DNA of 64,000 nt, taken from contig CAJYDM010000001.1 in assembly GCA_913757435.1 (NCBI GenBank), forward strand, positions 1,054,001-1,118,000, read 5' to 3'. Position 1 is the stretch's first letter, and each line of letters opens with the position of its first letter. Under the pieces are notes generated by a model. It saw only the letters and a list, made by a program, of their open reading frames with translations, did no database searches and was not told the origin of the DNA. The translations under genes were made by a program, and so were the position numbers. This document shows positions 1 through 64,000 of this stretch, in pieces. Origin of the DNA: Syntrophomonas sp. DTU019. Lineage in GTDB: Bacteria > Bacillota > Syntrophomonadia > Syntrophomonadales > Syntrophomonadaceae.

Positions 1-536
1 GCGCCTACTTCAGAACCTGCCCCTGGTTCGGTCAGGCCCATGGTGCCGCCCCATTCGCCGGTGAACATTTTGGGCAGAAACATATCTTTCTGTTTCTGAG
101 TGCCATAGTCCTGAAGCACAGTGGTAGCGCCCTGGGTCAGACACCAGAACATTACGATGGCTGCGGAGGCAGCAGACTGCATCTCCAGAATGGGTGCATA
201 CCAGGACAGGGGTATCTTACCGTCGCCGCGGAATCCAAACTGGGGTCCCAATTCAGCTTCCATAACGGTTTTATAAACTGTCTTGAATACGTCGGGGGTT
301 ACAACGGCATGCTCGTTGCCACCCACAAAAGTAGCGCCGATTTCATCAGCTTCTTTGTTGGCCGGGCACATAACATCGCGGCACACTTTGAAGTTGACAT
401 CCAGGAAGCTGTCGATGTCATCGATCCCATAGTATTCATTGTAAGCGGGCAGGGATAAAAGCTTATCCATAGGCAGCCATTCTTTGATGACAAACTTAAT
501 GTCACGCATGTTCATTAAAAATTGATTGTGTGGCAA
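1..536 (-). CDS. Acyl-CoA dehydrogenase, long form (N-terminal part, cut by window edge)
   Basis: Flavoprotein that introduces the alpha-beta double bond into an acyl-CoA, the first oxidation of beta-oxidation. About 178 N-terminal residues are present; the gene runs off the left edge. The text GEWGGTMGLTEPGAGSE near the edge is the conserved flavin/substrate-loop signature of the family. The longer-than-usual N-terminal domain before it points to the roughly 600-residue class of acyl-CoA dehydrogenases rather than the 380-residue class. The start is taken as TTG at 536 because AAGGAGGG sits 7 bases upstream; the ATG codons at 515 and 509 lack such a site. It follows a thiolase by about 110 bases on the same strand, so it is probably the third gene of a crotonase-thiolase-dehydrogenase operon. 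Family call is firm; chain-length specificity is unknown. Confidence 0.9.
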   Translation of the reverse strand, partial: MPHNQFLMNMRDIKFVIKEWLPMDKLLSLPAYNEYYGIDDIDSFLDVNFKVCRDVMCPANKEADEIGATFVGGNEHAVVTPDVFKTVYKTVMEAELGPQFGFRGDGKIPLSWYAPILEMQSAASAAIVMFWCLTQGATTVLQDYGTQKQKDMFLPKMFTGEWGGTMGLTEPGAGSEVG

Positions 537-647
537 TACAATTCCCTCCTTCTAGTTGTCTGGTTACTATTTGTAGAAACACCTGTTTTGGCCGTAGCCA
601 AATCTGATATGTATCTGCCCGGCAGAGCCGGGCAGGCACAATTTCGA

Positions 648-1832
648 TTACATTTCCACGATCAGAGCAGTACCCATGCCGCCGCCGATGCACAGGGTGG
701 CCAGACCTTTCTTGGAGCCGCGTCTCTTCATCTCATAGAGCAGGGTGCAGAGAATACGGGCACCGGAAGAGCCGATCGGATGGCCGATGGCGATGGCGCC
801 GCCGTTGACATTGACTTTGTCCATCTTGTCGGCCCAGCCCAGGTCACGGCCTACAGCGATGGACTGAGCAGCAAACGCCTCGTTGGCTTCAATCAGATCG
901 ATGTCGTCGATGGTCAGGCCTGCTTTAGCCAGAGCTTTTTTAACCGCCGGTACCGGGCCTACGCCCATGATCTTCGGATCTACGCCGCCGGATGCATAGC
1001 TTACGATTTTGGCCATGGGGGTGATTCCCAGTTCAGCAGCTTTTTCAGCGGACATAACCACAACCGCTGCGGCTGCGTCATTGATACCGGAAGCATTGCC
1101 AGCGGTTACACTGCCGTCTTTCTTAAAGGCGGGTTTCAGTTTGGCCATTCCTTCTAGGGTGACGTTTTCTTTGATGAATTCGTCATTATCAAACACGGTG
1201 TCGCCCTTTTTGCCGGGGATAACTACCGGTACGATCTCATCTTTGAACTTGCCGGCTGCTCTAGCGGCGGCGGCGCGCTGCTGGCTGCGGAAGCCGAATT
1301 CATCCTGTTCTTCTCTGGTGATCCCATATAGTTCGTTGACGTTTTCAGCGGTGATACCCATGTGGTAGCCGTTGAATATGTCGGTCAAGCCGCCAAATAC
1401 CATTTCGTCGACCATCTGTCCGGGGCCCATTCTGTATCCCCAGCGGGCTTTGGGAAGCAGGTAGGGAGCGGCACTCATGTTCTCAACGCCACCAGCCAGA
1501 ACTATATCCACGTCGCCAGACTTGATCAACTGGGCAGCCAGGCTGACTGCTCTTAAGCCAGATCCGCAAACTTTGTTGATGGTGAAAGCGGTTACTTCTT
1601 TGGGGATTCCAGCGGCGATCATGCTCTGACGGGCGACGTTCTGGCCCAGACCGGCCTGCAGGACGCAGCCGAAAACGACTTCATCAACTTGCTCACCAGT
1701 GATGCCGGCTCTCTTCAGAGCTTCGGCCATGGCAATGGCGCCCAATTTAGCAGAACCTACATCTTTTAGGCTACCGCCAAAAGAACCTACGGGTGTACGG
1801 CATGCGCTTACGATTACGACTTCTTTAGACAT
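648..1832 (-). CDS. Acetyl-CoA acetyltransferase (thiolase)
   Basis: Catalyses CoA-dependent cleavage of 3-ketoacyl-CoA, or the reverse condensation of two acetyl-CoA, in the cytoplasm. The 394-residue length is standard. The catalytic residues are all visible: the nucleophilic Cys89 in NKVCGSG, His351 in [10 protein letters not shown] and Cys381 in CIGGGMG near the C-terminus, with the ANEAFAAQ motif between them. It lies between a crotonase and an acyl-CoA dehydrogenase on the same strand, so degradation of fatty acids is the likely main role. A second thiolase with a long N-terminal extension is encoded at 11847-13202, and the two may differ in chain length or direction. Confidence 0.95.
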
Positions 1833-1889
1833 TAAACAATTCCACCTCTCCTGTAAATTTTTAAGTAAAACAAAAAAGCCAACCTCACC

Positions 1890-2672
1890 CTATTTACCGG
1901 TGAAATTGGCGGCTCTTTTCTCTACAAATGCATTCATGCCTTCTTTTTGGTCTGCAGTGGCGAAGCACAGCCCAAATATGTCAGCTTCGAAAGCAATGGC
2001 GCGATCGATATCGGTCTGCATACCGCTATCGGCAGCAGCTTTGCAATAACGCACTGCTATCTGGCCTTTGCTGATAATGCGTTTGGCTATGTCTTTTACG
2101 GTCTGCATCAGCTCTTCAGCCGGCACCACCTGGTTGACCAGCCCGATGCGCAGCGCTTCATTGGCATCGATCACATCTGCGGTATAAAGCAGTTGTTTAG
2201 CCATACCGGGGCCGATTAAGCGCGGCAAACGCTGAGTCCCGCCGAATCCGGGAGTAATGCCCAGTCCGACTTCGGGTTGTCCAAATTTAGCCCGGAAAGA
2301 AGCGATGCGGAAATCGCATGCCATAGCCAGTTCGCAGCCACCACCCAGAGCGAATCCATTGACAGCAGCAATAACTGGTTTTTCCAACAATTCGATGCTG
2401 CGGAACACCTGATTGCCCAAGGCTGAGAATGCCCTGCTCTCAGAGGCATTCAATGGGGCCATGTAAGCAATGTCCGCACCGGCTACGAACGACTTGTCCC
2501 CCGCGCCAGTGATAATCAGGACATCAATATCAGCATCTACTGCTATTGCGGCGATCGCCTCTTTCAATTCCAACAATGTAGCAGCGTTCAAAGCATTCAA
2601 TGCTTTGGGTCTGTTAATGTACAGTATCGCAAGCCTGTCTTCCTTTTCTAATAGAATATTTTCGTACGCCAT
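1890..2672 (-). CDS. Enoyl-CoA hydratase (crotonase family)
   Basis: Hydrates trans-2-enoyl-CoA to 3-hydroxyacyl-CoA, the second step of beta-oxidation. From ATG 2672 the protein is 260 residues, the usual crotonase size. Both catalytic glutamates are present at the expected spacing: Glu114 in GGGCELAM and Glu134 in GQPEVGLG, and the oxyanion-hole segment SFVAGADI precedes them. A start further upstream would add 18 residues, but GGGGAGGT sits 4 bases before ATG 2672 and the sequence MAYENILLEK matches the family start. First gene of the minus-strand operon with thiolase and acyl-CoA dehydrogenase. Its paralogue at 14144-14926 is clearly similar. Confidence 0.93.
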   Translation of the reverse strand: MAYENILLEKEDRLAILYINRPKALNALNAATLLELKEAIAAIAVDADIDVLIITGAGDKSFVAGADIAYMAPLNASESRAFSALGNQVFRSIELLEKPVIAAVNGFALGGGCELAMACDFRIASFRAKFGQPEVGLGITPGFGGTQRLPRLIGPGMAKQLLYTADVIDANEALRIGLVNQVVPAEELMQTVKDIAKRIISKGQIAVRYCKAAADSGMQTDIDRAIAFEADIFGLCFATADQKEGMNAFVEKRAANFTGK

Positions 2673-3209
2673 AAGATACCTCCCCTTCGTGACTTTCCAG
2701 TGGCTTTCCACTTGGAGCTGCTCCATCCCCCCTCCAACATAAAAGTCAAAATACAGAGATACAGAGAGTCTCTTCCACTAAACATATTGCAGGATTGGTC
2801 AGAGGCTCACAAGTTTGTTATCTAGCGGCGAATACCTGCAAGCTCGTCCGGATCATACTCCCGAACCATATCTCAATGAACCAATCCAAATTTAGGGCCA
2901 AAAAACCTACTCCAAAATACCTGACGGACACAGGCTCAGAAAAAATCTATATAATTAGCTGTGCTTGGACATGATGAAGACAATAACTATACTCTTTTCC
3001 TGGGGCTTTGTTGGGGTATTCTCTCTCTACAATGATATTAAATAATGCTATGAAATAATAATCTCTATGTCTTATGCGGGTTCTCATAATTTGATTTACA
3101 CCATACAACAATTATATTACAAACTATATTATATATGATATAACAGGTATAACATTTTTGGAAGGCAATAACTGGATTATACTGTAAATTCCTTAAAGGA
3201 GAACTTGTT
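2673..3209. other. Divergent intergenic region
   Basis: About 540 bases between the minus-strand beta-oxidation operon and the plus-strand rhomboid gene, so both promoters should lie here. The right half (about 2940-3180) is strongly AT-rich. I found no clear sigma-54 element of the GG-N10-GC type on the minus strand and no copy of the GTTGC-N6-GCAAC motif seen near the second beta-oxidation operon. No confident RNA gene or protein gene was seen. Confidence 0.4.
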
Positions 3210-3887
3210 ATGTTTCCTCTGCGTGACAGCACCCCGAGCAGTCGTTTCCCAGTTGTTACAGTCAGTATCATCATATTGAATCTGCTGGTTTTCTACTTCG
3301 AGAGTGGCCTTTCCGAACTGGAACTGAACGCTTTGATTTATCATCTCGGACTGGTACCCGCCTATGTACAACACGCACCTTCTGATCTCTCAGTATATAT
3401 TCCATTCGCAACCTCAATGTTCCTGCATGGAAGTTGGATGCATGTTATTGGAAATATGTGGATGTTGTGGCTGTTTGGAGATAATGTTGAAGATTGCATG
3501 GGGCGTTTTAAGTACCTTTTGTTCTACTTGAGCACCGGGGTGATTGCAGCCTTGGCGCATTTTTATACTGATCCGCAATCAACCATGCCCGTGGTGGGGG
3601 CCTCGGGCGCGGTGGCAGGCATTATGGGGGCTTATTTCCTGATGTTCAAGAAAGCCCGGGTTTTGACTTTCATTTTCCCCATCTTCTTAATCACCATACC
3701 AGCCTGGTTTTTCCTGGGGGTATGGGCGGTTACCCAGCTGTGGAGCGGAGCAACCGCTTTAATGCACAACACCGGTAATAGCGCCCAGATAGCATTCTGG
3801 GCGCATGTGGGCGGTTTCGCTGCCGGGATGGTTTTGTACCGCATTTTTCTCCAACCCGGCGCCCGGCAGAAGTTGGCCGACCATTAA
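3210..3887 (+). CDS. Rhomboid family intramembrane serine protease
   Basis: Integral membrane protease that cleaves transmembrane substrates. The 225-residue protein has about six hydrophobic segments. The catalytic dyad is visible: Ser132 in GASGAVAG and His199 in AHVGGFAAG. The His78/Asn82 pair in HVIGNMWMLW is the oxyanion-side motif of the family. ATG 3210 follows AAAGGAG. Its last bases overlap the end of the convergent gene 3884-5062 by 4 bases, so the two genes share a 3' end and cannot have a separate terminator between them. Substrate is not evident. Confidence 0.93.
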   Translation: MFPLRDSTPSSRFPVVTVSIIILNLLVFYFESGLSELELNALIYHLGLVPAYVQHAPSDLSVYIPFATSMFLHGSWMHVIGNMWMLWLFGDNVEDCMGRFKYLLFYLSTGVIAALAHFYTDPQSTMPVVGASGAVAGIMGAYFLMFKKARVLTFIFPIFLITIPAWFFLGVWAVTQLWSGATALMHNTGNSAQIAFWAHVGGFAAGMVLYRIFLQPGARQKLADH

Positions 3888-5062
3888 GCGTGGGCCTTAT
3901 CCAGGCTTTCTTGTTTCTTGCTCAAGAGACGGTCGATATGCTCATTGGCAAAGCGCAGACCTTCATCGCTGCTCTGCAGAAAGTAGATAGTATTCTCGAT
4001 CCTTTCCTGGCTGGCTTTGATTTCATGCCAGTGTTTCTCTTCTTCAAATAGGTTCATGCAGTCCTGCAGATCATCGGCCCGGCCGGTCTCAAGATACTGT
4101 TTGAAGGTGGTCAGGGTTTTGTGGTCCTGATAAGAACCATGTACCGGGGAACGGGATATCACTGAGTTGTAGAAAGCCAGCATCTGCCGAGTATTGCCCA
4201 GCTTGGATTCAGCCTCACTGATCTCCTGCAGGCAGGTATCGCGGAAGTCATCTCCGCACTGCAGCCATTTTTCCAGGGTGTCTTTGTAGCGCTCACAGGC
4301 CTTTTCATATTCGCGGTAGCGCAACAGATATATTTTCATGTGATGGTTGTACTTAATGCACTCCTCCTGGTATTTCTTGCTGGAGCGCTTCAGAATATTC
4401 TGTAGGGGAATTAAGCTATCCCGGTTGGTCTCAGGCTTAGCTGGTTTGTCCGGTATATTATCCGGTTCTGGCGGCAGGACATCCTCCCGGGATATGATAG
4501 CCTGACGCTGTTCAATCAGTTTCTGCAGGTAGTGCTGGTGGCGGTTCAGCTTTTCGATTTCCTGCAGACTCAAGAGGCACATATCTATGTCACGCAGCAA
4601 TTCCTCCCGCCCCTTGGCGCCCTTTTTTTCTTTTTTCTTAGGCTTCAAGTACAGGCTGACCTCCTCCAGCATAGGAGGAGTCTCGTGCAAAGCCGTGATG
4701 GCGGCAAAGTCCTGCACCATCAACATCTGGCTGCTGTCAGGTTTGTCTTTGCAGAAATAGAAGCGGGTATTGGTAGCCGGGAAGTAATAGGGGCCAATGG
4801 TATTCAGGTATTCGTTGCCGGCTAGTATCTCCACCCCCTCAGCAGCCTCCAGGAAGCTTTCCCACAGGTCCAACCATAGCTTGCAGGGAGTGCGTCCCCT
4901 GGGCCCGTTCTTGGCCAAATCTCGGGTCTGCTGGTAAACATCCAGGGTTATTCTGAGGTGTGAGTCATAATAGTAATACAGCACATCCTGCGGTGGATAT
5001 TGTATTATTAAAGATAGGTCCAGATAATGCACATCATCTTTGTGCAGAAAAGTAAAAAACAT
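3884..5062 (-). CDS. Unrecognised coiled-coil-rich cytoplasmic protein
   Basis: I do not recognise this 392-residue protein. It has no signal peptide or membrane segment. The first 140 residues look globular and aromatic-rich (YYYY, FYF, WLDLWESF). A lysine-rich linker (KPKKKEKKG) follows near residue 145, then long charged helices with heptad-like patterns up to the C-terminus, broken by a proline-rich stretch (PPEPDNIPDKPAKPE) near residue 200. ATG 5062 is preferred over ATG 5068 because AAGGGGG lies 8 bases before it but only 2 before the other. Convergent with, and overlapping, the rhomboid gene. Length and composition suggest a scaffold or sporulation-type structural protein, but that is a guess. 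Confidence 0.75.
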   Translation of the reverse strand: MFFTFLHKDDVHYLDLSLIIQYPPQDVLYYYYDSHLRITLDVYQQTRDLAKNGPRGRTPCKLWLDLWESFLEAAEGVEILAGNEYLNTIGPYYFPATNTRFYFCKDKPDSSQMLMVQDFAAITALHETPPMLEEVSLYLKPKKKEKKGAKGREELLRDIDMCLLSLQEIEKLNRHQHYLQKLIEQRQAIISREDVLPPEPDNIPDKPAKPETNRDSLIPLQNILKRSSKKYQEECIKYNHHMKIYLLRYREYEKACERYKDTLEKWLQCGDDFRDTCLQEISEAESKLGNTRQMLAFYNSVISRSPVHGSYQDHKTLTTFKQYLETGRADDLQDCMNLFEEEKHWHEIKASQERIENTIYFLQSSDEGLRFANEHIDRLLSKKQESLDKAHA

Positions 5063-5194
5063 AACCATAACCCCCTTTAGATTCTGTTATCAATTTCTAT
5101 ATATTTACATTTATTCCTGCTTTAAGGGAATAATTATTTAACATCAATATCTTACATAAAATCAACAAAATTTAGAGTAATGGGGTGAAAAAGT

Positions 5195-5506
5195 ATGAAT
5201 AAAGGCAAAGCAGGTCTGCCCTGGTTTGTGGAAAATATGCAGCTGCATGACGCCGAACTGTATCGCCTGTCGGCGGACAGTGTGCATACCGCTATGGCGC
5301 CGGGCGCCCTTGATGCTAAGACCAAGATACTGATAGTACTGGCTTTGGACGCTTTGAAGGGGGCTGCTCAAGGAGTGCAGGTGGTTGCGGCGCAGGCCCG
5401 GGCTGCCGGGGCCACCGAGGCGGAAATAAAGGAAACGCTTCGCCTGGCCTATTATGTCAGCTCCATGGATGTGGTCAAGACGGCTCTCAAGGCTTTTGAG
5501 GAATGA
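5195..5506 (+). CDS. Carboxymuconolactone decarboxylase/AhpD-like protein lacking the redox cysteines
   Basis: A 103-residue all-helical protein with the AhpD/CMD fold signature: ALDAKTKILIVLALDA, then ARAAGATEAEIKETL. In redox-active members a CxxC pair and a histidine sit between these segments; here that stretch reads AAQGVQVVAAQ with no cysteine or histidine. It is therefore unlikely to be a peroxide-linked disulfide reductase and may bind a ligand or act in another reaction. GGGGTGAAAAAGT precedes the ATG. A HAD-family hydrolase starts 24 bases downstream, so the two are probably co-transcribed. Confidence 0.85.
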   Translation: MNKGKAGLPWFVENMQLHDAELYRLSADSVHTAMAPGALDAKTKILIVLALDALKGAAQGVQVVAAQARAAGATEAEIKETLRLAYYVSSMDVVKTALKAFEE

Positions 5507-5530
5507 AATACTATTGATTGAGGAGTGTTC

Positions 5531-6244
5531 ATGTTTAAGGCAGTTTTATTCGACCTGGATGGCACCTTATTAGACATTGATATGAATGTGTTTTTGGAGC
5601 ACTATTTCCATACCATGGCGGAAATGGCCGCTCAGTCAGGATTTCAACAGCACCGCCAGCTGGTTGAACAGGTATTTCAATCGACCGGCGTGATGATCGC
5701 CGACCGTGACCCAACATCCACCAACCAGGATATCTTTATGAATGATTTCTTCAGTCGTTGGCCGTATCAGAGGCATGAATTTGAGCCGTTTTTTGAGCAT
5801 TTTTACCGTGAAGGCTTTCCGCGCCTGAGCCGTTTATGCCGTCCCATACCAGGAGTACCTGAGCTTATCAAGGGTATGGCCAACAAAGGCATCCAGATGG
5901 TCGTGGCCACCAATGCGGTTTTTCCCCTGACCGCGCTCCAGCAGCGTCTGCAATGGGCTGGCCTGGAGGCAGATGTCTTCGACCTGATCACATCCTATGA
6001 AGTAATGCACTTCTGTAAACCCCATTTGGAATACTACCAGGAGATATGCGAAAAGCTTCAGTTAAAACCCCAGGATTGTTTGATGGTGGGCAATGATGTG
6101 GGAGAGGATATGGTGGCTGAAAAGCTGGGTATGAAAACCTTCCTGGTGGAGGATTATGTAATCGATCCCGGCCATACTGATATCAGACCTACCTGGAGGG
6201 GCACTATGCGAGAATTTTTGGCCTTTGCATCCAAAAATTTATAG
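5531..6244 (+). CDS. HAD-superfamily hydrolase (phosphatase-like)
   Basis: Probable small-molecule phosphatase of the haloacid dehalogenase superfamily, 237 residues. Motif I is FDLDGTLLD at the N-terminus with the nucleophile and acid aspartates. Motif II is the Thr in VVATNA, motif III the Lys in HFCKPH, and motif IV the acidic pair in VGNDVGEDM. The stretch between motifs I and II is long enough for a helical cap. ATG 5531 is chosen over the in-frame GTG 5525 because AGGAG at 5521 gives proper spacing only to the ATG. It lies between an AhpD-like gene and a spore-protein gene; substrate cannot be told. Confidence 0.88.
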   Translation: MFKAVLFDLDGTLLDIDMNVFLEHYFHTMAEMAAQSGFQQHRQLVEQVFQSTGVMIADRDPTSTNQDIFMNDFFSRWPYQRHEFEPFFEHFYREGFPRLSRLCRPIPGVPELIKGMANKGIQMVVATNAVFPLTALQQRLQWAGLEADVFDLITSYEVMHFCKPHLEYYQEICEKLQLKPQDCLMVGNDVGEDMVAEKLGMKTFLVEDYVIDPGHTDIRPTWRGTMREFLAFASKNL

Positions 6245-6298
6245 TATTGCAATGTCACCCTGAACCGTGCTGGGGTAAATATTAAGGAGGAATGCACT

Positions 6299-6484
6299 AT
6301 GGCTGCCAAGAATAAGAAAACCAAGGTGTTGACTGAAAAGGACTTGCTCAAAATCGAGATCGCTAAAGAGATGGGGATCTGGGAGCAAGTGCAGAATGAA
6401 GGTTGGGAATCCCTTAGCAATGCCGTTTGCGGAAAAGTGGGCGGGTTGATGAGCAAAAGACTTAGAAATGGGATCCGGCCCTAG
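6299..6484 (+). CDS. Small acid-soluble spore protein, alpha/beta type
   Basis: A 61-residue basic protein that should coat spore DNA and protect it in the dormant spore. The sequence KIEIAKEMGIWEQV contains the EIA-E-G element where the GPR protease cuts during germination, and GKVGGLMSKRL matches the DNA-binding C-terminal helix of alpha/beta SASPs. The central part (NEGWESLSNAVCG) resembles the SspF-like branch more than SspA/B. AAGGAGG lies 9 bases before the ATG. Its presence marks the organism as an endospore former. Expression by the forespore sigma factor is expected, but I could not assign a promoter. Confidence 0.85.
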   Translation: MAAKNKKTKVLTEKDLLKIEIAKEMGIWEQVQNEGWESLSNAVCGKVGGLMSKRLRNGIRP

Positions 6485-6546
6485 CTCAAGCCCTTGCTGA
6501 AATAACCCCTGGCTGTAATAAGTCTTACTGCGACCGAGGTAACAGT

Positions 6547-8667
6547 ATGAAAATCCAAGAAATAATGACCGGGGATCCTATCGTATTAAGGCCTGAACAA
6601 TCCTTAACCGAGGTCCTGAGAATATTCATCGACAATAAGATCGACGGTGCACCGGTGGTAGACGAGAGCGATCATTTGATCGGGCTTTTTACCAAAAGCC
6701 ATATTTATCGGGCGGCGCTCCACCATCTTGATGAGAATGTGACAGTAGGATCCTTGATGACCCGGGATGTATATGTCGGTCAGCCCGAGGATGATTTTGA
6801 AAAGGTAGTCACCCCTATGGTGCCGCGTCTGCCGGTGGTAGATGCCAACAACAAGGTAGTCGGCATTTTGACCAGAGGGGATATTGCCAACGCCTTTTTC
6901 AATTCCTATCAGAATATCTCGCGTGAACTGGACGTTATCATCGATTCAACGCACAATGCTATCGTATCTATAGATGAAAATGGCAAAATAAAAGTCTTTA
7001 ACCGGTCTGCCGAAGTAGCCCTGGGTATGAATGCCCGGGAAGTCATAGGCCGGTCTGTCATGGAGATAATTCCCAACAGCGGCCTGCTGAATGTGATGAA
7101 AAATGGGCAGGTAGAATTGCTGCGGAAGATCACCATAAATGGCAGGGAATTCATCTCCAACCGTTCGCCGATAGTCAAGGACGGCAAGTCCATCGGGGCA
7201 GTGGCCGTCATGCACGATATATCCGAAATTGAAAAGATATCCCGGGAACTGCAGGTGGTGCGAGAGCTGAATGAGGAACTCGACGCCATTATCGAGTCTT
7301 CTTTCGATGGCTTGTACATCACCGACGGTAACGGCATAACCTTGCGTCTTAATAAGGCCTTCCAGATGATCAGCGGTGTCAAGCCTGATGAATTCATCCA
7401 CCGCAGTGTGGAGGATATCGAAGCAGAAGGAGTGGTGAACCAATCGGTGACCAAGCTGGTCCTGGAAAGGCGTGAATCGGTAACCATCAATCAACAATAT
7501 AAAACTGGCCGAACCGCACTGACCACGGGTAGCCCGGTTTTTGACAAAGACGGCAAACTCTTTAGGGTAGTCTGCAACGTGCGCGACATCACTGAATTGA
7601 ATATGCTCAAACAGAGATTGGAACAGGTACAGGGGCTGTCAGAGCTTTATGCCAGTGAACTGAGCAGTCTGCGCATCAAATATGCCAGTCCGCTGCGCCT
7701 GGTTGCCAACTCCGTCCCTATGCGCAAGATGCTGGAGATGGTCTTTCGGGTCGCCCAGGTGGAATCGACCATACTCATAACTGGCGAATCGGGTACCGGC
7801 AAGGAGCTCATAGCCGAAATCATTCATGAGAACAGCCCCTGCCGCACCGGGCCTTATCTTAAATTGAATTGCGGGGCAATTCCCGAGCACCTTCTGGAAT
7901 CGGAGTTGTTCGGCTATGAAGGCGGTGCATTTACCGGAGCCAGAAAGGAAGGTAAACCAGGATATTTTGAACTGGCTGATGGTGGAACGCTGTTTTTGGA
8001 TGAAATCGCCGAACTCCCTCTAGGTCTGCAGGTCAAGCTGCTGCGTGTCTTGCAGAGCAAGGAGATCACCCGGGTGGGCGGAACTACCCCCTTTAGCGTA
8101 GATGTGCGCATTATCGCCGCCACCAACCGGGACTTGATGGAATTGGTCAAAAGCAAGTTGTTCAGGGGTGACCTGTACTACCGGCTCAATGTACTGCCTA
8201 TCAACGTGCCTCCGCTGCGGGAGCGCAAGGACGATATCCCCAACCTGGTAGCCTATTTTATGAAAGTATTCAATGAAAAGTATCAGCTCGCCAAAAGAGT
8301 GTCTCCCGAAGTCATAGATATATTCATGGAGCACAATTGGCCCGGCAATGTGCGCGAGCTGGAGAACCTTATTGAACGCCTGGTGGTTATCACCGCAGGC
8401 GATATGATTACCACGGCCGACATGCCTGCTCACCTATTTCCGGAGTCCATAACAGATAAGGACACGGAGGCTCCGGCGGTATCTGTCTCCGCTATTATTC
8501 CTTTTAAAGATGCCGTTGAGAGTGTGGAAAGACAGATACTGGAACAAGCCTACGAGAAATTCAGCAGTGCCAGGCAAATAGCCCGGGAGTTGCAGGTGGA
8601 CGTATCAACCATTGTTCGCAAGGCTGCCAAATACGGTATCTCAACTCATAATAATGGAAGACCATAG
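6547..8667 (+). CDS. Sigma-54-dependent activator, CBS-CBS-PAS-PAS-AAA+-HTH (copy 1)
   Basis: Enhancer-binding protein of 706 residues that should remodel sigma-54 RNA polymerase. In order: two CBS domains (about 1-120), which in other proteins bind adenine nucleotides; two PAS domains (about 125-235 and 245-360), each with the ELD-IID/IIESS start; the AAA+ module with Walker A GESGTGKE near residue 413, the sigma-54 contact loop GAFTGA at 460-465, Walker B TLFLDEIAE, and the LNVLPINVPPLRERKDDI signature; and a C-terminal helix-turn-helix (ARQIARELQVDVSTIVRKAAKYGI region). No receiver domain is present, so sensing is internal. GAGGT precedes the ATG. The next gene is a close paralogue with nearly the same DNA-binding helices. 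Confidence 0.95.
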   Translation: MKIQEIMTGDPIVLRPEQSLTEVLRIFIDNKIDGAPVVDESDHLIGLFTKSHIYRAALHHLDENVTVGSLMTRDVYVGQPEDDFEKVVTPMVPRLPVVDANNKVVGILTRGDIANAFFNSYQNISRELDVIIDSTHNAIVSIDENGKIKVFNRSAEVALGMNAREVIGRSVMEIIPNSGLLNVMKNGQVELLRKITINGREFISNRSPIVKDGKSIGAVAVMHDISEIEKISRELQVVRELNEELDAIIESSFDGLYITDGNGITLRLNKAFQMISGVKPDEFIHRSVEDIEAEGVVNQSVTKLVLERRESVTINQQYKTGRTALTTGSPVFDKDGKLFRVVCNVRDITELNMLKQRLEQVQGLSELYASELSSLRIKYASPLRLVANSVPMRKMLEMVFRVAQVESTILITGESGTGKELIAEIIHENSPCRTGPYLKLNCGAIPEHLLESELFGYEGGAFTGARKEGKPGYFELADGGTLFLDEIAELPLGLQVKLLRVLQSKEITRVGGTTPFSVDVRIIAATNRDLMELVKSKLFRGDLYYRLNVLPINVPPLRERKDDIPNLVAYFMKVFNEKYQLAKRVSPEVIDIFMEHNWPGNVRELENLIERLVVITAGDMITTADMPAHLFPESITDKDTEAPAVSVSAIIPFKDAVESVERQILEQAYEKFSSARQIARELQVDVSTIVRKAAKYGISTHNNGRP

Positions 8668-8668
8668 T

Positions 8669-8705
8669 GTTGCGTCGGCGCAACTAGCAGTTGCTTCAAT
8701 GCAAC
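8669..8705. promoter_or_regulatory. Paired candidate activator-binding sites (GTTGC-N6-GCAAC twice)
   Basis: Two 16-base inverted repeats at 8669-8684 (GTTGC GTCGGC GCAAC) and 8690-8705 (GTTGC TTCAAT GCAAC). Their starts are 21 bases apart, two helical turns, so dimers would bind on one DNA face. They lie directly after copy 1 and about 240-270 bases upstream of the candidate sigma-54 promoter for copy 2, a normal enhancer distance. The same motif occurs at 8833-8848, 11146-11161 and 11307-11322. That the flanking regulators bind it is inference. Confidence 0.7.
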
Positions 8706-8815
8706 AATGTCGAAACATGATCGAAATTAACGAAGCTCTGTTGTTTTACTCACTGAATAACAGCGCATTTTATAGTTCTGCCTGGTTTGAAAAGATGATT
8801 CCCGGTTGAGATGGG

Positions 8816-8865
8816 CAAACCGAAAACCCGGTGTTGCATTTATGCAACACCGGGTTTTCGGTTTG
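8816..8865. repeat. Perfect 24-bp inverted repeat containing an activator-site core
   Basis: Arms 8816-8839 and 8842-8865 are exact complements around a TT centre. The middle is a third GTTGC-N6-GCAAC site (8833-8848), about 100 bases upstream of the candidate -24/-12 element at 8939. As RNA it would form a very stable hairpin and could terminate transcription from copy 1, though no long T-tract follows. It may serve both as terminator and as enhancer site. Confidence 0.65.
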
Positions 8866-8938
8866 GATATGGAATGCCATAGTTGGCATGCCATGAACTG
8901 TCTTGCTCAGGGCACTCAGTATAGCAGCCCCAATCATG

Positions 8939-8954
8939 CGGTATGCATCTTGCA
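8939..8954 (+). promoter_or_regulatory. Possible sigma-54 promoter for the second activator gene
   Basis: GG at 8940-8941 and GC at 8952-8953 are separated by exactly 10 bases, and the -12 element reads TTGCA. The -24 element (CGGTAT) is a weak match to TGGCAC. It is 52 bases upstream of the TTG start at 9006 and downstream of three GTTGC-N6-GCAAC sites, which is why I report it despite the weak -24 box. Confidence 0.45.
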
Positions 8955-9005
8955 TGTACTGTGAGCCATAGAGGGAATTTCAGAATGCCGAGGTGAGAAT
9001 CAGGT

Positions 9006-11138
9006 TTGAAACTCAAAGACATTATGACTGTTTCCCCCATCATGGTCAGAGCGGATAATACCATAAATGAAGTAGTTAACATCTTTCTGGAGAACAAGAT
9101 CGACGGGGTGCCGGTAGTGGATGAGGACAACCGATTGGTCGGCTTGTTCACCAAAGGGCATGTCTACCGCGCTATAAGCCGGTCGTTAGACCTTGATTCC
9201 CCTGTCAGCACCTTAATGACTCGTGAGGTTTACACTGCGAGGCCTGATGATGATTTTGAGGATGTGGTAACTCCTGCATTACCGCGCCTTCCCATTGTTG
9301 ATGACGAAGGCAGGGTGGTGGGAATGCTTACCCGGGGTGATATCGCCAATGCCTTTTTCAATTCTTATCAGAACGTATCCAGCGAACTGGAAACCATAAT
9401 AGACTCAACCCACAATATGATCATATCGGTGGATGAAAATGGCGTAATCAAGGTATTTAACCGCTCTGCAGAGCGCCTTCTGGGTCTGGGACCGGAGGTC
9501 ATCGGCCAGAATATCCTCGACATCTTGCCGGCCAGCCGATTAATGGAGGTCATACTTACCGGCAGGGTAGAATCAATGCAAAAGGTAGTTATGCGGGGTA
9601 GAGAATTCGTCTCCAACCGCAGCCCCATCACCAAAGATGGCAGGATAATCGGTGCGGTGGCAGTCTTACAGGATTCTTCAGAGTTGGAGAAGATCTCCCA
9701 GGAACTCCACTATGTCAAAGAGCTTAATAAGGAACTGGATGCCATCATTGAATCTTCCTTTGACGGATTATATATCACCGACGGCCAGGGTATCACGCTG
9801 CGGCTCAACAAGGCTTTCGAGATGATAAGCGGAATCAACGGTCATGAATTTCTTGGTCATAATGTTGATGATATTGAGAGAGAGGGAGTAGTGTCAGAAT
9901 CGGTTACCAAATTGGTTCTGCAGCGCCGCGAACCGGTCACCATTATTCAGAATTATAAGACCGGCAAAATCACCCTGGCCACAGGCAACCCGGTTTTCGA
10001 TAAGAACGGTGAGATTTTCAGAGTGGTATGCAATGTTCGCGACATCACCGAACTCAATATGTTGAATGAAAAATTGGAACGGGCGCAAGGACTGACACAG
10101 CACTATGAGACCGAACTGCGCTCGCTGCGTATGAAGTACGCGTCCCCCGAACGTCTGGTGGCCAATTCGCCGGAGATGCGCAAGATGCTGGATATGGTAA
10201 TCCGCATCGCACAGGTGGAATCTACCATTTTAATCAGCGGGGAGACTGGAACCGGTAAAGAACTGATCGCACAGATTATCCATGAAAACAGCCCCTGCAG
10301 CAAGGGGCCTTTTATAAAGGTGAACTGCGGGGCTATACCTGAGAATCTGCTGGAATCAGAGTTATTCGGTTACGAGACTGGTGCTTTCACCGGGGCGCGT
10401 AAAGAAGGTAAACCGGGATTCTTCCAGCTGGCTTCCGGAGGCACCCTTTTCCTGGATGAGATCGGGGAACTTCCCCTGGGGCTGCAGGTCAAGCTTTTGC
10501 GCGTCCTGCAGAGCAAGGAAATAACCCGGGTGGGAGGCACTTCGCCTATAGCGGTGGATGTTCGCATTGTAGCCGCTACCAACCGTGATCTTTTGGAAAT
10601 GGTGCAGAATAAGCAGTTCCGAGGAGATCTCTATTACCGTCTCAATGTCTTGCCCATTCACGTGCCGCCATTAAGGGAACGCAAGGACGATATACCTAAT
10701 TTGGTAGTGCATTTTGTGCGGCTCTTCAATCAGAAATACCAGCTGACCAAACGTATCGCGCCTGAGGTAGTGGAGCTTTTTATGGAATATGACTGGCCGG
10801 GCAATGTCAGAGAGCTGGAAAACCTGATCGAGCGCCTAATCGTCATAACCCCCGGTGATGTGGTCAACTGGCAGGACCTGCCTATGCATATTACCAACGA
10901 ATCGGGGGACATCGTCTCCGACCACGCTTCACAGGTTACTGTGTCGGGCATAGTTCCGCTCAAAGATGCCGTGGAAAGCGTAGAGAAACAGATCCTTCAG
11001 CAGGCCTATGCCAAATATCGCACCACGCGGCAGATGGCAGCTGAACTCAAGGTGGATGCCTCTACTATCGTTCGCAAGGCTGCAAAATATGGAATTACGC
11101 CTGCACAAGTGATCTCTCAGCGCCTGTTGCAATCCTGA
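9006..11138 (+). CDS. Sigma-54-dependent activator, CBS-CBS-PAS-PAS-AAA+-HTH (copy 2)
   Basis: 710-residue paralogue of the upstream regulator, collinear over its whole length: two CBS domains, two PAS domains, AAA+ module with GETGTGKE, GAFTGA, Walker B TLFLDEIGE and the LNVLPIHVPPLRERKDDI signature, then a helix-turn-helix (KVDASTIVRKAAKYGI). The DNA-binding region is almost identical to copy 1, while the CBS and PAS domains have diverged more, suggesting one operator set and different input signals. The start is TTG 9006, with GAGGTGA 10 bases before it. The next operon downstream encodes beta-oxidation and has a strong sigma-54 promoter, so this is its likely regulator. Confidence 0.95.
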   Translation: MKLKDIMTVSPIMVRADNTINEVVNIFLENKIDGVPVVDEDNRLVGLFTKGHVYRAISRSLDLDSPVSTLMTREVYTARPDDDFEDVVTPALPRLPIVDDEGRVVGMLTRGDIANAFFNSYQNVSSELETIIDSTHNMIISVDENGVIKVFNRSAERLLGLGPEVIGQNILDILPASRLMEVILTGRVESMQKVVMRGREFVSNRSPITKDGRIIGAVAVLQDSSELEKISQELHYVKELNKELDAIIESSFDGLYITDGQGITLRLNKAFEMISGINGHEFLGHNVDDIEREGVVSESVTKLVLQRREPVTIIQNYKTGKITLATGNPVFDKNGEIFRVVCNVRDITELNMLNEKLERAQGLTQHYETELRSLRMKYASPERLVANSPEMRKMLDMVIRIAQVESTILISGETGTGKELIAQIIHENSPCSKGPFIKVNCGAIPENLLESELFGYETGAFTGARKEGKPGFFQLASGGTLFLDEIGELPLGLQVKLLRVLQSKEITRVGGTSPIAVDVRIVAATNRDLLEMVQNKQFRGDLYYRLNVLPIHVPPLRERKDDIPNLVVHFVRLFNQKYQLTKRIAPEVVELFMEYDWPGNVRELENLIERLIVITPGDVVNWQDLPMHITNESGDIVSDHASQVTVSGIVPLKDAVESVEKQILQQAYAKYRTTRQMAAELKVDASTIVRKAAKYGITPAQVISQRLLQS

Positions 11139-11161
11139 AACACCTGTTGCGCATGCGCAAC
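11126..11161. promoter_or_regulatory. Candidate activator sites overlapping the end of copy 2
   Basis: A perfect 18-base palindrome, TGTTGCGCATGCGCAACA, contains the GTTGC-N6-GCAAC motif at 11146-11161. Twenty bases upstream, inside the last codons of the regulator gene, is a degenerate copy (GTTGC AATCCT GAAAC, 11126-11141). The spacing resembles the paired sites at 8669-8705. A further weak copy may lie at 11243-11258. These are 260-300 bases upstream of the sigma-54 promoter at 11423. Confidence 0.6.
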
Positions 11162-11299
11162 ACGGTCCTCGGTATATGAGCAGAAATGCAGTGAAATAGG
11201 CGCCGGGATGCGGACATGGCTTAAGCTCAAGACAGAAGTGACATAGCAATAATGCAACACTGCCAAGCTTATAAGCGATTTAAGCGTTTAGATAAAATC

Positions 11300-11329
11300 A
11301 GCCCCTGTTGCTTCAACGCAACAGGGGCT
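11300..11329. promoter_or_regulatory. Candidate activator site within a longer inverted repeat
   Basis: GTTGC TTCAAC GCAAC at 11307-11322 is embedded in a 12-bp-arm inverted repeat (AGCCCCTGTTGC and its complement). It sits about 100 bases upstream of the -24/-12 promoter at 11423, an ideal enhancer position for looping. The GC-rich arms could also form a terminator-like hairpin for the upstream gene. Confidence 0.65.
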
Positions 11330-11422
11330 TTGGACTTTCTGCATGTCAAAGCCATAAAAAAAATATTGGTAGGCCATGTAAGCCCGCATTGGCGGCATCG
11401 GATACACATCACGCCCAAGTTG

Positions 11423-11438
11423 TGGCATACAAGTTGCA
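11423..11438 (+). promoter_or_regulatory. Sigma-54 (-24/-12) promoter of the beta-oxidation operon
   Basis: TGGCATACAAGTTGCA matches the sigma-54 consensus TGGCAC-N5-TTGCA with GG and GC exactly 10 bases apart. It is on the coding strand of the thiolase-led operon, downstream of the GTTGC-N6-GCAAC sites and of two genes for sigma-54 activators. The start of transcription would be near 11450, leaving an untranslated leader of about 400 bases before TTG 11847. Confidence 0.85.
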
Positions 11439-11508
11439 TTGTCGGTAGTCAGGCAGGTAGTTTTACGACTCTCAGTTACCCAACTTTCCTCTTATGATTT
11501 TTGTACCG

Positions 11509-11572
11509 TATTGCCTGCTGGTGATCTTACACGAACGTACGAGAGTTCACCGCAGGCAATATCCCCCTTTTT
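11509..11572 (+). terminator. Terminator-like hairpin in the operon leader
   Basis: TATTGCCTGC (11509-11518) and GGTGA (11520-11524) pair with TCACC and GCAGGCAATA (11547-11561), and the hairpin is followed by CCCCCTTTTT. It lies 60-110 bases downstream of the predicted sigma-54 transcription start and upstream of the first gene. It could therefore be an attenuator for the beta-oxidation operon rather than a simple end of the regulator transcript. Confidence 0.55.
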
Positions 11573-11651
11573 AAGAAACTGACCTTAGATAGATAAAACG
11601 TCGCAGCCCAAATTAACGCCAGTATCGCAAGCCGTTTATATATTGGCCTGA

Positions 11652-11680
11652 CTGTCCCGGGGCCTTTAAGGCCCCGGCAG
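11652..11680 (+). other. Second strong hairpin in the operon leader
   Basis: CCGGGGCC TTTAA GGCCCCGG with an extra CTG/CAG pair outside a two-base bulge. There is no T-tract after it. It is about 165 bases before the thiolase start. With the upstream terminator-like hairpin it makes the 400-base leader unusually structured. The remaining leader holds no gene I can support, and a GGGGACGGTTTCT repeat unit near 11768. Confidence 0.5.
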
Positions 11681-11846
11681 TTAGGGGTCATAAAGCAAGC
11701 AGCAGTACGACCCTCTGCTAAGAGGCTGAACTAACCATGGGAGAGGAGGGATGCAACCTCAAGCGGTGGGGACGGTTTCTACAGTTAGTCACAGAAAGCC
11801 AGTTCTGGCGAGATAAGATCATTAAGGAGTAAAGGAGGCCATCACT

Positions 11847-13202
11847 TTGTCAGATTTTGTACAGAAATTAGAAATGAAAAGAGCCGATTATCCCAAAACC
11901 GTGCCAGTAACCGGTTTCGGGGAGAGGAAACCGGATTTTTCCGGAATGGGTAAAAAGATCAAAAATCCCTATGCAAAGTTTACGGAGGTCGTTTGTGTGG
12001 CTGCCGCACGTACGCCTTACGGGGTGTTTGCCGGGAAGTTGAAAGAGTATGATGCTCCACAGTTAGGTGCACTGGCCATTAAGGAAGTCATGCGCCGTGT
12101 GGAAGGCAAGGTTAAAGGCGAAGATATTGACTATGTCTTTATGGGTGAGGTCGTACCCGCTGGGGTGGGGCAGGTTCCCAGCCGCCAGGCTACCATATTG
12201 GCAGGGCTTCCCGTATCTGTTCCGTCTATTACGGTTAACAAAGTCTGCTCGTCAGGTATTAAAACCATAGATTTGGGCGTTCAGTTCATAAAACTAGGCC
12301 GGGGCGACATAGTCATCGCCGGTGGTATGGAAAGTATGAGCAACTGTCCCTATTCTCTGCCTGACCATAGATTTGGGAACCGCATGGGGCTTCCCAATGG
12401 CAGGCTGGTCGACCTGATGGTTTATGACGGTCTGTGGGATGCCTTCTACAATCGCCACATGGCCATCCATGGCTCAGAAGTATCAGATGAATTCGGGATT
12501 CCTAGAGAAATGATGGACTGGTGGGCATATCTTTCCCAGAGCCGCGCGGTGGATGCTATGGCCTCTGGACGCCTGGATGATGAAATCTTTCCGGTGGAGA
12601 TCAAGAGAGGCAAAGAAGTCATGAGCAAAGACGAAGGCCCCCGTCCCGGCACTACCATTGAGGGGCTTGCCAAGCTGCCGCCGGTATTCAATCATAAGAG
12701 CACTGTGACCGGAGGACCGGGCAGTGTCACCGCCGGCAATGCTCCTGGCGTCAATGACGGTGGTGCTGCGGTTATGCTGATGAGCCGAGAAAAAGCTGAT
12801 GAACTGGGCTTAAAGCCGCTATTCACTATTGTGGACTATGCTGAAGTGTCACAGCAGACTAAGGATATTGCCACTGTGCCCGGCCTTTCCATCAAGAAGG
12901 TTTTAGAGCAGAACGACCTGACTCCGGCTGACATAAAGCTGGTAGAAGCCAACGAGGCCTTCGCGGCAGTAGTTCTGGTTAGCTGCATGGGTATTCTGGG
13001 AATGAGCAAGGAAGATATGGAAGCCAAGGTCAATGTCAACGGCTCCGCGATCGCTTATGGACATCCCATCGGATCTTCCGGGGCTCGTATCCTGATGACC
13101 CTGGGTTATGAGCTGAAACGCCGTGGAGGCGGATATGGGGTGTGCGGCATTTGCTCCGGCCATGCCCAGGGCGATGCCATGTTGATCAAGGTAGAGCCAT
13201 AG
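11847..13202 (+). CDS. Acetyl-CoA acetyltransferase with N-terminal extension
   Basis: Thiolase of 451 residues for the thiolytic step of beta-oxidation. Active-site residues are Cys134 in NKVCSSG, His406 in [10 protein letters not shown] and Cys436 in GICSGHAQGD. The family core begins near residue 46 (FTEVVCVAAARTPYG), so about 45 extra residues precede it; this polar, lysine-rich extension (KRADYPKTVPVTGFGERKP) has no obvious signal character. The start is TTG 11847 with AAAGGAGG 8 bases upstream, so the extension is translated unless an internal start is used. First gene of the sigma-54 operon. The C-terminal motif (SGHAQGD instead of GGGMG) sets it apart from the thiolase at 648-1832. 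Confidence 0.94.
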   Translation: MSDFVQKLEMKRADYPKTVPVTGFGERKPDFSGMGKKIKNPYAKFTEVVCVAAARTPYGVFAGKLKEYDAPQLGALAIKEVMRRVEGKVKGEDIDYVFMGEVVPAGVGQVPSRQATILAGLPVSVPSITVNKVCSSGIKTIDLGVQFIKLGRGDIVIAGGMESMSNCPYSLPDHRFGNRMGLPNGRLVDLMVYDGLWDAFYNRHMAIHGSEVSDEFGIPREMMDWWAYLSQSRAVDAMASGRLDDEIFPVEIKRGKEVMSKDEGPRPGTTIEGLAKLPPVFNHKSTVTGGPGSVTAGNAPGVNDGGAAVMLMSREKADELGLKPLFTIVDYAEVSQQTKDIATVPGLSIKKVLEQNDLTPADIKLVEANEAFAAVVLVSCMGILGMSKEDMEAKVNVNGSAIAYGHPIGSSGARILMTLGYELKRRGGGYGVCGICSGHAQGDAMLIKVEP

Positions 13203-13248
13203 GTCTTATTTAAGGCAATAAATATAGAAATATAGGGAGGCGAATTTT

Positions 13249-14103
13249 GTGGAGATCAAAAAGGTTATGGTTATAGGCGCTGGCCAGATGGGGAATGGCA
13301 TCGCACAGGTTTCGGCTCAGACCGGCTGGGAAACCGTTCTTTATGATATCAACATGGATCTGGTTGACAAAGGTATGGCCAATATCACCAAAAACCTTCA
13401 GCGCGATGTATCCAAAGGCAAGAGGACCGAGGACGAGATGGCTGCCATATTAGGCAAGCTCAAACCCTCCGTCAGCCTGGATGATGCCGCCGATGCCGAC
13501 CTGATCATCGAGGCCATCGTTGAGAACTTTGACATCAAGAAAAAGGTATTCGAGCAGCTTGATGCCATCGCTCCGGCACATGCCATTTTAGCCACCAATA
13601 CTTCCTCACTGCCCATCACTCAGATCGCTGCCACCACCAAGAGGCCTGCTCAGGTGATCGGTATGCATTTCATGAACCCGGTTCCGGTCATGAAGCTGGT
13701 CGAGGTCATCAGAGGCCTGGCCACCAGTGATGAAGTATATCAGATCATTGAAGAAGCATCCATCAAAATGGGCAAAGTCCCGGTATGGTGCAAAGACGTA
13801 CCTGGATTCGTATCCAACCGCGTATTGCAGGTAATGATCAATGAAGCCCTGTGGGAACTGTATGAGGGCGTAGCCCCGGCTGAAAATATCGACAACATCA
13901 TGAAGCTGGGCATGAACCATCCCATGGGACCGTGCGCCCTGGCTGACCTGATCGGTCTCGATACCATACTCTCCATTCTGAATGTTATGTACACCGGCTA
14001 TGGCGACCCCAAATACCGGCCCTCTCCCTTGCTTAAGCAATATGTTCAGGCAGGTTGGCTGGGACGCAAGACTGGCAAGGGCATTTTCGACTACAGCAAA
14101 TAA
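13249..14103 (+). CDS. 3-hydroxybutyryl-CoA dehydrogenase
   Basis: NAD(H)-dependent oxidation of 3-hydroxyacyl-CoA to 3-ketoacyl-CoA. The 284-residue protein starts with a Rossmann fold (GAGQMGNGIAQ) and carries the catalytic Ser in NTSSLPIT, the His in GMHFMNPVP and the Asn-Arg in FVSNR. The C-terminal helical domain (NHPMGPCALADLIGLD, GRKTGKGIFDY) is complete. GTG 13249 is preceded by AGGGAGG. It stands 46 bases after the thiolase and 40 before a crotonase, so it is translated from the same transcript. A paralogue, the 279-residue enzyme at 25218-26057, lies outside any beta-oxidation operon. Confidence 0.95.
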   Translation: MEIKKVMVIGAGQMGNGIAQVSAQTGWETVLYDINMDLVDKGMANITKNLQRDVSKGKRTEDEMAAILGKLKPSVSLDDAADADLIIEAIVENFDIKKKVFEQLDAIAPAHAILATNTSSLPITQIAATTKRPAQVIGMHFMNPVPVMKLVEVIRGLATSDEVYQIIEEASIKMGKVPVWCKDVPGFVSNRVLQVMINEALWELYEGVAPAENIDNIMKLGMNHPMGPCALADLIGLDTILSILNVMYTGYGDPKYRPSPLLKQYVQAGWLGRKTGKGIFDYSK

Positions 14104-14143
14104 GCTGTGACAGTCCTATTCTTACAGGAGGGGGGTTAAACCG

Positions 14144-14926
14144 GTGGAGTTTGCCAATGTGATTCTTGAAAAACAGGATAGGATCGGGCTCTTGACCATA
14201 AACCGGCCCAAAGCCTTGAACGCTTTGAACAAGGATACCTTGTTGGACATCAAGGCAGCGGTGGAATTGGTTAAAGAAGACCCCGAGATCGACGTCTTGG
14301 TGATAACCGGATCTGGCGACAAATCCTTTGTAGCTGGGGCAGATATCACCTATATGCTGGAGATGACTGCTCTAGAAGGACGTGAGTTCGGTATCTTGGG
14401 CAGCAGCGTCTTCCGCCTCATTGAGACCATGGATAAACCGGTAATAGCCGCTATCAATGGCTTCTGCCTGGGCGGTGGATGCGAACTGGCCATGTCCTGC
14501 GACTTCCGGGTCAGTTCTGATAAAGGCAAGTTTGGCCAACCGGAAGTCGGTTTGGGGGTAACCCCCGGGTTCGGCGGCACACAGCGTTTGCCACGCATCG
14601 TCGGAACTGGTATGGCAGCGGAATTGCTGTATACCGGAGACGTGATCGATGCGGCCGAAGCCCTTCGCATTGGCCTGGTCAATCATGTGGTTCCGGCCGG
14701 CGAACTGATGGACTTTGTTATGAGCCTGGCTAAGAAGATCGCCAGCCGTGGTCAGATTTCAGTGCGTCTGTGCAAAAAGGCTATGTATGAAGGCGTACAA
14801 GTCGATATTGATCGCGGGCTCACCATAGAGGCGGATATCTTTGGCATATGCTTTGCCACTGAAGAACAAAAAGAAGGCATGAAGGCTTTCGTGGAAAAAC
14901 GCAAAGCCAACTTTACGGGGAAATAA
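14144..14926 (+). CDS. Enoyl-CoA hydratase (crotonase)
   Basis: 260-residue hydratase converting crotonyl-CoA-type substrates to 3-hydroxyacyl-CoA. Catalytic Glu114 (GGGCELAM) and Glu134 (GQPEVGLG) are at exactly the same positions as in the crotonase at 1890-2672, and the two proteins align without obvious gaps. GTG 14144 follows an AGGAGGGGGG ribosome binding site. Third gene of the operon; an acyl-CoA dehydrogenase starts 22 bases downstream. Confidence 0.95.
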   Translation: MEFANVILEKQDRIGLLTINRPKALNALNKDTLLDIKAAVELVKEDPEIDVLVITGSGDKSFVAGADITYMLEMTALEGREFGILGSSVFRLIETMDKPVIAAINGFCLGGGCELAMSCDFRVSSDKGKFGQPEVGLGVTPGFGGTQRLPRIVGTGMAAELLYTGDVIDAAEALRIGLVNHVVPAGELMDFVMSLAKKIASRGQISVRLCKKAMYEGVQVDIDRGLTIEADIFGICFATEEQKEGMKAFVEKRKANFTGK

Positions 14927-14948
14927 ACGAGGAGGAGATGAACAATAC

Positions 14949-16097
14949 ATGCATTTTGCACTGAGCGATGAATCATTAATGATGCGAGATATGTTTCGTA
15001 AGTTCGCCAAAAACGAGGTTGAACCCCTGGCGGCGGAAATAGACAAGACACACGAATTTCCAATGGTGACCTTTAAGAAAATGGCTGATCTGGGTCTTTG
15101 CGGCCTGCCCATCCCTGAAGAATGGGGCGGTGCCGGAGCAACCTATTTGGATTACGCCATTTTTGTAGAGGAATTGGCTAAAGTATGCGCTTCGACCGCG
15201 GTTATTATGAGTGTGCATACCGGATTGGGTTGTATGAGCACCTGGTTGTATGGCACTGAAAAACTGAAACAGAAATACCTGCGGGCATTAGCTACCGGCG
15301 AAATTGTGGGGGCTTATGCCTTAACAGAGCCTAATGCTGGTTCTGACGCGGCTTCCATCCGCTGCAAAGCCGAAGACAAAGGAGATCATTTCCTGGTCAA
15401 TGGCAGCAAGATATTTATCACCAACGGCGGGGTGGCCACCACTTATTGCACTTTCGTGAAATCCGATCCCACCCAGGGCCCGGGTCGGGGCATCACCTGC
15501 CTGGTCATTGAAAAGGACACCCCTGGTTTTACTATGAGCAAACCGGTGGCCAAGATGGGTATGAACGGTTCGCCCACAGTTGAACTGTATTTCGAAGATG
15601 TCAAAGTCCCCAAAGAGAACATGCTGGGGATACAGGGTAAGGGCTTTGAAGTAGCCATGGGACTCTTGAATGGCGGACGCGTTACCATAGCCGCCCAGGG
15701 GCTAGGCATAGGAGAAGGTGCCCTGGAATATACCATAAACTATATCAAGGAAAGACAGCAATTCGGAAAACCGCTGGCTGCCAATCAAGGTGTGCAGTTT
15801 ATGGTGGCCGACATGGCTACGGCTTTGGATGCTGCTCAGCTTCTGGTCTACCGGGCTGCATGGTTGAAAGATAATGGTCTCCCCCATGGAACAGAGGCTT
15901 CTATGGCTAAAAAATTCGCCACCGATACCAGTATGGAAGTCTGCACCAACTGTGTGCAGCTTATGGGCGGCTACGGCTACTGCAGTGAATTCCCCATCGA
16001 GCGTATGATGAGAGACGTCAAGATCACCCAGATCTATGAAGGCTCCAACCAGATCCAGCGCATGATCATCGGCCGCGGAGTGATTGGCAAATGGTAG
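14949..16097 (+). CDS. Acyl-CoA dehydrogenase (butyryl-CoA dehydrogenase-like)
   Basis: FAD-dependent dehydrogenase that oxidises a short-chain acyl-CoA; in syntrophs this is the energetically hardest step because electrons must reach hydrogen or formate. The 382-residue size and the motifs YALTEPNAGSDA, NGSKIFITNGG and QLMGGYGYCSEFP are typical. The catalytic base is Glu364 in QIYEGSNQIQR. ATG 14949 follows GAGGAGATG. No electron-transfer flavoprotein gene is next to it, unlike the bcd-etfBA arrangement of clostridia, so the electron acceptor must be encoded elsewhere. A strong hairpin follows before the CoA-transferase genes. Confidence 0.95.
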   Translation: MHFALSDESLMMRDMFRKFAKNEVEPLAAEIDKTHEFPMVTFKKMADLGLCGLPIPEEWGGAGATYLDYAIFVEELAKVCASTAVIMSVHTGLGCMSTWLYGTEKLKQKYLRALATGEIVGAYALTEPNAGSDAASIRCKAEDKGDHFLVNGSKIFITNGGVATTYCTFVKSDPTQGPGRGITCLVIEKDTPGFTMSKPVAKMGMNGSPTVELYFEDVKVPKENMLGIQGKGFEVAMGLLNGGRVTIAAQGLGIGEGALEYTINYIKERQQFGKPLAANQGVQFMVADMATALDAAQLLVYRAAWLKDNGLPHGTEASMAKKFATDTSMEVCTNCVQLMGGYGYCSEFPIERMMRDVKITQIYEGSNQIQRMIIGRGVIGKW

Positions 16098-16106
16098 AAT
16101 GAAGAT

Positions 16107-16130
16107 TTCCCGCCCCTAAAGGGGCGGGAA
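16107..16130 (+). other. Intra-operon hairpin
   Basis: TTCCCGCCCC TAAA GGGGCGGGAA, a 10-bp perfect stem with a 4-base loop between the acyl-CoA dehydrogenase and the CoA-transferase genes. No T-tract follows. It could stabilise the upstream mRNA or reduce read-through into the transferase pair. Confidence 0.6.
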
Positions 16131-16218
16131 AACCCCATACAGGCTGCCAACGGCGTGTTGATACGACGGTTTTGCGAGCAGAAGAGGAGAGATTTGACGA
16201 CAAGGAGGAGGTAAATTA

Positions 16219-17196
16219 ATGGGTAAACCACAAAGACTCACACTCAAAGAAGCGGTCGGCCTCATTAACGATGGAGATTTTTTAACCTTTAGTGGTTTCA
16301 CTATCTGGCGGCGGCCGGTGGCTTTCTGCTATGAAATGGTGCGCCAAGGTAAAAAGGATCTGCATCTGTTCGAGGTTAACGGCGGCACCCACACCGAGAT
16401 CCTGGCTGGAGCCGGGTGCGTCAAACTCTGGGAATCCTGCTGGGTGGGCCATGAATTGTATGGCAAGCTCGGTGAAGCAGTTGCCCGGGGTCAAGTTGAA
16501 GGTACTATTATAGTTGAGGATTACAGCCATGCCCAATGCGTGGCACGTATTCTTGCCGGGGCATATGGGCTGCCCTTTATGCCCACCGCTCTTTCCATGG
16601 GCACTGACATTTTAAACCCCAAATTTGATAACTTTAAGAAGGCCGGTTTACGCGACGGCTCCGATCCCAAAATCCCGCTGAAGAAATACGATATCATCCA
16701 TGATAGCCTTTATGATAAAGGTGAAATCCTCTTGATGCCTGCTGTCAATGCCGATTGGGCTATTATTTATGCCTCTCAGGTCGGTGATGAAGGCACCGTA
16801 AGGATGTTTGCACATAGCTATGTTGACGCGGAAACCATCAAAGCGGCTGACAAGGTTATTGTCATCGCCGAGGAAATGGTCCCCGATTCCTACCTCCGCC
16901 AGGAGCCTGATAGGAATATAGCCGCAGGGCATGCCATCGACTATGTTGTTGTACAACCGTGGGCGGCTCACCCGACCGGATCACAGTACTTCTATGATGT
17001 TGATGCTGATTTTATCAGGAACTTCTATCAAGCCTCCAAGAGTAAAGAATCTTATGACAAGTGGGCTCAAGAATGGATCTTCGGGGTGGCTGATCATGAG
17101 GAATATGTTGAAAAATTGGGCGTCAACCGCTTGACGAAGCTGAAAGCCAACTCAGTCTTAGGCTACTCAACATCGGTGAAAAGGGGGACGAGATAG
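16219..17196 (+). CDS. CoA-transferase subunit A (glutaconate CoA-transferase family)
   Basis: 325-residue alpha subunit of a family I CoA-transferase, which moves CoA between an acyl-CoA and a free acid and so activates the fatty acid at no direct ATP cost. Recognisable pieces are the N-terminal LTLKEAVGLINDGDFLTFSGF, the ARGQVEGTIIVEDYSH segment and LPFMPT, all typical of GctA-like subunits. ATG 16219 has AGGAGGTAAATTA upstream. The stop codon abuts the start codon of the beta subunit, so translation is coupled. Placement at the end of the beta-oxidation operon suggests butyrate, or a similar short acid, as the acceptor or donor; the specificity is inferred. Confidence 0.88.
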   Translation: MGKPQRLTLKEAVGLINDGDFLTFSGFTIWRRPVAFCYEMVRQGKKDLHLFEVNGGTHTEILAGAGCVKLWESCWVGHELYGKLGEAVARGQVEGTIIVEDYSHAQCVARILAGAYGLPFMPTALSMGTDILNPKFDNFKKAGLRDGSDPKIPLKKYDIIHDSLYDKGEILLMPAVNADWAIIYASQVGDEGTVRMFAHSYVDAETIKAADKVIVIAEEMVPDSYLRQEPDRNIAAGHAIDYVVVQPWAAHPTGSQYFYDVDADFIRNFYQASKSKESYDKWAQEWIFGVADHEEYVEKLGVNRLTKLKANSVLGYSTSVKRGTR

Positions 17197-17997
17197 ATGG
17201 CGAAAAACTATGCTACCGATTACAAAGGAGTTGACCTTCTAGCAGTTGCAGCCGCCAGAGAGGTAAATGATGGCGACGTAGTTTTTGCTGGCACTGGCCT
17301 CCCTATGCTAGCTATCTTGCTGGCTCAGGTCAATCATGCCCCTAATGCAGTATGCATCTATGAAGCAGGTACTGTTGACGGCAGGGCTTTGGATTTACCC
17401 ACATCAGTGGGCGACTCCCGTTGTGCCTGGCAGGCTTCGATCGCAGCCGGTTTGACTGAGACCTTTTACGGTCAGCTGCATTGCGGTTATGTAGATCTGG
17501 GCTTTTTAGGCGGCGCCGAGATTGACAAATACGGCAACGTCAATACCACCGTAGTGGGTGATTATTCGGCGCCCAGCAAGCGTTTCACCGGCAGCGGCGG
17601 CAATCCGGATATTAACTCCTACGCCAAGCGGACCGTTTTTATCATGGTTCAGGAAAAGCGCCGGTTTAAGGAACATGTGGATTACATTACTTCCCCGGGA
17701 TGGAGGATTCCCAAATGGCCTTCCGGCGAATATGTGCACCGCCGGGAAGTCTACGGCAAGTTCTACCAGGGAGGCCCCAGTGCGGTAATCACCAATATGG
17801 GCGTGTTCCGTTTTGATGATGAGGGCATCATGTATCTGGATACCGTTCATCCCGGATTCACCGCCGAGCAAGTCAAAGACAACTGCCTCTTTGACCTGAA
17901 TATTTCCCGCTGCAAAGGTGAAACCGAAAGACCCACCGTGGAAGAAATTGACCTGCTTTACAAGCGGGTGGACCCGGAAGGTATCTTCCTTCCCTAG
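17197..17997 (+). CDS. CoA-transferase subunit B (glutaconate CoA-transferase family)
   Basis: 266-residue beta subunit pairing with the preceding gene. The likely catalytic glutamate, which forms the CoA-thioester intermediate in this family, is Glu56 in CIYEAGTVDG. GAEIDKYGNVNTT and the glycine-rich GSGGNPDIN segment match the beta-subunit core. The gene begins directly after the TAG of subunit A with no gap. A factor-independent terminator follows, so this is the last gene of the operon. Confidence 0.88.
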   Translation: MAKNYATDYKGVDLLAVAAAREVNDGDVVFAGTGLPMLAILLAQVNHAPNAVCIYEAGTVDGRALDLPTSVGDSRCAWQASIAAGLTETFYGQLHCGYVDLGFLGGAEIDKYGNVNTTVVGDYSAPSKRFTGSGGNPDINSYAKRTVFIMVQEKRRFKEHVDYITSPGWRIPKWPSGEYVHRREVYGKFYQGGPSAVITNMGVFRFDDEGIMYLDTVHPGFTAEQVKDNCLFDLNISRCKGETERPTVEEIDLLYKRVDPEGIFLP

Positions 17998-18020
17998 ACC
18001 TCGCAGCAATTACACATAGA

Positions 18021-18049
18021 GGGGCTATTCCTCCCGGAATAGCCCCTTT
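18021..18049 (+). terminator. Terminator of the beta-oxidation operon
   Basis: GGGGCTATTC (18021-18030) pairs with GAATAGCCCC (18037-18046) around a 6-base loop, followed by TTTA. It starts 24 bases after the stop codon of CoA-transferase subunit B. Confidence 0.8.
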
Positions 18050-18058
18050 ACCATTTAA

Positions 18059-18080
18059 TAGGTGCCAGGCCAGGCACCTA
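18059..18080. repeat. 22-bp inverted repeat upstream of the deacylase gene
   Basis: TAGGTGCC AGGCCA GGCACCTA, with perfect 8-base arms, directly after the terminator and 50 bases before the next ATG. A TATAAT-like hexamer follows closely (18087-18092). It could be an operator, or a small dispersed palindrome. Confidence 0.5.
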
Positions 18081-18129
18081 TTGAGTTATAATTAAACAAG
18101 TTTAGCAATAAAGGAGTCCGAGTTTAAAC

Positions 18130-18600
18130 ATGTCTGCAATTGAAAAGGTCAAAGAGTATCTTTACAGCAAAGATCCGACGGTTAAAGTGATTGAATTCGA
18201 ACAGGATACCAGCACTTCATATCTGGCTGCCCAGGCCTTGGGTACAGAGGTGGCTCAGATCGCCAAGTCCATTTTGCTGAAGGACAAGAAAGGCGAATAC
18301 CTGCTGGTAGTGTCGACCGGTGATGCCCGCATCGACAATAAAAAGGTCAAACAGATAAGCTCTTCTCGCTTGAGGATGGCCTCAGCCGAGGAGGTCCTGG
18401 AAGTTACCGGTTTTCCTATTGGCGGGGTATGTCCTTTTGCCATGAAGTCAGATGTTCCTATTTATCTGGATGACAGCCTGAAACGCTTCCCGGTAGTATA
18501 TGCCGCTGCTGGAACGCCTAATACCGCAGTGCCGGTAAGCTTTGAGCAGCTCACTGCCATTACCGGGGGAACCTGGTGTGATGTAACCATGGTGCCATAG
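18130..18600 (+). CDS. YbaK/ProX-type aminoacyl-tRNA deacylase domain protein
   Basis: 156-residue stand-alone editing domain that hydrolyses mischarged tRNA such as Cys- or Ala-tRNAPro. Family features are the early E-x-STSYLAAQALG segment, the lysine in IAKSILLK, GDARIDNKKVKQ, and GFPIGGVCPFA (the GG-x-P-F substrate pocket) followed by YLDDSLKR and YAAAGTPN. The ribosome binding site AAAGGAG is 13-14 bases from ATG 18130, longer than usual, but no alternative start is closer. dnaE follows within a few bases. Confidence 0.9.
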   Translation: MSAIEKVKEYLYSKDPTVKVIEFEQDTSTSYLAAQALGTEVAQIAKSILLKDKKGEYLLVVSTGDARIDNKKVKQISSSRLRMASAEEVLEVTGFPIGGVCPFAMKSDVPIYLDDSLKRFPVVYAAAGTPNTAVPVSFEQLTAITGGTWCDVTMVP

Positions 18601-18621
18601 ACGATGGCGGGGAAAATAAAC

Positions 18622-21600
18622 ATGCCCGATTTCGTTCACCTGCACAATCATACCGAATACAGTCTATTAGACGGAGCCTGCCGTATCAAGGACCTGGTAG
18701 CTCGGGCCAAAGAGCTGGAAATGCCGGCCCTGGCGATTACCGACCACGGGGTTTTATACGGAGCCGTGGATTTCTATCGTGAGGCTAAAAGGCAGGGTAT
18801 CAAGCCAATTATCGGCTGTGAGGTCTATGTCGCACCGCGCAGTCGTTTGGACCGGGAAGCCCGTCTCGATTCCAGCCAGTATCATCTGGTATTGCTGTGC
18901 CAGAACGAAACCGGCTACCGCAACCTGACGCAGCTAGTTACCCGAGCCTATATAGAAGGATTTTATTACAAACCCCGGGTTGACCACGAACTGTTGCAGC
19001 AATACAGTCAGGGCTTGATCGCCATGTCCGCCTGCGTAGGCGGAGAGATCCCGCAGTTGATCTTAGCGGGGCGCGAGCAAGAAGCATTAGAATTGGCTCT
19101 CCGCTATGAATCCTGGTTTGGTCCTGGCAACTTCTACCTGGAGATGCAGAACCATGGCATGCCGGAGGAAATCGTGGTAAACCGGGCCCTGGCACAGATC
19201 AGCAGTGTAACCGGTATACCTTTGGTGGCCACCAATGACCTGCATTATATTCATAAAAAGGACGCAGAGGTGCAGGATGTCTTGCTGTGCATTCAGACCG
19301 GGACGGTTATCGATGATGAACAGCGCATGCGCTTTTCAGGCAGCGAATTCTACTTAAAAACTCCTCAGGAAATGGCGGAATTATTTCGGGAGCATAACGA
19401 TGCTGTGGCCAATACTGTGCTGATTGCAGAGCGCTGCAACTTCGACTTTGACTTTGGAACTTTTCATCTTCCTTATTATAATATCCCCGACGGTTCGACT
19501 CCGGAAGAGCACCTGACTGCTTTGAGCCGGGAGCGTTTCCACAAGCGCTATCCTGCCCCCACCCCGGAAGCGGTGGAACGGTTGGAGTATGAGCTAAAAG
19601 TAATTAATGATATGGGCTTTGCCGCCTATTTTCTCATTGTGCAGGATTTGGTCAACTGGGCTAAAGCCAATCAGGTGCCGGTCGGTCCTGGCCGGGGTTC
19701 AGCGGCAGGAAGCCTGGTTTCATATGTACTGGGTATTACTACCATCGATCCTCTGGCCTATGATTTGTTGTTCGAGCGCTTTCTCAACCCCGAGCGGGTC
19801 AGTATGCCGGATATCGACATAGACTTCTGCTTCGAAAAAAGGGACCGGGTGATCGGTTATATCGTAGAAAAATATGGGGTCGACAAGGTGGCGCAGATCA
19901 TAACCTTTGGCACCATGGCCGCCCGCGCCGCCATCCGCGATGTGGGTCGAGCCTTGAATATTCCGTATGCCGAAGTGGACAAGATAGCCAAAATGATTCC
20001 TGCGGAACTGGGAGTCACCATTGATCGGGCTTTGCAGATGTCCTCAGAATTAATTAAGGCTTACCAGAGCGACTATCATGCACAGCAGATCATTGATACC
20101 GCCAGAGCTCTGGAAGGGATGCCCCGGCATGCTTCCATACATGCCGCCGGGGTAGTGATAGGCAAAGAAAGCCTGAACACTCTCTTACCGCTGCAAAAAA
20201 CCCCTGAAGGCCATATTGTTACCCAATACACCAAGGAAACAGTAGAAGATATCGGGCTGTTAAAAATGGATATTCTCGGTTTGCGTACCCTGACAGTAAT
20301 AGACCGGGCTGTGCAAATAATCAAACACACCCGCGGAATTGAACTGGATATGGATAGCCTACCCCTGGATGATGTACAGGTGTACCGATTGCTATCCCGG
20401 GGGGACACTATTGGGGTGTTCCAATTGGAGAGCGAAGGCTTAAGGCGCATACTGAGAGACCTGGCCCCCAACCGTTTTCAGGACTTAATTGCGGTTATTG
20501 CCCTGTACCGCCCCGGTCCATTGGGCAGTGGCATGGTAGAGGACTTCATCAACTGTAAACACCTGCGTCAAGAGATACAATACCTCGATCCCCGCCTGGA
20601 GGATATCCTCAAGGAAACCTACGGGGTGATCCTGTATCAGGAGCAGGTCATGCAGATTGCCAGCGACCTGGCCAGTTTTACCATGGGCGAAGCTGATGTC
20701 TTGCGCCGGGCCATGGGAAAGAAAAAACCCGAAGAGATCAAGGCGCAGAGGGAAAAGTTCGTTTCTGGGGCAGTAGCCAATCAAATCGAGCCTGAGGTGG
20801 CTCAGCATCTATTTGACTTGATGGAGAGTTTTGCCGGCTACGGTTTTAACAAAAGCCATTCGGCTGCCTATGCCCTCATTTCCTTTCAGACCGCATATCT
20901 TAAGGCTTATTATCCGGTGGAATTCATGTGCGCATTTCTGACCAGCATCATCGACAGTCAAGACAAAGTGGTCTATTACTTGCGTGAATGCCAGCGCATG
21001 GGTATCAAGATTCTGCCCCCGGACATCAACCAGAGTTTTGAAAACTTTACGGTTACCTCCGGAGGGATCCGTTTCGGACTGGGGGCCATCAAGAACGTGG
21101 GACTGGGCGCGGTAAAAAGCGTGGTCCGGGTCCGCAAAGAGAGGCCCTTTACCTCGCTGTTCGACTTCTGCAAACGGGTCGACCTGACCCAAATAAACAA
21201 ACGCATGATCGAAAACCTTATTGTGGCGGGGTGTTTTGACAGCGTGGGGATCAGTCGCAAAGGGGCCTTGTCGATAATGGATGAATGTATTGAGATCGCC
21301 GCCCAGATCAAGCTGCAGGATGCCAGTCAGCAGCTATCCCTGTTCGCACCTAAGGACACTATGGTAGAAGAACCTACTCCGGTGGTCAAAGGTGAATTGG
21401 AGGCGCAGGAACGCCTCAACCGCGAAAAGGAGGTGCTGGGCTTCTATGTTTCCGCCAATCCTCTGGATGAATACCGCAGCCTGTTGCCCCTTTTGATAAG
21501 TCACCAGATTGCCGATCTGCCAGGACTGGGGGATGATTCCTATATCCGTTTGGCTGGTATGGCCTTGAATATGACCCGCCGCACCAGCCGCAAAGGAGAC

Positions 21601-22005
21601 CTCTACGCCCAATTCTATCTCGAAGACCTGAGCGGGCGTATCGAGGTGCTGGTTTTCCCCTCAGCTTTGAAACAGAACATGGATATACTGCAGGCTGATA
21701 CCCGCTTAGTAATTGAGGGATTTTATGATAATCGTGATGAGACCCCCAAGCTGGTTTTGCGCAAAGCCTTCATCCTGGGGCCCGAGATAAATGAGATGCG
21801 TATCGGTTTGAGCAGTGAGCAGAATAATGGCACCAAAAGGCAACTTCTGGCTGTTCTTAAACAACATCCGGGCAGCATCCCGGTGGTTCTGGAAATGCCT
21901 GGAAAGAGGATCGTTTTAAACGATGAATTCCGGGTTGAAGCCAATCTGAGTTTTAAGCAGTCCCTGTTGCAGATCAATGGGGTCCGTCATTCGTGGTATG
22001 CATAG
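18622..22005 (+). CDS. dnaE: DNA polymerase III alpha subunit, DnaE type
   Basis: Replicative polymerase subunit of about 1127 residues. Domains in order: PHP domain starting FVHLHNHTEYSLLDGACR; the polymerase palm with PGRGSAAGSLVSY and the catalytic aspartates in PDIDIDF; tandem helix-hairpin-helix region; and an OB-fold with IRLAGMALNMTRR near the C-terminus. The PHP histidines (HNH) are retained. It is DnaE rather than PolC, since the PHP domain is N-terminal and there is no inserted exonuclease. ATG 18622 puts the PHP domain at the very start and has GGGG 10 bases upstream; an in-frame ATG at 18604 would add six residues. Confidence 0.95.
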   Translation: MPDFVHLHNHTEYSLLDGACRIKDLVARAKELEMPALAITDHGVLYGAVDFYREAKRQGIKPIIGCEVYVAPRSRLDREARLDSSQYHLVLLCQNETGYRNLTQLVTRAYIEGFYYKPRVDHELLQQYSQGLIAMSACVGGEIPQLILAGREQEALELALRYESWFGPGNFYLEMQNHGMPEEIVVNRALAQISSVTGIPLVATNDLHYIHKKDAEVQDVLLCIQTGTVIDDEQRMRFSGSEFYLKTPQEMAELFREHNDAVANTVLIAERCNFDFDFGTFHLPYYNIPDGSTPEEHLTALSRERFHKRYPAPTPEAVERLEYELKVINDMGFAAYFLIVQDLVNWAKANQVPVGPGRGSAAGSLVSYVLGITTIDPLAYDLLFERFLNPERVSMPDIDIDFCFEKRDRVIGYIVEKYGVDKVAQIITFGTMAARAAIRDVGRALNIPYAEVDKIAKMIPAELGVTIDRALQMSSELIKAYQSDYHAQQIIDTARALEGMPRHASIHAAGVVIGKESLNTLLPLQKTPEGHIVTQYTKETVEDIGLLKMDILGLRTLTVIDRAVQIIKHTRGIELDMDSLPLDDVQVYRLLSRGDTIGVFQLESEGLRRILRDLAPNRFQDLIAVIALYRPGPLGSGMVEDFINCKHLRQEIQYLDPRLEDILKETYGVILYQEQVMQIASDLASFTMGEADVLRRAMGKKKPEEIKAQREKFVSGAVANQIEPEVAQHLFDLMESFAGYGFNKSHSAAYALISFQTAYLKAYYPVEFMCAFLTSIIDSQDKVVYYLRECQRMGIKILPPDINQSFENFTVTSGGIRFGLGAIKNVGLGAVKSVVRVRKERPFTSLFDFCKRVDLTQINKRMIENLIVAGCFDSVGISRKGALSIMDECIEIAAQIKLQDASQQLSLFAPKDTMVEEPTPVVKGELEAQERLNREKEVLGFYVSANPLDEYRSLLPLLISHQIADLPGLGDDSYIRLAGMALNMTRRTSRKGDLYAQFYLEDLSGRIEVLVFPSALKQNMDILQADTRLVIEGFYDNRDETPKLVLRKAFILGPEINEMRIGLSSEQNNGTKRQLLAVLKQHPGSIPVVLEMPGKRIVLNDEFRVEANLSFKQSLLQINGVRHSWYA

Positions 22006-22174
22006 CTGCTGTAGTTATAAAGGATGTCCCTAATCAGGTGCATGAATGAGAGCAGCATCGGAAAAGACTATATTATCATTATGGCTCTGTAACAGCGCCG
22101 CCCTGATAGTTTGCCAGAGACGGGTTTATGAAAAAAGGTTAAAATATTGCGATTGCAGTCACAGAGCATATAAT

Positions 22175-22301
22175 CAGCAGTCAAGGCTCAGCCTGGGTCA
22201 ATGCCCGGGCCGAAGTGAATCCGCCTTAGCATAGGAGTCTATACCGGAAAGGACAATGTGTCTCACCGCTAAGCGACTCCGGCATTTTCACTTGACTGCT
22301 G
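22175..22301 (+). ncRNA. Structured element upstream of pfkA (unidentified RNA or leader)
   Basis: CAGCAGTCAAG (22175-22185) pairs perfectly with CTTGACTGCTG (22291-22301), closing a 127-base domain. Inside are GCCTGGG-UCAAU-GCCCGGGC, an AAGTGAA/TTCACTT helix that competes with the closing stem, and CTTAGC/GCTAAG, so the whole forms a multi-branched fold. It ends 40 bases before the pfkA start. It does not match any riboswitch consensus I can recall (SAM, c-di-GMP, ydaO, cobalamin, glycine). The strand is assumed from the downstream gene. Confidence 0.45.
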
Positions 22302-22341
22302 GCTTATTGTCTATCCGCAAATGCAGCAAGGGGGGCTCGGC

Positions 22342-23304
22342 TTGAAGCGAGTGGCCGTATTAACCAGCGGCGGAGATGCACCGGGCATGAATGCCGCCAT
22401 AAGGGCGGTAGTTCGATCGGCGATTTACGAGGGTATGGAGGTTTACGGCGTATACCGGGGATTCGAAGGTTTGATGACCGGCCAATACGAGAGACTCTCC
22501 CCCGGTTCGGTGGCGGACATCATTCACCGTGGGGGCACCATCTTGCATACCTCGCGATCCAAGGATTTCATGCAAATGCAGGGGCGGGTCCGGGCTCGGG
22601 AGCATATGGCCCGCTTGAGCATTGACTGCCTGGTGATCATCGGAGGTAATGGCAGCCTGCGGGGCGGGTATGAACTGGCCAGTGAAAGCGACGCCATACA
22701 GGTGATAGGCATTCCTGCCACTATAGATAATGATGTGGTTTACACCCGTTCCATTGGCTTTGATACTGCTGTCAATACTGTTTTGAGTGCCATCAACAAT
22801 ATTCGCGACACTGCCACCAGCCACGGGCGGGTTTTTATCATTGAAGTGATGGGCAGAAGATGCGGTGAAATTGCGCTGGCAGCAGGTGTGGGCGGGGGTG
22901 CCGAATCTATCCTGATCCCCGAAATAGAGCCGGATCTCAACCAGGTTATTGAAAAAATCAAGAGTGGGAATGAACGCGGCAAACTGCACAGCATAATCAT
23001 TGTGGCCGAAGGGGTTTATCCGGTGATGACGCTTAAGGATGAAATCATGCACGCAACTGGGCGGGATACCCGGGTCAGCATCCTGGGTCATGTACAGCGG
23101 GGGGGTACTCCGACCGCAGTAGACCGGATCCTGGCTTCCTACATGGGCAAGGCCGCCATCGATGCCATAGTTCGTGGCAAGTCCAATGTTATGGTTGCCG
23201 GGCAGGATGACCGCTGTTATACCATTCCTTTGGGAGAGGTCATTAACGGCCACCGAACGCCCGAACTGGGCATGTTTGAGATTGCACGGGTATTATCCAC
23301 TTAA
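22342..23304 (+). CDS. pfkA: 6-phosphofructokinase
   Basis: ATP-dependent phosphorylation of fructose 6-phosphate in glycolysis. From TTG 22342 the protein has 320 residues, the canonical bacterial PfkA length; AAGGGGGG lies 6 bases upstream, so the longer start at 22321 is rejected. Motifs: GGDAPGMNAAIR (ATP site), the catalytic TIDND segment, MGRRCGEIAL, and LGHVQRGGTPTAVDR for the substrate. The glycine after GGDAPG-type residues and GGNGS fit the ATP-using form rather than the pyrophosphate form. pyk follows after 28 bases, forming a pfkA-pyk operon. Confidence 0.95.
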   Translation: MKRVAVLTSGGDAPGMNAAIRAVVRSAIYEGMEVYGVYRGFEGLMTGQYERLSPGSVADIIHRGGTILHTSRSKDFMQMQGRVRAREHMARLSIDCLVIIGGNGSLRGGYELASESDAIQVIGIPATIDNDVVYTRSIGFDTAVNTVLSAINNIRDTATSHGRVFIIEVMGRRCGEIALAAGVGGGAESILIPEIEPDLNQVIEKIKSGNERGKLHSIIIVAEGVYPVMTLKDEIMHATGRDTRVSILGHVQRGGTPTAVDRILASYMGKAAIDAIVRGKSNVMVAGQDDRCYTIPLGEVINGHRTPELGMFEIARVLST

Positions 23305-23332
23305 AAGGTAGATTAGCAAGGGAGGCTGATCA

Positions 23333-25081
23333 ATGCGCAAAACAAAAATCATCTGCACCATCGGTCCGTCCAGTGAACCGGTAGAGGTGCTGCAAAAAAT
23401 GATTAAAATGGGCATGAATGTAGCCCGGCTCAATTTCTCCCATGGCACTCACGCAGAACATAAGCAGCGGGTGGAAAACATCCGTAAAGCGATGCAGGTT
23501 TCGCAGGAACCCCTGTCTATAATGTTAGATACCAAAGGCCCGGAGATCCGCACCGGCACACTGCAAAAAGGCAAGGTGACTCTCAAGGCCGGGGATCAGT
23601 TCACCCTTACCACCGATCCGGTGCCAGGCGATGAAAACCGGGTCAATATAAGCTACGCACATCTTCCCGCGGAAATAAAGCTGGGGGATTGCATTCTGCT
23701 GGCTGACGGCTTGATCAGTCTGCAAGTAGAGAGAACCACGGAGACTGATATCATCTGCCGGGTAATGAATGGCGGCGAGTTGGGAGAGCGCAAAGGTATA
23801 AATGTGCCCGGGGTCAGGGTCAATTTGCCCTTTTTAAGCGAAAAAGATAAGCAGGATATCGGCTTCGCCATACAGCACAAATTGGATTTCATTGCGGCTT
23901 CATTCGTGCGTTCGGCCGATGATATCCTGGAGATCAGGCGCATACTGGAGGAAAATCATGCCGACCTCGATATCATTGCCAAAATCGAGAGCCAAGAAGG
24001 GGTCGACAATCTGGAGGAGATCATTCGCGTGGCGGAGGGAGTAATGGTGGCTCGAGGCGATCTGGGCGTGGAAATCCCCGCCGAAGAAGTGCCTCTGGTG
24101 CAGAAGAAGATTATCAGACAGTGCATCGCTGCAGGAAAAACCGTCATCATTGCAACTCAGATGCTGGAATCCATGATTAATAACCCTCGTCCTACCAGGG
24201 CCGAGGTCTCAGACGTAGCCAACGCTATCTTCGATGGGGCCGATGCTATTATGCTATCCGGTGAAACCGCCGCCGGTAAGTATCCGGTACAGGTGGTCGA
24301 AACCATGGCTAGAATCGCCCGTCGTGCGGAAGATGTTTTGCCTTATGAGGATTTCCTGCGTGAAAAGCGCTTCCTAGGTACATCGACCGTGGCCGATGCC
24401 ATCAGTTACGCCACCTGTACTACAGCCATGAACCTCGATGCTTCTGCCATAGTGAGCGCCACTCATACCGGTCACACCGCCCGCCTTATTGCCAAATACC
24501 GGCCGCAGGCCAACATTGTTGCAGCCACCCCAAAGCGGCGCATCTTACAGAAGCTGACCATGGTTTGGGGTGTGAGCCCGGTGTTGATTGAGGGCAGCGC
24601 CAATACGGATGAGCTGTTTGAACAGTCGGTGCAGGCTGCCCTGCAGTGCGGCCACATCAAACATGGCGACCTGGTAGTCTTGACCGCCGGCATACCAGCC
24701 GGCACCCCTGGCGGCACCAATCTCCTCAAAGTTTATGTAGTGGGAGACGTAATAGCTTCAGGAACCGGTATTGGTCATGAACCGGTCACGGGAAGAGCGG
24801 TGGTGATTAAAGGTGACCGCGACCTGCAAAGGCTGGTGGAAGGCGATATCGCTGTCATGAGTAGTGCCGACAGAAGCCTGGCGCCCTATCTGGATAAAAT
24901 AAAGGCGATGATAACCGAAGCCGGAGGCCTCACTTCTGATGCCGCCATAATAGGTCTGAATAACAATATACCAGTAGTAGTCGGGGTGCGGGATGCCACC
25001 AGGCTTTTGGAAGACGGCATGATCATAACTGTGGACACCCCCCGGGGCGCAATTTACCGCGGCTTTGCCCGGGTAAAATAA
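23333..25081 (+). CDS. pyk: Pyruvate kinase with C-terminal PEP-utiliser domain
   Basis: Transfers phosphate from phosphoenolpyruvate to ADP. The 582-residue protein starts KTKIICTIGPSSE and carries NFSHGTHAEH, LDTKGPEIRTG, the catalytic-lysine motif IAKIESQEGV, and MVARGDLGVEIP. Residues from about 475 (GEPVTGRAV-like HEPVTGRAVVIKGD to GVRDATRLL) are the extra PEP-utilising mobile domain found in Bacillus-type pyruvate kinases, which explains the length above 470. GGGAGGCTGATCA precedes the ATG. In the same operon as pfkA. Confidence 0.95.
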   Translation: MRKTKIICTIGPSSEPVEVLQKMIKMGMNVARLNFSHGTHAEHKQRVENIRKAMQVSQEPLSIMLDTKGPEIRTGTLQKGKVTLKAGDQFTLTTDPVPGDENRVNISYAHLPAEIKLGDCILLADGLISLQVERTTETDIICRVMNGGELGERKGINVPGVRVNLPFLSEKDKQDIGFAIQHKLDFIAASFVRSADDILEIRRILEENHADLDIIAKIESQEGVDNLEEIIRVAEGVMVARGDLGVEIPAEEVPLVQKKIIRQCIAAGKTVIIATQMLESMINNPRPTRAEVSDVANAIFDGADAIMLSGETAAGKYPVQVVETMARIARRAEDVLPYEDFLREKRFLGTSTVADAISYATCTTAMNLDASAIVSATHTGHTARLIAKYRPQANIVAATPKRRILQKLTMVWGVSPVLIEGSANTDELFEQSVQAALQCGHIKHGDLVVLTAGIPAGTPGGTNLLKVYVVGDVIASGTGIGHEPVTGRAVVIKGDRDLQRLVEGDIAVMSSADRSLAPYLDKIKAMITEAGGLTSDAAIIGLNNNIPVVVGVRDATRLLEDGMIITVDTPRGAIYRGFARVK

Positions 25082-25217
25082 CACCTTTGACATTTTCTAA
25101 CCATAATTCCTTCCAGGCTTCATTTGTGAAAAAATTTTCATTAAGAAGGATTTTGCGGAAGCTATGTAGAAGGAGATATCACGCCAAAAATATATATATA
25201 TTAGGAGGGAATTGGGA

Positions 25218-26057
25218 ATGAAGATTATGGTATTGGGTGCTGGGACAATGGGTGCCGGTATTGTGCAGACTGCCGCTCAGGCTGGTCACACAGTAGTCGT
25301 GCGCGACATCAAACAGGAATTCGTTGACAGAGGCATAGCCGGCATTGACAAACTGTTGGGCAAAAACGTAGATAAAGGCAAAATGAGCGCAGAAGACAAA
25401 GCTGCGGTTATGGGCAGAATCAGTGGCACAGTAGACATGGCTGCCGCAGCCGATTGCGATCTGGTTATCGAGGCCGCTCTGGAAGTCATGGACATCAAGA
25501 AAGCCATCTTCAAAGAACTGGACGAGATCTGCAAGCCCGAATGCATTCTGGCCACCAACACTTCCGCGCTGAGCGTGACTGAAATCGCTGCCGCCACTGG
25601 AAGAGCCGACAAAGTCATCGGCATGCACTTCTTCAATCCGGTGCCAGCCATGAAACTGGTTGAAATCATCCGCGGCGCCAACACCAGCCAAGAAACCTTT
25701 GACGCCATCAAAGACCTCTCCGTGCAGATGGGCAAAGCCCCGGTGGAAATCAATGAAGCCCCTGGCTTTGTGGTTAACCGCCTCTTGATCCCCATGCTGA
25801 ACGAAGGTATGTATGCCTTAATGGAAGGCGTAGCCAATGAAGCCGATATCGACACCTCCATGAAGTTTGGTGCCGGGCATCCCATGGGACCGCTGGCATT
25901 GGCTGACATGATCGGTCTGGATATCTGCCTGAAGATTATGGAAACCCTTTACAAAGAATTTGGCGATCCCAAATATCGCCCCTGCCCGCTGTTGGTCAAA
26001 TACGTCCGTGCAGGCAAACTGGGCCGCAAGACCGGCGAAGGATTCTTCAAATATTAG
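25218..26057 (+). CDS. 3-hydroxybutyryl-CoA dehydrogenase (second copy)
   Basis: NAD-dependent 3-hydroxyacyl-CoA dehydrogenase of 279 residues, with [11 protein letters not shown] (Rossmann fold), [30 protein letters not shown] and the C-terminal [14 protein letters not shown] 25218 is chosen over TTG 25212 because TTAGGAGGG is 8 bases before it and only 2 before the TTG. It is a single-gene unit followed by a terminator. The paralogue at 13249 sits in the sigma-54 operon, so this one may supply constitutive or anabolic activity; that is inference. Confidence 0.95.
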
Positions 26058-26082
26058 AATCCATACATCCAGAAAACATCAG

Positions 26083-26111
26083 GAGGCTGCCTCAAATGGG
26101 CAGCCTCTTTT
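26083..26111 (+). terminator. Terminator after the second 3-hydroxyacyl-CoA dehydrogenase
   Basis: GAGGCTGCC (26083-26091) pairs with GGCAGCCTC (26099-26107), followed by TTTTATATTT. It starts 25 bases after the stop codon. Confidence 0.85.
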
Positions 26112-26153
26112 ATATTTCGTTTATGCGAAAAAGGCCGGAAAAAAAAGGCATGA

Positions 26154-26213
26154 AAAGGCATGGGGACGGTTCTTTTGCCTTGCCCAAGGCAAAAGAACCG
26201 TCCCCATGCCTTT
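26154..26213. repeat. 60-base perfect palindrome carrying GGGGACGGTTCT
   Basis: Arms 26154-26182 and 26185-26213 are exact complements around a CC centre (29-bp stem). The arms contain GGGGACGGTTCTTTTGCC. Shorter AAGGCATG/CATGCCTT repeats flank it on both sides, extending an imperfect stem to about 26140-26235. Related GGGACGGTTCT units occur near 11768, 56243, 56524 and 56580, so this is one member of a dispersed family, probably non-coding and MITE- or REP-like. It lies between convergent transcripts. Confidence 0.75.
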
Positions 26214-26232
26214 GCCCATGCCTTTCATGCCT

Positions 26233-26661
26233 TTACGAGGGTTGGTCTACTCTCACCAATTTTGATTCTTGGATGATAAAGTAAAGAGTTTTGGAGTCCA
26301 ATAAACCAGTGGCGTCGAGGGCATGCTTTTCCTGAAATCCTTTTATAAAGGATGGCATTTCATCTTCATTTCTCATCCCCAGGTTCTTGAGCATATTTAC
26401 GATCTGTTCTTTTTCAGCCGCCGTAATCACCATCACATCAGTGCTCGATACTGAGCCCCGGCTGATGGCAGAAGGGGTATAAGGTGTATTGGCTGTGGCG
26501 GAATTGTAGGCGGTCCTATCCGAAAGGGCAGACTGCACTTGCTGGGCTTGTTCGGCCTGCACCAAAATATGCGGAAGGTTGCTGGCCACGCATAATGTGG
26601 ATCCGGTGATGATTGCCGCCATTAAGACCAGCGATAGAAAAATGTAGTGCTCCAGCTTCAT
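26233..26661 (-). CDS. Putative exported protein with peptidoglycan-binding-like C-terminus
   Basis: 142 residues from ATG 26661 (GGAGGGCGAAG upstream). A hydrophobic N-terminal segment (FLSLVLMAAIITGSTLCVA) looks like a signal peptide or anchor. A Ser/Thr/Ala/Gln-rich linker follows, then a small C-terminal domain with FIKGFQEKHALDATGLLDSKTL, which resembles the GFQ-x-GL-D-T pattern of PG_binding_1 repeats. It follows the germination-permease gene on the same strand after 80 bases and may be the last gene of the germination operon. Function is not known. Confidence 0.75.
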   Translation of the reverse strand: MKLEHYIFLSLVLMAAIITGSTLCVASNLPHILVQAEQAQQVQSALSDRTAYNSATANTPYTPSAISRGSVSSTDVMVITAAEKEQIVNMLKNLGMRNEDEMPSFIKGFQEKHALDATGLLDSKTLYFIIQESKLVRVDQPS

Positions 26662-26741
26662 ATCTTCGCCCTCCGTGGCTATTTGTACATAATAATTGTA
26701 CAATAGTCACAAATTATTTTCAATAACAAACAATTAGGGAA

Positions 26742-27896
26742 TTACGTCCTTGATATCTGCGCCTGATTTGCCTCTGGTTCCTGGGTTTGGCGAGGTTGAT
26801 TATTATCAAGCATACCCATTTTTTTCTTTATGACAGCTGTAAGCAGCAGAAGGGTAGGTATTAGGTACTCAAAAGTCAGAGCTACTCCCGGAAAGGTGTC
26901 GCCTACATGGGTGAAGAGTTCTACACTGCTGGGATAAGAGGCCTGGCTCATAATGAGCATTAACATGGCAACCGGCAGGACTAGAGCCCGGTTGCTCTTA
27001 AAGCCGCATAATTGAGTAAGACCCAAGGTGACCGCGAATTGACTTAGGGTAATTTTGCCCCAGAAAACCAATATCCAAACAGTTGTCAAATATATCTTTA
27101 TTCCCGTGGTTTCCAAATAATCGACCAAGGAGAAAATCGAAAAACGATTTCTTGAAGTACCTTCAATGCCCATGATCGATATGCATAATACAATTGTTAA
27201 GGAAATAAATATCGTCAAAATAATCGCGGTGACTAATCCTCCAGCCAGGGCATCGCGGCGGCTGCGCAAAAATGGATAAATTATTAAAAGATATAACAAC
27301 TCTCCCCGGAAAGCCATGGACAGCAGGCTGCCTTCCCCAATCGCCTTCCAGCCTGATTCCCCAATCGGCAACAACGCGGAAAGTTTAGCCAGAGGCATTA
27401 TCTGTAAGACCGCCAATGCAAAAAGGACTACCGTGATGATCCACAGGTACCATATACTGCGGCTGATACTCTCTATCCCGGAAAACACCGCATAGCTGCT
27501 AGCGATTATGCCCAAAAGTGCAACTGCCAGCATAGGGGTCAATCTGAACAGGGCTACCCCATAAAACAAAATTGTAGACTCGGATATCACTGTAATTGTA
27601 AACCAGAAAAAAAACAGAATATAGCCCAGCCCCAGCAACTTACCCAGGAATTTGCCCAGGATTAAAGGCAGATATTCAACAAATCCTTTGTCAGGGAAGA
27701 GACTGCCCAGCCAGCTGGACACGTAGACGACATATATGGCCAGAGGCAGCACGGCAAAAGATGCCAGCCAGGCGTCCTGTTTGGCAGCAGCAGCAGCAGT
27801 GCTGGGGGTAAACAAGACCGCAGTCGTGCCGATAAATGTGACCAGTATGGCCACTATGGTATAAGCGCCGATTTTGTATGTATCATTATTGTTCAA
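26742..27896 (-). CDS. Spore germination permease, GerAB type
   Basis: 384-residue integral membrane protein with about ten hydrophobic helices, of the amino-acid-permease-like GerAB/endospore germination permease family. It should form the germinant-binding subunit of a receptor in the inner spore membrane. Recognisable features: N-terminal YKIGAYTIVAILVTFIGTTAVLFTP, the AAAKQDAWLASF segment typical of the family, and FWGKITLSQFAVTLGLTQLCG near the C-terminal third. It comes after gerAA, gerAC and the small gene on the same strand (20 bases after the latter). Germinant unknown. Confidence 0.92.
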   Translation of the reverse strand: MNNNDTYKIGAYTIVAILVTFIGTTAVLFTPSTAAAAAKQDAWLASFAVLPLAIYVVYVSSWLGSLFPDKGFVEYLPLILGKFLGKLLGLGYILFFFWFTITVISESTILFYGVALFRLTPMLAVALLGIIASSYAVFSGIESISRSIWYLWIITVVLFALAVLQIMPLAKLSALLPIGESGWKAIGEGSLLSMAFRGELLYLLIIYPFLRSRRDALAGGLVTAIILTIFISLTIVLCISIMGIEGTSRNRFSIFSLVDYLETTGIKIYLTTVWILVFWGKITLSQFAVTLGLTQLCGFKSNRALVLPVAMLMLIMSQASYPSSVELFTHVGDTFPGVALTFEYLIPTLLLLTAVIKKKMGMLDNNQPRQTQEPEANQAQISRT

Positions 27897-27916
27897 TTAC
27901 CCAGCCTCCGGTCTGT

Positions 27917-28144
27917 TTACTTGAATAAACCCTCCAAATACGTGGTCACAGGCGCAAACACAAGCTCCATTCCATCTTTTATAGTAGGCAGCTGCCAATC
28001 CTGTATAAGTGAGATATTGTAAACCATGCTGATTAACAGGAGGCCGCCAACTACCACCAATTCCCCCCATTGACGGTTTTTTATGAGGTGGAAAAACTCT
28101 ATTATCGCAATGACCACGATTAATGCGGCAGTGATGTATAACAA
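27917..28144 (-). CDS. Small two-helix membrane protein (germination receptor D-type subunit)
   Basis: 75 residues with two hydrophobic helices (LYITAALIVVIAIIEFF and LVVVGGLLLISMVYNI) joined by a short basic loop, and a soluble tail. Its place between the GerAC and GerAB genes, with short gaps of 13 and 20 bases, and its size fit the small D subunits reported in some Bacillus ger operons, which modulate receptor activity. No sequence motif proves it, so the assignment rests on context and topology. Confidence 0.8.
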   Translation of the reverse strand: MLYITAALIVVIAIIEFFHLIKNRQWGELVVVGGLLLISMVYNISLIQDWQLPTIKDGMELVFAPVTTYLEGLFK

Positions 28145-28157
28145 ATCGATGCCCCTT

Positions 28158-29396
28158 TCAATCCTTTGTTTCAGCCCTCACGGAAGCGGAATGGGAGGTA
28201 AGGTTGGTATGGAGGATGGTGGACTTTACTTCCACCTGCACCTGCAGCCCGGGAAAAATGTCAGCCCAATTATATTTCATCTCCTGCCATTGCCGGGGAT
28301 AGCGGCGATGGACTATCTCGCCGAATCCGAAGGCATCCACTTGCAGCTGTCTTTGGGCTATATTTAATGCTGCTTCGACCTCTTTTAATACAGCCTGGTT
28401 TTGAGCCTCTTCAAGCCTTTCCAAATCATCAGCCATATCCAAGGGAGTACGGCCAGTAACTTCCTCTACCACGCTTTTCACATCTATTTTTACATCCATT
28501 ATTACCTCGCCATCATTTATATATGGTTTTACCCTGGTCTTGGCCTGGTGGATTTCGGTTAATATGATTCCTTCATTATCATCCGGCAATGAAAACTTGA
28601 TGCGGCCTTGTTTTACCTCTCCCCGCAGCCATAACAGGCCCCGGCTTTCCTCTTGATTAAGCCATCCCACCATCTTGTCTTCCTTAAACAGGGCAGTTCC
28701 GTTGATAGCCAGATCGTACGCTGGCTCAGGGACTTGGCCGTCTAGTAGACCATGTCCGGGCGCATCAGGGCGGGAAAGACTAGGATGTTGTTCAACCAGG
28801 CCGGTAAATGGCTGTTCGTAGCCGCTGTCCAAAACCCTGTTGAAATCCGCCAGTCTGAGCAGCCCATAAGTAGAGGTCAAATCCTGATGACGCAAAATAT
28901 TGTTTAACCGGTGGGTAGGAGTCGATGAAATAGTACCTGCAGTATCCATAAGACTTACCATATCGTTCCCGCGTCCTACCAATAGAAATGCATTGCCACG
29001 AAATTGAGGATCGCGGTCCATGTAGTCAGAGATCTCGGTAATGCCGCGTTCACGTGCGAACTGTTCGGAAATTATTAAGATCTCGCTATGAGCAAAGAAG
29101 CGCCTGGCAATAGTCTCGTTGGGAAGCTGTTTTAGAGCATCATAAAATGTATCACCCTCAGTAACCTGATTGCGATAGGGCTTTTGTAAAGCCGCCTGGC
29201 TCCCTCCGCTGCCCTGCCCGCTCTGCACCGAAGTGTTGATGTACTGAAACACCACTCTGACACGGTTGTTCTCTGCGGCTTCAATTGCAATGCCACTTAT
29301 AATACCCAACTCCTCTACCTCGCGGCTGTCCCAACACCCCGCCAAGACTAGGATCATAAAGAAAACAAGGCATATCACTAACAACCGTTTAATCAT
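28158..29396 (-). CDS. Germination receptor lipoprotein, Ger(x)C family
   Basis: 412-residue lipoprotein subunit of the receptor. The N-terminus is a clear lipoprotein signal: basic MIKRLL, a hydrophobic stretch, and the lipobox LAGC with the modified cysteine at position 21, followed by WDSREVEELGIISGIAIE, which is the standard Ger(x)C opening. The C-terminal domain (from about 210) is complete. The start overlaps the stop of the GerAA gene by 4 bases, so the two are translationally coupled. Confidence 0.94.
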   Translation of the reverse strand: MIKRLLVICLVFFMILVLAGCWDSREVEELGIISGIAIEAAENNRVRVVFQYINTSVQSGQGSGGSQAALQKPYRNQVTEGDTFYDALKQLPNETIARRFFAHSEILIISEQFARERGITEISDYMDRDPQFRGNAFLLVGRGNDMVSLMDTAGTISSTPTHRLNNILRHQDLTSTYGLLRLADFNRVLDSGYEQPFTGLVEQHPSLSRPDAPGHGLLDGQVPEPAYDLAINGTALFKEDKMVGWLNQEESRGLLWLRGEVKQGRIKFSLPDDNEGIILTEIHQAKTRVKPYINDGEVIMDVKIDVKSVVEEVTGRTPLDMADDLERLEEAQNQAVLKEVEAALNIAQRQLQVDAFGFGEIVHRRYPRQWQEMKYNWADIFPGLQVQVEVKSTILHTNLTSHSASVRAETKD

Positions 29397-31033
29397 GTCT
29401 GTTGCTCCCTCTGGCCATTATTATGAAAACGGCCGGGTTTTAGTTCTGGGGCCTGGCGGATGAGGTCGGGTTTGCCGTATTCGGTGGGGCGCTTTTTCAT
29501 CCCCCACCACGGCGCCCTAATTACTACATCTTTCAACCCGCCGGTGTGCAATGGCGCTAGAGGGGCCAGATAGGGTACGCCAAAAGAGCGTAAGTTCACC
29601 ACATGAATCACCAGCATGATGAAAGCTATGGTAATACCATAAAGGCCGAAAGCTCCCGCGAAGAGCATCAATGGAAAACGCAGATAGCGAATGGTAATAC
29701 CCATACTGTATGAAGGTATGGTAAAAGAAGCTATGCCTGTTGCGGCTACGATGATAACCATCAAAGGCGATACGATTCCGGCCTGTACAGCTGATTGGCC
29801 TATGACCAGGGCCCCGGCGATACTGACCGCCTGTCCTATAGCTCGGGGCAGGCGAACCCCGGCCTCCCGCAATACCTCAAAAACGAACTCCATCATCAAG
29901 GCCTCAATAAGAGTGGAAAACGGCAATCCCTGGCGATAGGCGGAGATACTTACCAGGAGCCGTGGCGGAATCATCTCCTGATGAAAAGTGGTTATAGCGA
30001 TATATAGGGAAGGCAAGAAGAGCGAAATAGCGAAGGCGACCCAGCGCAGTTGCCTTACTGCGGTGGTCAAAATATAGCGTTCGTAGTAATCCTCTGGTGA
30101 ATTGAGGAATGATGCCAATTGAGCAGGCATGATGAGAGCAAAGGGGCTGCCGTCGGTTAGTACCACCACCTGGCCTTCCAGCAGTGATGCGGCTACCCGG
30201 TCAGGTCGTTCGGTATGGTGTATGGTGGGAAAGGGCGAATAGGGATTGTCCTCGATCAATTCTTCCAGGTAGCCGCTTTCCAATATTCCGTCGATATCGA
30301 TGCGCTCCAGGCGCTGTTGCACCTCAGCGATCAAATCCTGAGAAGTAATGCCCTCGATATAAACCATGGCTACATCGGTAGCTGTGACCCTGCCGATGGA
30401 AATTGTGCTGAAGCGCAGCTTGGGATGCCTGATGCGGCGGCGGATCAGGGTCATATTGGTCTTCAGGGTCTCGGTAAAACCCTCTCTGGGTCCTCTGACC
30501 AAAACCTCAGAAGGAGGCTCACCGATAGCCCTCTCGGCATGCTTGCGTATATCGATAGCCACGGCGGGATGCATCCCATCTACCAACAGAATGACCCCCC
30601 CGGACAGCAAACTGGCCACCAGCTTCGGTATGGTGGCAACTTCCGCCACATTTGAGGCAGGCAGGGCTGATTCCACAATAAAGTTGCCAAGGTTGGTTTT
30701 ACCCGGCGCAAAGTCACCCTGTGTGCTTAAATGTATCAAGGATTGAATGATATCATCGATTAATACTGCAGTATCGACCAATCCATCGATATAAATGATG
30801 CAGGCCGGAGTAGCCCGGTTGTTTCCCAGGCGGATTTGGCGATATATGATATCATTCTGTACACCCAGGATCGACCTGAGCTGGCGCAAGTTTTCATTCA
30901 GGTGCAGGCTGATCGCTGTGTCAGGCAATTCACCAGTAATAGATGATTTATCCGAGTTGTTGTTCGTGCTGCCGTTGTTATCAGGGGTCGGCTTTCGCGG
31001 TGAGATATTTGTCAGCCATTGGAACCATTTCAT
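29393..31033 (-). CDS. Spore germination protein, GerAA type
   Basis: 546-residue A subunit of the germination receptor. A hydrophilic N-terminal domain (to about residue 290) carries IYIDGLVDTAVLIDDII and the conserved DGSPFALIMP and VRGPREGFTETL segments. About five membrane helices follow, with PPRLLVSISAYRQGLPFSTLIEALMMEF. A cytoplasmic basic tail ends it. ATG 31033 is preferred because the family begins with a short polar stretch; an upstream ATG at 31093 would add 20 residues. First gene of the order gerAA-gerAC-small-gerAB-exported protein on the minus strand. Confidence 0.93.
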   Translation of the reverse strand: MKWFQWLTNISPRKPTPDNNGSTNNNSDKSSITGELPDTAISLHLNENLRQLRSILGVQNDIIYRQIRLGNNRATPACIIYIDGLVDTAVLIDDIIQSLIHLSTQGDFAPGKTNLGNFIVESALPASNVAEVATIPKLVASLLSGGVILLVDGMHPAVAIDIRKHAERAIGEPPSEVLVRGPREGFTETLKTNMTLIRRRIRHPKLRFSTISIGRVTATDVAMVYIEGITSQDLIAEVQQRLERIDIDGILESGYLEELIEDNPYSPFPTIHHTERPDRVAASLLEGQVVVLTDGSPFALIMPAQLASFLNSPEDYYERYILTTAVRQLRWVAFAISLFLPSLYIAITTFHQEMIPPRLLVSISAYRQGLPFSTLIEALMMEFVFEVLREAGVRLPRAIGQAVSIAGALVIGQSAVQAGIVSPLMVIIVAATGIASFTIPSYSMGITIRYLRFPLMLFAGAFGLYGITIAFIMLVIHVVNLRSFGVPYLAPLAPLHTGGLKDVVIRAPWWGMKKRPTEYGKPDLIRQAPELKPGRFHNNGQREQQT

Positions 31034-31216
31034 GATAAATGCGTCTCTCCCTATAATAGTCAATCTTATTATTTGACAAAGACGCCTTTTCATACCCGGG
31101 TTTTATGCTGCCTGCCGGAAGAGGCAAATATTTCATTGATAGGAAAGCTTATATATCCTGATATGTGGCAGCCGGGGTTTATTGAGGTTTAAAGTCCTGG
31201 TTATTAGCCCAGAAAA

Positions 31217-31240
31217 CAAATAAAGAGGGTTATTACCCTC
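31217..31240 (-). terminator. Terminator of tRNA-Leu(CAA)
   Basis: On the minus strand GAGGGT AATA ACCCTC is followed by TTTATTTG. It begins 12 bases after the CCA end of the tRNA. Confidence 0.75.
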
Positions 31241-31251
31241 TATTTTTCTAG

Positions 31252-31336
31252 TGGTGCCAGAGGTGGGACTCGAACCCACACGCCTCGCGGCACACGATTT
31301 TGAGTCGCGCTCGTCTGCCAATTCCGACACTCTGGC
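31252..31336 (-). tRNA. tRNA-Leu (anticodon CAA)
   Basis: 85 bases including an encoded CCA end. Acceptor arm GCCAGAG/CTCTGGC, D-loop with TTGGCAGA, anticodon loop CTCAAAA (anticodon CAA), a long variable arm (TGCCGCGAGGCG) as expected of a class II tRNA, and a T-arm GTGGGTTCGAGTCCCAC. It reads UUG codons. A consensus promoter and a terminator flank it, so it is a single-gene unit. Confidence 0.95.
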
Positions 31337-31358
31337 TCAGTTAATCAAGGCAAGAATA

Positions 31359-31387
31359 ATTATAAATGGCCCTGCCGGGGTTGTCAA
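31359..31387 (-). promoter_or_regulatory. Consensus vegetative promoter of tRNA-Leu(CAA)
   Basis: TTGACA (31382-31387, minus strand), 17-base spacer, TATAAT (31359-31364). Both hexamers are exact consensus. The -10 box ends 23 bases before the mature tRNA. Confidence 0.9.
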
Positions 31388-31445
31388 GGAGATAGCTAAG
31401 GCCGGGGCCTCGATTTGGAAGGGCCTGACCAAGGTGGACTAATCC

Positions 31446-31474
31446 GGAACTTACACCATTATAAGGAAAGCGAA
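31446..31474 (+). promoter_or_regulatory. Possible ECF-type autoregulatory promoter
   Basis: GGAACTT at 31446-31452 is the classic ECF sigma -35 box; CGAAA follows after 18 bases at 31471. It is about 90 bases upstream of the ECF sigma gene. The spacer is a little long and the -10 region is only a loose match. Confidence 0.35.
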
Positions 31475-31563
31475 AAACAGAGGAATAAGCAGTATGGTGG
31501 CGAAAATTGTGATAAATTGATTAATGTAATACATAAAAATCATATTTCTATTAGGAGTAATAT

Positions 31564-32142
31564 ATGGATGCGGATATTGAACTGGTTAAACAAACCCTTC
31601 AGGGCAATGAAGCGGGGTTTGAAAAGCTGGTTTATACATACCAGGACAAGGTCTACACACTCTGTTACAGATACAGCGGCAATGAAGAAGATGCCAACGA
31701 CCTGGCCCAGGAGGCTTTTATCAAAGCCTATCGCTCCCTCGGTTCGTTCAAAGGTAACTCACGGTTTAGTACCTGGCTTTATAGGGTGACTACCAATGTA
31801 TGTTTAGACGAGATGCGGCGCAAAAAGCGCCTTATTCAAACCCAATCCCTGGACCAACCGGTCACCGGGGCTGACGGAGAGATGAGCCGGATCGTAGCAG
31901 ATGAAAGCCAGTCTGTCGATGTTTTATATGAGGCACAAGAACAGGCCGATTACATACAATCATTGCTAAATGAGCTGAAACCCGAGCATCGCATGGTGTT
32001 GCTGCTTAAGGACATCATGGAACTGAGCTATGATGAGATTTCCAAGGTGCTTAACATACCCAGCGGCACTATCAAGTCCCGGCTCAGCCGAGCCCGGGAT
32101 TTATTGAGAAGAAAATTACTCGATAGGGAACTTTTACCGTGA
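31564..32142 (+). CDS. RNA polymerase sigma factor, ECF (SigW-like)
   Basis: 192-residue extracytoplasmic-function sigma factor. Region 2 (about 10-85) holds FEKLVYTYQDKVYTLCYRY and DANDLAQEAFIKAYRSLGSFKG, the -10 recognition part; region 4 (about 130-185) holds LKPEHRMVLLLKDIMELSYDEI and IPSGTIKSRLSRARDLLRR, the -35 helix-turn-helix. The linker is short, as in group 4 sigma factors. GGAG lies 8 bases before ATG 31564. A zinc-finger anti-sigma gene follows after 33 bases, giving the usual sigma/anti-sigma pair for envelope stress. Confidence 0.93.
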   Translation: MDADIELVKQTLQGNEAGFEKLVYTYQDKVYTLCYRYSGNEEDANDLAQEAFIKAYRSLGSFKGNSRFSTWLYRVTTNVCLDEMRRKKRLIQTQSLDQPVTGADGEMSRIVADESQSVDVLYEAQEQADYIQSLLNELKPEHRMVLLLKDIMELSYDEISKVLNIPSGTIKSRLSRARDLLRRKLLDRELLP

Positions 32143-32175
32143 AGTCCTCGTCATATAAACGAGGAGGCACAAGCC

Positions 32176-32394
32176 GTGGGAATATGTTCGCAGATACGTC
32201 CCTTATTATCAGCTTATCTGGATGGCCAGAATGAAGCGCAAGAAAGCAGGATGGTCAAGGAGCACCTGGAGTCCTGCGATAAATGCCGGGAAGAACTGGC
32301 CCAGCTGCAAGGCTTGTGCCGGTTATTGCTGAATCTGGAAAAACCGAGACCCGCTTGTGGCCTGTGGGAATCTATAAAAGCCCGATTACATTAG
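32176..32394 (+). CDS. Zinc-finger anti-sigma factor (soluble)
   Basis: 72 residues. The motif EHLESCDKC (H-x3-C-x2-C) is the zinc-binding anti-sigma signature, preceded by LLSAYLDGQNEAQESRMVKEHL. Unlike RsiW, the protein ends after about 70 residues with no membrane helix, so it would be a cytoplasmic regulator rather than a membrane-anchored, protease-released one. Start GTG 32176, with GAGGAGG upstream. It should hold the sigma factor encoded just upstream. Confidence 0.82.
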   Translation: MGICSQIRPLLSAYLDGQNEAQESRMVKEHLESCDKCREELAQLQGLCRLLLNLEKPRPACGLWESIKARLH

Positions 32395-32421
32395 AACAAC
32401 AGCGCAGCTATTCAAACCAGA

Positions 32422-32455
32422 GGACGGGGTTGCCAACGACCCCGTCCGTTTATTT
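32422..32455 (+). terminator. Terminator of the sigma/anti-sigma operon
   Basis: GGACGGGGT (32422-32430) pairs with ACCCCGTCC (32439-32447), followed by GTTTATTT. It starts 28 bases after the anti-sigma stop codon. Confidence 0.85.
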
Positions 32456-32565
32456 CAACCTTAGTGCCCTCATCATCCCGTGGTTTCCAATGTTTCCCGT
32501 GTCCCCTTTATATTATGGAAAATAAAGATGATATAATATTAAAAACATGTTGGAGAGTGAATTGA

Positions 32566-35178
32566 TTGCAAAAGACTAAACTAATGCTTATAGATGGCAA
32601 TAGCTTGCTTTTCCGGGCTTTCTATGCCTTGCCGCTCTTGCACAATCGGGAAGGCGTTTATACTAACGGGGTTTACGGTTTTCTGACCATGTTTAACCGG
32701 GTGGTGGCTGAAGAACAGCCTACCCACGTTGTGGTGGCATTTGATAAAGGCCGGGAAACCTTCCGCAATGAGATATATGAAGCTTATAAAGGCACTCGTT
32801 CTGCTCCTCCCAATGAACTGGTAGGGCAGTTTCAACTCCTGCGCGATACTCTGGAAGCGATGAATGTCCCCTATATTGAGATGCAGGGTTTCGAAGCCGA
32901 CGACATAATCGGCACCCTCAGCAGCAAAGCTGCCCAGCAAGGTGATACTTGCCTGATATTGACCGGCGATTCCGATACCCTGCAACTGGTTTCCGAAACG
33001 GTCACGGTTTTGATGACCCGCAAAGGCATAACCGAGATTGATCGCTACAACACCCAGAAGGTGGTGGAGAAATGGGAGGTGGAGCCCGAGCAATTAGTGG
33101 AAATCAAAGGCCTGATGGGCGATACTTCGGACAACATACCGGGCGTTCCCGGCATTGGCCCCAAGACCGCTATTAAATTAATTAAGCAATACCAGAGCCT
33201 GGAAAACCTCTACCAGCACCTGGACGAATTAAAGCCCAAACAGGCCGAGCTTTTGGCCCGCTACCAGGACCAGGCCTTCACCAGCCGGACTCTGGGCACC
33301 ATCATCCGCGATATGGATCTGAATTATGATTTGGATGACTATGAACGGCGTTCACCGGACCCTGCCATCTTGATGGAATTGTATCAGCGCCTGGAGTTCA
33401 ACACTTTGCTAAAGAACTTGCAGCAGCGTCTGGCCGAACAACCTACAGCGCAACCCCAACATCCACCGGTCGAGATCGAAATGATAGAGACCCGGGACGA
33501 ATACCAACAAGCCCTGCAGTTACTTGGCGATGAAATCGGTCTTTTAATCAATGCCAGTTATCATCACCCCATGTGGGCGCGGATTGAAGAAGTATATCTG
33601 TCTGCAAATCACAAGGTGTTCGGCCTGGCTATCACGGAACAGGAAGAGGACAGGCTGCAATGGTTAAAGCCGATGCTGGAATCAAGTGATATTAAGAAAT
33701 CCATCCATAACGCCAAGTTCGCACAAGTTTTGCTGGCCCGTTGTGGCATCCGTCTCAGAGGGGTGACCCTGGACAGTCTATTGTTAGCATATGTACTTGA
33801 TCCGGTCTTTGACGGTGAACAGCTGCGGGACACACTGTATAAATACCTCAATATTACCTTCCCGGGAGACCAGCCCGGACAGCAGGCGGCACAATTGATT
33901 ACGTTGGGCAAGTCTCTGCAGGCCGATTTGCCGACAGAGTCACAGTCCCTTTATTATGATGTGGAGCTGCCCCTGTCTGCAGTGCTGGCCACAATGGAGC
34001 TTAACGGTATCAGGGTGGATGGTGAGGTCCTGCGTGATATTTCTGAGGAGATGGCTCTCCGTATAGAGTCTGCCGAAGAAGTGATATTTTCGCAAGCGGG
34101 GGGAACTTTCAATATTAATTCGCCCCGTCAGTTGGCTACGGTGCTTTTCGAGAATTTGGGTCTGCCGCCGGTGAAGAAGACTAAAAGCGGTTATTCTACT
34201 GATGCTGAGGTGTTGGAACAACTATTGGATCAGCATGAGATAATTGGCCACATCTTAGACTATCGACATTTGACCAAGTTGAAGACCACCTATGTGGATG
34301 CCTTGCAGAGCCTTATCCATCCCCAGACGGGGCGGGTGCATACCATTTTCAAGCAGGCTCAGACCGCTACCGGCAGGCTTTCCAGTGTTGAACCCAACCT
34401 GCAGAACATCCCGATCCGTATGGAAGAAGGCAGGCGCATACGGGCTGCCTTTACCGCCCAGGACAGTGACCATGTAATTCTGTCGGCCGATTACTCGCAG
34501 ATAGACCTGCGTTCACTGGCCCACATCAGCGGGGACCAGATCCTAATCGAAACCTTCCGCCAGGGCATAGATATCCACACCCGCACCGCAGCCGAGATAT
34601 TTTCGGTTGCTCTAGACCAGGTCAATGCCGAAATGCGCCGCAAGGCCAAGGCTATCAATTTCGGTATCATATACGGCATGGGGGATTTCCGACTCGCCCA
34701 TGACACCGGGGTGAGTCGTAAGGAAGCGCGCATTTACATTGATAATTACCTCAATACTTATCCCGGGGTGCAGCGCTATATGGAAGAGATAGTAGAGTTC
34801 GGCCGAGAGCATGGTTATGTAGAAACAGTCTTGAAACGCCGTCGCTACCTGCCCGATCTGCGGGCCAAGAACCGCATTGTGCAGAATAATGCCCGGCGCA
34901 TCGCCTTGAACACCCCTATACAGGGGACTTCCGCTGATATCATCAAACTGGCTATGATTGATGTCTTTAATAAACTGCAACAGCGTGGTTTGGAATCTTC
35001 TTTGTTATTGCAGGTGCATGACGAATTGGTCTTAGAAGTACCAAAGGAGCGCAGCCAGGAGGTGGCCGCGCTTGTCAAGTCCAGTATGGAAAATGCCTAC
35101 CAGCTTAAGGTGCCCCTGCTGGTTACAGTGAAACAGGGTCCAAACTGGTATGACATGAAAGAGATAATGGTAGATTAA
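32566..35178 (+). CDS. polA: DNA polymerase I
   Basis: 870-residue repair polymerase. The N-terminal 5'-3' exonuclease (about 1-290) has LMLIDGNSLLFRAFYA, EADDIIGTL and GDTSDNIPGVPGIGPKTA. The middle domain occupies the place of the 3'-5' proofreading exonuclease but lacks its DxE metal ligands, and the usual HN-x-KFD reads HNAKFAQ, so proofreading is probably absent, as in Bacillus PolA. The polymerase domain has SADYSQIDLRSLAH (motif A), RRKAKAINFGIIYG (motif B) and VHDELVLEVP (motif C). Start TTG 32566 with TTGGAGAG upstream. First gene of the polA-mutM-ytaF-coaE series. Confidence 0.96.
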   Translation: MQKTKLMLIDGNSLLFRAFYALPLLHNREGVYTNGVYGFLTMFNRVVAEEQPTHVVVAFDKGRETFRNEIYEAYKGTRSAPPNELVGQFQLLRDTLEAMNVPYIEMQGFEADDIIGTLSSKAAQQGDTCLILTGDSDTLQLVSETVTVLMTRKGITEIDRYNTQKVVEKWEVEPEQLVEIKGLMGDTSDNIPGVPGIGPKTAIKLIKQYQSLENLYQHLDELKPKQAELLARYQDQAFTSRTLGTIIRDMDLNYDLDDYERRSPDPAILMELYQRLEFNTLLKNLQQRLAEQPTAQPQHPPVEIEMIETRDEYQQALQLLGDEIGLLINASYHHPMWARIEEVYLSANHKVFGLAITEQEEDRLQWLKPMLESSDIKKSIHNAKFAQVLLARCGIRLRGVTLDSLLLAYVLDPVFDGEQLRDTLYKYLNITFPGDQPGQQAAQLITLGKSLQADLPTESQSLYYDVELPLSAVLATMELNGIRVDGEVLRDISEEMALRIESAEEVIFSQAGGTFNINSPRQLATVLFENLGLPPVKKTKSGYSTDAEVLEQLLDQHEIIGHILDYRHLTKLKTTYVDALQSLIHPQTGRVHTIFKQAQTATGRLSSVEPNLQNIPIRMEEGRRIRAAFTAQDSDHVILSADYSQIDLRSLAHISGDQILIETFRQGIDIHTRTAAEIFSVALDQVNAEMRRKAKAINFGIIYGMGDFRLAHDTGVSRKEARIYIDNYLNTYPGVQRYMEEIVEFGREHGYVETVLKRRRYLPDLRAKNRIVQNNARRIALNTPIQGTSADIIKLAMIDVFNKLQQRGLESSLLLQVHDELVLEVPKERSQEVAALVKSSMENAYQLKVPLLVTVKQGPNWYDMKEIMVD

Positions 35179-35199
35179 ATAAAAAAGGAACGTTGCCTG

Positions 35200-36003
35200 A
35201 TGCCAGAACTGCCGGAAGTAGAGACTATAAAAGAAACTCTGCAGGATATCGTAGGTTTGACCTTAGATGACATAAAGATATTGAAACCTGAATATGTGCG
35301 CTCCTGGCAAAACCAGCCCGACGTTTATCTTGGCCGGCGTATTGCTGCAGTTTCCAGGCGGGGAAAGTATTTGCTCTTCGATTTTGAGAGGGGATTATAC
35401 ATGGTTGCCCATCTGGGCATGTCGGGGCGTATCTACCTGGAACCCCGAGAAACCGCATTGGAGAAACATGTACATATTGTATTTAGCCTCAACACCGGAC
35501 AGCAGCTGTGGTTTCAGGATGCCCGCCGCTTTGGGGGACTATGGCTGCTCAAGGACTACGGCGAGATGTTTGCCACCATGGGGGTTGAGCCTCTCTCCAG
35601 ACGCTTTTCCACCTCATATTTGGCACCATTGCTTGAAAACCGCCGCGTAGCCATAAAGACCCTGTTGCTGAACCAGCGAATGATCAGCGGGATCGGCAAT
35701 ATATATGCTGACGAAGCTCTATATAGAGCAGGCCTCCGTCCCGAACGTCCGGCTGGATCTCTGCAACCCGCGGAAATACGCCGTCTGGTCAGGGCAATTA
35801 AACAAGTGCTTAGATCGGGGATAGAACAGCGCGGTACCACTCTCAGGGACTTCCAGGACGGTTACAAGCAAAAAGGAGAATTCCAGGATTACCTCAAAGT
35901 ATATGGGCGGGAAAATGAACCCTGCCCGGCTTGTCGACAGCCTATCGTGCGCCAGGTCATCAATGGGCGCAGTAGTCATTTCTGCCCTATCTGCCAGAAA
36001 TAA
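35200..36003 (+). CDS. mutM: Formamidopyrimidine-DNA glycosylase
   Basis: 267-residue base-excision glycosylase/AP lyase removing oxidised purines such as 8-oxoguanine. The mature N-terminus PELPEVETI carries the catalytic Pro and Glu; GRRIAAVSRRGKYLLFD holds the conserved lysine loop, and the helix-two-turn-helix (ISGIGNIYADEALYRAGL) and C-terminal zinc finger (CPAC ... CPIC) bind DNA. It starts 21 bases after polA and is very probably co-transcribed with it. Confidence 0.96.
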   Translation: MPELPEVETIKETLQDIVGLTLDDIKILKPEYVRSWQNQPDVYLGRRIAAVSRRGKYLLFDFERGLYMVAHLGMSGRIYLEPRETALEKHVHIVFSLNTGQQLWFQDARRFGGLWLLKDYGEMFATMGVEPLSRRFSTSYLAPLLENRRVAIKTLLLNQRMISGIGNIYADEALYRAGLRPERPAGSLQPAEIRRLVRAIKQVLRSGIEQRGTTLRDFQDGYKQKGEFQDYLKVYGRENEPCPACRQPIVRQVINGRSSHFCPICQK

Positions 36004-36082
36004 TCATCCCTCACATAGTGACACTTCTAGCCATATAGTAATTACGAACAGAAGAGATTACTAAGGTTAGAGGTGCTTAGCA

Positions 36083-36718
36083 ATGGAATTTATCGTTATG
36101 GTGATGTTTGCCGTGGCGATCAGTGCAGATGGATTCATGGTGGGCCTTTCTTATGGACTGAACAAAATCAGAATACCGCTTACATCATTGCTGGTCATTG
36201 CCCTGGCCTCCTGCATCGCGGTGACTACATCCATGCTGGTCGGGCAGGGTTTGCTGATCTATCTGCAGCCCAGGGGAGCGGCCAATATTGGCGCATTGGT
36301 AATCATTGCGGTGGGCATATATTTTCTGCTGACTGCTTTTCGGGAGAAGATAAACCGTCTTGAGATAGATGAGCAGGAGCCCTTTATCACCTTTTCTATT
36401 CGTTTTTTGGGTATCATAGTACAAATATTGAAAGAACCCTCAAAGGCAGACTTTGACGCCTCGGGGGAAATCAGCACCAGGGAGGCTTTTTTCCTGGGTC
36501 TGGCTCTGGCCCTGGATGCACTAGGGGCTGGTGTCGGGGTGGCCATGACCGGTTTTAACATTTTATATACTGCCATAACGGTCGGTGTGGTAAAATTTAT
36601 GGTGGTCAATCTAGGAATCATTTTAGGGCATCGGGTGAGCAACCGGCGTTTGCAGAGCATCACCTCGTGGGTTCCGGGGCTGGTGCTTATCTGTATCGGA
36701 CTGATGGAATTCGTATAG
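36083..36718 (+). CDS. ytaF: Sporulation membrane protein YtaF (MntP-like fold)
   Basis: 211-residue membrane protein with about six helices in two repeats. The paired D-G-x-x-V/A motifs AVAISADGFMVGLSYGL near the N-terminus and LALALDALGAGVGVAM in the second half are the signature shared with MntP-type exporters. Its place between mutM and coaE copies the Bacillus subtilis order polA-mutM-ytaF-coaE, which supports YtaF rather than a manganese exporter. A charged cytoplasmic insert (about 85-125) separates the repeats. Its exact role in sporulation is not established. Confidence 0.85.
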   Translation: MEFIVMVMFAVAISADGFMVGLSYGLNKIRIPLTSLLVIALASCIAVTTSMLVGQGLLIYLQPRGAANIGALVIIAVGIYFLLTAFREKINRLEIDEQEPFITFSIRFLGIIVQILKEPSKADFDASGEISTREAFFLGLALALDALGAGVGVAMTGFNILYTAITVGVVKFMVVNLGIILGHRVSNRRLQSITSWVPGLVLICIGLMEFV

Positions 36719-36728
36719 GGGTAGCCAT

Positions 36729-37337
36729 ATGTTGTATATTGTGGGCATAACCGGCGGCATAGCCAGCGGCAAGAGCACGGTAGCCAGGCAGTTGCGCAGC
36801 CTGGGTATGATGGTGATAGATGCCGATGAATTGGCCCGTCAGGTGGTCGAACCGGGCCAGCCGGCATGGCAGGACATTGTGGATAGTTTCGGGCCGCAGT
36901 ATCTGAAGGAGGACCAGACCATTGACCGCCTCCGTCTGGGTGAATTCGTATTCAGCAACCCCGAGCAATTGAAGAAACTGAACTCGTTGACCCACCCTCA
37001 CGTAATGAATGAGTTTAAAAACCGCATCAGGGAAATAGCAACCGCTCATCCTGAGGCCGTTATCGGGCTGGAGGTGCCGCTATTATATGAGACTAATATG
37101 GATAAAATGTGCGATCAGGTCTGGGTGGTATGGGTAGACCATGAAACCCAGTTACAGCGCTTAATGGCCCGCGACGGCCTAGACCGCGAGGATGCTGAAA
37201 AGCGCATCGCGGCGCAGATGCCCCTGGATGAAAAAGCTCGCCTGGCCCAGGTGGTAATAGACAACCGCTATTCTTTGGAGCATACTCAGCGACAGGTCGC
37301 CAGATATTTCCAAGAAATTAAACAGGCTGCACAGTAG
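36729..37337 (+). CDS. coaE: Dephospho-CoA kinase
   Basis: 202-residue enzyme for the last step of coenzyme A synthesis, phosphorylating the ribose 3'-hydroxyl of dephospho-CoA. P-loop GGIASGKST at the N-terminus, DADELARQVV, LTHPHVM, VPLLYETNMD (substrate lid) and RDGLDREDAEKRIAAQM near the C-terminus are all family motifs. It starts 10 bases after ytaF. CoA supply is relevant to an organism running on acyl-CoA chemistry. Confidence 0.96.
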   Translation: MLYIVGITGGIASGKSTVARQLRSLGMMVIDADELARQVVEPGQPAWQDIVDSFGPQYLKEDQTIDRLRLGEFVFSNPEQLKKLNSLTHPHVMNEFKNRIREIATAHPEAVIGLEVPLLYETNMDKMCDQVWVVWVDHETQLQRLMARDGLDREDAEKRIAAQMPLDEKARLAQVVIDNRYSLEHTQRQVARYFQEIKQAAQ

Positions 37338-37368
37338 TATACTTATTAAACGGGGAGTAGGGGGTGGG

Positions 37369-37935
37369 ATGGTGCGCCTTCGTGTAGGCAAAGGTCTGGC
37401 GGCTGTGATATGGGCCACGATTATCGTTTTTATAGTCGTGACCTTGACCTTCCCCAAATGGATCACCCTGTTCTATCCCCAACCACACCGCGCCATTGTA
37501 TTTAATGCGGCGCAGCACTACGATGTCGATCCGTACCTGGTATTTTCCATCATTCGTGCTGAAAGCGGATTTCGTACCAATGCACAATCAGCTGTCGGAG
37601 CCAGGGGATTGATGCAGATAATGCCTGAAACTGCTGAGTGGATTGCCCAACAAAGGGGTATCAAAGGTTTTGACCCCACTGACCTGCATGATCCTCAGAC
37701 CAATATAGAATTCGGGTGCTGGTACCTGGGCAACCTGAACAAGGAATTTGCCGGGCGCCTGCCCATGATAGTAGCATCCTACAATGCTGGCCGCGGCAGG
37801 GTTAGGGAATGGGCTATCAGCGGGCAGTGGGATGGCAGTGACCAGCACTTGGAGGGGATTCCCTACCCGGAAACCCGGCAGTATGTAAAAAACGTCCTGC
37901 AAAACTATCAAGCCTACCAGGCTATTTATAAATAA
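37369..37935 (+). CDS. Membrane-anchored lytic transglycosylase (SLT domain)
   Basis: 188 residues. A single N-terminal hydrophobic helix (AVIWATIIVFIVVTLTF) anchors the protein; the rest is a goose-lysozyme-like SLT domain that cleaves peptidoglycan. The catalytic Glu65 is in IIRAESGF, followed by SAVGARGLMQIMPETA, NIEFGCWYLG, and ASYNAGRGRV. GGGAGTAGGGGG precedes the ATG. It follows coaE by 31 bases as in many Bacillota. A hairpin terminator lies about 75 bases downstream. Confidence 0.94.
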   Translation: MVRLRVGKGLAAVIWATIIVFIVVTLTFPKWITLFYPQPHRAIVFNAAQHYDVDPYLVFSIIRAESGFRTNAQSAVGARGLMQIMPETAEWIAQQRGIKGFDPTDLHDPQTNIEFGCWYLGNLNKEFAGRLPMIVASYNAGRGRVREWAISGQWDGSDQHLEGIPYPETRQYVKNVLQNYQAYQAIYK

Positions 37936-38009
37936 GCCCTGCCGTCTTTATCAATATCGATGAACACGGTCATTCTACCGGCCGTTGGATAAATGAATAG
38001 ACTTGATGG

Positions 38010-38052
38010 TCAGCCCTTCGGAATAATGCCTGGGGCTGATTTGCTTTATTCC
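38010..38052 (+). terminator. Probable terminator after the transglycosylase
   Basis: TCAGCCC (38010-38016) pairs with GGGCTGA (38033-38039), followed by TTTGCTTTATT. The loop is rather long (16 bases). Confidence 0.5.
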
Positions 38053-38120
38053 GACACCTGGCATATCATTCCCTGGATTACAATATAATGGAAAAGAATA
38101 ATTCCGGGGGAGGGAAAAGT

Positions 38121-39761
38121 ATGATGATCTACTGGCGGCGCAGGACAAGACCGGCCATATTGTTATTACTGCTGGCTGTAGTGGTGGCAGGGGTCACTGT
38201 GTATACCGCCAGCCGTCTGGTTTATACTGCCAGCCTGGACAGTCGGGCTTTGAATGTTGGCCTGACCGCTCCCATCAATAGCCTGGAGCCCGCTGAGATG
38301 AGCAGTCATGAAGAACATCTGGTTGGAGCTATGGTTTACGAAGGTCTAATCTATTTTGATGATAAAGATAAACGGGTCAGACCTCTGCTGGCTGAGAGTT
38401 GGAAGTACCAGGACGATGGACTGAAAATTGTGTTTAAGCTGGCCGAAGCGCGGTTTTCAAATGGAAAGAAACTTGAAGCCGCTGATATAAAAACCTGCTG
38501 GGAAAAGTCCCTGGCAGGCAGCAAAGAAGTGAGCTACAAATCCATGTTCCTTTGCATAGCGGGCAGCGCCGAATTCCTGCAGGGCAAGAGCCCGGAGATC
38601 TCAGGGCTGCAAGCCAGCAAAGCAAACACCTTAGAGATTACCCTCACCAGTCCCAACTCGGCCTTTATCTATATGCTGACTCATCCGGTTTTCTGGGTTT
38701 ATGACAGCCAAGAAAAAGCCTCGCCAGCGCCGGGCACCGGCCCCTTTATACTGCACCAGAACAGCGACCAGCGTCTATCCTTCCTGCAAAACGAGCATTA
38801 TCACCGCGGGGCTGCGCCGATAAAAGCCATCGAGGTTAAGATATTCAAAGATCCGGCCCAGGCCCTGGCTGAGTTCAAAGGCGGCCAGTTGGACTATTTG
38901 GATAAGGTCAGCCCCCAGGATCTGCCAGTGGTGAGAAACGACCAGGAGTTACGGCCGTTGTTAGTAGAGAAACCTTTGTATACTTTGTATGGAATTGGTT
39001 TCAATTTGAAGAAAAAGCCTTTCAACGACAACTACCTCTTGAGACGGGCCATAAACTATGCGATCGACCGCCAGGCCATCAATCAAGATGTTCTCGGGGA
39101 GACCTATGTGCCCCTGAAGGGAGTGCTCCCTGAAGGGATGATGGGGCATAACCAGGACATGCCGGGCTACATCTACGATCCCGAAAAGGCCCGCCAACTG
39201 CTGGAACAGGCCGGTTATCCGGGAGGCAAGGGATTGAGCCCGCTGATGTTGGCTTTCAACCAGGACGAAGGCCACCAGCGGGTGGCGGAAACGGTAGCCC
39301 AGCAACTTTCCGAAGTAGGCATACCGGTGCAATTGGCGCCACTGACCTGGGAATATTACAAAAAGCAACTGGCGGGTTACAATTTAGGCCTGTTCAGATT
39401 GGAATGGGCTGCCGATTATCCTGATTCTGACAGCATACTGTACAGCCTGTTCCACAGTGCCAATATCGGCTCTACTAATTACATGGCCTATAACAATCAT
39501 CAGGTGGATCAGATGCTTGAAGCGGCGCGAGCTGCTATGGATGATGGGGCGCGGGCCAGACTTTTGCAGAAGGCGGAACAGATCATAATCGACGACGCTC
39601 CCTGTATTTGGCTGTTCCAGACTGCATCTGCCAAGTTGGTGCAGAGCAATGTCGATAATCTGAATGTAGGAATCCTGGATACAGTGGACTGGTCTAAGGT
39701 CGTATTGAAGAAGCCGGTTATTAGCCAAACCGTTAATCAACCCCAAGAAGGCAAAGTATAA
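38121..39761 (+). CDS. Peptide/nickel ABC transporter substrate-binding protein (SBP family 5)
   Basis: 546-residue extracytoplasmic solute-binding protein of the OppA/DppA family. The N-terminus is basic then hydrophobic (RRRTRPAILLLLLAVVVAG) with no lipobox cysteine, so it is probably anchored by this helix. Family segments: VGAMVYEGLIYFD, RPLLAESWKYQDDG, KFKLAEARFSNGKKLEAADI region, and RRAINYAIDRQAIN. ATG 38121 is chosen over 38088 because GGGGGAGGG is placed correctly only for it. No permease or ATPase genes are adjacent, so it is an orphan binding protein or works with components encoded elsewhere. Confidence 0.92.
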   Translation: MMIYWRRRTRPAILLLLLAVVVAGVTVYTASRLVYTASLDSRALNVGLTAPINSLEPAEMSSHEEHLVGAMVYEGLIYFDDKDKRVRPLLAESWKYQDDGLKIVFKLAEARFSNGKKLEAADIKTCWEKSLAGSKEVSYKSMFLCIAGSAEFLQGKSPEISGLQASKANTLEITLTSPNSAFIYMLTHPVFWVYDSQEKASPAPGTGPFILHQNSDQRLSFLQNEHYHRGAAPIKAIEVKIFKDPAQALAEFKGGQLDYLDKVSPQDLPVVRNDQELRPLLVEKPLYTLYGIGFNLKKKPFNDNYLLRRAINYAIDRQAINQDVLGETYVPLKGVLPEGMMGHNQDMPGYIYDPEKARQLLEQAGYPGGKGLSPLMLAFNQDEGHQRVAETVAQQLSEVGIPVQLAPLTWEYYKKQLAGYNLGLFRLEWAADYPDSDSILYSLFHSANIGSTNYMAYNNHQVDQMLEAARAAMDDGARARLLQKAEQIIIDDAPCIWLFQTASAKLVQSNVDNLNVGILDTVDWSKVVLKKPVISQTVNQPQEGKV

Positions 39762-39777
39762 AAAGCGCCGTAACGAA

Positions 39778-39804
39778 AAACCTCCCTGATGGGAAGTTTG
39801 TTTT
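39778..39804 (+). terminator. Terminator after the substrate-binding protein
   Basis: AAACCTCCC TGAT GGGAAGTTT with one internal mismatch, followed by GTTTTTAA; starts about 17 bases after the stop codon. Confidence 0.7.
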
Positions 39805-39863
39805 TAATCAAGCCTGAATTTTGGTTGCATTTTTTAAGCGTCTTCAAAGGAGAAATGCAGTTC

Positions 39864-39929
39864 TGTCGAATATTCATAAGTGACTTCGCCTCCTTGCGAT
39901 GGTTGGTTTGGTCACTTACTAATTCGACA
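39864..39929. repeat. Long inverted repeat with two Spo0A-box-like ends
   Basis: The left arm has TGTCGAA (39864-39870) then TAAGTGAC (39877-39884); the right arm has GTCACTTA (39911-39918) then TTCGACA (39923-39929). TGTCGAA is the core of the Spo0A binding box, here in inverted orientation 59 bases apart. On the minus strand the centre carries AAGGAGG and an ATG that opens a 46-codon frame ending near 39740 (begins MNIRQNCISP). It may be a dispersed intergenic element, or a small Spo0A-controlled gene. The rest of 39805-40090 shows nothing I can name. Confidence 0.55.
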
Positions 39930-40090
39930 AAATAGGGGGTGAAGTCCTTTTTCTGGGTAATTAAAATCCCTCTAATTCGAGGCATAGCTATTATGCAAAA
40001 GTCTCACATATGTATTCAATGAGTATAATCAATGATTTTTATTGTGTCTCCAACCTTCTTTGCAAAAATCTTCCAACACCGTCTCGAATG

Positions 40091-40963
40091 TTAAATTCTT
40101 TCTTTCATCAATACAATTTCATTTTTAAGCAGCCCGCACCTTTCCATAAAAAGATTACACTTACACAAAAAGATATAGTAAATGTTGCCGCTCCTGGTTT
40201 CATGTAATGATTCGAAGTTACCCTGGCCCTTGGCAATAATTACATCGGCATTATTGAATGCCTGTTTGAAGCTATCTGAACAGTGTTCCAGTACCGTCCC
40301 CGGCATATCAGTGCCGTTATTGATAATGTGAGCATAGCTATCCATACCAACCAAATAAGCATCTTCTTCCGTAATATCGTTCAATATCGCTGCTCCCCGG
40401 GTAGCGAAATCCACCTGTAGATCGGGAAACTCTGACGTAATAGTGCTGATAAATATCTTGTCAAACACGATTTCTCCGGCGTTGTCACCCAAATAAAGAA
40501 GTTTTTTGGCCTTGCGTAGATCAGATTTCAACGACGCAAAGACATCCTGATCAAATTCTCTTTTTAAGGTCCGGTTCAAGACTCTGAGGACTGTATCTCT
40601 AGATAGATCATGACCAGGGCCAAAATCGATTATGTTTCCCGCTGCGGCCAACTTCAAAGCCGTTTCCAGTGGGTCTTCGGCTGCCCTGATAAGGTCAAAA
40701 AATTCATTTTCCAGCTTGAGCATTTCGGAATTGTAATACAGCTTCTCTTCGCGATATGGATCTGGATTTTGCAGGGCGTCTTTTAAGACTCGGTGAATTT
40801 TACAGGACATATCAAGAGTGCTTTCGGTGTCTTTGCTGGCACCGATCTCCCGCATGATCTTTTTCACCAAACTGCACTGAACATCTTCACTTTCCAGATG
40901 AATTTTGCTTAATCTGACCGCTTGGTTGACTAAACATCCCAGGCATTCCACGTTCGATTTCAT
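40091..40963 (-). CDS. DUF89 / ARMT1-like family protein
   Basis: 290 residues from ATG 40963 (GGGAGGTCC upstream; a longer frame is not needed). It opens with a Cys pair, ECLGCLVNQ, typical of bacterial and archaeal DUF89 members, and has the metal/substrate motif LYLGDNAGEIVFDKI, then ILNDITEEDA and IAKGQGNFESL. Related proteins are metal-dependent damage-control phosphatases acting on sugar or cofactor phosphates. It is the last gene of the minus-strand NifX/MinD cluster, 150 bases downstream of a NifX-like gene. The substrate is unknown. Confidence 0.87.
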   Translation of the reverse strand: MKSNVECLGCLVNQAVRLSKIHLESEDVQCSLVKKIMREIGASKDTESTLDMSCKIHRVLKDALQNPDPYREEKLYYNSEMLKLENEFFDLIRAAEDPLETALKLAAAGNIIDFGPGHDLSRDTVLRVLNRTLKREFDQDVFASLKSDLRKAKKLLYLGDNAGEIVFDKIFISTITSEFPDLQVDFATRGAAILNDITEEDAYLVGMDSYAHIINNGTDMPGTVLEHCSDSFKQAFNNADVIIAKGQGNFESLHETRSGNIYYIFLCKCNLFMERCGLLKNEIVLMKERI

Positions 40964-41116
40964 TATGGACCTCCCGTTAAAGGCATATAATGACCTATCC
41001 ACCAAGCAGAAGCAACGATGTACCGGGCTACTTTCAAAGCCGACATAATTGGGGCTGCGGCAGCAAACCTTATACGCCATCAGATATTTTTTATATAGTG
41101 TAATCAGGCCGGGCTT

Positions 41117-41476
41117 CTAATGTCCGCATTCACCATGATGCTGATGTTCGTGGCAGACTGATCCGGTAGACTTAAGCATGCCTTGCAGATATTCCTCTAC
41201 CACAGCCTTGGCTTCACCTCTGGCGCCTACGATCACCTCAATCTCTTTTGCATTGAATATGTCAATGGCGCCACCGCCCATACCACCGGAAATAATCACA
41301 TTAACGCCCTTGTCGTGCAAAAAGTTTGGCAGAAATCCCGGTATGTGTCCAGGATTGGGAATGGTTTCGCTCTTAATGATTTGGCTTTTTTCAGTATTAA
41401 AAATCATGAAACTCTCACAATGTCCAAAGTGTTGCGTAACCATTCCATTATCACTCGCTACTGCAATTTTCATCAT
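41117..41476 (-). CDS. NifX/orange-protein-like protein with His-Cys tail
   Basis: 119 residues of the dinitrogenase iron-molybdenum cofactor family (NifX/NifB C-terminal fold). It starts MMKIAVASDNGMVTQHFGHCESF, where the QHFGHC motif often coordinates metal clusters, and has GGMGGGAIDIF in the middle. The tail is rich in His and Cys (CHEHQHHGECGH), suggesting metal binding. ATG 41476 follows GAGGAGG. No nitrogenase genes are in the window; the neighbours point instead to an ORP-type complex, in which such proteins carry a Mo-Cu-S cluster. Confidence 0.88.
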   Translation of the reverse strand: MMKIAVASDNGMVTQHFGHCESFMIFNTEKSQIIKSETIPNPGHIPGFLPNFLHDKGVNVIISGGMGGGAIDIFNAKEIEVIVGARGEAKAVVEEYLQGMLKSTGSVCHEHQHHGECGH

Positions 41477-41673
41477 TTCTTTTTCCTCCTCTTTTTGGTG
41501 TTTCAGTAAATCCATCAATTCCCTTTATAAAACTCTATCAGGCCTTTATCCAAGGCTTCCAATACTTTTGCGTCAACGAAATTCACTGATACCAAAAGCC
41601 TTGGCTATAAAGAGATCTCTTATCCTTCCCCTTCGAAGCACTGCAAAATTTAATCGCGATTCTGGACATTTCG

Positions 41674-41805
41674 TCAATCTCCTGCACTTGCTCCGGTGTC
41701 AAACAACAGCCTGTGACTTTTAGTTGCTATATATAAGCTGAGCCCGTGGTCATTGATGTAATCTCCACAAATTGATGTGTTTTCCACTAAGGTTTTCATA
41801 ATCAT
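41674..41805 (-). pseudogene. Truncated metallo-beta-lactamase-fold protein and coding debris
   Basis: From ATG 41805 the frame reads 43 codons, including MKTLVENTS, INDHGLSLYI and HRLLFDTGAS, then a stop. This is the N-terminus of a metallo-beta-lactamase-fold protein of the dihydropterin-ribofuranosyl-aminobenzene-phosphate-synthase-like class, normally about 250 residues. The HxHxDH motif that should follow is missing. Further along (41515-41660) short open stretches such as RIRDLFIAKAFGISEF and DAKVLEALDKGLIEFY in other frames look like leftovers. The gene start lies 6 bases past the stop of the MinD-like gene at 41812, so the operon once included it. Confidence 0.7.
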
Positions 41806-41811
41806 GCATTA

Positions 41812-42684
41812 TCACTTCCAATCCTCAAAAAGCAGCTTCATGGTCTCATCATAAACTCCTCTTGCCGCACGGCCTGACGAACAGTCTATATCAACAATGG
41901 TCTGTCCCTTGTTAATTGCCTTTACTGCATCCGTGTCAAAGGGTATACGACCCAAAAAAGGTATGGCGTAAGTATGGCAGAATGACTCGATTTTTTGGGT
42001 ATTGTCAAGATTTGTATCATATTTGTTGATGCAAACCGCTATTCTGGTTTGAAAGGTCTGGGCAGTTTTTATGATACGTTCCATATCACTGATACCCGAT
42101 AGGGATGGTTCGGCAACAATTAAGACCATATCCACACCGCTTATCGATGCAATGACCGGGCACCCTATCCCGGGAGAGCCATCGATGATTGCCAGTTTGG
42201 TATCCACAATCACTGATTTCATCTGCTTTTTTACTTCCGTAACCAGCATTCCAGAAGTACCGCTTCCCATCTTAAGCTGGGCGGTGGAGAATACCCTGTT
42301 ATCGTCTAAATAAAGCATCAGTTCACCTGCTATCGCCGGTTTTAAAGCTACCGCATTAACAGGGCAGACCGCTTCACAGACCCCACAACCTTCACAGGCA
42401 TAGTGATCCACCTGGTATTCGTGATGGTGGTTGATTGCGTCAAATCGGCAATGCTCACGGCACAAGTCGCATTCGATACATAATTCGGCTTCTATTTTCG
42501 CCTTAGGCAGCCCGTAATAGTCAGTCCGTGTGGGTTCAGAGGACATACCCATTATCAGGTGAAGATTGGGCGCGTCTACATCACAGTCCGCGTAAACCCT
42601 GGCATTAGCCAGTTTAATAAAAGCCCCTGCCAAGGTTGTTTTCCCGGTGCCGCCCTTACCGCTTAGGATTAGTAACTGTTTCAT
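41812..42684 (-). CDS. MinD-superfamily ATPase with inserted ferredoxin domain (second of pair)
   Basis: 290-residue P-loop ATPase. Deviant Walker A: LSGKGGTGKTT at residues 7-17. At about 60-110 two 4Fe-4S binding motifs are inserted (CIECDLCREHC and CEGCGVCEAVCP). IIDGSPGIGCPVIAS is the Walker B/switch segment. Such proteins pair as heterodimers and act in iron-sulfur or ORP complex assembly. It overlaps the start of the partner gene's stop by 4 bases (42681-42684), so the two are translationally coupled. Confidence 0.9.
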   Translation of the reverse strand: MKQLLILSGKGGTGKTTLAGAFIKLANARVYADCDVDAPNLHLIMGMSSEPTRTDYYGLPKAKIEAELCIECDLCREHCRFDAINHHHEYQVDHYACEGCGVCEAVCPVNAVALKPAIAGELMLYLDDNRVFSTAQLKMGSGTSGMLVTEVKKQMKSVIVDTKLAIIDGSPGIGCPVIASISGVDMVLIVAEPSLSGISDMERIIKTAQTFQTRIAVCINKYDTNLDNTQKIESFCHTYAIPFLGRIPFDTDAVKAINKGQTIVDIDCSSGRAARGVYDETMKLLFEDWK

Positions 42685-43520
42685 TTCTGCACCTCCTCGG
42701 TCACTATCTGCAGCAGGGCAGAGAACAGCATTTTATAATTTTCATTTTCCCTTACAGCGATTTGGGCATTCGAGTTCAGCAACCCCAGCTCATTATCAAA
42801 TGGTATTCTGCCTAAAATCCTGATGCCTTTTTCCAGGCAGAATTCCTCCGCAGGGTTTTTCCCCTCCAGGCACTTATTAAGCACTACTCCATGGGGCTTA
42901 TCAAATAACTTGACCAATTCATAAACCATATTGAAATTATGAACCCCGAACAAGGTAGGCTCCGCTACCAATATACAGTAGTCTGCATCTCTGATGCTCT
43001 CCATGGCAATACAGGCGCTTCCCGGCGGGCAGTCTATAAAGATGAATTCTGGCCCTGGCAGTATGTCATTCAAAAGCTTCTTTATAATAGGTATGCCCGA
43101 TGCTTCACCGATGTTTAATATCCCGGTATTTACCGTTACATTCTCTGATGTCCCTTTTTGCACCCTACCAATAACCTTATCTTGTTCCGACAGGGCTTTT
43201 TCAGGGCAGAACAATATACATCCCCCGCAGGAATGGCAAACCTCGTTAAAGATCTTTAACTTCCCATTGATATAAGCCAGGGCATTAAATTTGCAAAAAT
43301 CAACACATATTCGGCATCCATTGCATAGCTGTTCATCTACGGAGGGGATCTTAATGGCTATTTCTTCCTCCTCAACACCTTCAGGTCTAAAAAACAGATA
43401 TCCATTCGGCTCCTCAACATCACAATCAATGTAAACTGAGGTTTGCGTTGCAGCCGCCAGATTTACCGATACCAACGTCTTACCGGTGCCACCCTTGCCA
43501 CTAAGCACAGCTATTTTCAT
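42681..43520 (-). CDS. MinD-superfamily ATPase with inserted ferredoxin domain (first of pair)
   Basis: 279 residues from ATG 43520, one base after the stop of the upstream NifX-like gene. Walker A is LSGKGGTGKT; 4Fe-4S motifs are CNGCRICVDFC and CHSCGGCILFCP in an insert at about 65-115; the switch region is FIDCPPGSACIA. It is a paralogue of the following gene, with the same architecture but low similarity. Together they match the paired MinD-like ATPases of the anaerobe ORP cluster (known from Desulfovibrio). Confidence 0.9.
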   Translation of the reverse strand: MKIAVLSGKGGTGKTLVSVNLAAATQTSVYIDCDVEEPNGYLFFRPEGVEEEEIAIKIPSVDEQLCNGCRICVDFCKFNALAYINGKLKIFNEVCHSCGGCILFCPEKALSEQDKVIGRVQKGTSENVTVNTGILNIGEASGIPIIKKLLNDILPGPEFIFIDCPPGSACIAMESIRDADYCILVAEPTLFGVHNFNMVYELVKLFDKPHGVVLNKCLEGKNPAEEFCLEKGIRILGRIPFDNELGLLNSNAQIAVRENENYKMLFSALLQIVTEEVQK

Positions 43521-43521
43521 A

Positions 43522-43890
43522 TTATCTGTTCCCACGGCCATGAAATCCGGGATGAATCTCGTCTAACAAAGAGAGCTCACCGTCAATGAAGACCTTGATA
43601 TTTCCCAAAGCGGTAGCGTCAATGGTTTTATATATTTTTATGGATGCTCCTTTGATTACCTGAGCGGCATTTTCACCGCAACGTGGTGTAAGTAATGCAC
43701 TTATGTTGGCATCAACAACGGTTTGGGCCGCCTTGATCCCGGCACCGCCCTGGCTGACCGCAGCCTTGTTATCAATGAACTCACTAGCCTTTGAGTCGGT
43801 ATCATAAATGAGTAAATATGGTGCCCGTCCAAATGATTGGCATACACTTGAATCAATGCTTTTCTCGTCTACCGGTATCGCTATTCTCAT
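43522..43890 (-). CDS. NifX/orange-protein-like protein
   Basis: 122 residues: MRIAIPVDEKSIDSSV, then CQSFGRAPYLLIYD (the metal-site loop, here with SFGRA), GAGIKAAQTVVD and TPRCGENAAQVI. It belongs to the same cofactor-binding fold as the protein at 41117-41476 but lacks the His-Cys tail. AAGGAGG precedes ATG 43890. metK ends 42 bases upstream on the same strand, so the gene could be read from the metK transcript. Confidence 0.88.
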   Translation of the reverse strand: MRIAIPVDEKSIDSSVCQSFGRAPYLLIYDTDSKASEFIDNKAAVSQGGAGIKAAQTVVDANISALLTPRCGENAAQVIKGASIKIYKTIDATALGNIKVFIDGELSLLDEIHPGFHGRGNR

Positions 43891-43932
43891 AGGGAAACCT
43901 CCTTTTAAAATAATTTTGCCGATAATTAGTCG

Positions 43933-45120
43933 CTATTTTACGGACCTGCGTAATATTTTAGCTTTATCAATGCTTTCCCAGTTGAAATCAGAGTCTAAAC
44001 GTCCAAAATGACCATAACAAGCCGTTTTTTTGTATATAGGCCTGCGCAGATTCAACTCTTTAATAATGCTCCCTGGTCTGAGATCAAAATGTTCATTTAT
44101 AATATGAACGATCTTGCTGTCCGAAACCTTGCCGGTACCAAAGGTGTCGACATATATTGAAACCGGATTTGCTACTCCTATGGCATAAGCAAGCTGAATT
44201 TCGCATTTGTCTGCTAGACCAGCCGCAACGATGTTCTTAGCCACGTATCTCGCCGCATAGGACGCTGAACGATCAACCTTGGTAGGATCTTTACCTGAAA
44301 AGGCTCCGCCTCCATGTCTGGCCATACCGCCATAAGTATCAGAAATAATCTTACGACCGGTTAGCCCCGAATCTGCCTGGGGCCCTCCTATAACAAACCT
44401 TCCGGTAGGATTGATAAGATATCTGGTTTGCTTATCGAGCATTTCCGACGGGACAACAGCTTTTATGACCTGTTCGATAATATTCTGTTCAATATCTGCA
44501 TATTCTATTTCTGGTTTATGCTGAGCTGAAACAACTACTGTACTAATCCTGGTCGGTTTGCCATCCTCGTATTGTACTGTAACTTGAGTTTTACCGTCTG
44601 GGTATAAATAATCAATCAGCTTTGCTTTGCGCACATCGGCCAACCGCTTGGCTAATTTGCTGGATAGCAATATCGGTAGCGGCATAAATTCGGCAGTCTC
44701 ATTGCTGGCATAGCCGAACATCATGCCTTGATCACCGGCACCAATTGTTTTCCCTTCACTGTCAAGCTGCTGTCCACCCTCCTGACCCAGAGAAACTTTT
44801 ACACCCATTGCAATATCAGCAGACTGTTCATCCAAAGAGGTAATAACTGCGCAAGTATCTGCATCAAAGCCGTATTTTGCACGGGTATAGCCTACGTCCC
44901 GAACAGTTTGACGGACGATTCTGGGAATATCCACATAGCAATCGGCACTGACCTCACCCGCTACAACTACCAACCCGGTGGAAACCAGCGTTTCAACCGC
45001 AACTCTGCCATACGGGTCCTTGCTGATTATGGCATCCAATATTGAATCAGAAATTAAGTCAGCCATTTTATCAGGGTGCCCCTCGGTTACGGATTCAGAC
45101 GTAAAAAGTTGTGTTCCCAA
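43933..45120 (-). CDS. metK: S-adenosylmethionine synthetase
   Basis: 395-residue enzyme making AdoMet from methionine and ATP. Motifs: [18 protein letters not shown] at the N-terminus (catalytic His), [10 protein letters not shown] in the centre, [16 protein letters not shown] and the C-terminal [18 protein letters not shown] precedes ATG 45120. I looked upstream for a SAM riboswitch and found a ferredoxin gene instead, 37 bases away. Its place inside an iron-sulfur/NifX cluster is unusual; AdoMet is the cofactor of radical-SAM enzymes, which may be the link. Confidence 0.96.
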
Positions 45121-45157
45121 TGTTTATCACCCCTGTTATTTATTAATATTACTGAAA

Positions 45158-45325
45158 TCAGTCTTCCTGGTGTATGGCTTCCAAGGGGCAAACATCTATA
45201 CACGAGGCGCATTCTATGCAGATCTCTTTGCTGATTACAGCTTGAATTTCAACTAGCGAAATAGCCTCTAATGGGCATGATTCCACACATAATCCGCACC
45301 CGACACAGGTTTCGTCTATATACAT
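45158..45325 (-). CDS. Small 2[4Fe-4S] ferredoxin
   Basis: 55 residues from ATG 45325, too short for most gene callers. Two classical cluster motifs are present: CVGCGLCVESCP and CIECASCIDVCP, each C-x2-C-x2-C-x3-C-P. The nearest upstream ATG (45331) lies only two bases after GGAG, while ATG 45325 has the proper spacing, so the latter is chosen. It directly precedes metK. It is the likely electron carrier for proteins of this cluster. Confidence 0.9.
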   Translation of the reverse strand: MYIDETCVGCGLCVESCPLEAISLVEIQAVISKEICIECASCIDVCPLEAIHQED

Positions 45326-45519
45326 TTTCATATCTCCTTGTTTTAAGTGTGCCTTTTCTCAATAAATTGAACTTCCATCTTCTGCTACATATTTATTGGA
45401 CTGGGCCTTTAATGGGTGTTGGCCGGAGAATCAAGCGCCCCAAGGCTAGGTTTTCAGGCAAGCAGTAAACCTTCCTCCATTTCCCTGGTCCAGGCCGGTT
45501 ATCTCGCCTCGTCATGCAT

Positions 45520-45553
45520 CCAAAGCAGTGGGAGTAATCTCCCACTGCCTTGG
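45520..45553 (-). other. Strong hairpin after the DUF5320-type gene
   Basis: CCAAGGCAGTGGGAG pairs with CTCCCACTGCTTTGG around ATTA (one G-T pair) on the minus strand, 8 bases after the stop of the gene at 45561. No T-tract follows. It probably ends or protects the mRNA of the two small genes. The remaining bases to the ferredoxin gene (45332-45519) show no gene or clear promoter. Confidence 0.6.
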
Positions 45554-45560
45554 TCTGCTC

Positions 45561-45842
45561 TTATAGGCTTTCCAAGCGTTTATCAATAGCTTCAAGCTCA
45601 ATTTGCAATTGTTCCTTTTTGGCCTGCAGAGCTTGTTTATGAGCCGTTTGATGTGCTCCCAAGCCGGGGTTTCGTCCAAATCCAAATCCCCAATTTCTTG
45701 CGAACCCTCTTCCATAACCTCTTCCGCAACCACGTCCAAACCAACCGCCGGTATCGGGGGTATTAATGCCTGAGCAAATACCGAGTTTTCTACCTGTCAT
45801 TGCACCCATTCCCATAGGTCCGGTTCCATCTCTTCTTGGCAT
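45561..45842 (-). CDS. DUF5320-like glycine/arginine-rich small protein
   Basis: 93 residues. It opens with the typical MPRRDGTGPMG-type segment, continues with a Gly/Arg/Phe-rich region (GRGCGRGYGRGFARN), and ends in a charged helix (ALQAKKEQLQIELEAIDKRL) likely to form a coiled coil. ATG 45842 follows AAGGAGTG at 8-base spacing. Such proteins are regularly found next to NifX/MinD-like genes in anaerobes, but have no known function. Second gene behind the twin-operator promoter at 46106-46158. Confidence 0.82.
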   Translation of the reverse strand: MPRRDGTGPMGMGAMTGRKLGICSGINTPDTGGWFGRGCGRGYGRGFARNWGFGFGRNPGLGAHQTAHKQALQAKKEQLQIELEAIDKRLESL

Positions 45843-45860
45843 ATGATTCACTCCTTTCTA

Positions 45861-46085
45861 TTAGGCTCTGACCATAGCCGTGCCGCACTGTGGGCACTTG
45901 ACTTTATGACATGGTGCCCCAGTTTGATGCAGCACTTTTGTCCCGCAATTCGAGCATATGCAAAATCCTCCCGGACCTGTTCCCGAAGAACCTGCAGTTT
46001 TTCCTCTGCCAGGTCCACGCCTGGATTGACGGGCTAACCTGCTGCCACCTGAGCCTAAGGGCTCAGTTCCATCTCTTCCCGGCAT
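45861..46085 (-). CDS. DUF5320-like N-terminus fused to a zinc ribbon
   Basis: 74 residues. The first 12 (MPGRDGTEPLGS) match the start of the next gene's product; a Gly/Arg linker follows, then a zinc ribbon with CICSNCGTKV and CHKVKCPQCGTA. The first ATG after AAAGGAGTG is 46085. It is the first gene of the unit behind the operator-bearing promoter. The zinc ribbon suggests a metal-binding or DNA-binding job, not proven. Confidence 0.8.
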   Translation of the reverse strand: MPGRDGTEPLGSGGSRLARQSRRGPGRGKTAGSSGTGPGGFCICSNCGTKVLHQTGAPCHKVKCPQCGTAMVRA

Positions 46086-46105
46086 ATGATTCACTCCTTT
46101 TTGTT

Positions 46106-46158
46106 TATGACATATGTCATATATAATTTTATTGTAGGCTATTTATGACATATGTCAA
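46106..46158 (-). promoter_or_regulatory. Promoter with twin palindromic operators
   Basis: On the minus strand TTGACA (46153-46158), a 16-base spacer and TACAAT (46131-46136) form a good vegetative promoter. TATGACATATGTCA occurs twice: one copy (core 46146-46157) covers the -35 box, the other (core 46108-46119, within the 16-base palindrome 46106-46121) lies just downstream of the expected start site. Centres are 38 bases apart. The layout is that of a repressor-controlled promoter. The regulator is not identified. Confidence 0.8.
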
Positions 46159-46281
46159 TAACTATTTGCTCCGATATACAATAAAAAAGAATCCAGTATA
46201 GAGGACTATTTACCCTCCCTAAGCAACCTTAATAGGAGGTTCATAAGATTCTACCGATACGCAAAACATGTATGACCAAAT

Positions 46282-46328
46282 AAAAAGGCCTTTGCGTAGT
46301 AGCATTAGATGCCACATCAGCAAAAGCC
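46282..46328 (-). terminator. Terminator of tRNA-Leu(GAG)
   Basis: On the minus strand GGCTTTTGC (46320-46328) pairs with GCAAAGGCC (46287-46295), followed by TTTTTATTT. The loop is long (24 bases). Confidence 0.55.
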
Positions 46329-46345
46329 CAATATTACAATATTTC

Positions 46346-46430
46346 TGGTGTCGGAGGGGGGACTTGAACCCCCACGCCTTTCAGCATACGCCCCTCAAAC
46401 GTACGTGTCTGCCCGTTCCACCACTCCGAC
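46346..46430 (-). tRNA. tRNA-Leu (anticodon GAG)
   Basis: 85 bases with encoded CCA. Acceptor GTCGGAG/CTCCGAC, D-loop with ACGGGCAGA, anticodon loop TTGAGGG (anticodon GAG), long variable arm typical of leucine tRNA, T-arm GGGGGTTCAAGTCCCCC. It reads CUC and CUU codons. Confidence 0.95.
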
Positions 46431-46474
46431 CCGTAGACTTGTACGCCAGAGCCAAAGGTGCCCTGACAAAGGGT

Positions 46475-46503
46475 ATTATACAACGTCCTTACCTGGGTGT
46501 CAA
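46475..46503 (-). promoter_or_regulatory. Consensus vegetative promoter of tRNA-Leu(GAG)
   Basis: TTGACA (46498-46503), 17-base spacer, TATAAT (46475-46480) on the minus strand; both hexamers are exact consensus. Same design as the promoter of the other tRNA-Leu at 31359-31387. Confidence 0.9.
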
Positions 46504-46690
46504 TTAAGGAATATAGCCCTTCACAGCCATACTCTGTTAAGTTAATTATACACCATAACCGGGGTCTCAGAATGCAGCAAATTTGGGGCTGATGGCATTA
46601 AAAACCTGGTATTCGTAAGCGAACACACTGGCAAATTTGACTTATGACTAACGGCTGCTGATGGATCGCGCATTACCCACCCCGGCAGAT

Positions 46691-46945
46691 TTAGTATTCT
46701 GAGTCATTTATGTCCCAAAGGCAGTTGATGCACACCAGATTATTCTTATGGTAATGAAGGTTGTGTACTTGGCCGCAGACGGCGCAACCTTGCGAAATCT
46801 TCTGCAGTTTAATAATGCCTTCCTGAATGATCAATTCAAGATAATCGCCGACTTTTATATCCAGTGCCTCCATGATTCCGGACGGTAGCTTGATACGTCC
46901 GGTCTTGTCCATATTTATTACGGTGCGTACATTTTTCAACACCAC
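46691..46945 (-). CDS. AbrB/SpoVT-like transition regulator with zinc-finger tail
   Basis: 82-84 residues. The N-terminal half (NVRTVINMDKTGRIKLPSGIMEALDIKVGDYLELII) is a swapped-hairpin AbrB DNA-binding domain. The C-terminal half has two Cys pairs (CAVCG and CINC), likely a zinc ribbon. The start is one of GTG 46945, GTG 46942 or TTG 46939 behind GGAGG; TTG 46939 gives the best spacing and a family-like start (MKNVRTV). Monocistronic and well separated from its neighbours. Target genes are not evident. Confidence 0.88.
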   Translation of the reverse strand: MVLKNVRTVINMDKTGRIKLPSGIMEALDIKVGDYLELIIQEGIIKLQKISQGCAVCGQVHNLHYHKNNLVCINCLWDINDSEY

Positions 46946-47283
46946 AGTCCTCCAGAACTACTCTTAAATGGTAATAAATTGTAATTATATGTATAATTTA
47001 GAACTAATTTCATAAGAAGGCAAGTGACAATATTTTAAGCGTTCTGAATAAGATTAGTGTTTCTATGCCATACAATTGATACGAAGAGATCTAACTCGCC
47101 TAGCTATGCTGCGTGGTCATGGCTTAAATAAAAATATATAATATCTAATGTAACTCAATTTATTACGTTGGCCTTTTAACCCCTCAGGTGGATAATCTCA
47201 TCACCAAAGGATTCCAGTTGTCTGTGCAGGGAGAAGGAAGCGGTCTAATACCTAATTAGATAAAGAGAAAGGAAGATCATATA
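46946..47283. other. AT-rich intergenic region upstream of the DUF1538 gene
   Basis: About 340 bases between the divergent AbrB-like and DUF1538 genes, clearly AT-rich (about 46970-47160). Near its right end a 34-codon open stretch with coding-like text (VDNLITKGFQLSVQGEG, ending at 47259) has no start codon or ribosome site and may be debris or chance. I could not assign a confident promoter or riboswitch. Confidence 0.35.
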
Positions 47284-48765
47284 TTGGATGAGGTTTTCTC
47301 CAAGTTCAAAGAAGTGCTGTATTCGGTATTACCGATAACACTTATAGTAATAGTACTAAACTTTACTCTGTCGCCGGTTGCTACACCGTTGATCATTAGA
47401 TTTATTATCGGTGCGGTACTTATTATTATCGGATTGACCATTTTTTTGATCGGGGTAGATATCGGCATCACTCCAATTGGCAATACCATGGGCTCAACAA
47501 TGGCCAAAAGCAACAAACTCTGGATAGTCATTCTGGCTGGTATACTTCTTGGATTTTTTGTGTCCATTGCCGAACCCGACCTTCATATTCTAGCTGGACA
47601 GGTAGCTGCGGTCACATCAGGTTTAATTGCCAAGAATATCCTGGTTGTGATCGTATCAATTGGGATCGCGGTATTTTTATCGATAGGCCTGACTAGAATC
47701 GTTCTCAATTTTCCTATACACAAGCTGCTTACACTGATTTATGCGGTGATTTTGATACTTGCATTTATGACTTCACCGGAGTTTCTGGCCATATCATTCG
47801 ATGCTTCGGGTGCAACCACGGGAGCCTTGACGGTTCCCTTTATTCTTGCCCTGGCGGTGGGGGTATCCAAACTTAAGAAGCATAGTCAAGAAGCCGAAAA
47901 AGATAGCTTTGGACTGGTAGGAATTGCTTCTGCGGGTGCAATTATATCAGTTATGGCCATGAGCATTATTTCGAAAACCGATAAGGTCACGGGCAATCTT
48001 CCTCAGCAAACCGTTTCCGATGCCATAGTTGAACCTTTTTTACACATATTTCCCATCGTGACCGGGGAGGTTATCGTGTCACTGCTGCCTATCGTAATAA
48101 CTTTTCTAATATTTCAAAGAATTTCCTTTAAGTTGTCAAAACGGAATGTACGTAAGATATTATTCGGAACATTATTCACCTTAATAGGTCTGGTTCTGTT
48201 TTTGGTTGGCGTTAATGCTGGTTTCATGAACGTAGGAAGCACGGTTGGATATAACCTGGCTTCACTAGATAGCAAAGCTTATGTAATCATTCTAGCCTTT
48301 GTGTTGGGCTTTGTGACTATTCTTGCCGAACCGGCAGTGTATGTCCTGACGCATCAGATCGAAGATGTTACCAGCGGTTATGTAAAACGGCCGGTGGTTT
48401 TGATTACGCTTGCTATAGGAGTTGGCATAGCTGTAGCTCTATCGATAATTAGGATTTTAATACCAGAATTGCAGCTATGGCAATATCTCCTTCCAGGATA
48501 TATGATTGCATTAGCGTTAATGTATTTTGTGCCTACGCTCTTTGTCGGTATGGCCTTTGATTCAGGCGGTGTCGCTTCAGGACCGATGACAGCCACTTTT
48601 ATACTGGCATATTCACAAGGTGTTGCAGAAGCCATACCAGGTGCCAATGTACTCACTGAAGGATTCGGAATGATTGCCATGGTTGCTATGACTCCAGTTA
48701 TCTCTTTACAAATATTGGGTTTGATTTTTAAACTAAAATCGAAGAAAGGAGAAATGGAGAGTTGA
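47284..48765 (+). CDS. DUF1538 family membrane protein (two-repeat putative transporter)
   Basis: 493 residues and about 12 hydrophobic helices in two homologous halves. Each half has a segment like LIIIGLTIFLIGVDIGITPIG / LIGLVLFLVGVNAGFMNVGS, then an acidic-proline motif (SIAEPDLHIL / ILAEPAVYVL), and a polar motif inside a helix pair: FDASGATTGALTVPFILA and FDSGGVASGPMTATFILA. This duplication of FD-x-G-x3-G-x2-T suggests an inverted-repeat transporter with paired ligand sites. Start is TTG 47284 behind AAAGGAAG. The next gene, a tandem PII-like protein, overlaps the stop codon, so a nucleotide-sensing control of transport is likely. Confidence 0.88.
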   Translation: MDEVFSKFKEVLYSVLPITLIVIVLNFTLSPVATPLIIRFIIGAVLIIIGLTIFLIGVDIGITPIGNTMGSTMAKSNKLWIVILAGILLGFFVSIAEPDLHILAGQVAAVTSGLIAKNILVVIVSIGIAVFLSIGLTRIVLNFPIHKLLTLIYAVILILAFMTSPEFLAISFDASGATTGALTVPFILALAVGVSKLKKHSQEAEKDSFGLVGIASAGAIISVMAMSIISKTDKVTGNLPQQTVSDAIVEPFLHIFPIVTGEVIVSLLPIVITFLIFQRISFKLSKRNVRKILFGTLFTLIGLVLFLVGVNAGFMNVGSTVGYNLASLDSKAYVIILAFVLGFVTILAEPAVYVLTHQIEDVTSGYVKRPVVLITLAIGVGIAVALSIIRILIPELQLWQYLLPGYMIALALMYFVPTLFVGMAFDSGGVASGPMTATFILAYSQGVAEAIPGANVLTEGFGMIAMVAMTPVISLQILGLIFKLKSKKGEMES

Positions 48766-49421
48766 TAGACGAAATGGATATCGAGTTGATATGCATAATT
48801 GTCAATTTCGGATCGGGGAGCAAACTGATCAAAACAGCTAAACAATGCGGTGTGACAGGTGGCACAGTAACACTGGGAAAAGGAACCATTGACAACCGAA
48901 TCCTCGATTATCTGGGGATCTCAAGTGTAAGAAAAGAGGTCGTGTTTCTAATAGCTGAGAAGTCCACAGCTTATAAGGCACTTGATACAATCAACAAAAA
49001 GTTTATGTTTCATAAACCCAATCATGGTATTGCCTTTACGTCTACCATTTGCAGTCTATCCGGAACAAATCGTCTTTCATGCAATAGTATTAAGACTGAA
49101 AGAGGTGCGAATAACAATATGTATAACGCCATCACAACAATTGTAGATAAAGGTAAGGCAGAAGATGTTATTGATGCAGCAACTAAAGCCGGATCAAAAG
49201 GAGGCACCATTATAAACGCCAGAGGTTCGGGAATTCATGAAACCAGCAAATTATTCTCGATGGAGATCGAGCCGGAAAAAGAGATCGTCATTATTCTTTC
49301 TGAAGTAGCGTCAACCGAAAAAATCGTAGCTTCAATTAGAAACCATTTAAAAATCGACAAACCTGGCAACGGCATAATATATGTCCAGGACGTCAATAAA
49401 ACCTATGGTATATATAAATAA
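48762..49421 (+). CDS. Tandem PII-like signalling protein (two fused domains)
   Basis: 219 residues made of two PII-type domains (about 5-95 and 115-215). Domain 1 has GVTGGTVTLGKGTIDNRIL, KEVVFLIAE and HKPNHGIAF; domain 2 has GSKGGTIINARGSGIHETS, EKEIVIILSE and DKPGNGIIYV. In PII proteins the GGT strand, the T-loop and the K-P-G-x-G turn form the nucleotide site; here the T-loop is short and the uridylylated Tyr is absent. TTG 48762 overlaps the TGA of the DUF1538 gene; ATG 48774 is the alternative. A fused dimer would form a pseudo-trimeric or higher assembly, unlike classical homotrimers. Confidence 0.85.
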   Translation: MIDEMDIELICIIVNFGSGSKLIKTAKQCGVTGGTVTLGKGTIDNRILDYLGISSVRKEVVFLIAEKSTAYKALDTINKKFMFHKPNHGIAFTSTICSLSGTNRLSCNSIKTERGANNNMYNAITTIVDKGKAEDVIDAATKAGSKGGTIINARGSGIHETSKLFSMEIEPEKEIVIILSEVASTEKIVASIRNHLKIDKPGNGIIYVQDVNKTYGIYK

Positions 49422-49608
49422 TATTTTTGTGATGCGCTTCACTATACTGATTCTGACTTCGTATCTTTTGCATAAGTCTTTGTTCAAGAGCATATAAGGT
49501 CAGGCAATACAACTGCCCAACTAAACGGCAGCAGACTTTCCATTGCTGTGCGAGCATGGCTGGAGTGCGCCACAGCCATGATTCAAAGATACTACCAGGA
49601 GGTAATCA

Positions 49609-51630
49609 ATGCACATTCCTCTTTTAAATGACATTATCATCATATTTGGCCTGGCCATCGCGGTGATATATATCTGCCACAAGATCAACCTCCCTAGCGT
49701 GGTGGGACTTTTGATTACCGGGGTACTGGCTGGTCCTCATGGATGGGGACTAGTCAATGATGTAAAAAGTGTTGATGCTATGGCTGAGCTGGGCATTATT
49801 CTGTTGCTTTTTACCATAGGTATCGAGTTTTCAATACGAGAACTCTTGAGAATCAAGAAAAGCGTATTCTTAGGCGGAGTTCTGCAGGTTTTGTTCACTT
49901 CGCTGGCAACCATGCTTATTGTGATAAGAATCGGATACCATTGGAATATTGCCTTGTTTATGGGTTTTCTGGTGTCGCTGAGCAGCACCGCCATTGTGCT
50001 CAAACTGATGCAGGACCGCTCTGAGATTGATTCCCCCCATGGCCGGAATATACTGGGCATATTGATTTTTCAGGACATTATCATCATACCCATGATGCTA
50101 TTAACCCCGATTTTGGCCCATGCCGCTGGCGGAACCGGGGAATCCATTTTACTGTTGATTGTAGAAATGCTGTTGGTATTGGTGTTTTTGTATGTCAGCG
50201 CCCGCTGGGTGGCGCCATTTATTTTCCACCACATCGCCAGACAGCGAAGCCGGGAGTTATTCCTGATCAGCACTGTCACCATGGGGTTGGCGGTGGCCTG
50301 GCTGACCTCCAGCATCGGATTGTCACTATCGCTGGGGGCCTTCCTGGCCGGGTTGATTATTTCGGAATCCGAGTACAATCATCAGGCCCTGGTCAGCATC
50401 TTGCCTTTCCGCGATGTGTTCACCAGTATCTTCTTTGTGTCGGTAGGTATGTTGTTCAATGCCGCCGAGTTTTTACACAACCCCCTGGCACTGGCCGGGG
50501 CGGCCCTGTTGATCCTGGTGGTGAAGGCTATCGCCGCAGGGGGAGTGGTATTGTCGCTGGGCTTTCCCTTGAGGACCGCTATCCTGGCAGGTCTGGCTCT
50601 TAATCAGGTGGGAGAATTCTCCTTTATTCTTTCCCGGGTAGGATTAGAGTACCAGTTATTGAGTCAGGAATTCTATCAGTTGTTCATTATTGTCTCAGTG
50701 CTAACCATGGCCCTAACGCCCTTCAGCATAGGACTCAGCCCTCGCCTGGCGCAGGCCTTGCTGCGCCTTCCCCTGCCTGCCAAGACCAGAACCGGTATAG
50801 ACCAGCATTTGGAATCACCTCATGAGCATTTGAATGACCATCTGGTCATTATAGGTTTTGGCATCAACGGCCGTAATCTGGCCCGGGCGGCATCTGCTAC
50901 CAACATTCCCTATGTGATCATAGAGATGAACCCCGATGTGGTAAAGCAGGAAAGGTGTAATGGCGAGCCCATCTTTTTCGGGGATGCCATTCATCCGGAA
51001 GTGCTGCAGCAGGCTAATATCGATACCGCCCGGGTGGTGGTAGTGGCCATATCAGATGCTGCCGCGACTAACCGAATCGTGGATATGATCCACAGAACCA
51101 ATCCCCAGGTGCACATCATCGTGCGCACCCGCTATGTGCAGGATATTGGGGAACTTTACTCATTGGGGGCTCACGATGTCATTCCCGAGGAATTTGAGAC
51201 TTCCATAGAGATATTTACCCTGGTCTTGAAGAAATACCTGATTCCCAAAGTCGATATTGATGGGTTTGTTGCTGAGATCAGAGCCGATGGTTATGAGATG
51301 CTGCGCAGCATGTCCAGGAAATCCCCCACCTTCCATGACATCAAACTGCATTGCCATGATGCTGAAATCGCCAATATCAGGGTGGAAGGCAGCTCAGTTT
51401 TAGTTAATCAGACCCTCGCTGATATCGATTTGAGGAATAGGTACGGGGTGTCTGTTTTATTGATCCAACGCGGGAATGAAACCATCATCAATCCCGCCGC
51501 CGACACTGTGCTGCAGCCTGAAGATCAAGCGGTTTTATTGGGAACTCCGGACTGCGTCAGTCAAGTTACACGGCTCCTGGGAGCAAGTGCGACACCAATG
51601 GGCACCCGACCCAGGCTGGAGGCGGTCTAA
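49609..51630 (+). CDS. CPA2-type cation:proton antiporter with TrkA domains
   Basis: 673 residues. The first 400 form about 12 membrane helices of the Na+/H+ or K+/H+ exchanger fold (GPHGWGLV, ELGIILLLFTIGIEF, SLSLGAFLAGLIISESEY, LNQVGEFSFIL). The soluble part has a Rossmann TrkA-N domain (VIIGFGINGRNLA, with an acidic residue after the second strand, so NAD(H)-type) near 425-540 and a TrkA-C domain at the end. Similar to KefB/YbaL-type potassium efflux systems. AGGAGGTAATCA precedes ATG 49609. A small CATGGCTG/CAGCCATG hairpin lies just upstream (49555-49580). Confidence 0.93.
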   Translation: MHIPLLNDIIIIFGLAIAVIYICHKINLPSVVGLLITGVLAGPHGWGLVNDVKSVDAMAELGIILLLFTIGIEFSIRELLRIKKSVFLGGVLQVLFTSLATMLIVIRIGYHWNIALFMGFLVSLSSTAIVLKLMQDRSEIDSPHGRNILGILIFQDIIIIPMMLLTPILAHAAGGTGESILLLIVEMLLVLVFLYVSARWVAPFIFHHIARQRSRELFLISTVTMGLAVAWLTSSIGLSLSLGAFLAGLIISESEYNHQALVSILPFRDVFTSIFFVSVGMLFNAAEFLHNPLALAGAALLILVVKAIAAGGVVLSLGFPLRTAILAGLALNQVGEFSFILSRVGLEYQLLSQEFYQLFIIVSVLTMALTPFSIGLSPRLAQALLRLPLPAKTRTGIDQHLESPHEHLNDHLVIIGFGINGRNLARAASATNIPYVIIEMNPDVVKQERCNGEPIFFGDAIHPEVLQQANIDTARVVVVAISDAAATNRIVDMIHRTNPQVHIIVRTRYVQDIGELYSLGAHDVIPEEFETSIEIFTLVLKKYLIPKVDIDGFVAEIRADGYEMLRSMSRKSPTFHDIKLHCHDAEIANIRVEGSSVLVNQTLADIDLRNRYGVSVLLIQRGNETIINPAADTVLQPEDQAVLLGTPDCVSQVTRLLGASATPMGTRPRLEAV

Positions 51631-51783
51631 TAGATAGCGGCCGAAGTGGAGTGAGGAAGCAGTTCTTGACAGCATACTGGCCCAGCGGGTGCTATCGCCT
51701 TAACAGGTAGATACGTCTAATCGCCTATAGGACTGTAGTGTATGATATTATTTAGGAAATAATCCCTGGAACGAGGTGTCAGG

Positions 51784-52512
51784 ATGTATTGGCCAAGGTT
51801 GATCAAGCACTGGCGACAGTCCCTGGCCGGTTTGATTCTGGCGATTATGGGGGGAGCCATTTATCCCCGAAGCGCGTTGGGAATGACCTGGCGCGAACTT
51901 TCCAGAAGCCTGCACAGCACTTTCAGCCAACGCCATCCCTTAGACCATGAGAATATTGTCGGCTTAGCCCTGATTTTGATTGTATTTGGCTTGTTAGTGG
52001 CTGGCTTCAGATTATATGCCTGCAAACAGCAAAAAGGCATTGAGAAATTTTACAATGACCGCCGCCAGAAAAGGCAACAACAAGAGATGCTGCCCGACGG
52101 AAAGACTCAGAAGCGCAAATGGTTCAGGCTAAAGACCCGGGATTGGCTGCGCTGGTTCCAGTTTAGCGGCTTCACGCCTCTTACTGACAGCCAATACAAG
52201 CGGGACCGCATGGTGGATATTGGCGGGGGAGGGTTGCGCTTTACCACTGAACAAAAGTTGGAATTAGGGGCGATTATCACTTTCCTGCTTGATATTGGCG
52301 TTGATGAACCGCTTTCGGTTTGGGGTCGGGTGGTACGAGTGCAGGAAAAGAGCGGAGACGATCCGCAGCAATATTTTGTAGCCATACAGTTCGCCCAACT
52401 GCCTGATGCAGACCGTCAACGTCTGGTGGCCTGGATAATGCAGGGCCAGCGTGATGCTCTTCATATTGCCTCACCGGGGAAAAATACAACCACCGCCATT
52501 TCACACGATTAA
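51784..52512 (+). CDS. PilZ domain protein with N-terminal membrane segment(s)
   Basis: 242 residues. One hydrophobic segment lies near 12-25 (LAGLILAIMGGAIYP) and a clearer transmembrane helix near 60-75 (IVGLALILIVFGLLVAGF), followed by a Lys/Arg/Gln-rich stretch (QKRQQQEMLPDGKTQKRK). The C-terminal PilZ domain (about 135-235) has the DIGGGGLRF motif that replaces the D/N-x-S-x2-G c-di-GMP contact and YFVAIQFAQL. The arginine motif before it is not clear (QYKRDRMVDI), so c-di-GMP binding is likely but not certain. GAGGTGTCAGG precedes the ATG. Confidence 0.82.
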   Translation: MYWPRLIKHWRQSLAGLILAIMGGAIYPRSALGMTWRELSRSLHSTFSQRHPLDHENIVGLALILIVFGLLVAGFRLYACKQQKGIEKFYNDRRQKRQQQEMLPDGKTQKRKWFRLKTRDWLRWFQFSGFTPLTDSQYKRDRMVDIGGGGLRFTTEQKLELGAIITFLLDIGVDEPLSVWGRVVRVQEKSGDDPQQYFVAIQFAQLPDADRQRLVAWIMQGQRDALHIASPGKNTTTAISHD

Positions 52513-52528
52513 GCATGAGTAGTGACCG

Positions 52529-53644
52529 TCACGACTCGATCTTCAAATCGTAGTGTAACTTGCCTAGCCCAATCTCCTCTGCGTACTCCAGGCCTGCCCT
52601 CCAGTTGGTCCTGGGATGGACCAGGCTGAATTTGTCATCTCCGGGTTTACAGCCTTTTTCAGCCAGCACCGTAGCGGGTAAAGCCGGGGCTTTATTGACC
52701 ATATCTACACAGGCTTTATCCAGGGCGACGGGATCGAACGATACGGCGATACCGAGGTCCGATACTATGGCCGAATCATTATAAGACCAGCAGTCGCAAT
52801 GGGGCGATACCGAGTTGACTATATTTATATGGAAATTTGGTTTTCCCTTAATTACTGCCAGAGCATATTCGGCTATCTTTTCGGCAGTAACCTGAACTGA
52901 CTGCTTCCAAACCACTTGAGCGGAGTTAAAGCGGCACAGGGCGACACACTGTCCGCAGCCAATGCACAATTCCTCATCGATCATGGCTCGTTCCTCATCT
53001 GACAGGAGAATGGCCTGCTGCGGGCAGCTTTCTATACACATGCCGCAGGCGGTGCAATTCTCACCGATTATTCGCGGTTTCGAACTGGAATGCATCTCCA
53101 TTTTGCCGCCGCGGGAGCCGGAGCCCATACCCAGATTCTTGATTGCTCCGCCGAAACCGGTCTGTTCGTGGCCCTTGAAATGATTAAGAGAAATCACTAT
53201 ATCGGCATCGGCTATAGCGCTGCCGATCTTTGCCTTCTGACAATGCTTCTGGTTGATGGTTATCTCCCGGTATTCTATGCCTTTCAGGCCATCGGCGATT
53301 ATTACCGGACATCCCACCGTCAACGGGGAGAAGCCGTTTTTCATGGCGGAATCGAGGTGATCGATGGCGTTGCTGCGCAGACCGCTGTATAGTGTGCTGG
53401 CATCAGTTAAAAACGGTTTGCCGCCCAGCTCCTTGATCATAGCGACCAATTCGGCGGCATAATTGGGGCGGATAAAGGCCAGGTTTCCCGGCTCACCAAA
53501 ATGCATTTTGATGGCTACCATCCTATTCTGGAAATCGATGTCTGCCAGCCCTGCTTTGTTTAACAGGCTGCGGAACTTATTAACGATATTGCGGCCGGGT
53601 CTGGTGCGGAAATCGGTAAAATAAACTTTTGATGGCTGCTGCAT
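52529..53644 (-). CDS. DUF362 iron-sulfur protein
   Basis: 371 residues. The DUF362 fold is recognised by VAIKMHFGEPGN, FLTDASTLYSG, LKGIEYREI and the H-x-K-G-H segment SLNHFKGHEQTGFGGAIKNLGMG. Two 4Fe-4S motifs follow (CTACGMCIESCP and CIGCGQCVALC). The C-terminal part (CDCWSYNDSAIVSDLG, SFDPVALDKACVD) is conserved in the family. It is common in strict anaerobes, with no proven reaction. GGAGGAATAACAA precedes the start. It faces the PilZ gene convergently, with 16 bases between them. Confidence 0.9.
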   Translation of the reverse strand: MQQPSKVYFTDFRTRPGRNIVNKFRSLLNKAGLADIDFQNRMVAIKMHFGEPGNLAFIRPNYAAELVAMIKELGGKPFLTDASTLYSGLRSNAIDHLDSAMKNGFSPLTVGCPVIIADGLKGIEYREITINQKHCQKAKIGSAIADADIVISLNHFKGHEQTGFGGAIKNLGMGSGSRGGKMEMHSSSKPRIIGENCTACGMCIESCPQQAILLSDEERAMIDEELCIGCGQCVALCRFNSAQVVWKQSVQVTAEKIAEYALAVIKGKPNFHINIVNSVSPHCDCWSYNDSAIVSDLGIAVSFDPVALDKACVDMVNKAPALPATVLAEKGCKPGDDKFSLVHPRTNWRAGLEYAEEIGLGKLHYDLKIES

Positions 53645-53955
53645 TTGTTATTCCTCCGCTTTAAATTCTCTTGTGAAAAAAGTATAGCATAGTATTCCGC
53701 CAAAATAATTCGCGGTTTAACTTCATTAGCTAACATAAACTGGCTAGTATTAATCTGGCATGATATATTCAATACAGGGTTTGTTGAAAAACCTGCCAAT
53801 ACCCTAATTAGCAGCACTTTAGAGATAATTGTGTATTCTACAGCTAATACTCTAGCCGAGAGTGGTGTGTACCGAATTCGGAAATGCTAGAGTGGAACTG
53901 GCATTTGTACGATTGGTGGTCAAACTCAAGATTTACCATAAGAGAGGATGGTTAG
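53645..53955. other. Divergent intergenic region with small inverted repeats
   Basis: 310 bases between the DUF362 and aminotransferase genes. ACTCTAGC (53849-53856) and GCTAGAGT (53886-53893) form an inverted repeat around the palindrome CCGAATTCGG (53872-53881). It may be an operator for the aminotransferase gene. The promoter elements themselves are not clear. Confidence 0.4.
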
Positions 53956-55134
53956 ATGATTTCCGAACAGATTAAGAGTGATTTGCAGAACTCTTCGTGG
54001 ATCAGGGCTATGTTCGAAGAGGGCGAACGCCTGCGGGCCATATACGGTGCCGACAAGGTGTATGATTTCAGCCTGGGCAACCCCGACTATGAGCCGCCTG
54101 CCAAGGTGAGGGACACTCTCAAGGGGTTGGTGATGAACGAGACCCCGGGACTGCACCGCTACACCAGCAATGCCGGGCATATTGATGTGCGCCAGCGCAT
54201 TGCTGACCAACTGTCCAGGGAAAGCGGACTGACCCTGGCTGCTGGGCATATCATCATGACTTGCGGTGCCGCCGGAGGTTTGAATGTAGTCCTAAAGACC
54301 ATACTCGACCCGGGCGACGAAGTGATTCTGCTAGCACCTTATTTCGTAGAGTACCATTTCTATGCCAAGAATCACGGCGGCAAGGTCGTGGTTGTTCCCA
54401 CCGGAGATGATTTTCTACCTGATACAGCCGTTCTGGCAGCCAGTATTTCCCCAAAAACCAGGGCAATAATCCTTAATTCGCCCAACAATCCCACCGGGGT
54501 AGTGTATTCTGAAGCAGCCCTCAAGAATATCGCTGAGGTTGTCAATGCCAAAGAGCAGGAGTATGGGACCGAGATCCTGGCCATTTCAGATGAACCCTAT
54601 TATAAGCTGGTATACGACGGGGTCAAGGTCACTAATCTGATGACAGTGTTCAAGAACGCGGCGATTGTTAACTCCTTCAGCAAATCCCTGGCTCTGCCTG
54701 GGGAACGTATTGGTTACATAGCTTTGAGTCCCAATATACAGAATGTGGGGCTGCTGATTGATGGCATGGTATTCGCCAACCGCACCCTGGGCTATGTCAA
54801 CGCACCTTCGATCTTCCAGAAGGTGGTGGCGGAATGCCTGGATGAGGGTCCGGATACTGAGGAATACCAGCGCCGCCGGGACACTCTCTACAATCATATA
54901 ACCTCTCTGGGCTTTTCCTGCACCAAGCCCCAGGGAGCCTTCTATCTGTTCCCCAAATCACCCGAACCGGACGACGTAGCATTTGTAAAACAGGCTCTGG
55001 AATACAACCTGCTGCTGGTTCCGGGGCGCGGCTTTGCCAGCCCGGGGTATTTCCGCCTGGCTTATTGTGTAGATTTCAAAACCATTGAGGGGGCTCTGCC
55101 CGCCTTTGAGAAACTGGCTAAGCATTATTTTTAG
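53956..55134 (+). CDS. Pyridoxal-phosphate aminotransferase, class I
   Basis: 392 residues of fold type I. Motifs: DFSLGNPDYEPP near the N-terminus, GAAGGLNVVLKTILDPGDEVI, ILNSPNNPTGVVYSE, the AISDEPYY aspartate segment, and SFSKSLALPGERIGY holding the PLP lysine. A C-terminal arginine site is in PGYFRLAYCVD. Related sequences are aspartate- or aromatic-type aminotransferases, but this text does not decide the substrate. AGAGAGGATGGTTAG precedes ATG 53956. Confidence 0.93.
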   Translation: MISEQIKSDLQNSSWIRAMFEEGERLRAIYGADKVYDFSLGNPDYEPPAKVRDTLKGLVMNETPGLHRYTSNAGHIDVRQRIADQLSRESGLTLAAGHIIMTCGAAGGLNVVLKTILDPGDEVILLAPYFVEYHFYAKNHGGKVVVVPTGDDFLPDTAVLAASISPKTRAIILNSPNNPTGVVYSEAALKNIAEVVNAKEQEYGTEILAISDEPYYKLVYDGVKVTNLMTVFKNAAIVNSFSKSLALPGERIGYIALSPNIQNVGLLIDGMVFANRTLGYVNAPSIFQKVVAECLDEGPDTEEYQRRRDTLYNHITSLGFSCTKPQGAFYLFPKSPEPDDVAFVKQALEYNLLLVPGRGFASPGYFRLAYCVDFKTIEGALPAFEKLAKHYF

Positions 55135-55249
55135 TTTCGGTCGGTAAGGTACAAATAGATATCATTAGCGTTATGGTCTGGAATGCACCGCCGAGCCCTG
55201 CATATATTTTAATGATTGAACTGGTATGGCCTGTGCGGGGAGGTGCCTT

Positions 55250-56101
55250 ATGGTTTTTGGCGGTATGCCGAGACGTTGGATGCTGGCTGTGGCGCTGGGA
55301 CTGATGCTCGTTGTGGTGAGTGTATATTTAATGCAGCCTGTACCGCGGCCAGAGCCGCCGCCCCCGCAAGAACAACCTGTAAAGGGGGAATTCCTTAGCT
55401 GGAAGGAAGTCGACCAGCTATTCCCCCGCTACTCCAATGCCAATATAGTAGACTTTGAGACCGGCTTGAGTTTCACGGTGCAGCGTCGCGCCGGCACTTA
55501 TCACGCCGATGTCCAGCCTCTTACTGCGGAGGACACGGCTATTATGAAGAAGATCTACAGCGGTCAGTGGGCCTGGAAAAGGCGGGCCATACTGGTCGTC
55601 TTGGATAGCGGGCGGGTGGTAGCAGCATCCATGAATGGCATGCCCCATGGCTCAGGCGCTATTAAGGGCAACAAGTTCAATGGCCATTTCTGCATACATT
55701 TCCGCGACAGCATCACCCATGGATCGCGCAAGAGGGACACCGCCCACCAGGTTATGATCTGGAAAGCGGCCGGGGTTTTGAAAGAACAACTGGCAGAATT
55801 GACGACGGAACAAGTTATTGATGTGGCCATAGCAGCGCTGACGCAGGGGGACTCCCATATCCTCAGGGAAGTCACCTGTGATGCTGAACAAGCCAAACTC
55901 TTGGATAGTATGGAAGATGTTACCTGGGTCAAATCGAAGTCGCTGCGGAAGATCGATGAGCAACATTTCATCGCTCAGGTACAGTTTTTGAAGCGTGGCA
56001 GCATTAAAACTCAAATGCTGACATTGCATATTGAGCTGGTTGATTCCCCTGAGCACTGGTGCGTATCAGCCGCGTCGCTTCTGCCCCTGGTGCAGCCCTG
56101 A
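55250..56101 (+). CDS. Membrane-anchored protein of unknown function
   Basis: 283 residues from ATG 55250 (GGGGAGGTGCC upstream; an earlier in-frame ATG at 55226 has no such site). One N-terminal helix (WMLAVALGLMLVVVSVYLM) is followed by a proline-rich linker (PRPEPPPPQEQP) and an extracytoplasmic domain. The stretch NGHFCIHFRDSITHG, then TAHQVMIWKAAG, has a cluster of His, Cys and Asp residues resembling a catalytic or metal site found in cell-wall-associated proteins of spore formers. I cannot name the family with certainty. A terminator hairpin follows. Confidence 0.78.
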   Translation: MVFGGMPRRWMLAVALGLMLVVVSVYLMQPVPRPEPPPPQEQPVKGEFLSWKEVDQLFPRYSNANIVDFETGLSFTVQRRAGTYHADVQPLTAEDTAIMKKIYSGQWAWKRRAILVVLDSGRVVAASMNGMPHGSGAIKGNKFNGHFCIHFRDSITHGSRKRDTAHQVMIWKAAGVLKEQLAELTTEQVIDVAIAALTQGDSHILREVTCDAEQAKLLDSMEDVTWVKSKSLRKIDEQHFIAQVQFLKRGSIKTQMLTLHIELVDSPEHWCVSAASLLPLVQP

Positions 56102-56149
56102 CAACGGTCAAACGCTGGCAAACCGCCCCCGGTCACACTGTCACATGAT

Positions 56150-56192
56150 TAAGGCTCAAGTTTCAGTTATTAGCCGAAATTTGAGCCTTATT
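56150..56192 (+). terminator. Probable terminator
   Basis: TAAGGCTCAAGTTTC (56150-56164) pairs with GAAATTTGAGCCTTA (56176-56190), one mismatch, followed by TT only. About 50 bases after the stop of the gene at 55250. The sequence 56193-56301 contains an isolated AGAACCGTCC unit of the dispersed repeat and no gene. Confidence 0.55.
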
Positions 56193-56301
56193 CCGATTGA
56201 CTCCTTCAAGAATCGTTCCCTGTCGCCTGAGCGCAATGCGATAAAGCGAGAACCGTCCACTGTGGAACTGTCGCATAGGCCGCAGGTCTGTTTTGGGGAT
56301 A

Positions 56302-56487
56302 TTAGCGGTCGGCCTTTTCATCCAGGTCGAACCAGCAGCCGGTGATAGCACGCAGGCACTTGGGGCAAAAAACGCTGCTGTAGCCGAATTGCCGCACCAT
56401 CAAGATGCACTCCATACATACCGGCTTCAAACACAAGCTGCAGGTCTGTTCGGTGGTTTCTTCGCCTTCATGATAAATGCACTCCAT
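56302..56487 (-). CDS. Small cysteine-rich zinc-binding protein
   Basis: 61 residues with cysteine pairs suggesting a B-box or double zinc-finger: CIYHEGEE, CSLCLKPVCMEC and CPKCLRAITGC. The pattern C-x2-H ... C-x2-C-x4-C-x2-C ... C-x2-C can hold two zinc ions. GGAGG stands 13 bases before ATG 56487, longer than usual. It may interact with a partner protein; no function can be given. Confidence 0.65.
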   Translation of the reverse strand: MECIYHEGEETTEQTCSLCLKPVCMECILMVRQFGYSSVFCPKCLRAITGCWFDLDEKADR

Positions 56488-56508
56488 TATACAATGATTC
56501 CTCCATTA

Positions 56509-56595
56509 AACCGAAGGGACAGAAGAACCGTCCCCTTGTCCCTTTGTTACTTGTCTGAGCCAGCAGAGCCAACAGAAAGAACGTCCCTCTGTTGG
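56509..56595. repeat. GGGACGGTTCT-type repeats overlapping the end of the NUDIX gene
   Basis: AAGGGACA (56514-56521) and TGTCCCTT (56537-56544) flank AGAACCGTCCCC, then GCCAACAGA (56568-56576) and TCTGTTGGC (56588-56596) flank AAGAACGTCCC. The second unit lies inside the 3' end of the NUDIX gene and encodes its last 10 or so residues. The same GGGACGGTTCT core is seen at 26154-26213 and elsewhere. Confidence 0.6.
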
Positions 56596-57104
56596 CGCAG
56601 CATTTCTATTACGGTGCGGTCCGTGGGGAAGGCTAAGGGTGGAACGTTGTCCAGCGCAAAATAGCCCACCATATCCAGATCATCCCCGGCTACAGGCGTA
56701 CCTGCAATTACTTCGGCCAGGAACCATATGCCTACCGTATGCCGTGCCGGGTCATGGAAATTGGACAGAACTGCAAACAGTTTGACAATGTTGATAGTCA
56801 AACCAGTCTCTTCCAGGAACTCCCGCTTAGCACCGTCGAAAACGTCCTCATCATACTCCAGATAGCCGCAGGGGATGCACCACAAGCCTTGATAATCGCC
56901 CCAGTTCCTGCGGCCCAGCAAAATCTCACCGCGTTCATTAAAGACAATAGCGGCAACCCCTACGATGGGATTCTCATAAAAAATATAGCCACAACTCTGA
57001 CAAGTCAGGCGCTGGCGTTCATCGTGCATACGGTATTCGAGAGCCCCACCGCATTTAGGGCAATAAAAGTAGCGCTGCACAGGAGGCTGCGGATTATGCT
57101 TCAT
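56547..57104 (-). CDS. NUDIX hydrolase with N-terminal zinc ribbon
   Basis: 185 residues. A zinc ribbon (YCPKCGGALEY and CQSCGYIFYENP) precedes the NUDIX domain, the layout of NudC-like and related pyrophosphohydrolases. The NUDIX box fits G-x5-E-x7-R-E-x2-E-E-x-G fully, near residues 80-102. The downstream signature of NADH pyrophosphatase (SQPWPFPxS) is missing, so the substrate is probably another nucleotide derivative. The C-terminal tail lies within a dispersed repeat. 15 bases separate it from the upstream small gene at 57120-57353, so the two are co-transcribed. Confidence 0.9.
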   Translation of the reverse strand: MKHNPQPPVQRYFYCPKCGGALEYRMHDERQRLTCQSCGYIFYENPIVGVAAIVFNERGEILLGRRNWGDYQGLWCIPCGYLEYDEDVFDGAKREFLEETGLTINIVKLFAVLSNFHDPARHTVGIWFLAEVIAGTPVAGDDLDMVGYFALDNVPPLAFPTDRTVIEMLRQQRDVLSVGSAGSDK

Positions 57105-57119
57105 CGTTCATGTCCCTGT

Positions 57120-57353
57120 CTAATTATTGCGTGGTTTAAATAAATTTCTGGTAAGACCTTTGTCAGCATCCTCGTTTTCGCACATTTCCAGCATAGACTC
57201 CGGTACGATCAGCATTTTGCGGTGCTGCTCCAGCATCAACAGGTACATGGGATCGCCCGGCGCTCTAAGTCCCCGCTTGCCGACTATAATACCCGTGCAG
57301 TTGTTGTAGAAATGGCCCCTTTGAGTGATTATGACCCTATTACCCAACTCCAT
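57120..57353 (-). CDS. Small conserved-looking protein, SH3-like
   Basis: 77 residues from ATG 57353 (AGAGGTGAACAAT upstream, better than the earlier start at 57374). The text MELGNRVIITQRGHFYNNCTGIIVGKRG reads as a beta-barrel with a KOW/SH3-like turn (G-N-R-V ... T-G-I-I-V-G), followed by a helical tail. No membrane segment. It precedes the NUDIX gene in an apparent operon. Function unknown. Confidence 0.7.
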   Translation of the reverse strand: MELGNRVIITQRGHFYNNCTGIIVGKRGLRAPGDPMYLLMLEQHRKMLIVPESMLEMCENEDADKGLTRNLFKPRNN

Positions 57354-57656
57354 ATTGTTCACCTCTTTCACCACCGGCAGGGCTGCCAGTGGGCCTTTCT
57401 AAACGCCACCCGTTTGTTTAGTAGTCTTCTTAGGTGGTTATTGTACGGCACTCGCTTTGCCATAATACTACTTAATTATAATATATTGACACCATGATTG
57501 TATATTCTATCTGCCGGTGAATCGCCTCTGACACGTGGATAAACCTTTACATAGCAGCTGTCTGAGTATGCACGCAGCCCTCTCAATAGGTGGTAATGCG
57601 AAATGAATCCTTTAGGCTACCTGTTGAAGTGAGGCATGTTAAAGATCAGCAATAGA
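57354..57656. other. Intergenic region between two minus-strand genes
   Basis: About 300 bases. TATAAT at 57475-57480 region (minus strand) may be the -10 box of the promoter for the small gene at 57120, but the -35 box is poor. No RNA gene, repeat or operator stands out. Confidence 0.3.
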
Positions 57657-57658
57657 AA

Positions 57659-57678
57659 AAGGGGGCCAAAAACCCCTT
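57659..57678 (-). terminator. Terminator of the nitronate monooxygenase-like gene
   Basis: On the minus strand AAGGGG (57673-57678) pairs with CCCCTT (57659-57664), followed by TTTC. It lies about 40 bases after the stop codon at 57716. Confidence 0.6.
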
Positions 57679-57715
57679 ATACAATACAGTTAGCAGACTC
57701 AAGCCCTGTTGGCTT

Positions 57716-58666
57716 TTAGGCCAGAGCGAATTCCCTTAAGATATTATCAAATATCTGCGCCACCGGCAGTATACTCTTTATTTTGTACACGTTAGCCCCG
57801 GCAAAGACCACCCCCTGGTCCACCTTGCCATTGCGGGCATTTATCAAGGCCTCTTTGATGCAGTAGTCACTTGAGCAATTGCGCAGGCAAGCCTCACATT
57901 CCTCTGACAAGGGAGCCTCTCCGGCTGCGATCAGGTCGGTGAAGCTGTTTCGGATGGCGCGCCCCGGCAGTCCCACCGGGCTTTTGATGATGATGACGTC
58001 TTCTTGCCGGGCATTCAGATAAACCTGCTTGTACTCTTCGGCTACATCGCACTCCTCACTGAGCAGAAAACGGGTGGCTATCTGCACTCCGTCTGCGCCC
58101 AGCCGAACCATATCAGCCATGTCATAGCCATCTACAATACCGCCGGCAGCGATGACAGGAACCTTTACCGCCTGTTTGATTTCCGGGAGAATCTCTTTGA
58201 CGGAACGATCCGTACCCAGATGGCCGCCGGCTTCGCAGCCCTCGGCGACTACAGCTGCAGCCCCCGATTTTTCTGCCAGTATGGCGGCGCGAGCCGAGGA
58301 TACGATGGAAACTACCGGAGTCTGGGATTCTTTGCACCAGTTGAAGATCTCCCGAGAAAACCCGGCTCCAGTGAAAATCACATCGATGTGTTCGTTTAAT
58401 GCGGTTTTTACTAACTGCATAAACTCCCGGGCCGCGTACATGATATTCACGCCGATGATGCCCTGGTTCTGGCTCAATTGACGGGCAGTCCGTATCTGCT
58501 CACGGAGATCATCGAGGCTGATCGCCGTTCCCCCAATCACGCCTATACCACCGCAGCGAGCGACAGCTGCCGCCAATGGGGCGGTGGAAACTCTTATAGA
58601 CATTCCTCCTTGTACGATGGGGAAGCGTGGTTGAAGGCTGCCTATTTTTAACTCCGGGAGCTGCAA
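57716..58666 (-). CDS. Nitronate monooxygenase / FabK-like flavoprotein
   Basis: 316-residue FMN-dependent TIM-barrel protein of the 2-nitropropane dioxygenase/FabK family. Features: RFPIVQGGMSIRVS at the N-terminus, GGIGVIGG, the conserved EGCEAGGHLGTD loop (the flavin/active-site His), PVIAAGGIVDG and GADGVQIATRFLLSEE. The C-terminal part is distinctive, with a Cys-rich segment (CEACLRNCSSDYC). TTG 58666 follows AGGAGGG. It lies opposite the fab operon, which carries its own FabK, so this copy is less likely to be the enoyl-ACP reductase. Confidence 0.9.
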   Translation of the reverse strand: MQLPELKIGSLQPRFPIVQGGMSIRVSTAPLAAAVARCGGIGVIGGTAISLDDLREQIRTARQLSQNQGIIGVNIMYAAREFMQLVKTALNEHIDVIFTGAGFSREIFNWCKESQTPVVSIVSSARAAILAEKSGAAAVVAEGCEAGGHLGTDRSVKEILPEIKQAVKVPVIAAGGIVDGYDMADMVRLGADGVQIATRFLLSEECDVAEEYKQVYLNARQEDVIIIKSPVGLPGRAIRNSFTDLIAAGEAPLSEECEACLRNCSSDYCIKEALINARNGKVDQGVVFAGANVYKIKSILPVAQIFDNILREFALA

Positions 58667-58858
58667 GATGAACCCTCCTAGTATAATGATACTTTAACTA
58701 GAATATTACACCATAAAATCAACAATCATGCAAATATCGTAATTATTATCGGGATTAATTGAAATCATGAAGCAGCAGGGTGGGGGTTCGACAGGCAAAT
58801 GAAGCTTTGCAATGAAAAGGAATTATCTGTCAGAAATAAGGCAATAATGGAATTGTTA

Positions 58859-58887
58859 TTGACTTTCACTAATAATACTGGTTTAAT
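58859..58887 (+). promoter_or_regulatory. Vegetative promoter of the fatty acid synthesis operon
   Basis: TTGACT (58859-58864), 17-base spacer, TTTAAT (58882-58887), about 75 bases before fabH. I see no clear FapR-type operator next to it. Confidence 0.6.
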
Positions 58888-58961
58888 AACCTCAACGTCC
58901 TTGTGCACGAAAATGTGCTCAAAACTACTGGGCTTAATGTCATGATGAGGTGATATTTACA

Positions 58962-59948
58962 GTGAGAGCTCAAATTATAGGTCTGGGATATGGGCTGCCG
59001 GAGCGGCGGCTTACCAACCAGGACCTTGAAAAAATGGTGGACACCTCGGATAAATGGATTGTTGAACGGAGTGGCATTCGCGAGCGGAGGATCGCCGATC
59101 AGCCCATAAAGTGTTCTGATCTGGCATATCAGGCTGCTGAAATGGCTGTGCAGCGTGCCGGTATATCTGCACAGCAACTGGACTTGATCATCGTGGCTAC
59201 CTCTACCCCGGACATGTTTTTCCCTTCCACGGCCTGCATCGTTCAGGACCTTTTAGGGGCTACCAATGCGGCTGCCTTTGATCTGTCAGCAGGCTGCACA
59301 GGTTTTGTTTACGGACTCGATGTAGCCCATAAATACCTGCTTGCAGATGACTGTCATTATGTCCTGGTAATAGGCGCGGAGATAATCTCGCGCATCCTTG
59401 ACTATGAAGACCGCAATACCTGTGTCCTGTTTGGCGACGGTGCCGGGGCGGCTGTACTGGGCAAGGGGAGCGATGCTTATGGCATCTTGAGTTCAGTATT
59501 AGGAGCCGACGGCAGTGGTGCTGCACACCTGAGCATGCCTGCCGGAGGAACGGCCATGCCAGCCAGCCTGGAAACTGTACAGAATCGTCTGCATTTCTTG
59601 CGTATGAACGGCAATGAAATCTTCCGCTTCGCTTCACGGATCACTTCTGAGATCAGTTCGCAGGTCTTGCAAAAAGCTGGATATACCTACAGCGATGTGG
59701 ATATCTTTGTGCCCCACCAGGCTAATATACGCATAATAAGGACCGCCATGAAGAGAATGAATATTCCTGCAGAGAAGACTCTGATCAATTTAGATAAATA
59801 CGGCAATACCTCCGCTGCCTGTATACCCGTTGCGCTCTTTGAAGCTGAACAAGAGGGGCGTATAAAAGCGGGGGACCTGGTCCTCTTAGTCGCGTTTGGG
59901 GCTGGTCTGACCTATGGCGGGGTATTGCTTCGCTGGGGGAGGGATTAG
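58962..59948 (+). CDS. fabH: 3-oxoacyl-ACP synthase III
   Basis: Condenses acetyl-CoA with malonyl-ACP to start fatty acid synthesis. From GTG 58962 the protein is 328 residues and the catalytic Cys falls at position 112 (DLSAGCTGF), the same number as in E. coli FabH, which supports this start over GTG 58950. The His of VPHQANIRI and the Asn of YGNTSAA complete the triad. GAGGTGA lies upstream. First gene of the operon; the stop abuts the start of fabK. Confidence 0.95.
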   Translation: MRAQIIGLGYGLPERRLTNQDLEKMVDTSDKWIVERSGIRERRIADQPIKCSDLAYQAAEMAVQRAGISAQQLDLIIVATSTPDMFFPSTACIVQDLLGATNAAAFDLSAGCTGFVYGLDVAHKYLLADDCHYVLVIGAEIISRILDYEDRNTCVLFGDGAGAAVLGKGSDAYGILSSVLGADGSGAAHLSMPAGGTAMPASLETVQNRLHFLRMNGNEIFRFASRITSEISSQVLQKAGYTYSDVDIFVPHQANIRIIRTAMKRMNIPAEKTLINLDKYGNTSAACIPVALFEAEQEGRIKAGDLVLLVAFGAGLTYGGVLLRWGRD

Positions 59949-60884
59949 ATGTTTACGAGTCGAGTCACTGAGTTGTTAGGGATTCAATACCCCATACTTC
60001 AGGGAGCCATGGCTTGGATCGCAGGCGGCAGATTGGCCGGAGCGGTATCCGAGGCCGGAGGCCTGGGAGTAATCGGCGCAGGCGACGCCGACCGGGCCTG
60101 GGTGGAAAATGAGATTCGCAAGGTCAGGGAGGCAACTGACAAGCCGTTTGGGGTCAATTTGATGATGACTTCGCCTCATATCGACAATGTAGTCGATTTA
60201 GTGGTTTCTTCCGGGGTATCTGTCGTCACTACCGGAGGAGGAAATCCGGGGCGTTATATGGAAGCACTCAAGGGTGCTGGTATAAAGGTTTTGCCGGTGG
60301 TGGCTTCGCTGGCCCTGGCTAAACGCCTCAGCCGCCTGGGGGCGGATGCCCTGGTGGTGGAAGGCATGGAATCAGGCGGTCACATTGGGGAAATGACCAC
60401 CATGTGCCTCGTTCCCATGGTTGCAGATGCGGTGGATATTCCGGTCATTGCCGCCGGAGGCATAGCCGACGGCCGCGGCTACATGGCCGCCATCGCCCTG
60501 GGTGCGGAAGGGGTGCAGATCGGAACCCGCTTCATCTGCGCCACCGAATGCGACGTACACCCGGCCTACCAGCAAAAAGTAGTACAAAGCCGTGATCGGG
60601 CTACGGTGGTCTGTGGTTCCACCACCGGACATCCGGTACGGGCTATACATAATCGCTTTACACGCCAGTATCTGCAAGCCCAGGAATCAGGCGCCAGCAA
60701 GGATTTCTTGCAGCAGTTGGGGCGAGGCCGTTACCCGGCTGCAGCTGTGAAGGGCGAGGTGGACGAAGGCAGCATTTTAGCAGGCCAGATTTGCGGACTG
60801 ATCAATCGTGTCCAACCTGCCGCGGAGATCATTGCGGATCTGGTAGAGGATGCCCGCCGGGTGCAGAAACGATTGGGGGAATGA
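59949..60884 (+). CDS. fabK: Enoyl-ACP reductase II (FMN-dependent)
   Basis: 311-residue flavoprotein that reduces trans-2-enoyl-ACP, completing each elongation cycle. Family text: MFTSRVTELLGIQYPILQGAMAW region, GGLGVIGAG, VTTGGGNPG, EGMESGGHIGEMTT (conserved His), PVIAAGGIADGRG and GAEGVQIGTRF. Location inside a fab operon, with no fabI or fabL near, makes the FabK role likely. The start ATG 59949 is adjacent to the fabH stop. It is a paralogue of the gene at 57716-58666. Confidence 0.92.
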   Translation: MFTSRVTELLGIQYPILQGAMAWIAGGRLAGAVSEAGGLGVIGAGDADRAWVENEIRKVREATDKPFGVNLMMTSPHIDNVVDLVVSSGVSVVTTGGGNPGRYMEALKGAGIKVLPVVASLALAKRLSRLGADALVVEGMESGGHIGEMTTMCLVPMVADAVDIPVIAAGGIADGRGYMAAIALGAEGVQIGTRFICATECDVHPAYQQKVVQSRDRATVVCGSTTGHPVRAIHNRFTRQYLQAQESGASKDFLQQLGRGRYPAAAVKGEVDEGSILAGQICGLINRVQPAAEIIADLVEDARRVQKRLGE

Positions 60885-60885
60885 A

Positions 60886-61809
60886 ATGATGAAACTAGCA
60901 TTTGTTTTCCCGGGCCAGGGTGCGCAGCAAGTGGGCATGGGCAAAGACTTGCATGACCACTTTGAGGCGGCTCGCCAGGTTTTTCAGGAAGCTGATCAGG
61001 CGGCTGGCTACAGCATCAGTGGGATCTGCTTTCAAGGCCCGGCAGAACAGCTCAATCAGACTGAATTCGCCCAGCCGGCCCTATTAGCTTGTAGTGTGGC
61101 AGCTGCCCGGGTATTGCAACAACGGGGCATTCAGGCCGCCATGATGGCAGGATTGAGCCTGGGCGAATACTCTGCTCTGGTGTCTTCCGGGGCTGTGGCT
61201 TTGGATGTGGCCCTGCCGCTGGTGCAGCGCCGCGCCAAATTGATGCAGGCTGCGGTGCCACCAGGTGAAGGTGCCATGGCAGCAGTGTTAGGTCTGAAAG
61301 ATGAAGCCATACAGCAGGCCTGTGAGGCGGATCAGGGCCTGGTAGCCATCGCCAATTACAATTGCCCGGGTCAATATGTGATTTCCGGCCAGAGTCAGGC
61401 GGTGCAGAGGGTATCGGCCCAGTTGAAGGCAGCTGGCGGCAGGGTTATGCCACTGGCAGTAAGCGTGCCCTCACACAGTGAACTGATGAAGGATGCGGCT
61501 GATAGATTAAGGCCCTATTTAGAGGCAGTGGCTTGGCGGGAGCCGGTAGTGCCGGTAGTCAGCAATGTAAACGCTGAGGCCAACCCGGCTGCATTATTCG
61601 TCGATCTGTTGGTGAAACAGCTCTATTCCCCGGTCAAATGGGAGCAGAGCGTACGATATATGATGACTCAGGTAGATTATTTCATTGAAGTCGGTCCCGG
61701 CTCTACCTTATCGGGACTGATTAAAAAAATTGACAAAAACCGGGTGTTAGGACAAGTGAATGATGTCAACAGCCTGGAAAAAGTTATAGAGAAGGTGAAT
61801 TCCATATGA
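60886..61809 (+). CDS. fabD: Malonyl-CoA:ACP transacylase
   Basis: 307-residue enzyme that loads malonate onto ACP. FVFPGQGAQ opens the protein; the nucleophile is Ser91 in GLSLGEYSAL, and the His partner is in VPSHSELM. QTEFAQPA and EVGPGSTLSGL are further family motifs. ATG 60886 or ATG 60889 behind GGGGGA fits; upstream in-frame starts would overlap fabK. It overlaps fabG by 4 bases. Confidence 0.95.
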   Translation: MMKLAFVFPGQGAQQVGMGKDLHDHFEAARQVFQEADQAAGYSISGICFQGPAEQLNQTEFAQPALLACSVAAARVLQQRGIQAAMMAGLSLGEYSALVSSGAVALDVALPLVQRRAKLMQAAVPPGEGAMAAVLGLKDEAIQQACEADQGLVAIANYNCPGQYVISGQSQAVQRVSAQLKAAGGRVMPLAVSVPSHSELMKDAADRLRPYLEAVAWREPVVPVVSNVNAEANPAALFVDLLVKQLYSPVKWEQSVRYMMTQVDYFIEVGPGSTLSGLIKKIDKNRVLGQVNDVNSLEKVIEKVNSI

Positions 61810-62579
61810 AGGCTAGAACGGCACTGGTAACCGGCAGTTCCAGGGGAATAGGCAAGGCCATCGCCCTGGCTTTGGCTGCTGACGGATGTAACATCGCAGT
61901 CAACTATTATGAGAGTGGTCAGGCGGACCCGGCCATTAATGATGCTAATCGCAGCGATGCAGAAGCGGTAGCCAGGGAGGTTGAGGCTCTGGGCACTAAA
62001 GCAGTAGTAATCGGAGCTGACGTCTCCTTGTCCGAATCGGCCCGGGAACTTGTGGACCAGACCGTCAAAGCCTTGGGGCAGATTGATATCCTGGTCAACA
62101 ACGCCGGAATTAATAAGGACAACCTTTTGCTGCGCATCAGCGATGCCGAATGGGATCAGGTTTTGAGGACCAACCTCAACGCGGCCTTCTACTGCAGCCG
62201 GGCGGCTGTAAAATATATGGTCAAACAGCGTTACGGCAGGATCGTGAGCATATCCTCAGTGGTGGGGGTAAGCGGCAATGCCGGTCAGGCTCATTACGCC
62301 GCTTCCAAATCAGGACTGTTGGGGTTCACATACTCCCTGGCCAAAGAGTACGGACGCCGCGGAATAACCGCCAATGTGGTAGCCCCGGGCTACATACAGA
62401 GTGATATGACCGCCAGGCTCAATGCTGAGCAGACGGCCCGCATAGCTGATAATATTGTCTTAGGCAGGCTGGGCACCCCTGAAGACGTTGCAGGCGTAGT
62501 CGCGTTTCTGGTATCATCCAGAGCAGATTATCTCACCGGACAGTTGATCCGCGTTGATGGCGGCCTGAGCGGTTTATAA
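61806..62579 (+). CDS. fabG: 3-oxoacyl-ACP reductase
   Basis: 257-residue short-chain dehydrogenase using NADPH. GSSRGIGKAIA (cofactor loop), NNAG-IN in VNNAGINKDN, the catalytic Ser in SISSVVG, and the Y-x3-K pair in HYAASKSG. A segment after the second strand (YYESGQADPAINDANRSD) is a little longer than usual for FabG. The ATG overlaps the fabD stop by 4 bases, so translation is coupled. Confidence 0.94.
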   Translation: MKARTALVTGSSRGIGKAIALALAADGCNIAVNYYESGQADPAINDANRSDAEAVAREVEALGTKAVVIGADVSLSESARELVDQTVKALGQIDILVNNAGINKDNLLLRISDAEWDQVLRTNLNAAFYCSRAAVKYMVKQRYGRIVSISSVVGVSGNAGQAHYAASKSGLLGFTYSLAKEYGRRGITANVVAPGYIQSDMTARLNAEQTARIADNIVLGRLGTPEDVAGVVAFLVSSRADYLTGQLIRVDGGLSGL

Positions 62580-62687
62580 AAATGGAATTCAAATTGGTTC
62601 AATAGTGTGAACCGTTAAATGTGGTTGACAACATAGTCGCGAAGACGGTTGGGTTGGCAACCTAATAAATAAAAGGAGGATGTAACC

Positions 62688-62918
62688 ATGTCAGTATTTG
62701 AAGAATTGAAGAAAATTATTGTTGAAATCAAGGACATTCCGGAGGAGCAGATAACTTTAGAATCCAGCTTTGCAGAAGATCTGGAAGCAGATTCGCTGGA
62801 CATCGTGGAGATGTTGATGTTGCTAGAGGAAAAGTTCGAGATCCAGATCCCTGAAGAGGCCGCCGAGAAGATGAAAATTGTACAAGACGTAGTTGACTAT
62901 GTAGAGGCTAAGATATAG
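62688..62918 (+). CDS. acpP: Acyl carrier protein
   Basis: 76-residue acidic protein carrying the growing acyl chain on a phosphopantetheine group. The attachment Ser36 is in EADSLDIVEM, the canonical D-S-L motif. AAAGGAGGATGTAACC precedes ATG 62688. The gap of 108 bases after fabG is the longest in the operon, perhaps allowing separate control of this abundant protein. Confidence 0.96.
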   Translation: MSVFEELKKIIVEIKDIPEEQITLESSFAEDLEADSLDIVEMLMLLEEKFEIQIPEEAAEKMKIVQDVVDYVEAKI

Positions 62919-62945
62919 TCGGCAGCGCAGAATAGGGGTGATGAG

Positions 62946-64000
62946 ATGCCGGAACGCAGGGTGGTGATTACCGGCCTGGGGGTGATTTCTCCAGTCGGCA
63001 ATGATAAGAACGAGTTCTGGAATAACCTTCTAGCAGGCAAAAGTGGTATTGGCTTGATAGACCGCTTCGACGTCAGCCAATTCCCCACCAGAATTGCTGC
63101 ACAGGTGCAGAACTTTGACGTGCAAAAATATATTCCCCGTAAAGATGCCCGGCGTATGGACCTGTTCGTGCAATATGCCTGTGCTGCCGCCAAACAGGCA
63201 GTGGAGGATGCAGCACTAGATTTCACAGCAGTAGATCGGCAACGGGTGGGAGTATGGATCGGATCGGGCATTGGCGGCATCGATACCCTGGAACAGCAGC
63301 ATAATATGCTGCTCAAACGAGGCGTTTCGGGTGTTAATCCCTTCTTTATCCCCATGATGATAGCCAACATGGCTTCGGGGCAGGTGTCGATCCTGTTCGG
63401 GGTCCATGGTCCTAATGGGTGCACCGTGACCGCATGCGCTTCGGGCACTAATTCCATTGGCGAAGCTTTGGGTTTTATCCGCCGGGGAGAAGCCGAAGTG
63501 ATGATTACCGGGGGAGCTGAAGCCGCTATCACGCCTATTTCCATTGCAGGGTTCTGTGCGGCTAAGGCTTTATCCAGCCGCAATGATGAACCAGACAAAG
63601 CCTGCCGGCCATTCGACGCCGAGCGCAGCGGTTTTGTCATGGGGGAAGGTTCCGGGGTCTTGATCCTGGAGGAGATGGAGCATGCCAAAGCGCGCGGGGC
63701 ACACATTTATGCGGAATTGATCGGGTATGGAGCCAGCGGGGACGCGGTGCATGTGGTGCAGCCTGACCCCGATGGAAACGGTGCTGCACTGGCGTTTAAA
63801 AACGCTCTGGTCGACGCCGCCATAGAGCCGGAACAGGTGGATTACATCAATGCCCATGGCACCGGGACCGACCTCAACGATCAGATGGAGACCAAGGCCA
63901 TCAAAAAAGTATTCGGTTCTCACGCTTATAAGCTCAGCGTAAGTTCTATCAAAGCCGCCACCGGGCATATGCTCGGAGCCGCCGGTGCGGTAGAGTTGAT
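62946..64000 (+). CDS. fabF: 3-oxoacyl-ACP synthase II (cut by window edge)
   Basis: Elongating condensing enzyme; 351 residues are present and the gene runs off the right edge, from a usual length of about 410. The nucleophile is Cys164 in TACASGTNS. The two catalytic histidines follow in NAHGTGTDLND and ATGHMLGAAG. The N-terminus RRVVITGLGVISPVG matches FabF. GGGGTGATGAG precedes ATG 62946, 27 bases after acpP. Confidence 0.95.
   Translation, partial: MPERRVVITGLGVISPVGNDKNEFWNNLLAGKSGIGLIDRFDVSQFPTRIAAQVQNFDVQKYIPRKDARRMDLFVQYACAAAKQAVEDAALDFTAVDRQRVGVWIGSGIGGIDTLEQQHNMLLKRGVSGVNPFFIPMMIANMASGQVSILFGVHGPNGCTVTACASGTNSIGEALGFIRRGEAEVMITGGAEAAITPISIAGFCAAKALSSRNDEPDKACRPFDAERSGFVMGEGSGVLILEEMEHAKARGAHIYAELIGYGASGDAVHVVQPDPDGNGAALAFKNALVDAAIEPEQVDYINAHGTGTDLNDQMETKAIKKVFGSHAYKLSVSSIKAATGHMLGAAGAVEL

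Follow-up and report, generated by a model that had tools for sequence, protein, structure and literature searches.

The locus at 47284-49421 raises the question of why the gene for a two-repeat DUF1538 membrane protein should overlap a gene for two PII-like domains in one chain, and what such a PII-like protein would control. The window, as the term is used here, is the whole 64,000-nucleotide stretch of Syntrophomonas sp. DTU019 that was analysed. Our analysis makes it likely that the DUF1538 protein is a cation/proton antiporter and that a specialised PII-like protein docks directly on it to set its activity. The arrangement itself had been described in an earlier note made from the sequence, and Pfam together with AlphaFold models and PDB comparison bears it out, ORF 48762-49421 overlapping the 3' end of ORF 47284-48765 by 4 nt. 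Should translation of the second gene begin at the ATG at 48774, the two genes would instead be separated by 8 nt.

The transporter gene begins with a TTG start codon, and its product contains PF07556 twice (458 bits, E 3.5e-138, well clear of the curated Pfam cut-off of 22.6 bits). The gene and its features are as follows.

47284..48765, + strand: fused two-repeat DUF1538 membrane protein (fused UmpA-UmpB-like), 493 aa, predicted cation/H+ antiporter (PF07556, AlphaFold)
47335..47970, + strand: DUF1538 repeat 1 (UmpA-like half), 231 bits in the whole-genome family search
47572..47577, + strand: E97-P98 motif of repeat 1, invariant in 38 homologues, at a helix break in the model; candidate ion-site acid
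47800..47802, + strand: D173 of FDASGATTG in repeat 1, invariant in the 38 homologues
48091..48726, + strand: DUF1538 repeat 2 (UmpB-like half), 240 bits in the whole-genome family search
48328..48333, + strand: E349-P350 motif of repeat 2, invariant in the 38 homologues
48559..48561, + strand: D426 of FDSGGVASGP in repeat 2, invariant in the 38 homologues

The same whole-genome family search revealed no second DUF1538 gene elsewhere in the genome. The AlphaFold model (pLDDT 86, pTM 0.85) has two sets of approximately seven transmembrane helices, one set per half, and with seven segments in each the halves are expected to be oppositely oriented. Loops 196-200 and 283-290 and the C-terminus are positive, consistent with a cytosolic placement of these parts. 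Each half of the model has two broken helices, interrupted at or near the invariant EP (E97/E349) and FDxxGxxxG (D173/D426) motifs. Both acidic motifs, EP and DxxGxxxG, are present in 239 of 265 DUF1538 halves, including each of the window repeats, and such conserved acidic residues are what a cation site would be expected to show. Comparison of the model with the PDB gave no match (Foldseek E-values of 0.02 or worse; VIA best Z 5.3). The fold of NCX_Mj was considered, with several of its chains aligning at Z ~4.7 and rmsd ~6, and was rejected as too weak.

DUF1538 proteins have been characterised in Halomonas zhaodongensis, where UmpAB, a DUF1538 pair encoded by overlapping genes and reported as a heterodimer, acts as a pH-dependent Na+(Li+,K+)/H+ antiporter (PMC5484666). 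The earlier note had proposed a poorly described transport system, perhaps for an ion or small anion; an ion, specifically a cation, is favoured by our analysis, and the UmpAB work shows the family to be better described than that. The window protein scores 178.6 and 144.5 bits against the UmpA and UmpB equivalog models (NF041627 and NF041628), below their cut-offs of 490 and 500, and because of this we infer its substrate instead of assigning it; cations are the probable cargo. DUF1538 is also among the features that predict growth pH, beside the Mrp and Kdp families (PMC13255231).

The downstream gene encodes a protein with two PF00543 stretches that score 50.5 bits against a cut-off of 25, which places it in the PII superfamily. 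Its AlphaFold model (pLDDT 84, pTM 0.80) consists of two beta-alpha-beta-beta-alpha-beta PII domains, the C-terminal of which superposes on many solved PII proteins with Z ~10.

48762..49421, + strand: tandem PII-like protein, 219 aa, two PF00543 stretches (AlphaFold)
48780..49061, + strand: PII-like N domain (residues ~7-100), decayed signature (AlphaFold secondary structure, motif table, domain tree)
49128..49412, + strand: PII-like C domain (residues 123-217), intact signature, best PF00543 stretch
49221..49241, + strand: RGSGIHE motif, shared by C domains with single and second-gene domains
49266..49283, + strand: IEPEKE motif of the C domain, at the end of the shortened T-loop (motif table)
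49359..49382, + strand: KPGNGIIY B-loop of the C domain, with Ile in place of the classical GDGK lysine

The motif table defines a family signature of RGxGIHE, IEPEKE and KPGxGI, which is kept in the C domains, in the domains encoded by second genes and in single domains. In systems with a fused transporter, RG..HE and the beginning of IEPEKE have disappeared from the N domains. The C domain is probably the sensing one. Since the N domain has kept the fold and lost the signature, it probably has a structural role in a hetero-oligomer, or serves in docking.

Classical GlnB and GlnK are single domains of ~112 residues with a full-length T-loop and a set of residues that contact the ATP phosphates, and the window protein departs from them in all of these respects. 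It comprises two domains in 219 aa. Compared with the genome's own GlnB, its T-loop region is short by 5 residues and lacks the YRG/Tyr segment with its modifiable Tyr; a short T-loop and a missing Tyr had already been read from the sequence in the earlier note. The ATP-phosphate residues are replaced, the B-loop Lys (GDGK) by Ile and the C-loop (C-terminal) Arg by Gly. Nucleotide gating, as proposed in the earlier note, is permitted by the PII fold but not predicted by the canonical residues, and an adenine nucleotide may be the ligand. The only other PII gene in the genome is an ordinary GlnB ~200 kb away.

The two genes are conserved as neighbours, as determined by a survey that had been set beforehand as the test of this part of the earlier note. 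A PII-like gene adjoins DUF1538 in 55 of 58 loci of the genome scan and, within the sample of the host's phylum, in 29 of the 30 top loci and 39 of 40 further regions, these locus sets overlapping slightly (L061 and L099 are one stretch). The gap to the downstream PII gene is at most 20 nt in 120 of 122 cases; in Marinilactibacillus and Allofustis the PII-like gene lies upstream of the transporter. Five loci have no PII neighbour. One ends with its contig (L071), one is a fragment (L062), and in a third only ~340 bases of contig are left (L023); the PII neighbour is absent outright from L052, and the genome of L123 has a tandem PII gene that is unlinked to DUF1538 (L153). The pairing extends to Alphaproteobacteria, in which plasmids of Methylocystis and Chelativorans carry umpA-umpB-PII, a split DUF1538 with a single PII. 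Transporter and PII genes are thus kept as neighbours in the manner of SbtA-SbtB and AmtB-GlnK, and the neighbour survey identified no third conserved gene family beside the pair. DUF1538 genes are also found in short unannotated 'phage' records (MT837261.1, MT835770.1 and OR847559.1), which are probably host DNA; two scans of viral contigs found nothing.

The two families also share their pattern of presence and absence. Of 398 genomes sampled from the phylum, 139 contain DUF1538 and 139 contain the partner PII, called by profile A5 at E<=1e-12. Both are present in 137 genomes, DUF1538 alone in two and the PII alone in two, and the other 257 lack both (phi 0.98; Fisher p 1e-102, with phylogeny left out of account). 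As far as sequences can tell, the genetic coupling is obligatory.

The architectures of the two partners vary together. Fused DUF1538 proteins accompany a tandem PII in 86 systems and two separate PII genes in one, and split DUF1538 genes accompany a tandem PII in 16, two PII genes in 8 and a single PII in 16; a lone DUF1538 gene pairs with a lone PII (L114 and L127). Where one single-repeat DUF1538 gene stands with one PII gene (L127 3808-4863, L114 3872-5000 and L129 5853-6924), the membrane protein is possibly a dual-topology homodimer. Loci L111, L115, L125 and L129 each contain two complete DUF1538-PII systems in tandem. In the domain tree, some deep nodes of which are poorly supported, the first genes of two-gene systems cluster with N domains and the second genes with C domains, and the tandem PII therefore looks like two old paralogues, arising in one duplication and fused later. 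A 682-aa ORF at L014 that joins both proteins was considered as a Rosetta-stone fusion and set aside; ~25 residues are missing at the start of its first PII domain, and we take the ORF to reflect a deletion or an artefact of assembly.

Neither amt nor glnA lies beside the window pair, in agreement with the earlier note, and the non-nitrogen role that it proposed is strongly supported by the near-universal adjacency and co-occurrence with DUF1538. The nearest gene with a nitrogen-related name, at 43522-43890, encodes a PF02579 protein and belongs to a MinD/ferredoxin cluster unrelated to the pair. This cluster (41812-43890) encodes two ferredoxin-containing MinD-type ATPases and the PF02579 (FeMo-cofactor-like) protein, and is not a nitrogenase. 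Following the pair, at 49609-51630, is a CPA2-type K+/H+ antiporter (KefB/C-like, with TrkA domains), a local neighbour and not a conserved one.

The operon was likely acquired horizontally as a two-gene cassette. Its G+C content is 41%, compared with 49% for the window, and its GC3 is ~39%, compared with ~60% for most neighbours. The operon is absent from the one congener sampled and from most sampled members of the same family; the relatives within the family are of the split type, with ~39-44% identity, and clostridial fused types are 73-76% identical. No Rfam cis-regulatory match was found upstream of the window operon.

Some hints of a role in cation homeostasis come from other loci, beside the association with growth pH. 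In L108 a c-di-AMP riboswitch (5571-5698, - strand), followed by a terminator-like hairpin, lies in the leader of a umpA-umpB-PII-PII operon, the only operon with such a riboswitch upstream. A general riboswitch link was considered and dropped, as the c-di-AMP riboswitch of L069 lies on the downstream side of the pair, where it precedes an asparagine-synthetase-like ORF. The PII-like family also has three orphan members, with a further shortened T-loop, directly upstream of a CitMHS/ArsB/NhaB/MamN-like permease unrelated to DUF1538:

L152, 4158-6092: orphan PII-like gene and permease
L154, 3994-5858: orphan PII-like gene and permease
L155, 2328-4205: orphan PII-like gene and permease

A broader reading, which we offer tentatively and consider possible although doubtful, is that these proteins form a distinct and widespread PII branch in which each unit combines an intact with a decayed domain. 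The branch would be dedicated to at least two unrelated cation/proton antiporter families and would gate them via a nucleotide second messenger, for which c-di-AMP or another adenine nucleotide is a possibility. If so, PII signalling would in this branch run salt and pH homeostasis instead of nitrogen.

Other explanations of the pair concern what is transported and what the PII-like protein reports. The substrate could be an anion or organic solute, with the Halomonas activity not extending to the window subfamily, and both the distance of the window halves from the UmpA and UmpB equivalog cut-offs and a model matching no solved fold, so that structure gives no substrate, are compatible with this. 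The acidic EP and DxxGxxxG motifs, however, are conserved family-wide, as for a cation site, and the growth-pH association (PMC13255231) and the c-di-AMP riboswitch on one operon also point to cations, such that we regard another substrate as rather unlikely. A role as a switch for nitrogen status, in which an ordinary PII would govern ammonium handling via a new channel, is very unlikely. The PF00543 match and the database annotation 'P-II family nitrogen regulator' would suit such a role, but the T-loop Tyr, GDGK Lys and C-terminal Arg are missing, the genome has a separate normal GlnB, and nitrogen genes are neither nearby nor conserved beside the pair. The annotation of the PII-like partner is probably wrong.

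Chance neighbourhood of the two genes has a negligible probability, being refuted by the adjacency and co-occurrence survey. That survey by itself demonstrates a functional link and not contact, and the PII-like protein could control transcription or another enzyme and merely be co-expressed with the antiporter; the one genome in which the two genes are unlinked would fit this arrangement. We consider it quite improbable given that PII proteins act mainly via protein contact, with several transporters among their known partners (PMC10710835), that PII gene fusion and copy number track the transporter subunits, and that related PIIs adjoin a second transporter family.

In the preferred reading, an antiporter controlled by docking, the two genes would make up a cassette for ion homeostasis that is complete in itself. 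In it, the fused DUF1538 protein would be a monovalent-cation (Na+/Li+/K+):proton antiporter with two homologous, oppositely oriented seven-helix halves, and the tandem PII-like protein a dedicated cytosolic regulator, docking on the transporter from the inside and switching or tuning its activity in response to a small ligand. Precedents are AmtB-GlnK and SbtA-SbtB, in which PII-type proteins lock or block transporters by direct contact, and the known PII-regulated transporters are described as trimers (PMC10710835). The contrast between these trimeric targets and the heterodimeric UmpAB is the main mechanistic tension in the proposal. For the window pair we infer both the binding of the PII-like protein to the transporter and the direction of control. 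Halomonas UmpAB is active in E. coli apparently without a PII, which makes the PII dispensable for activity and best seen as a modulator.

DUF1538 is present in about one third of the sampled genomes of the phylum, and near-perfect co-occurrence supplies this novel antiporter family with a specific candidate regulator that can be put to the test. As the two families occur in almost the same bacterial genomes, PII-like switches, best known from nitrogen control, may also regulate salt and pH balance, which would add ion and pH homeostasis to the nitrogen and carbon uptake already under PII control. The single, paired or fused state of the PII tracks the single, split or fused state of the transporter, which makes the stoichiometry of the predicted complex approachable by evolution. 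We found no paper on the DUF1538-PII pairing in the open-access literature, subscription journals being outside the search.

Several known systems resemble the window pair in part. Halomonas UmpAB belongs to the same Pfam family and has two homologous 7-TM units and overlapping genes, but its units are separate genes and its description mentions no PII, whereas in the window the units are fused and the gene overlaps that of a tandem PII. PstA/DarA (the c-di-AMP receptor) and CutA have a PII fold with altered loops, as the window PII-like protein does, although it has no match to their families among its Pfam matches at E<=1. SbtA-SbtB likewise combines a secondary transporter, for bicarbonate, with a dedicated PII-like protein, but the transporter is of another family and SbtB is a single-domain protein that acts on a trimer and has AMP/cAMP as ligands. 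AmtB-GlnK is a conserved transporter-PII gene pair in which GlnK docks on the cytosolic face of AmtB, as is predicted here; AmtB, however, is an ammonium channel, and the long uridylylatable T-loop and ATP/2-oxoglutarate sites of GlnK are not conserved in the window PII. NifI1/NifI2, the hetero-PII of nitrogenase, consists of two diverged PII paralogues encoded by adjacent genes. The window domains similarly represent two diverged paralogues of adjacent-gene origin, probably forming one hetero-oligomer, but the NifI partner is an enzyme and the NifI subunits are unfused.
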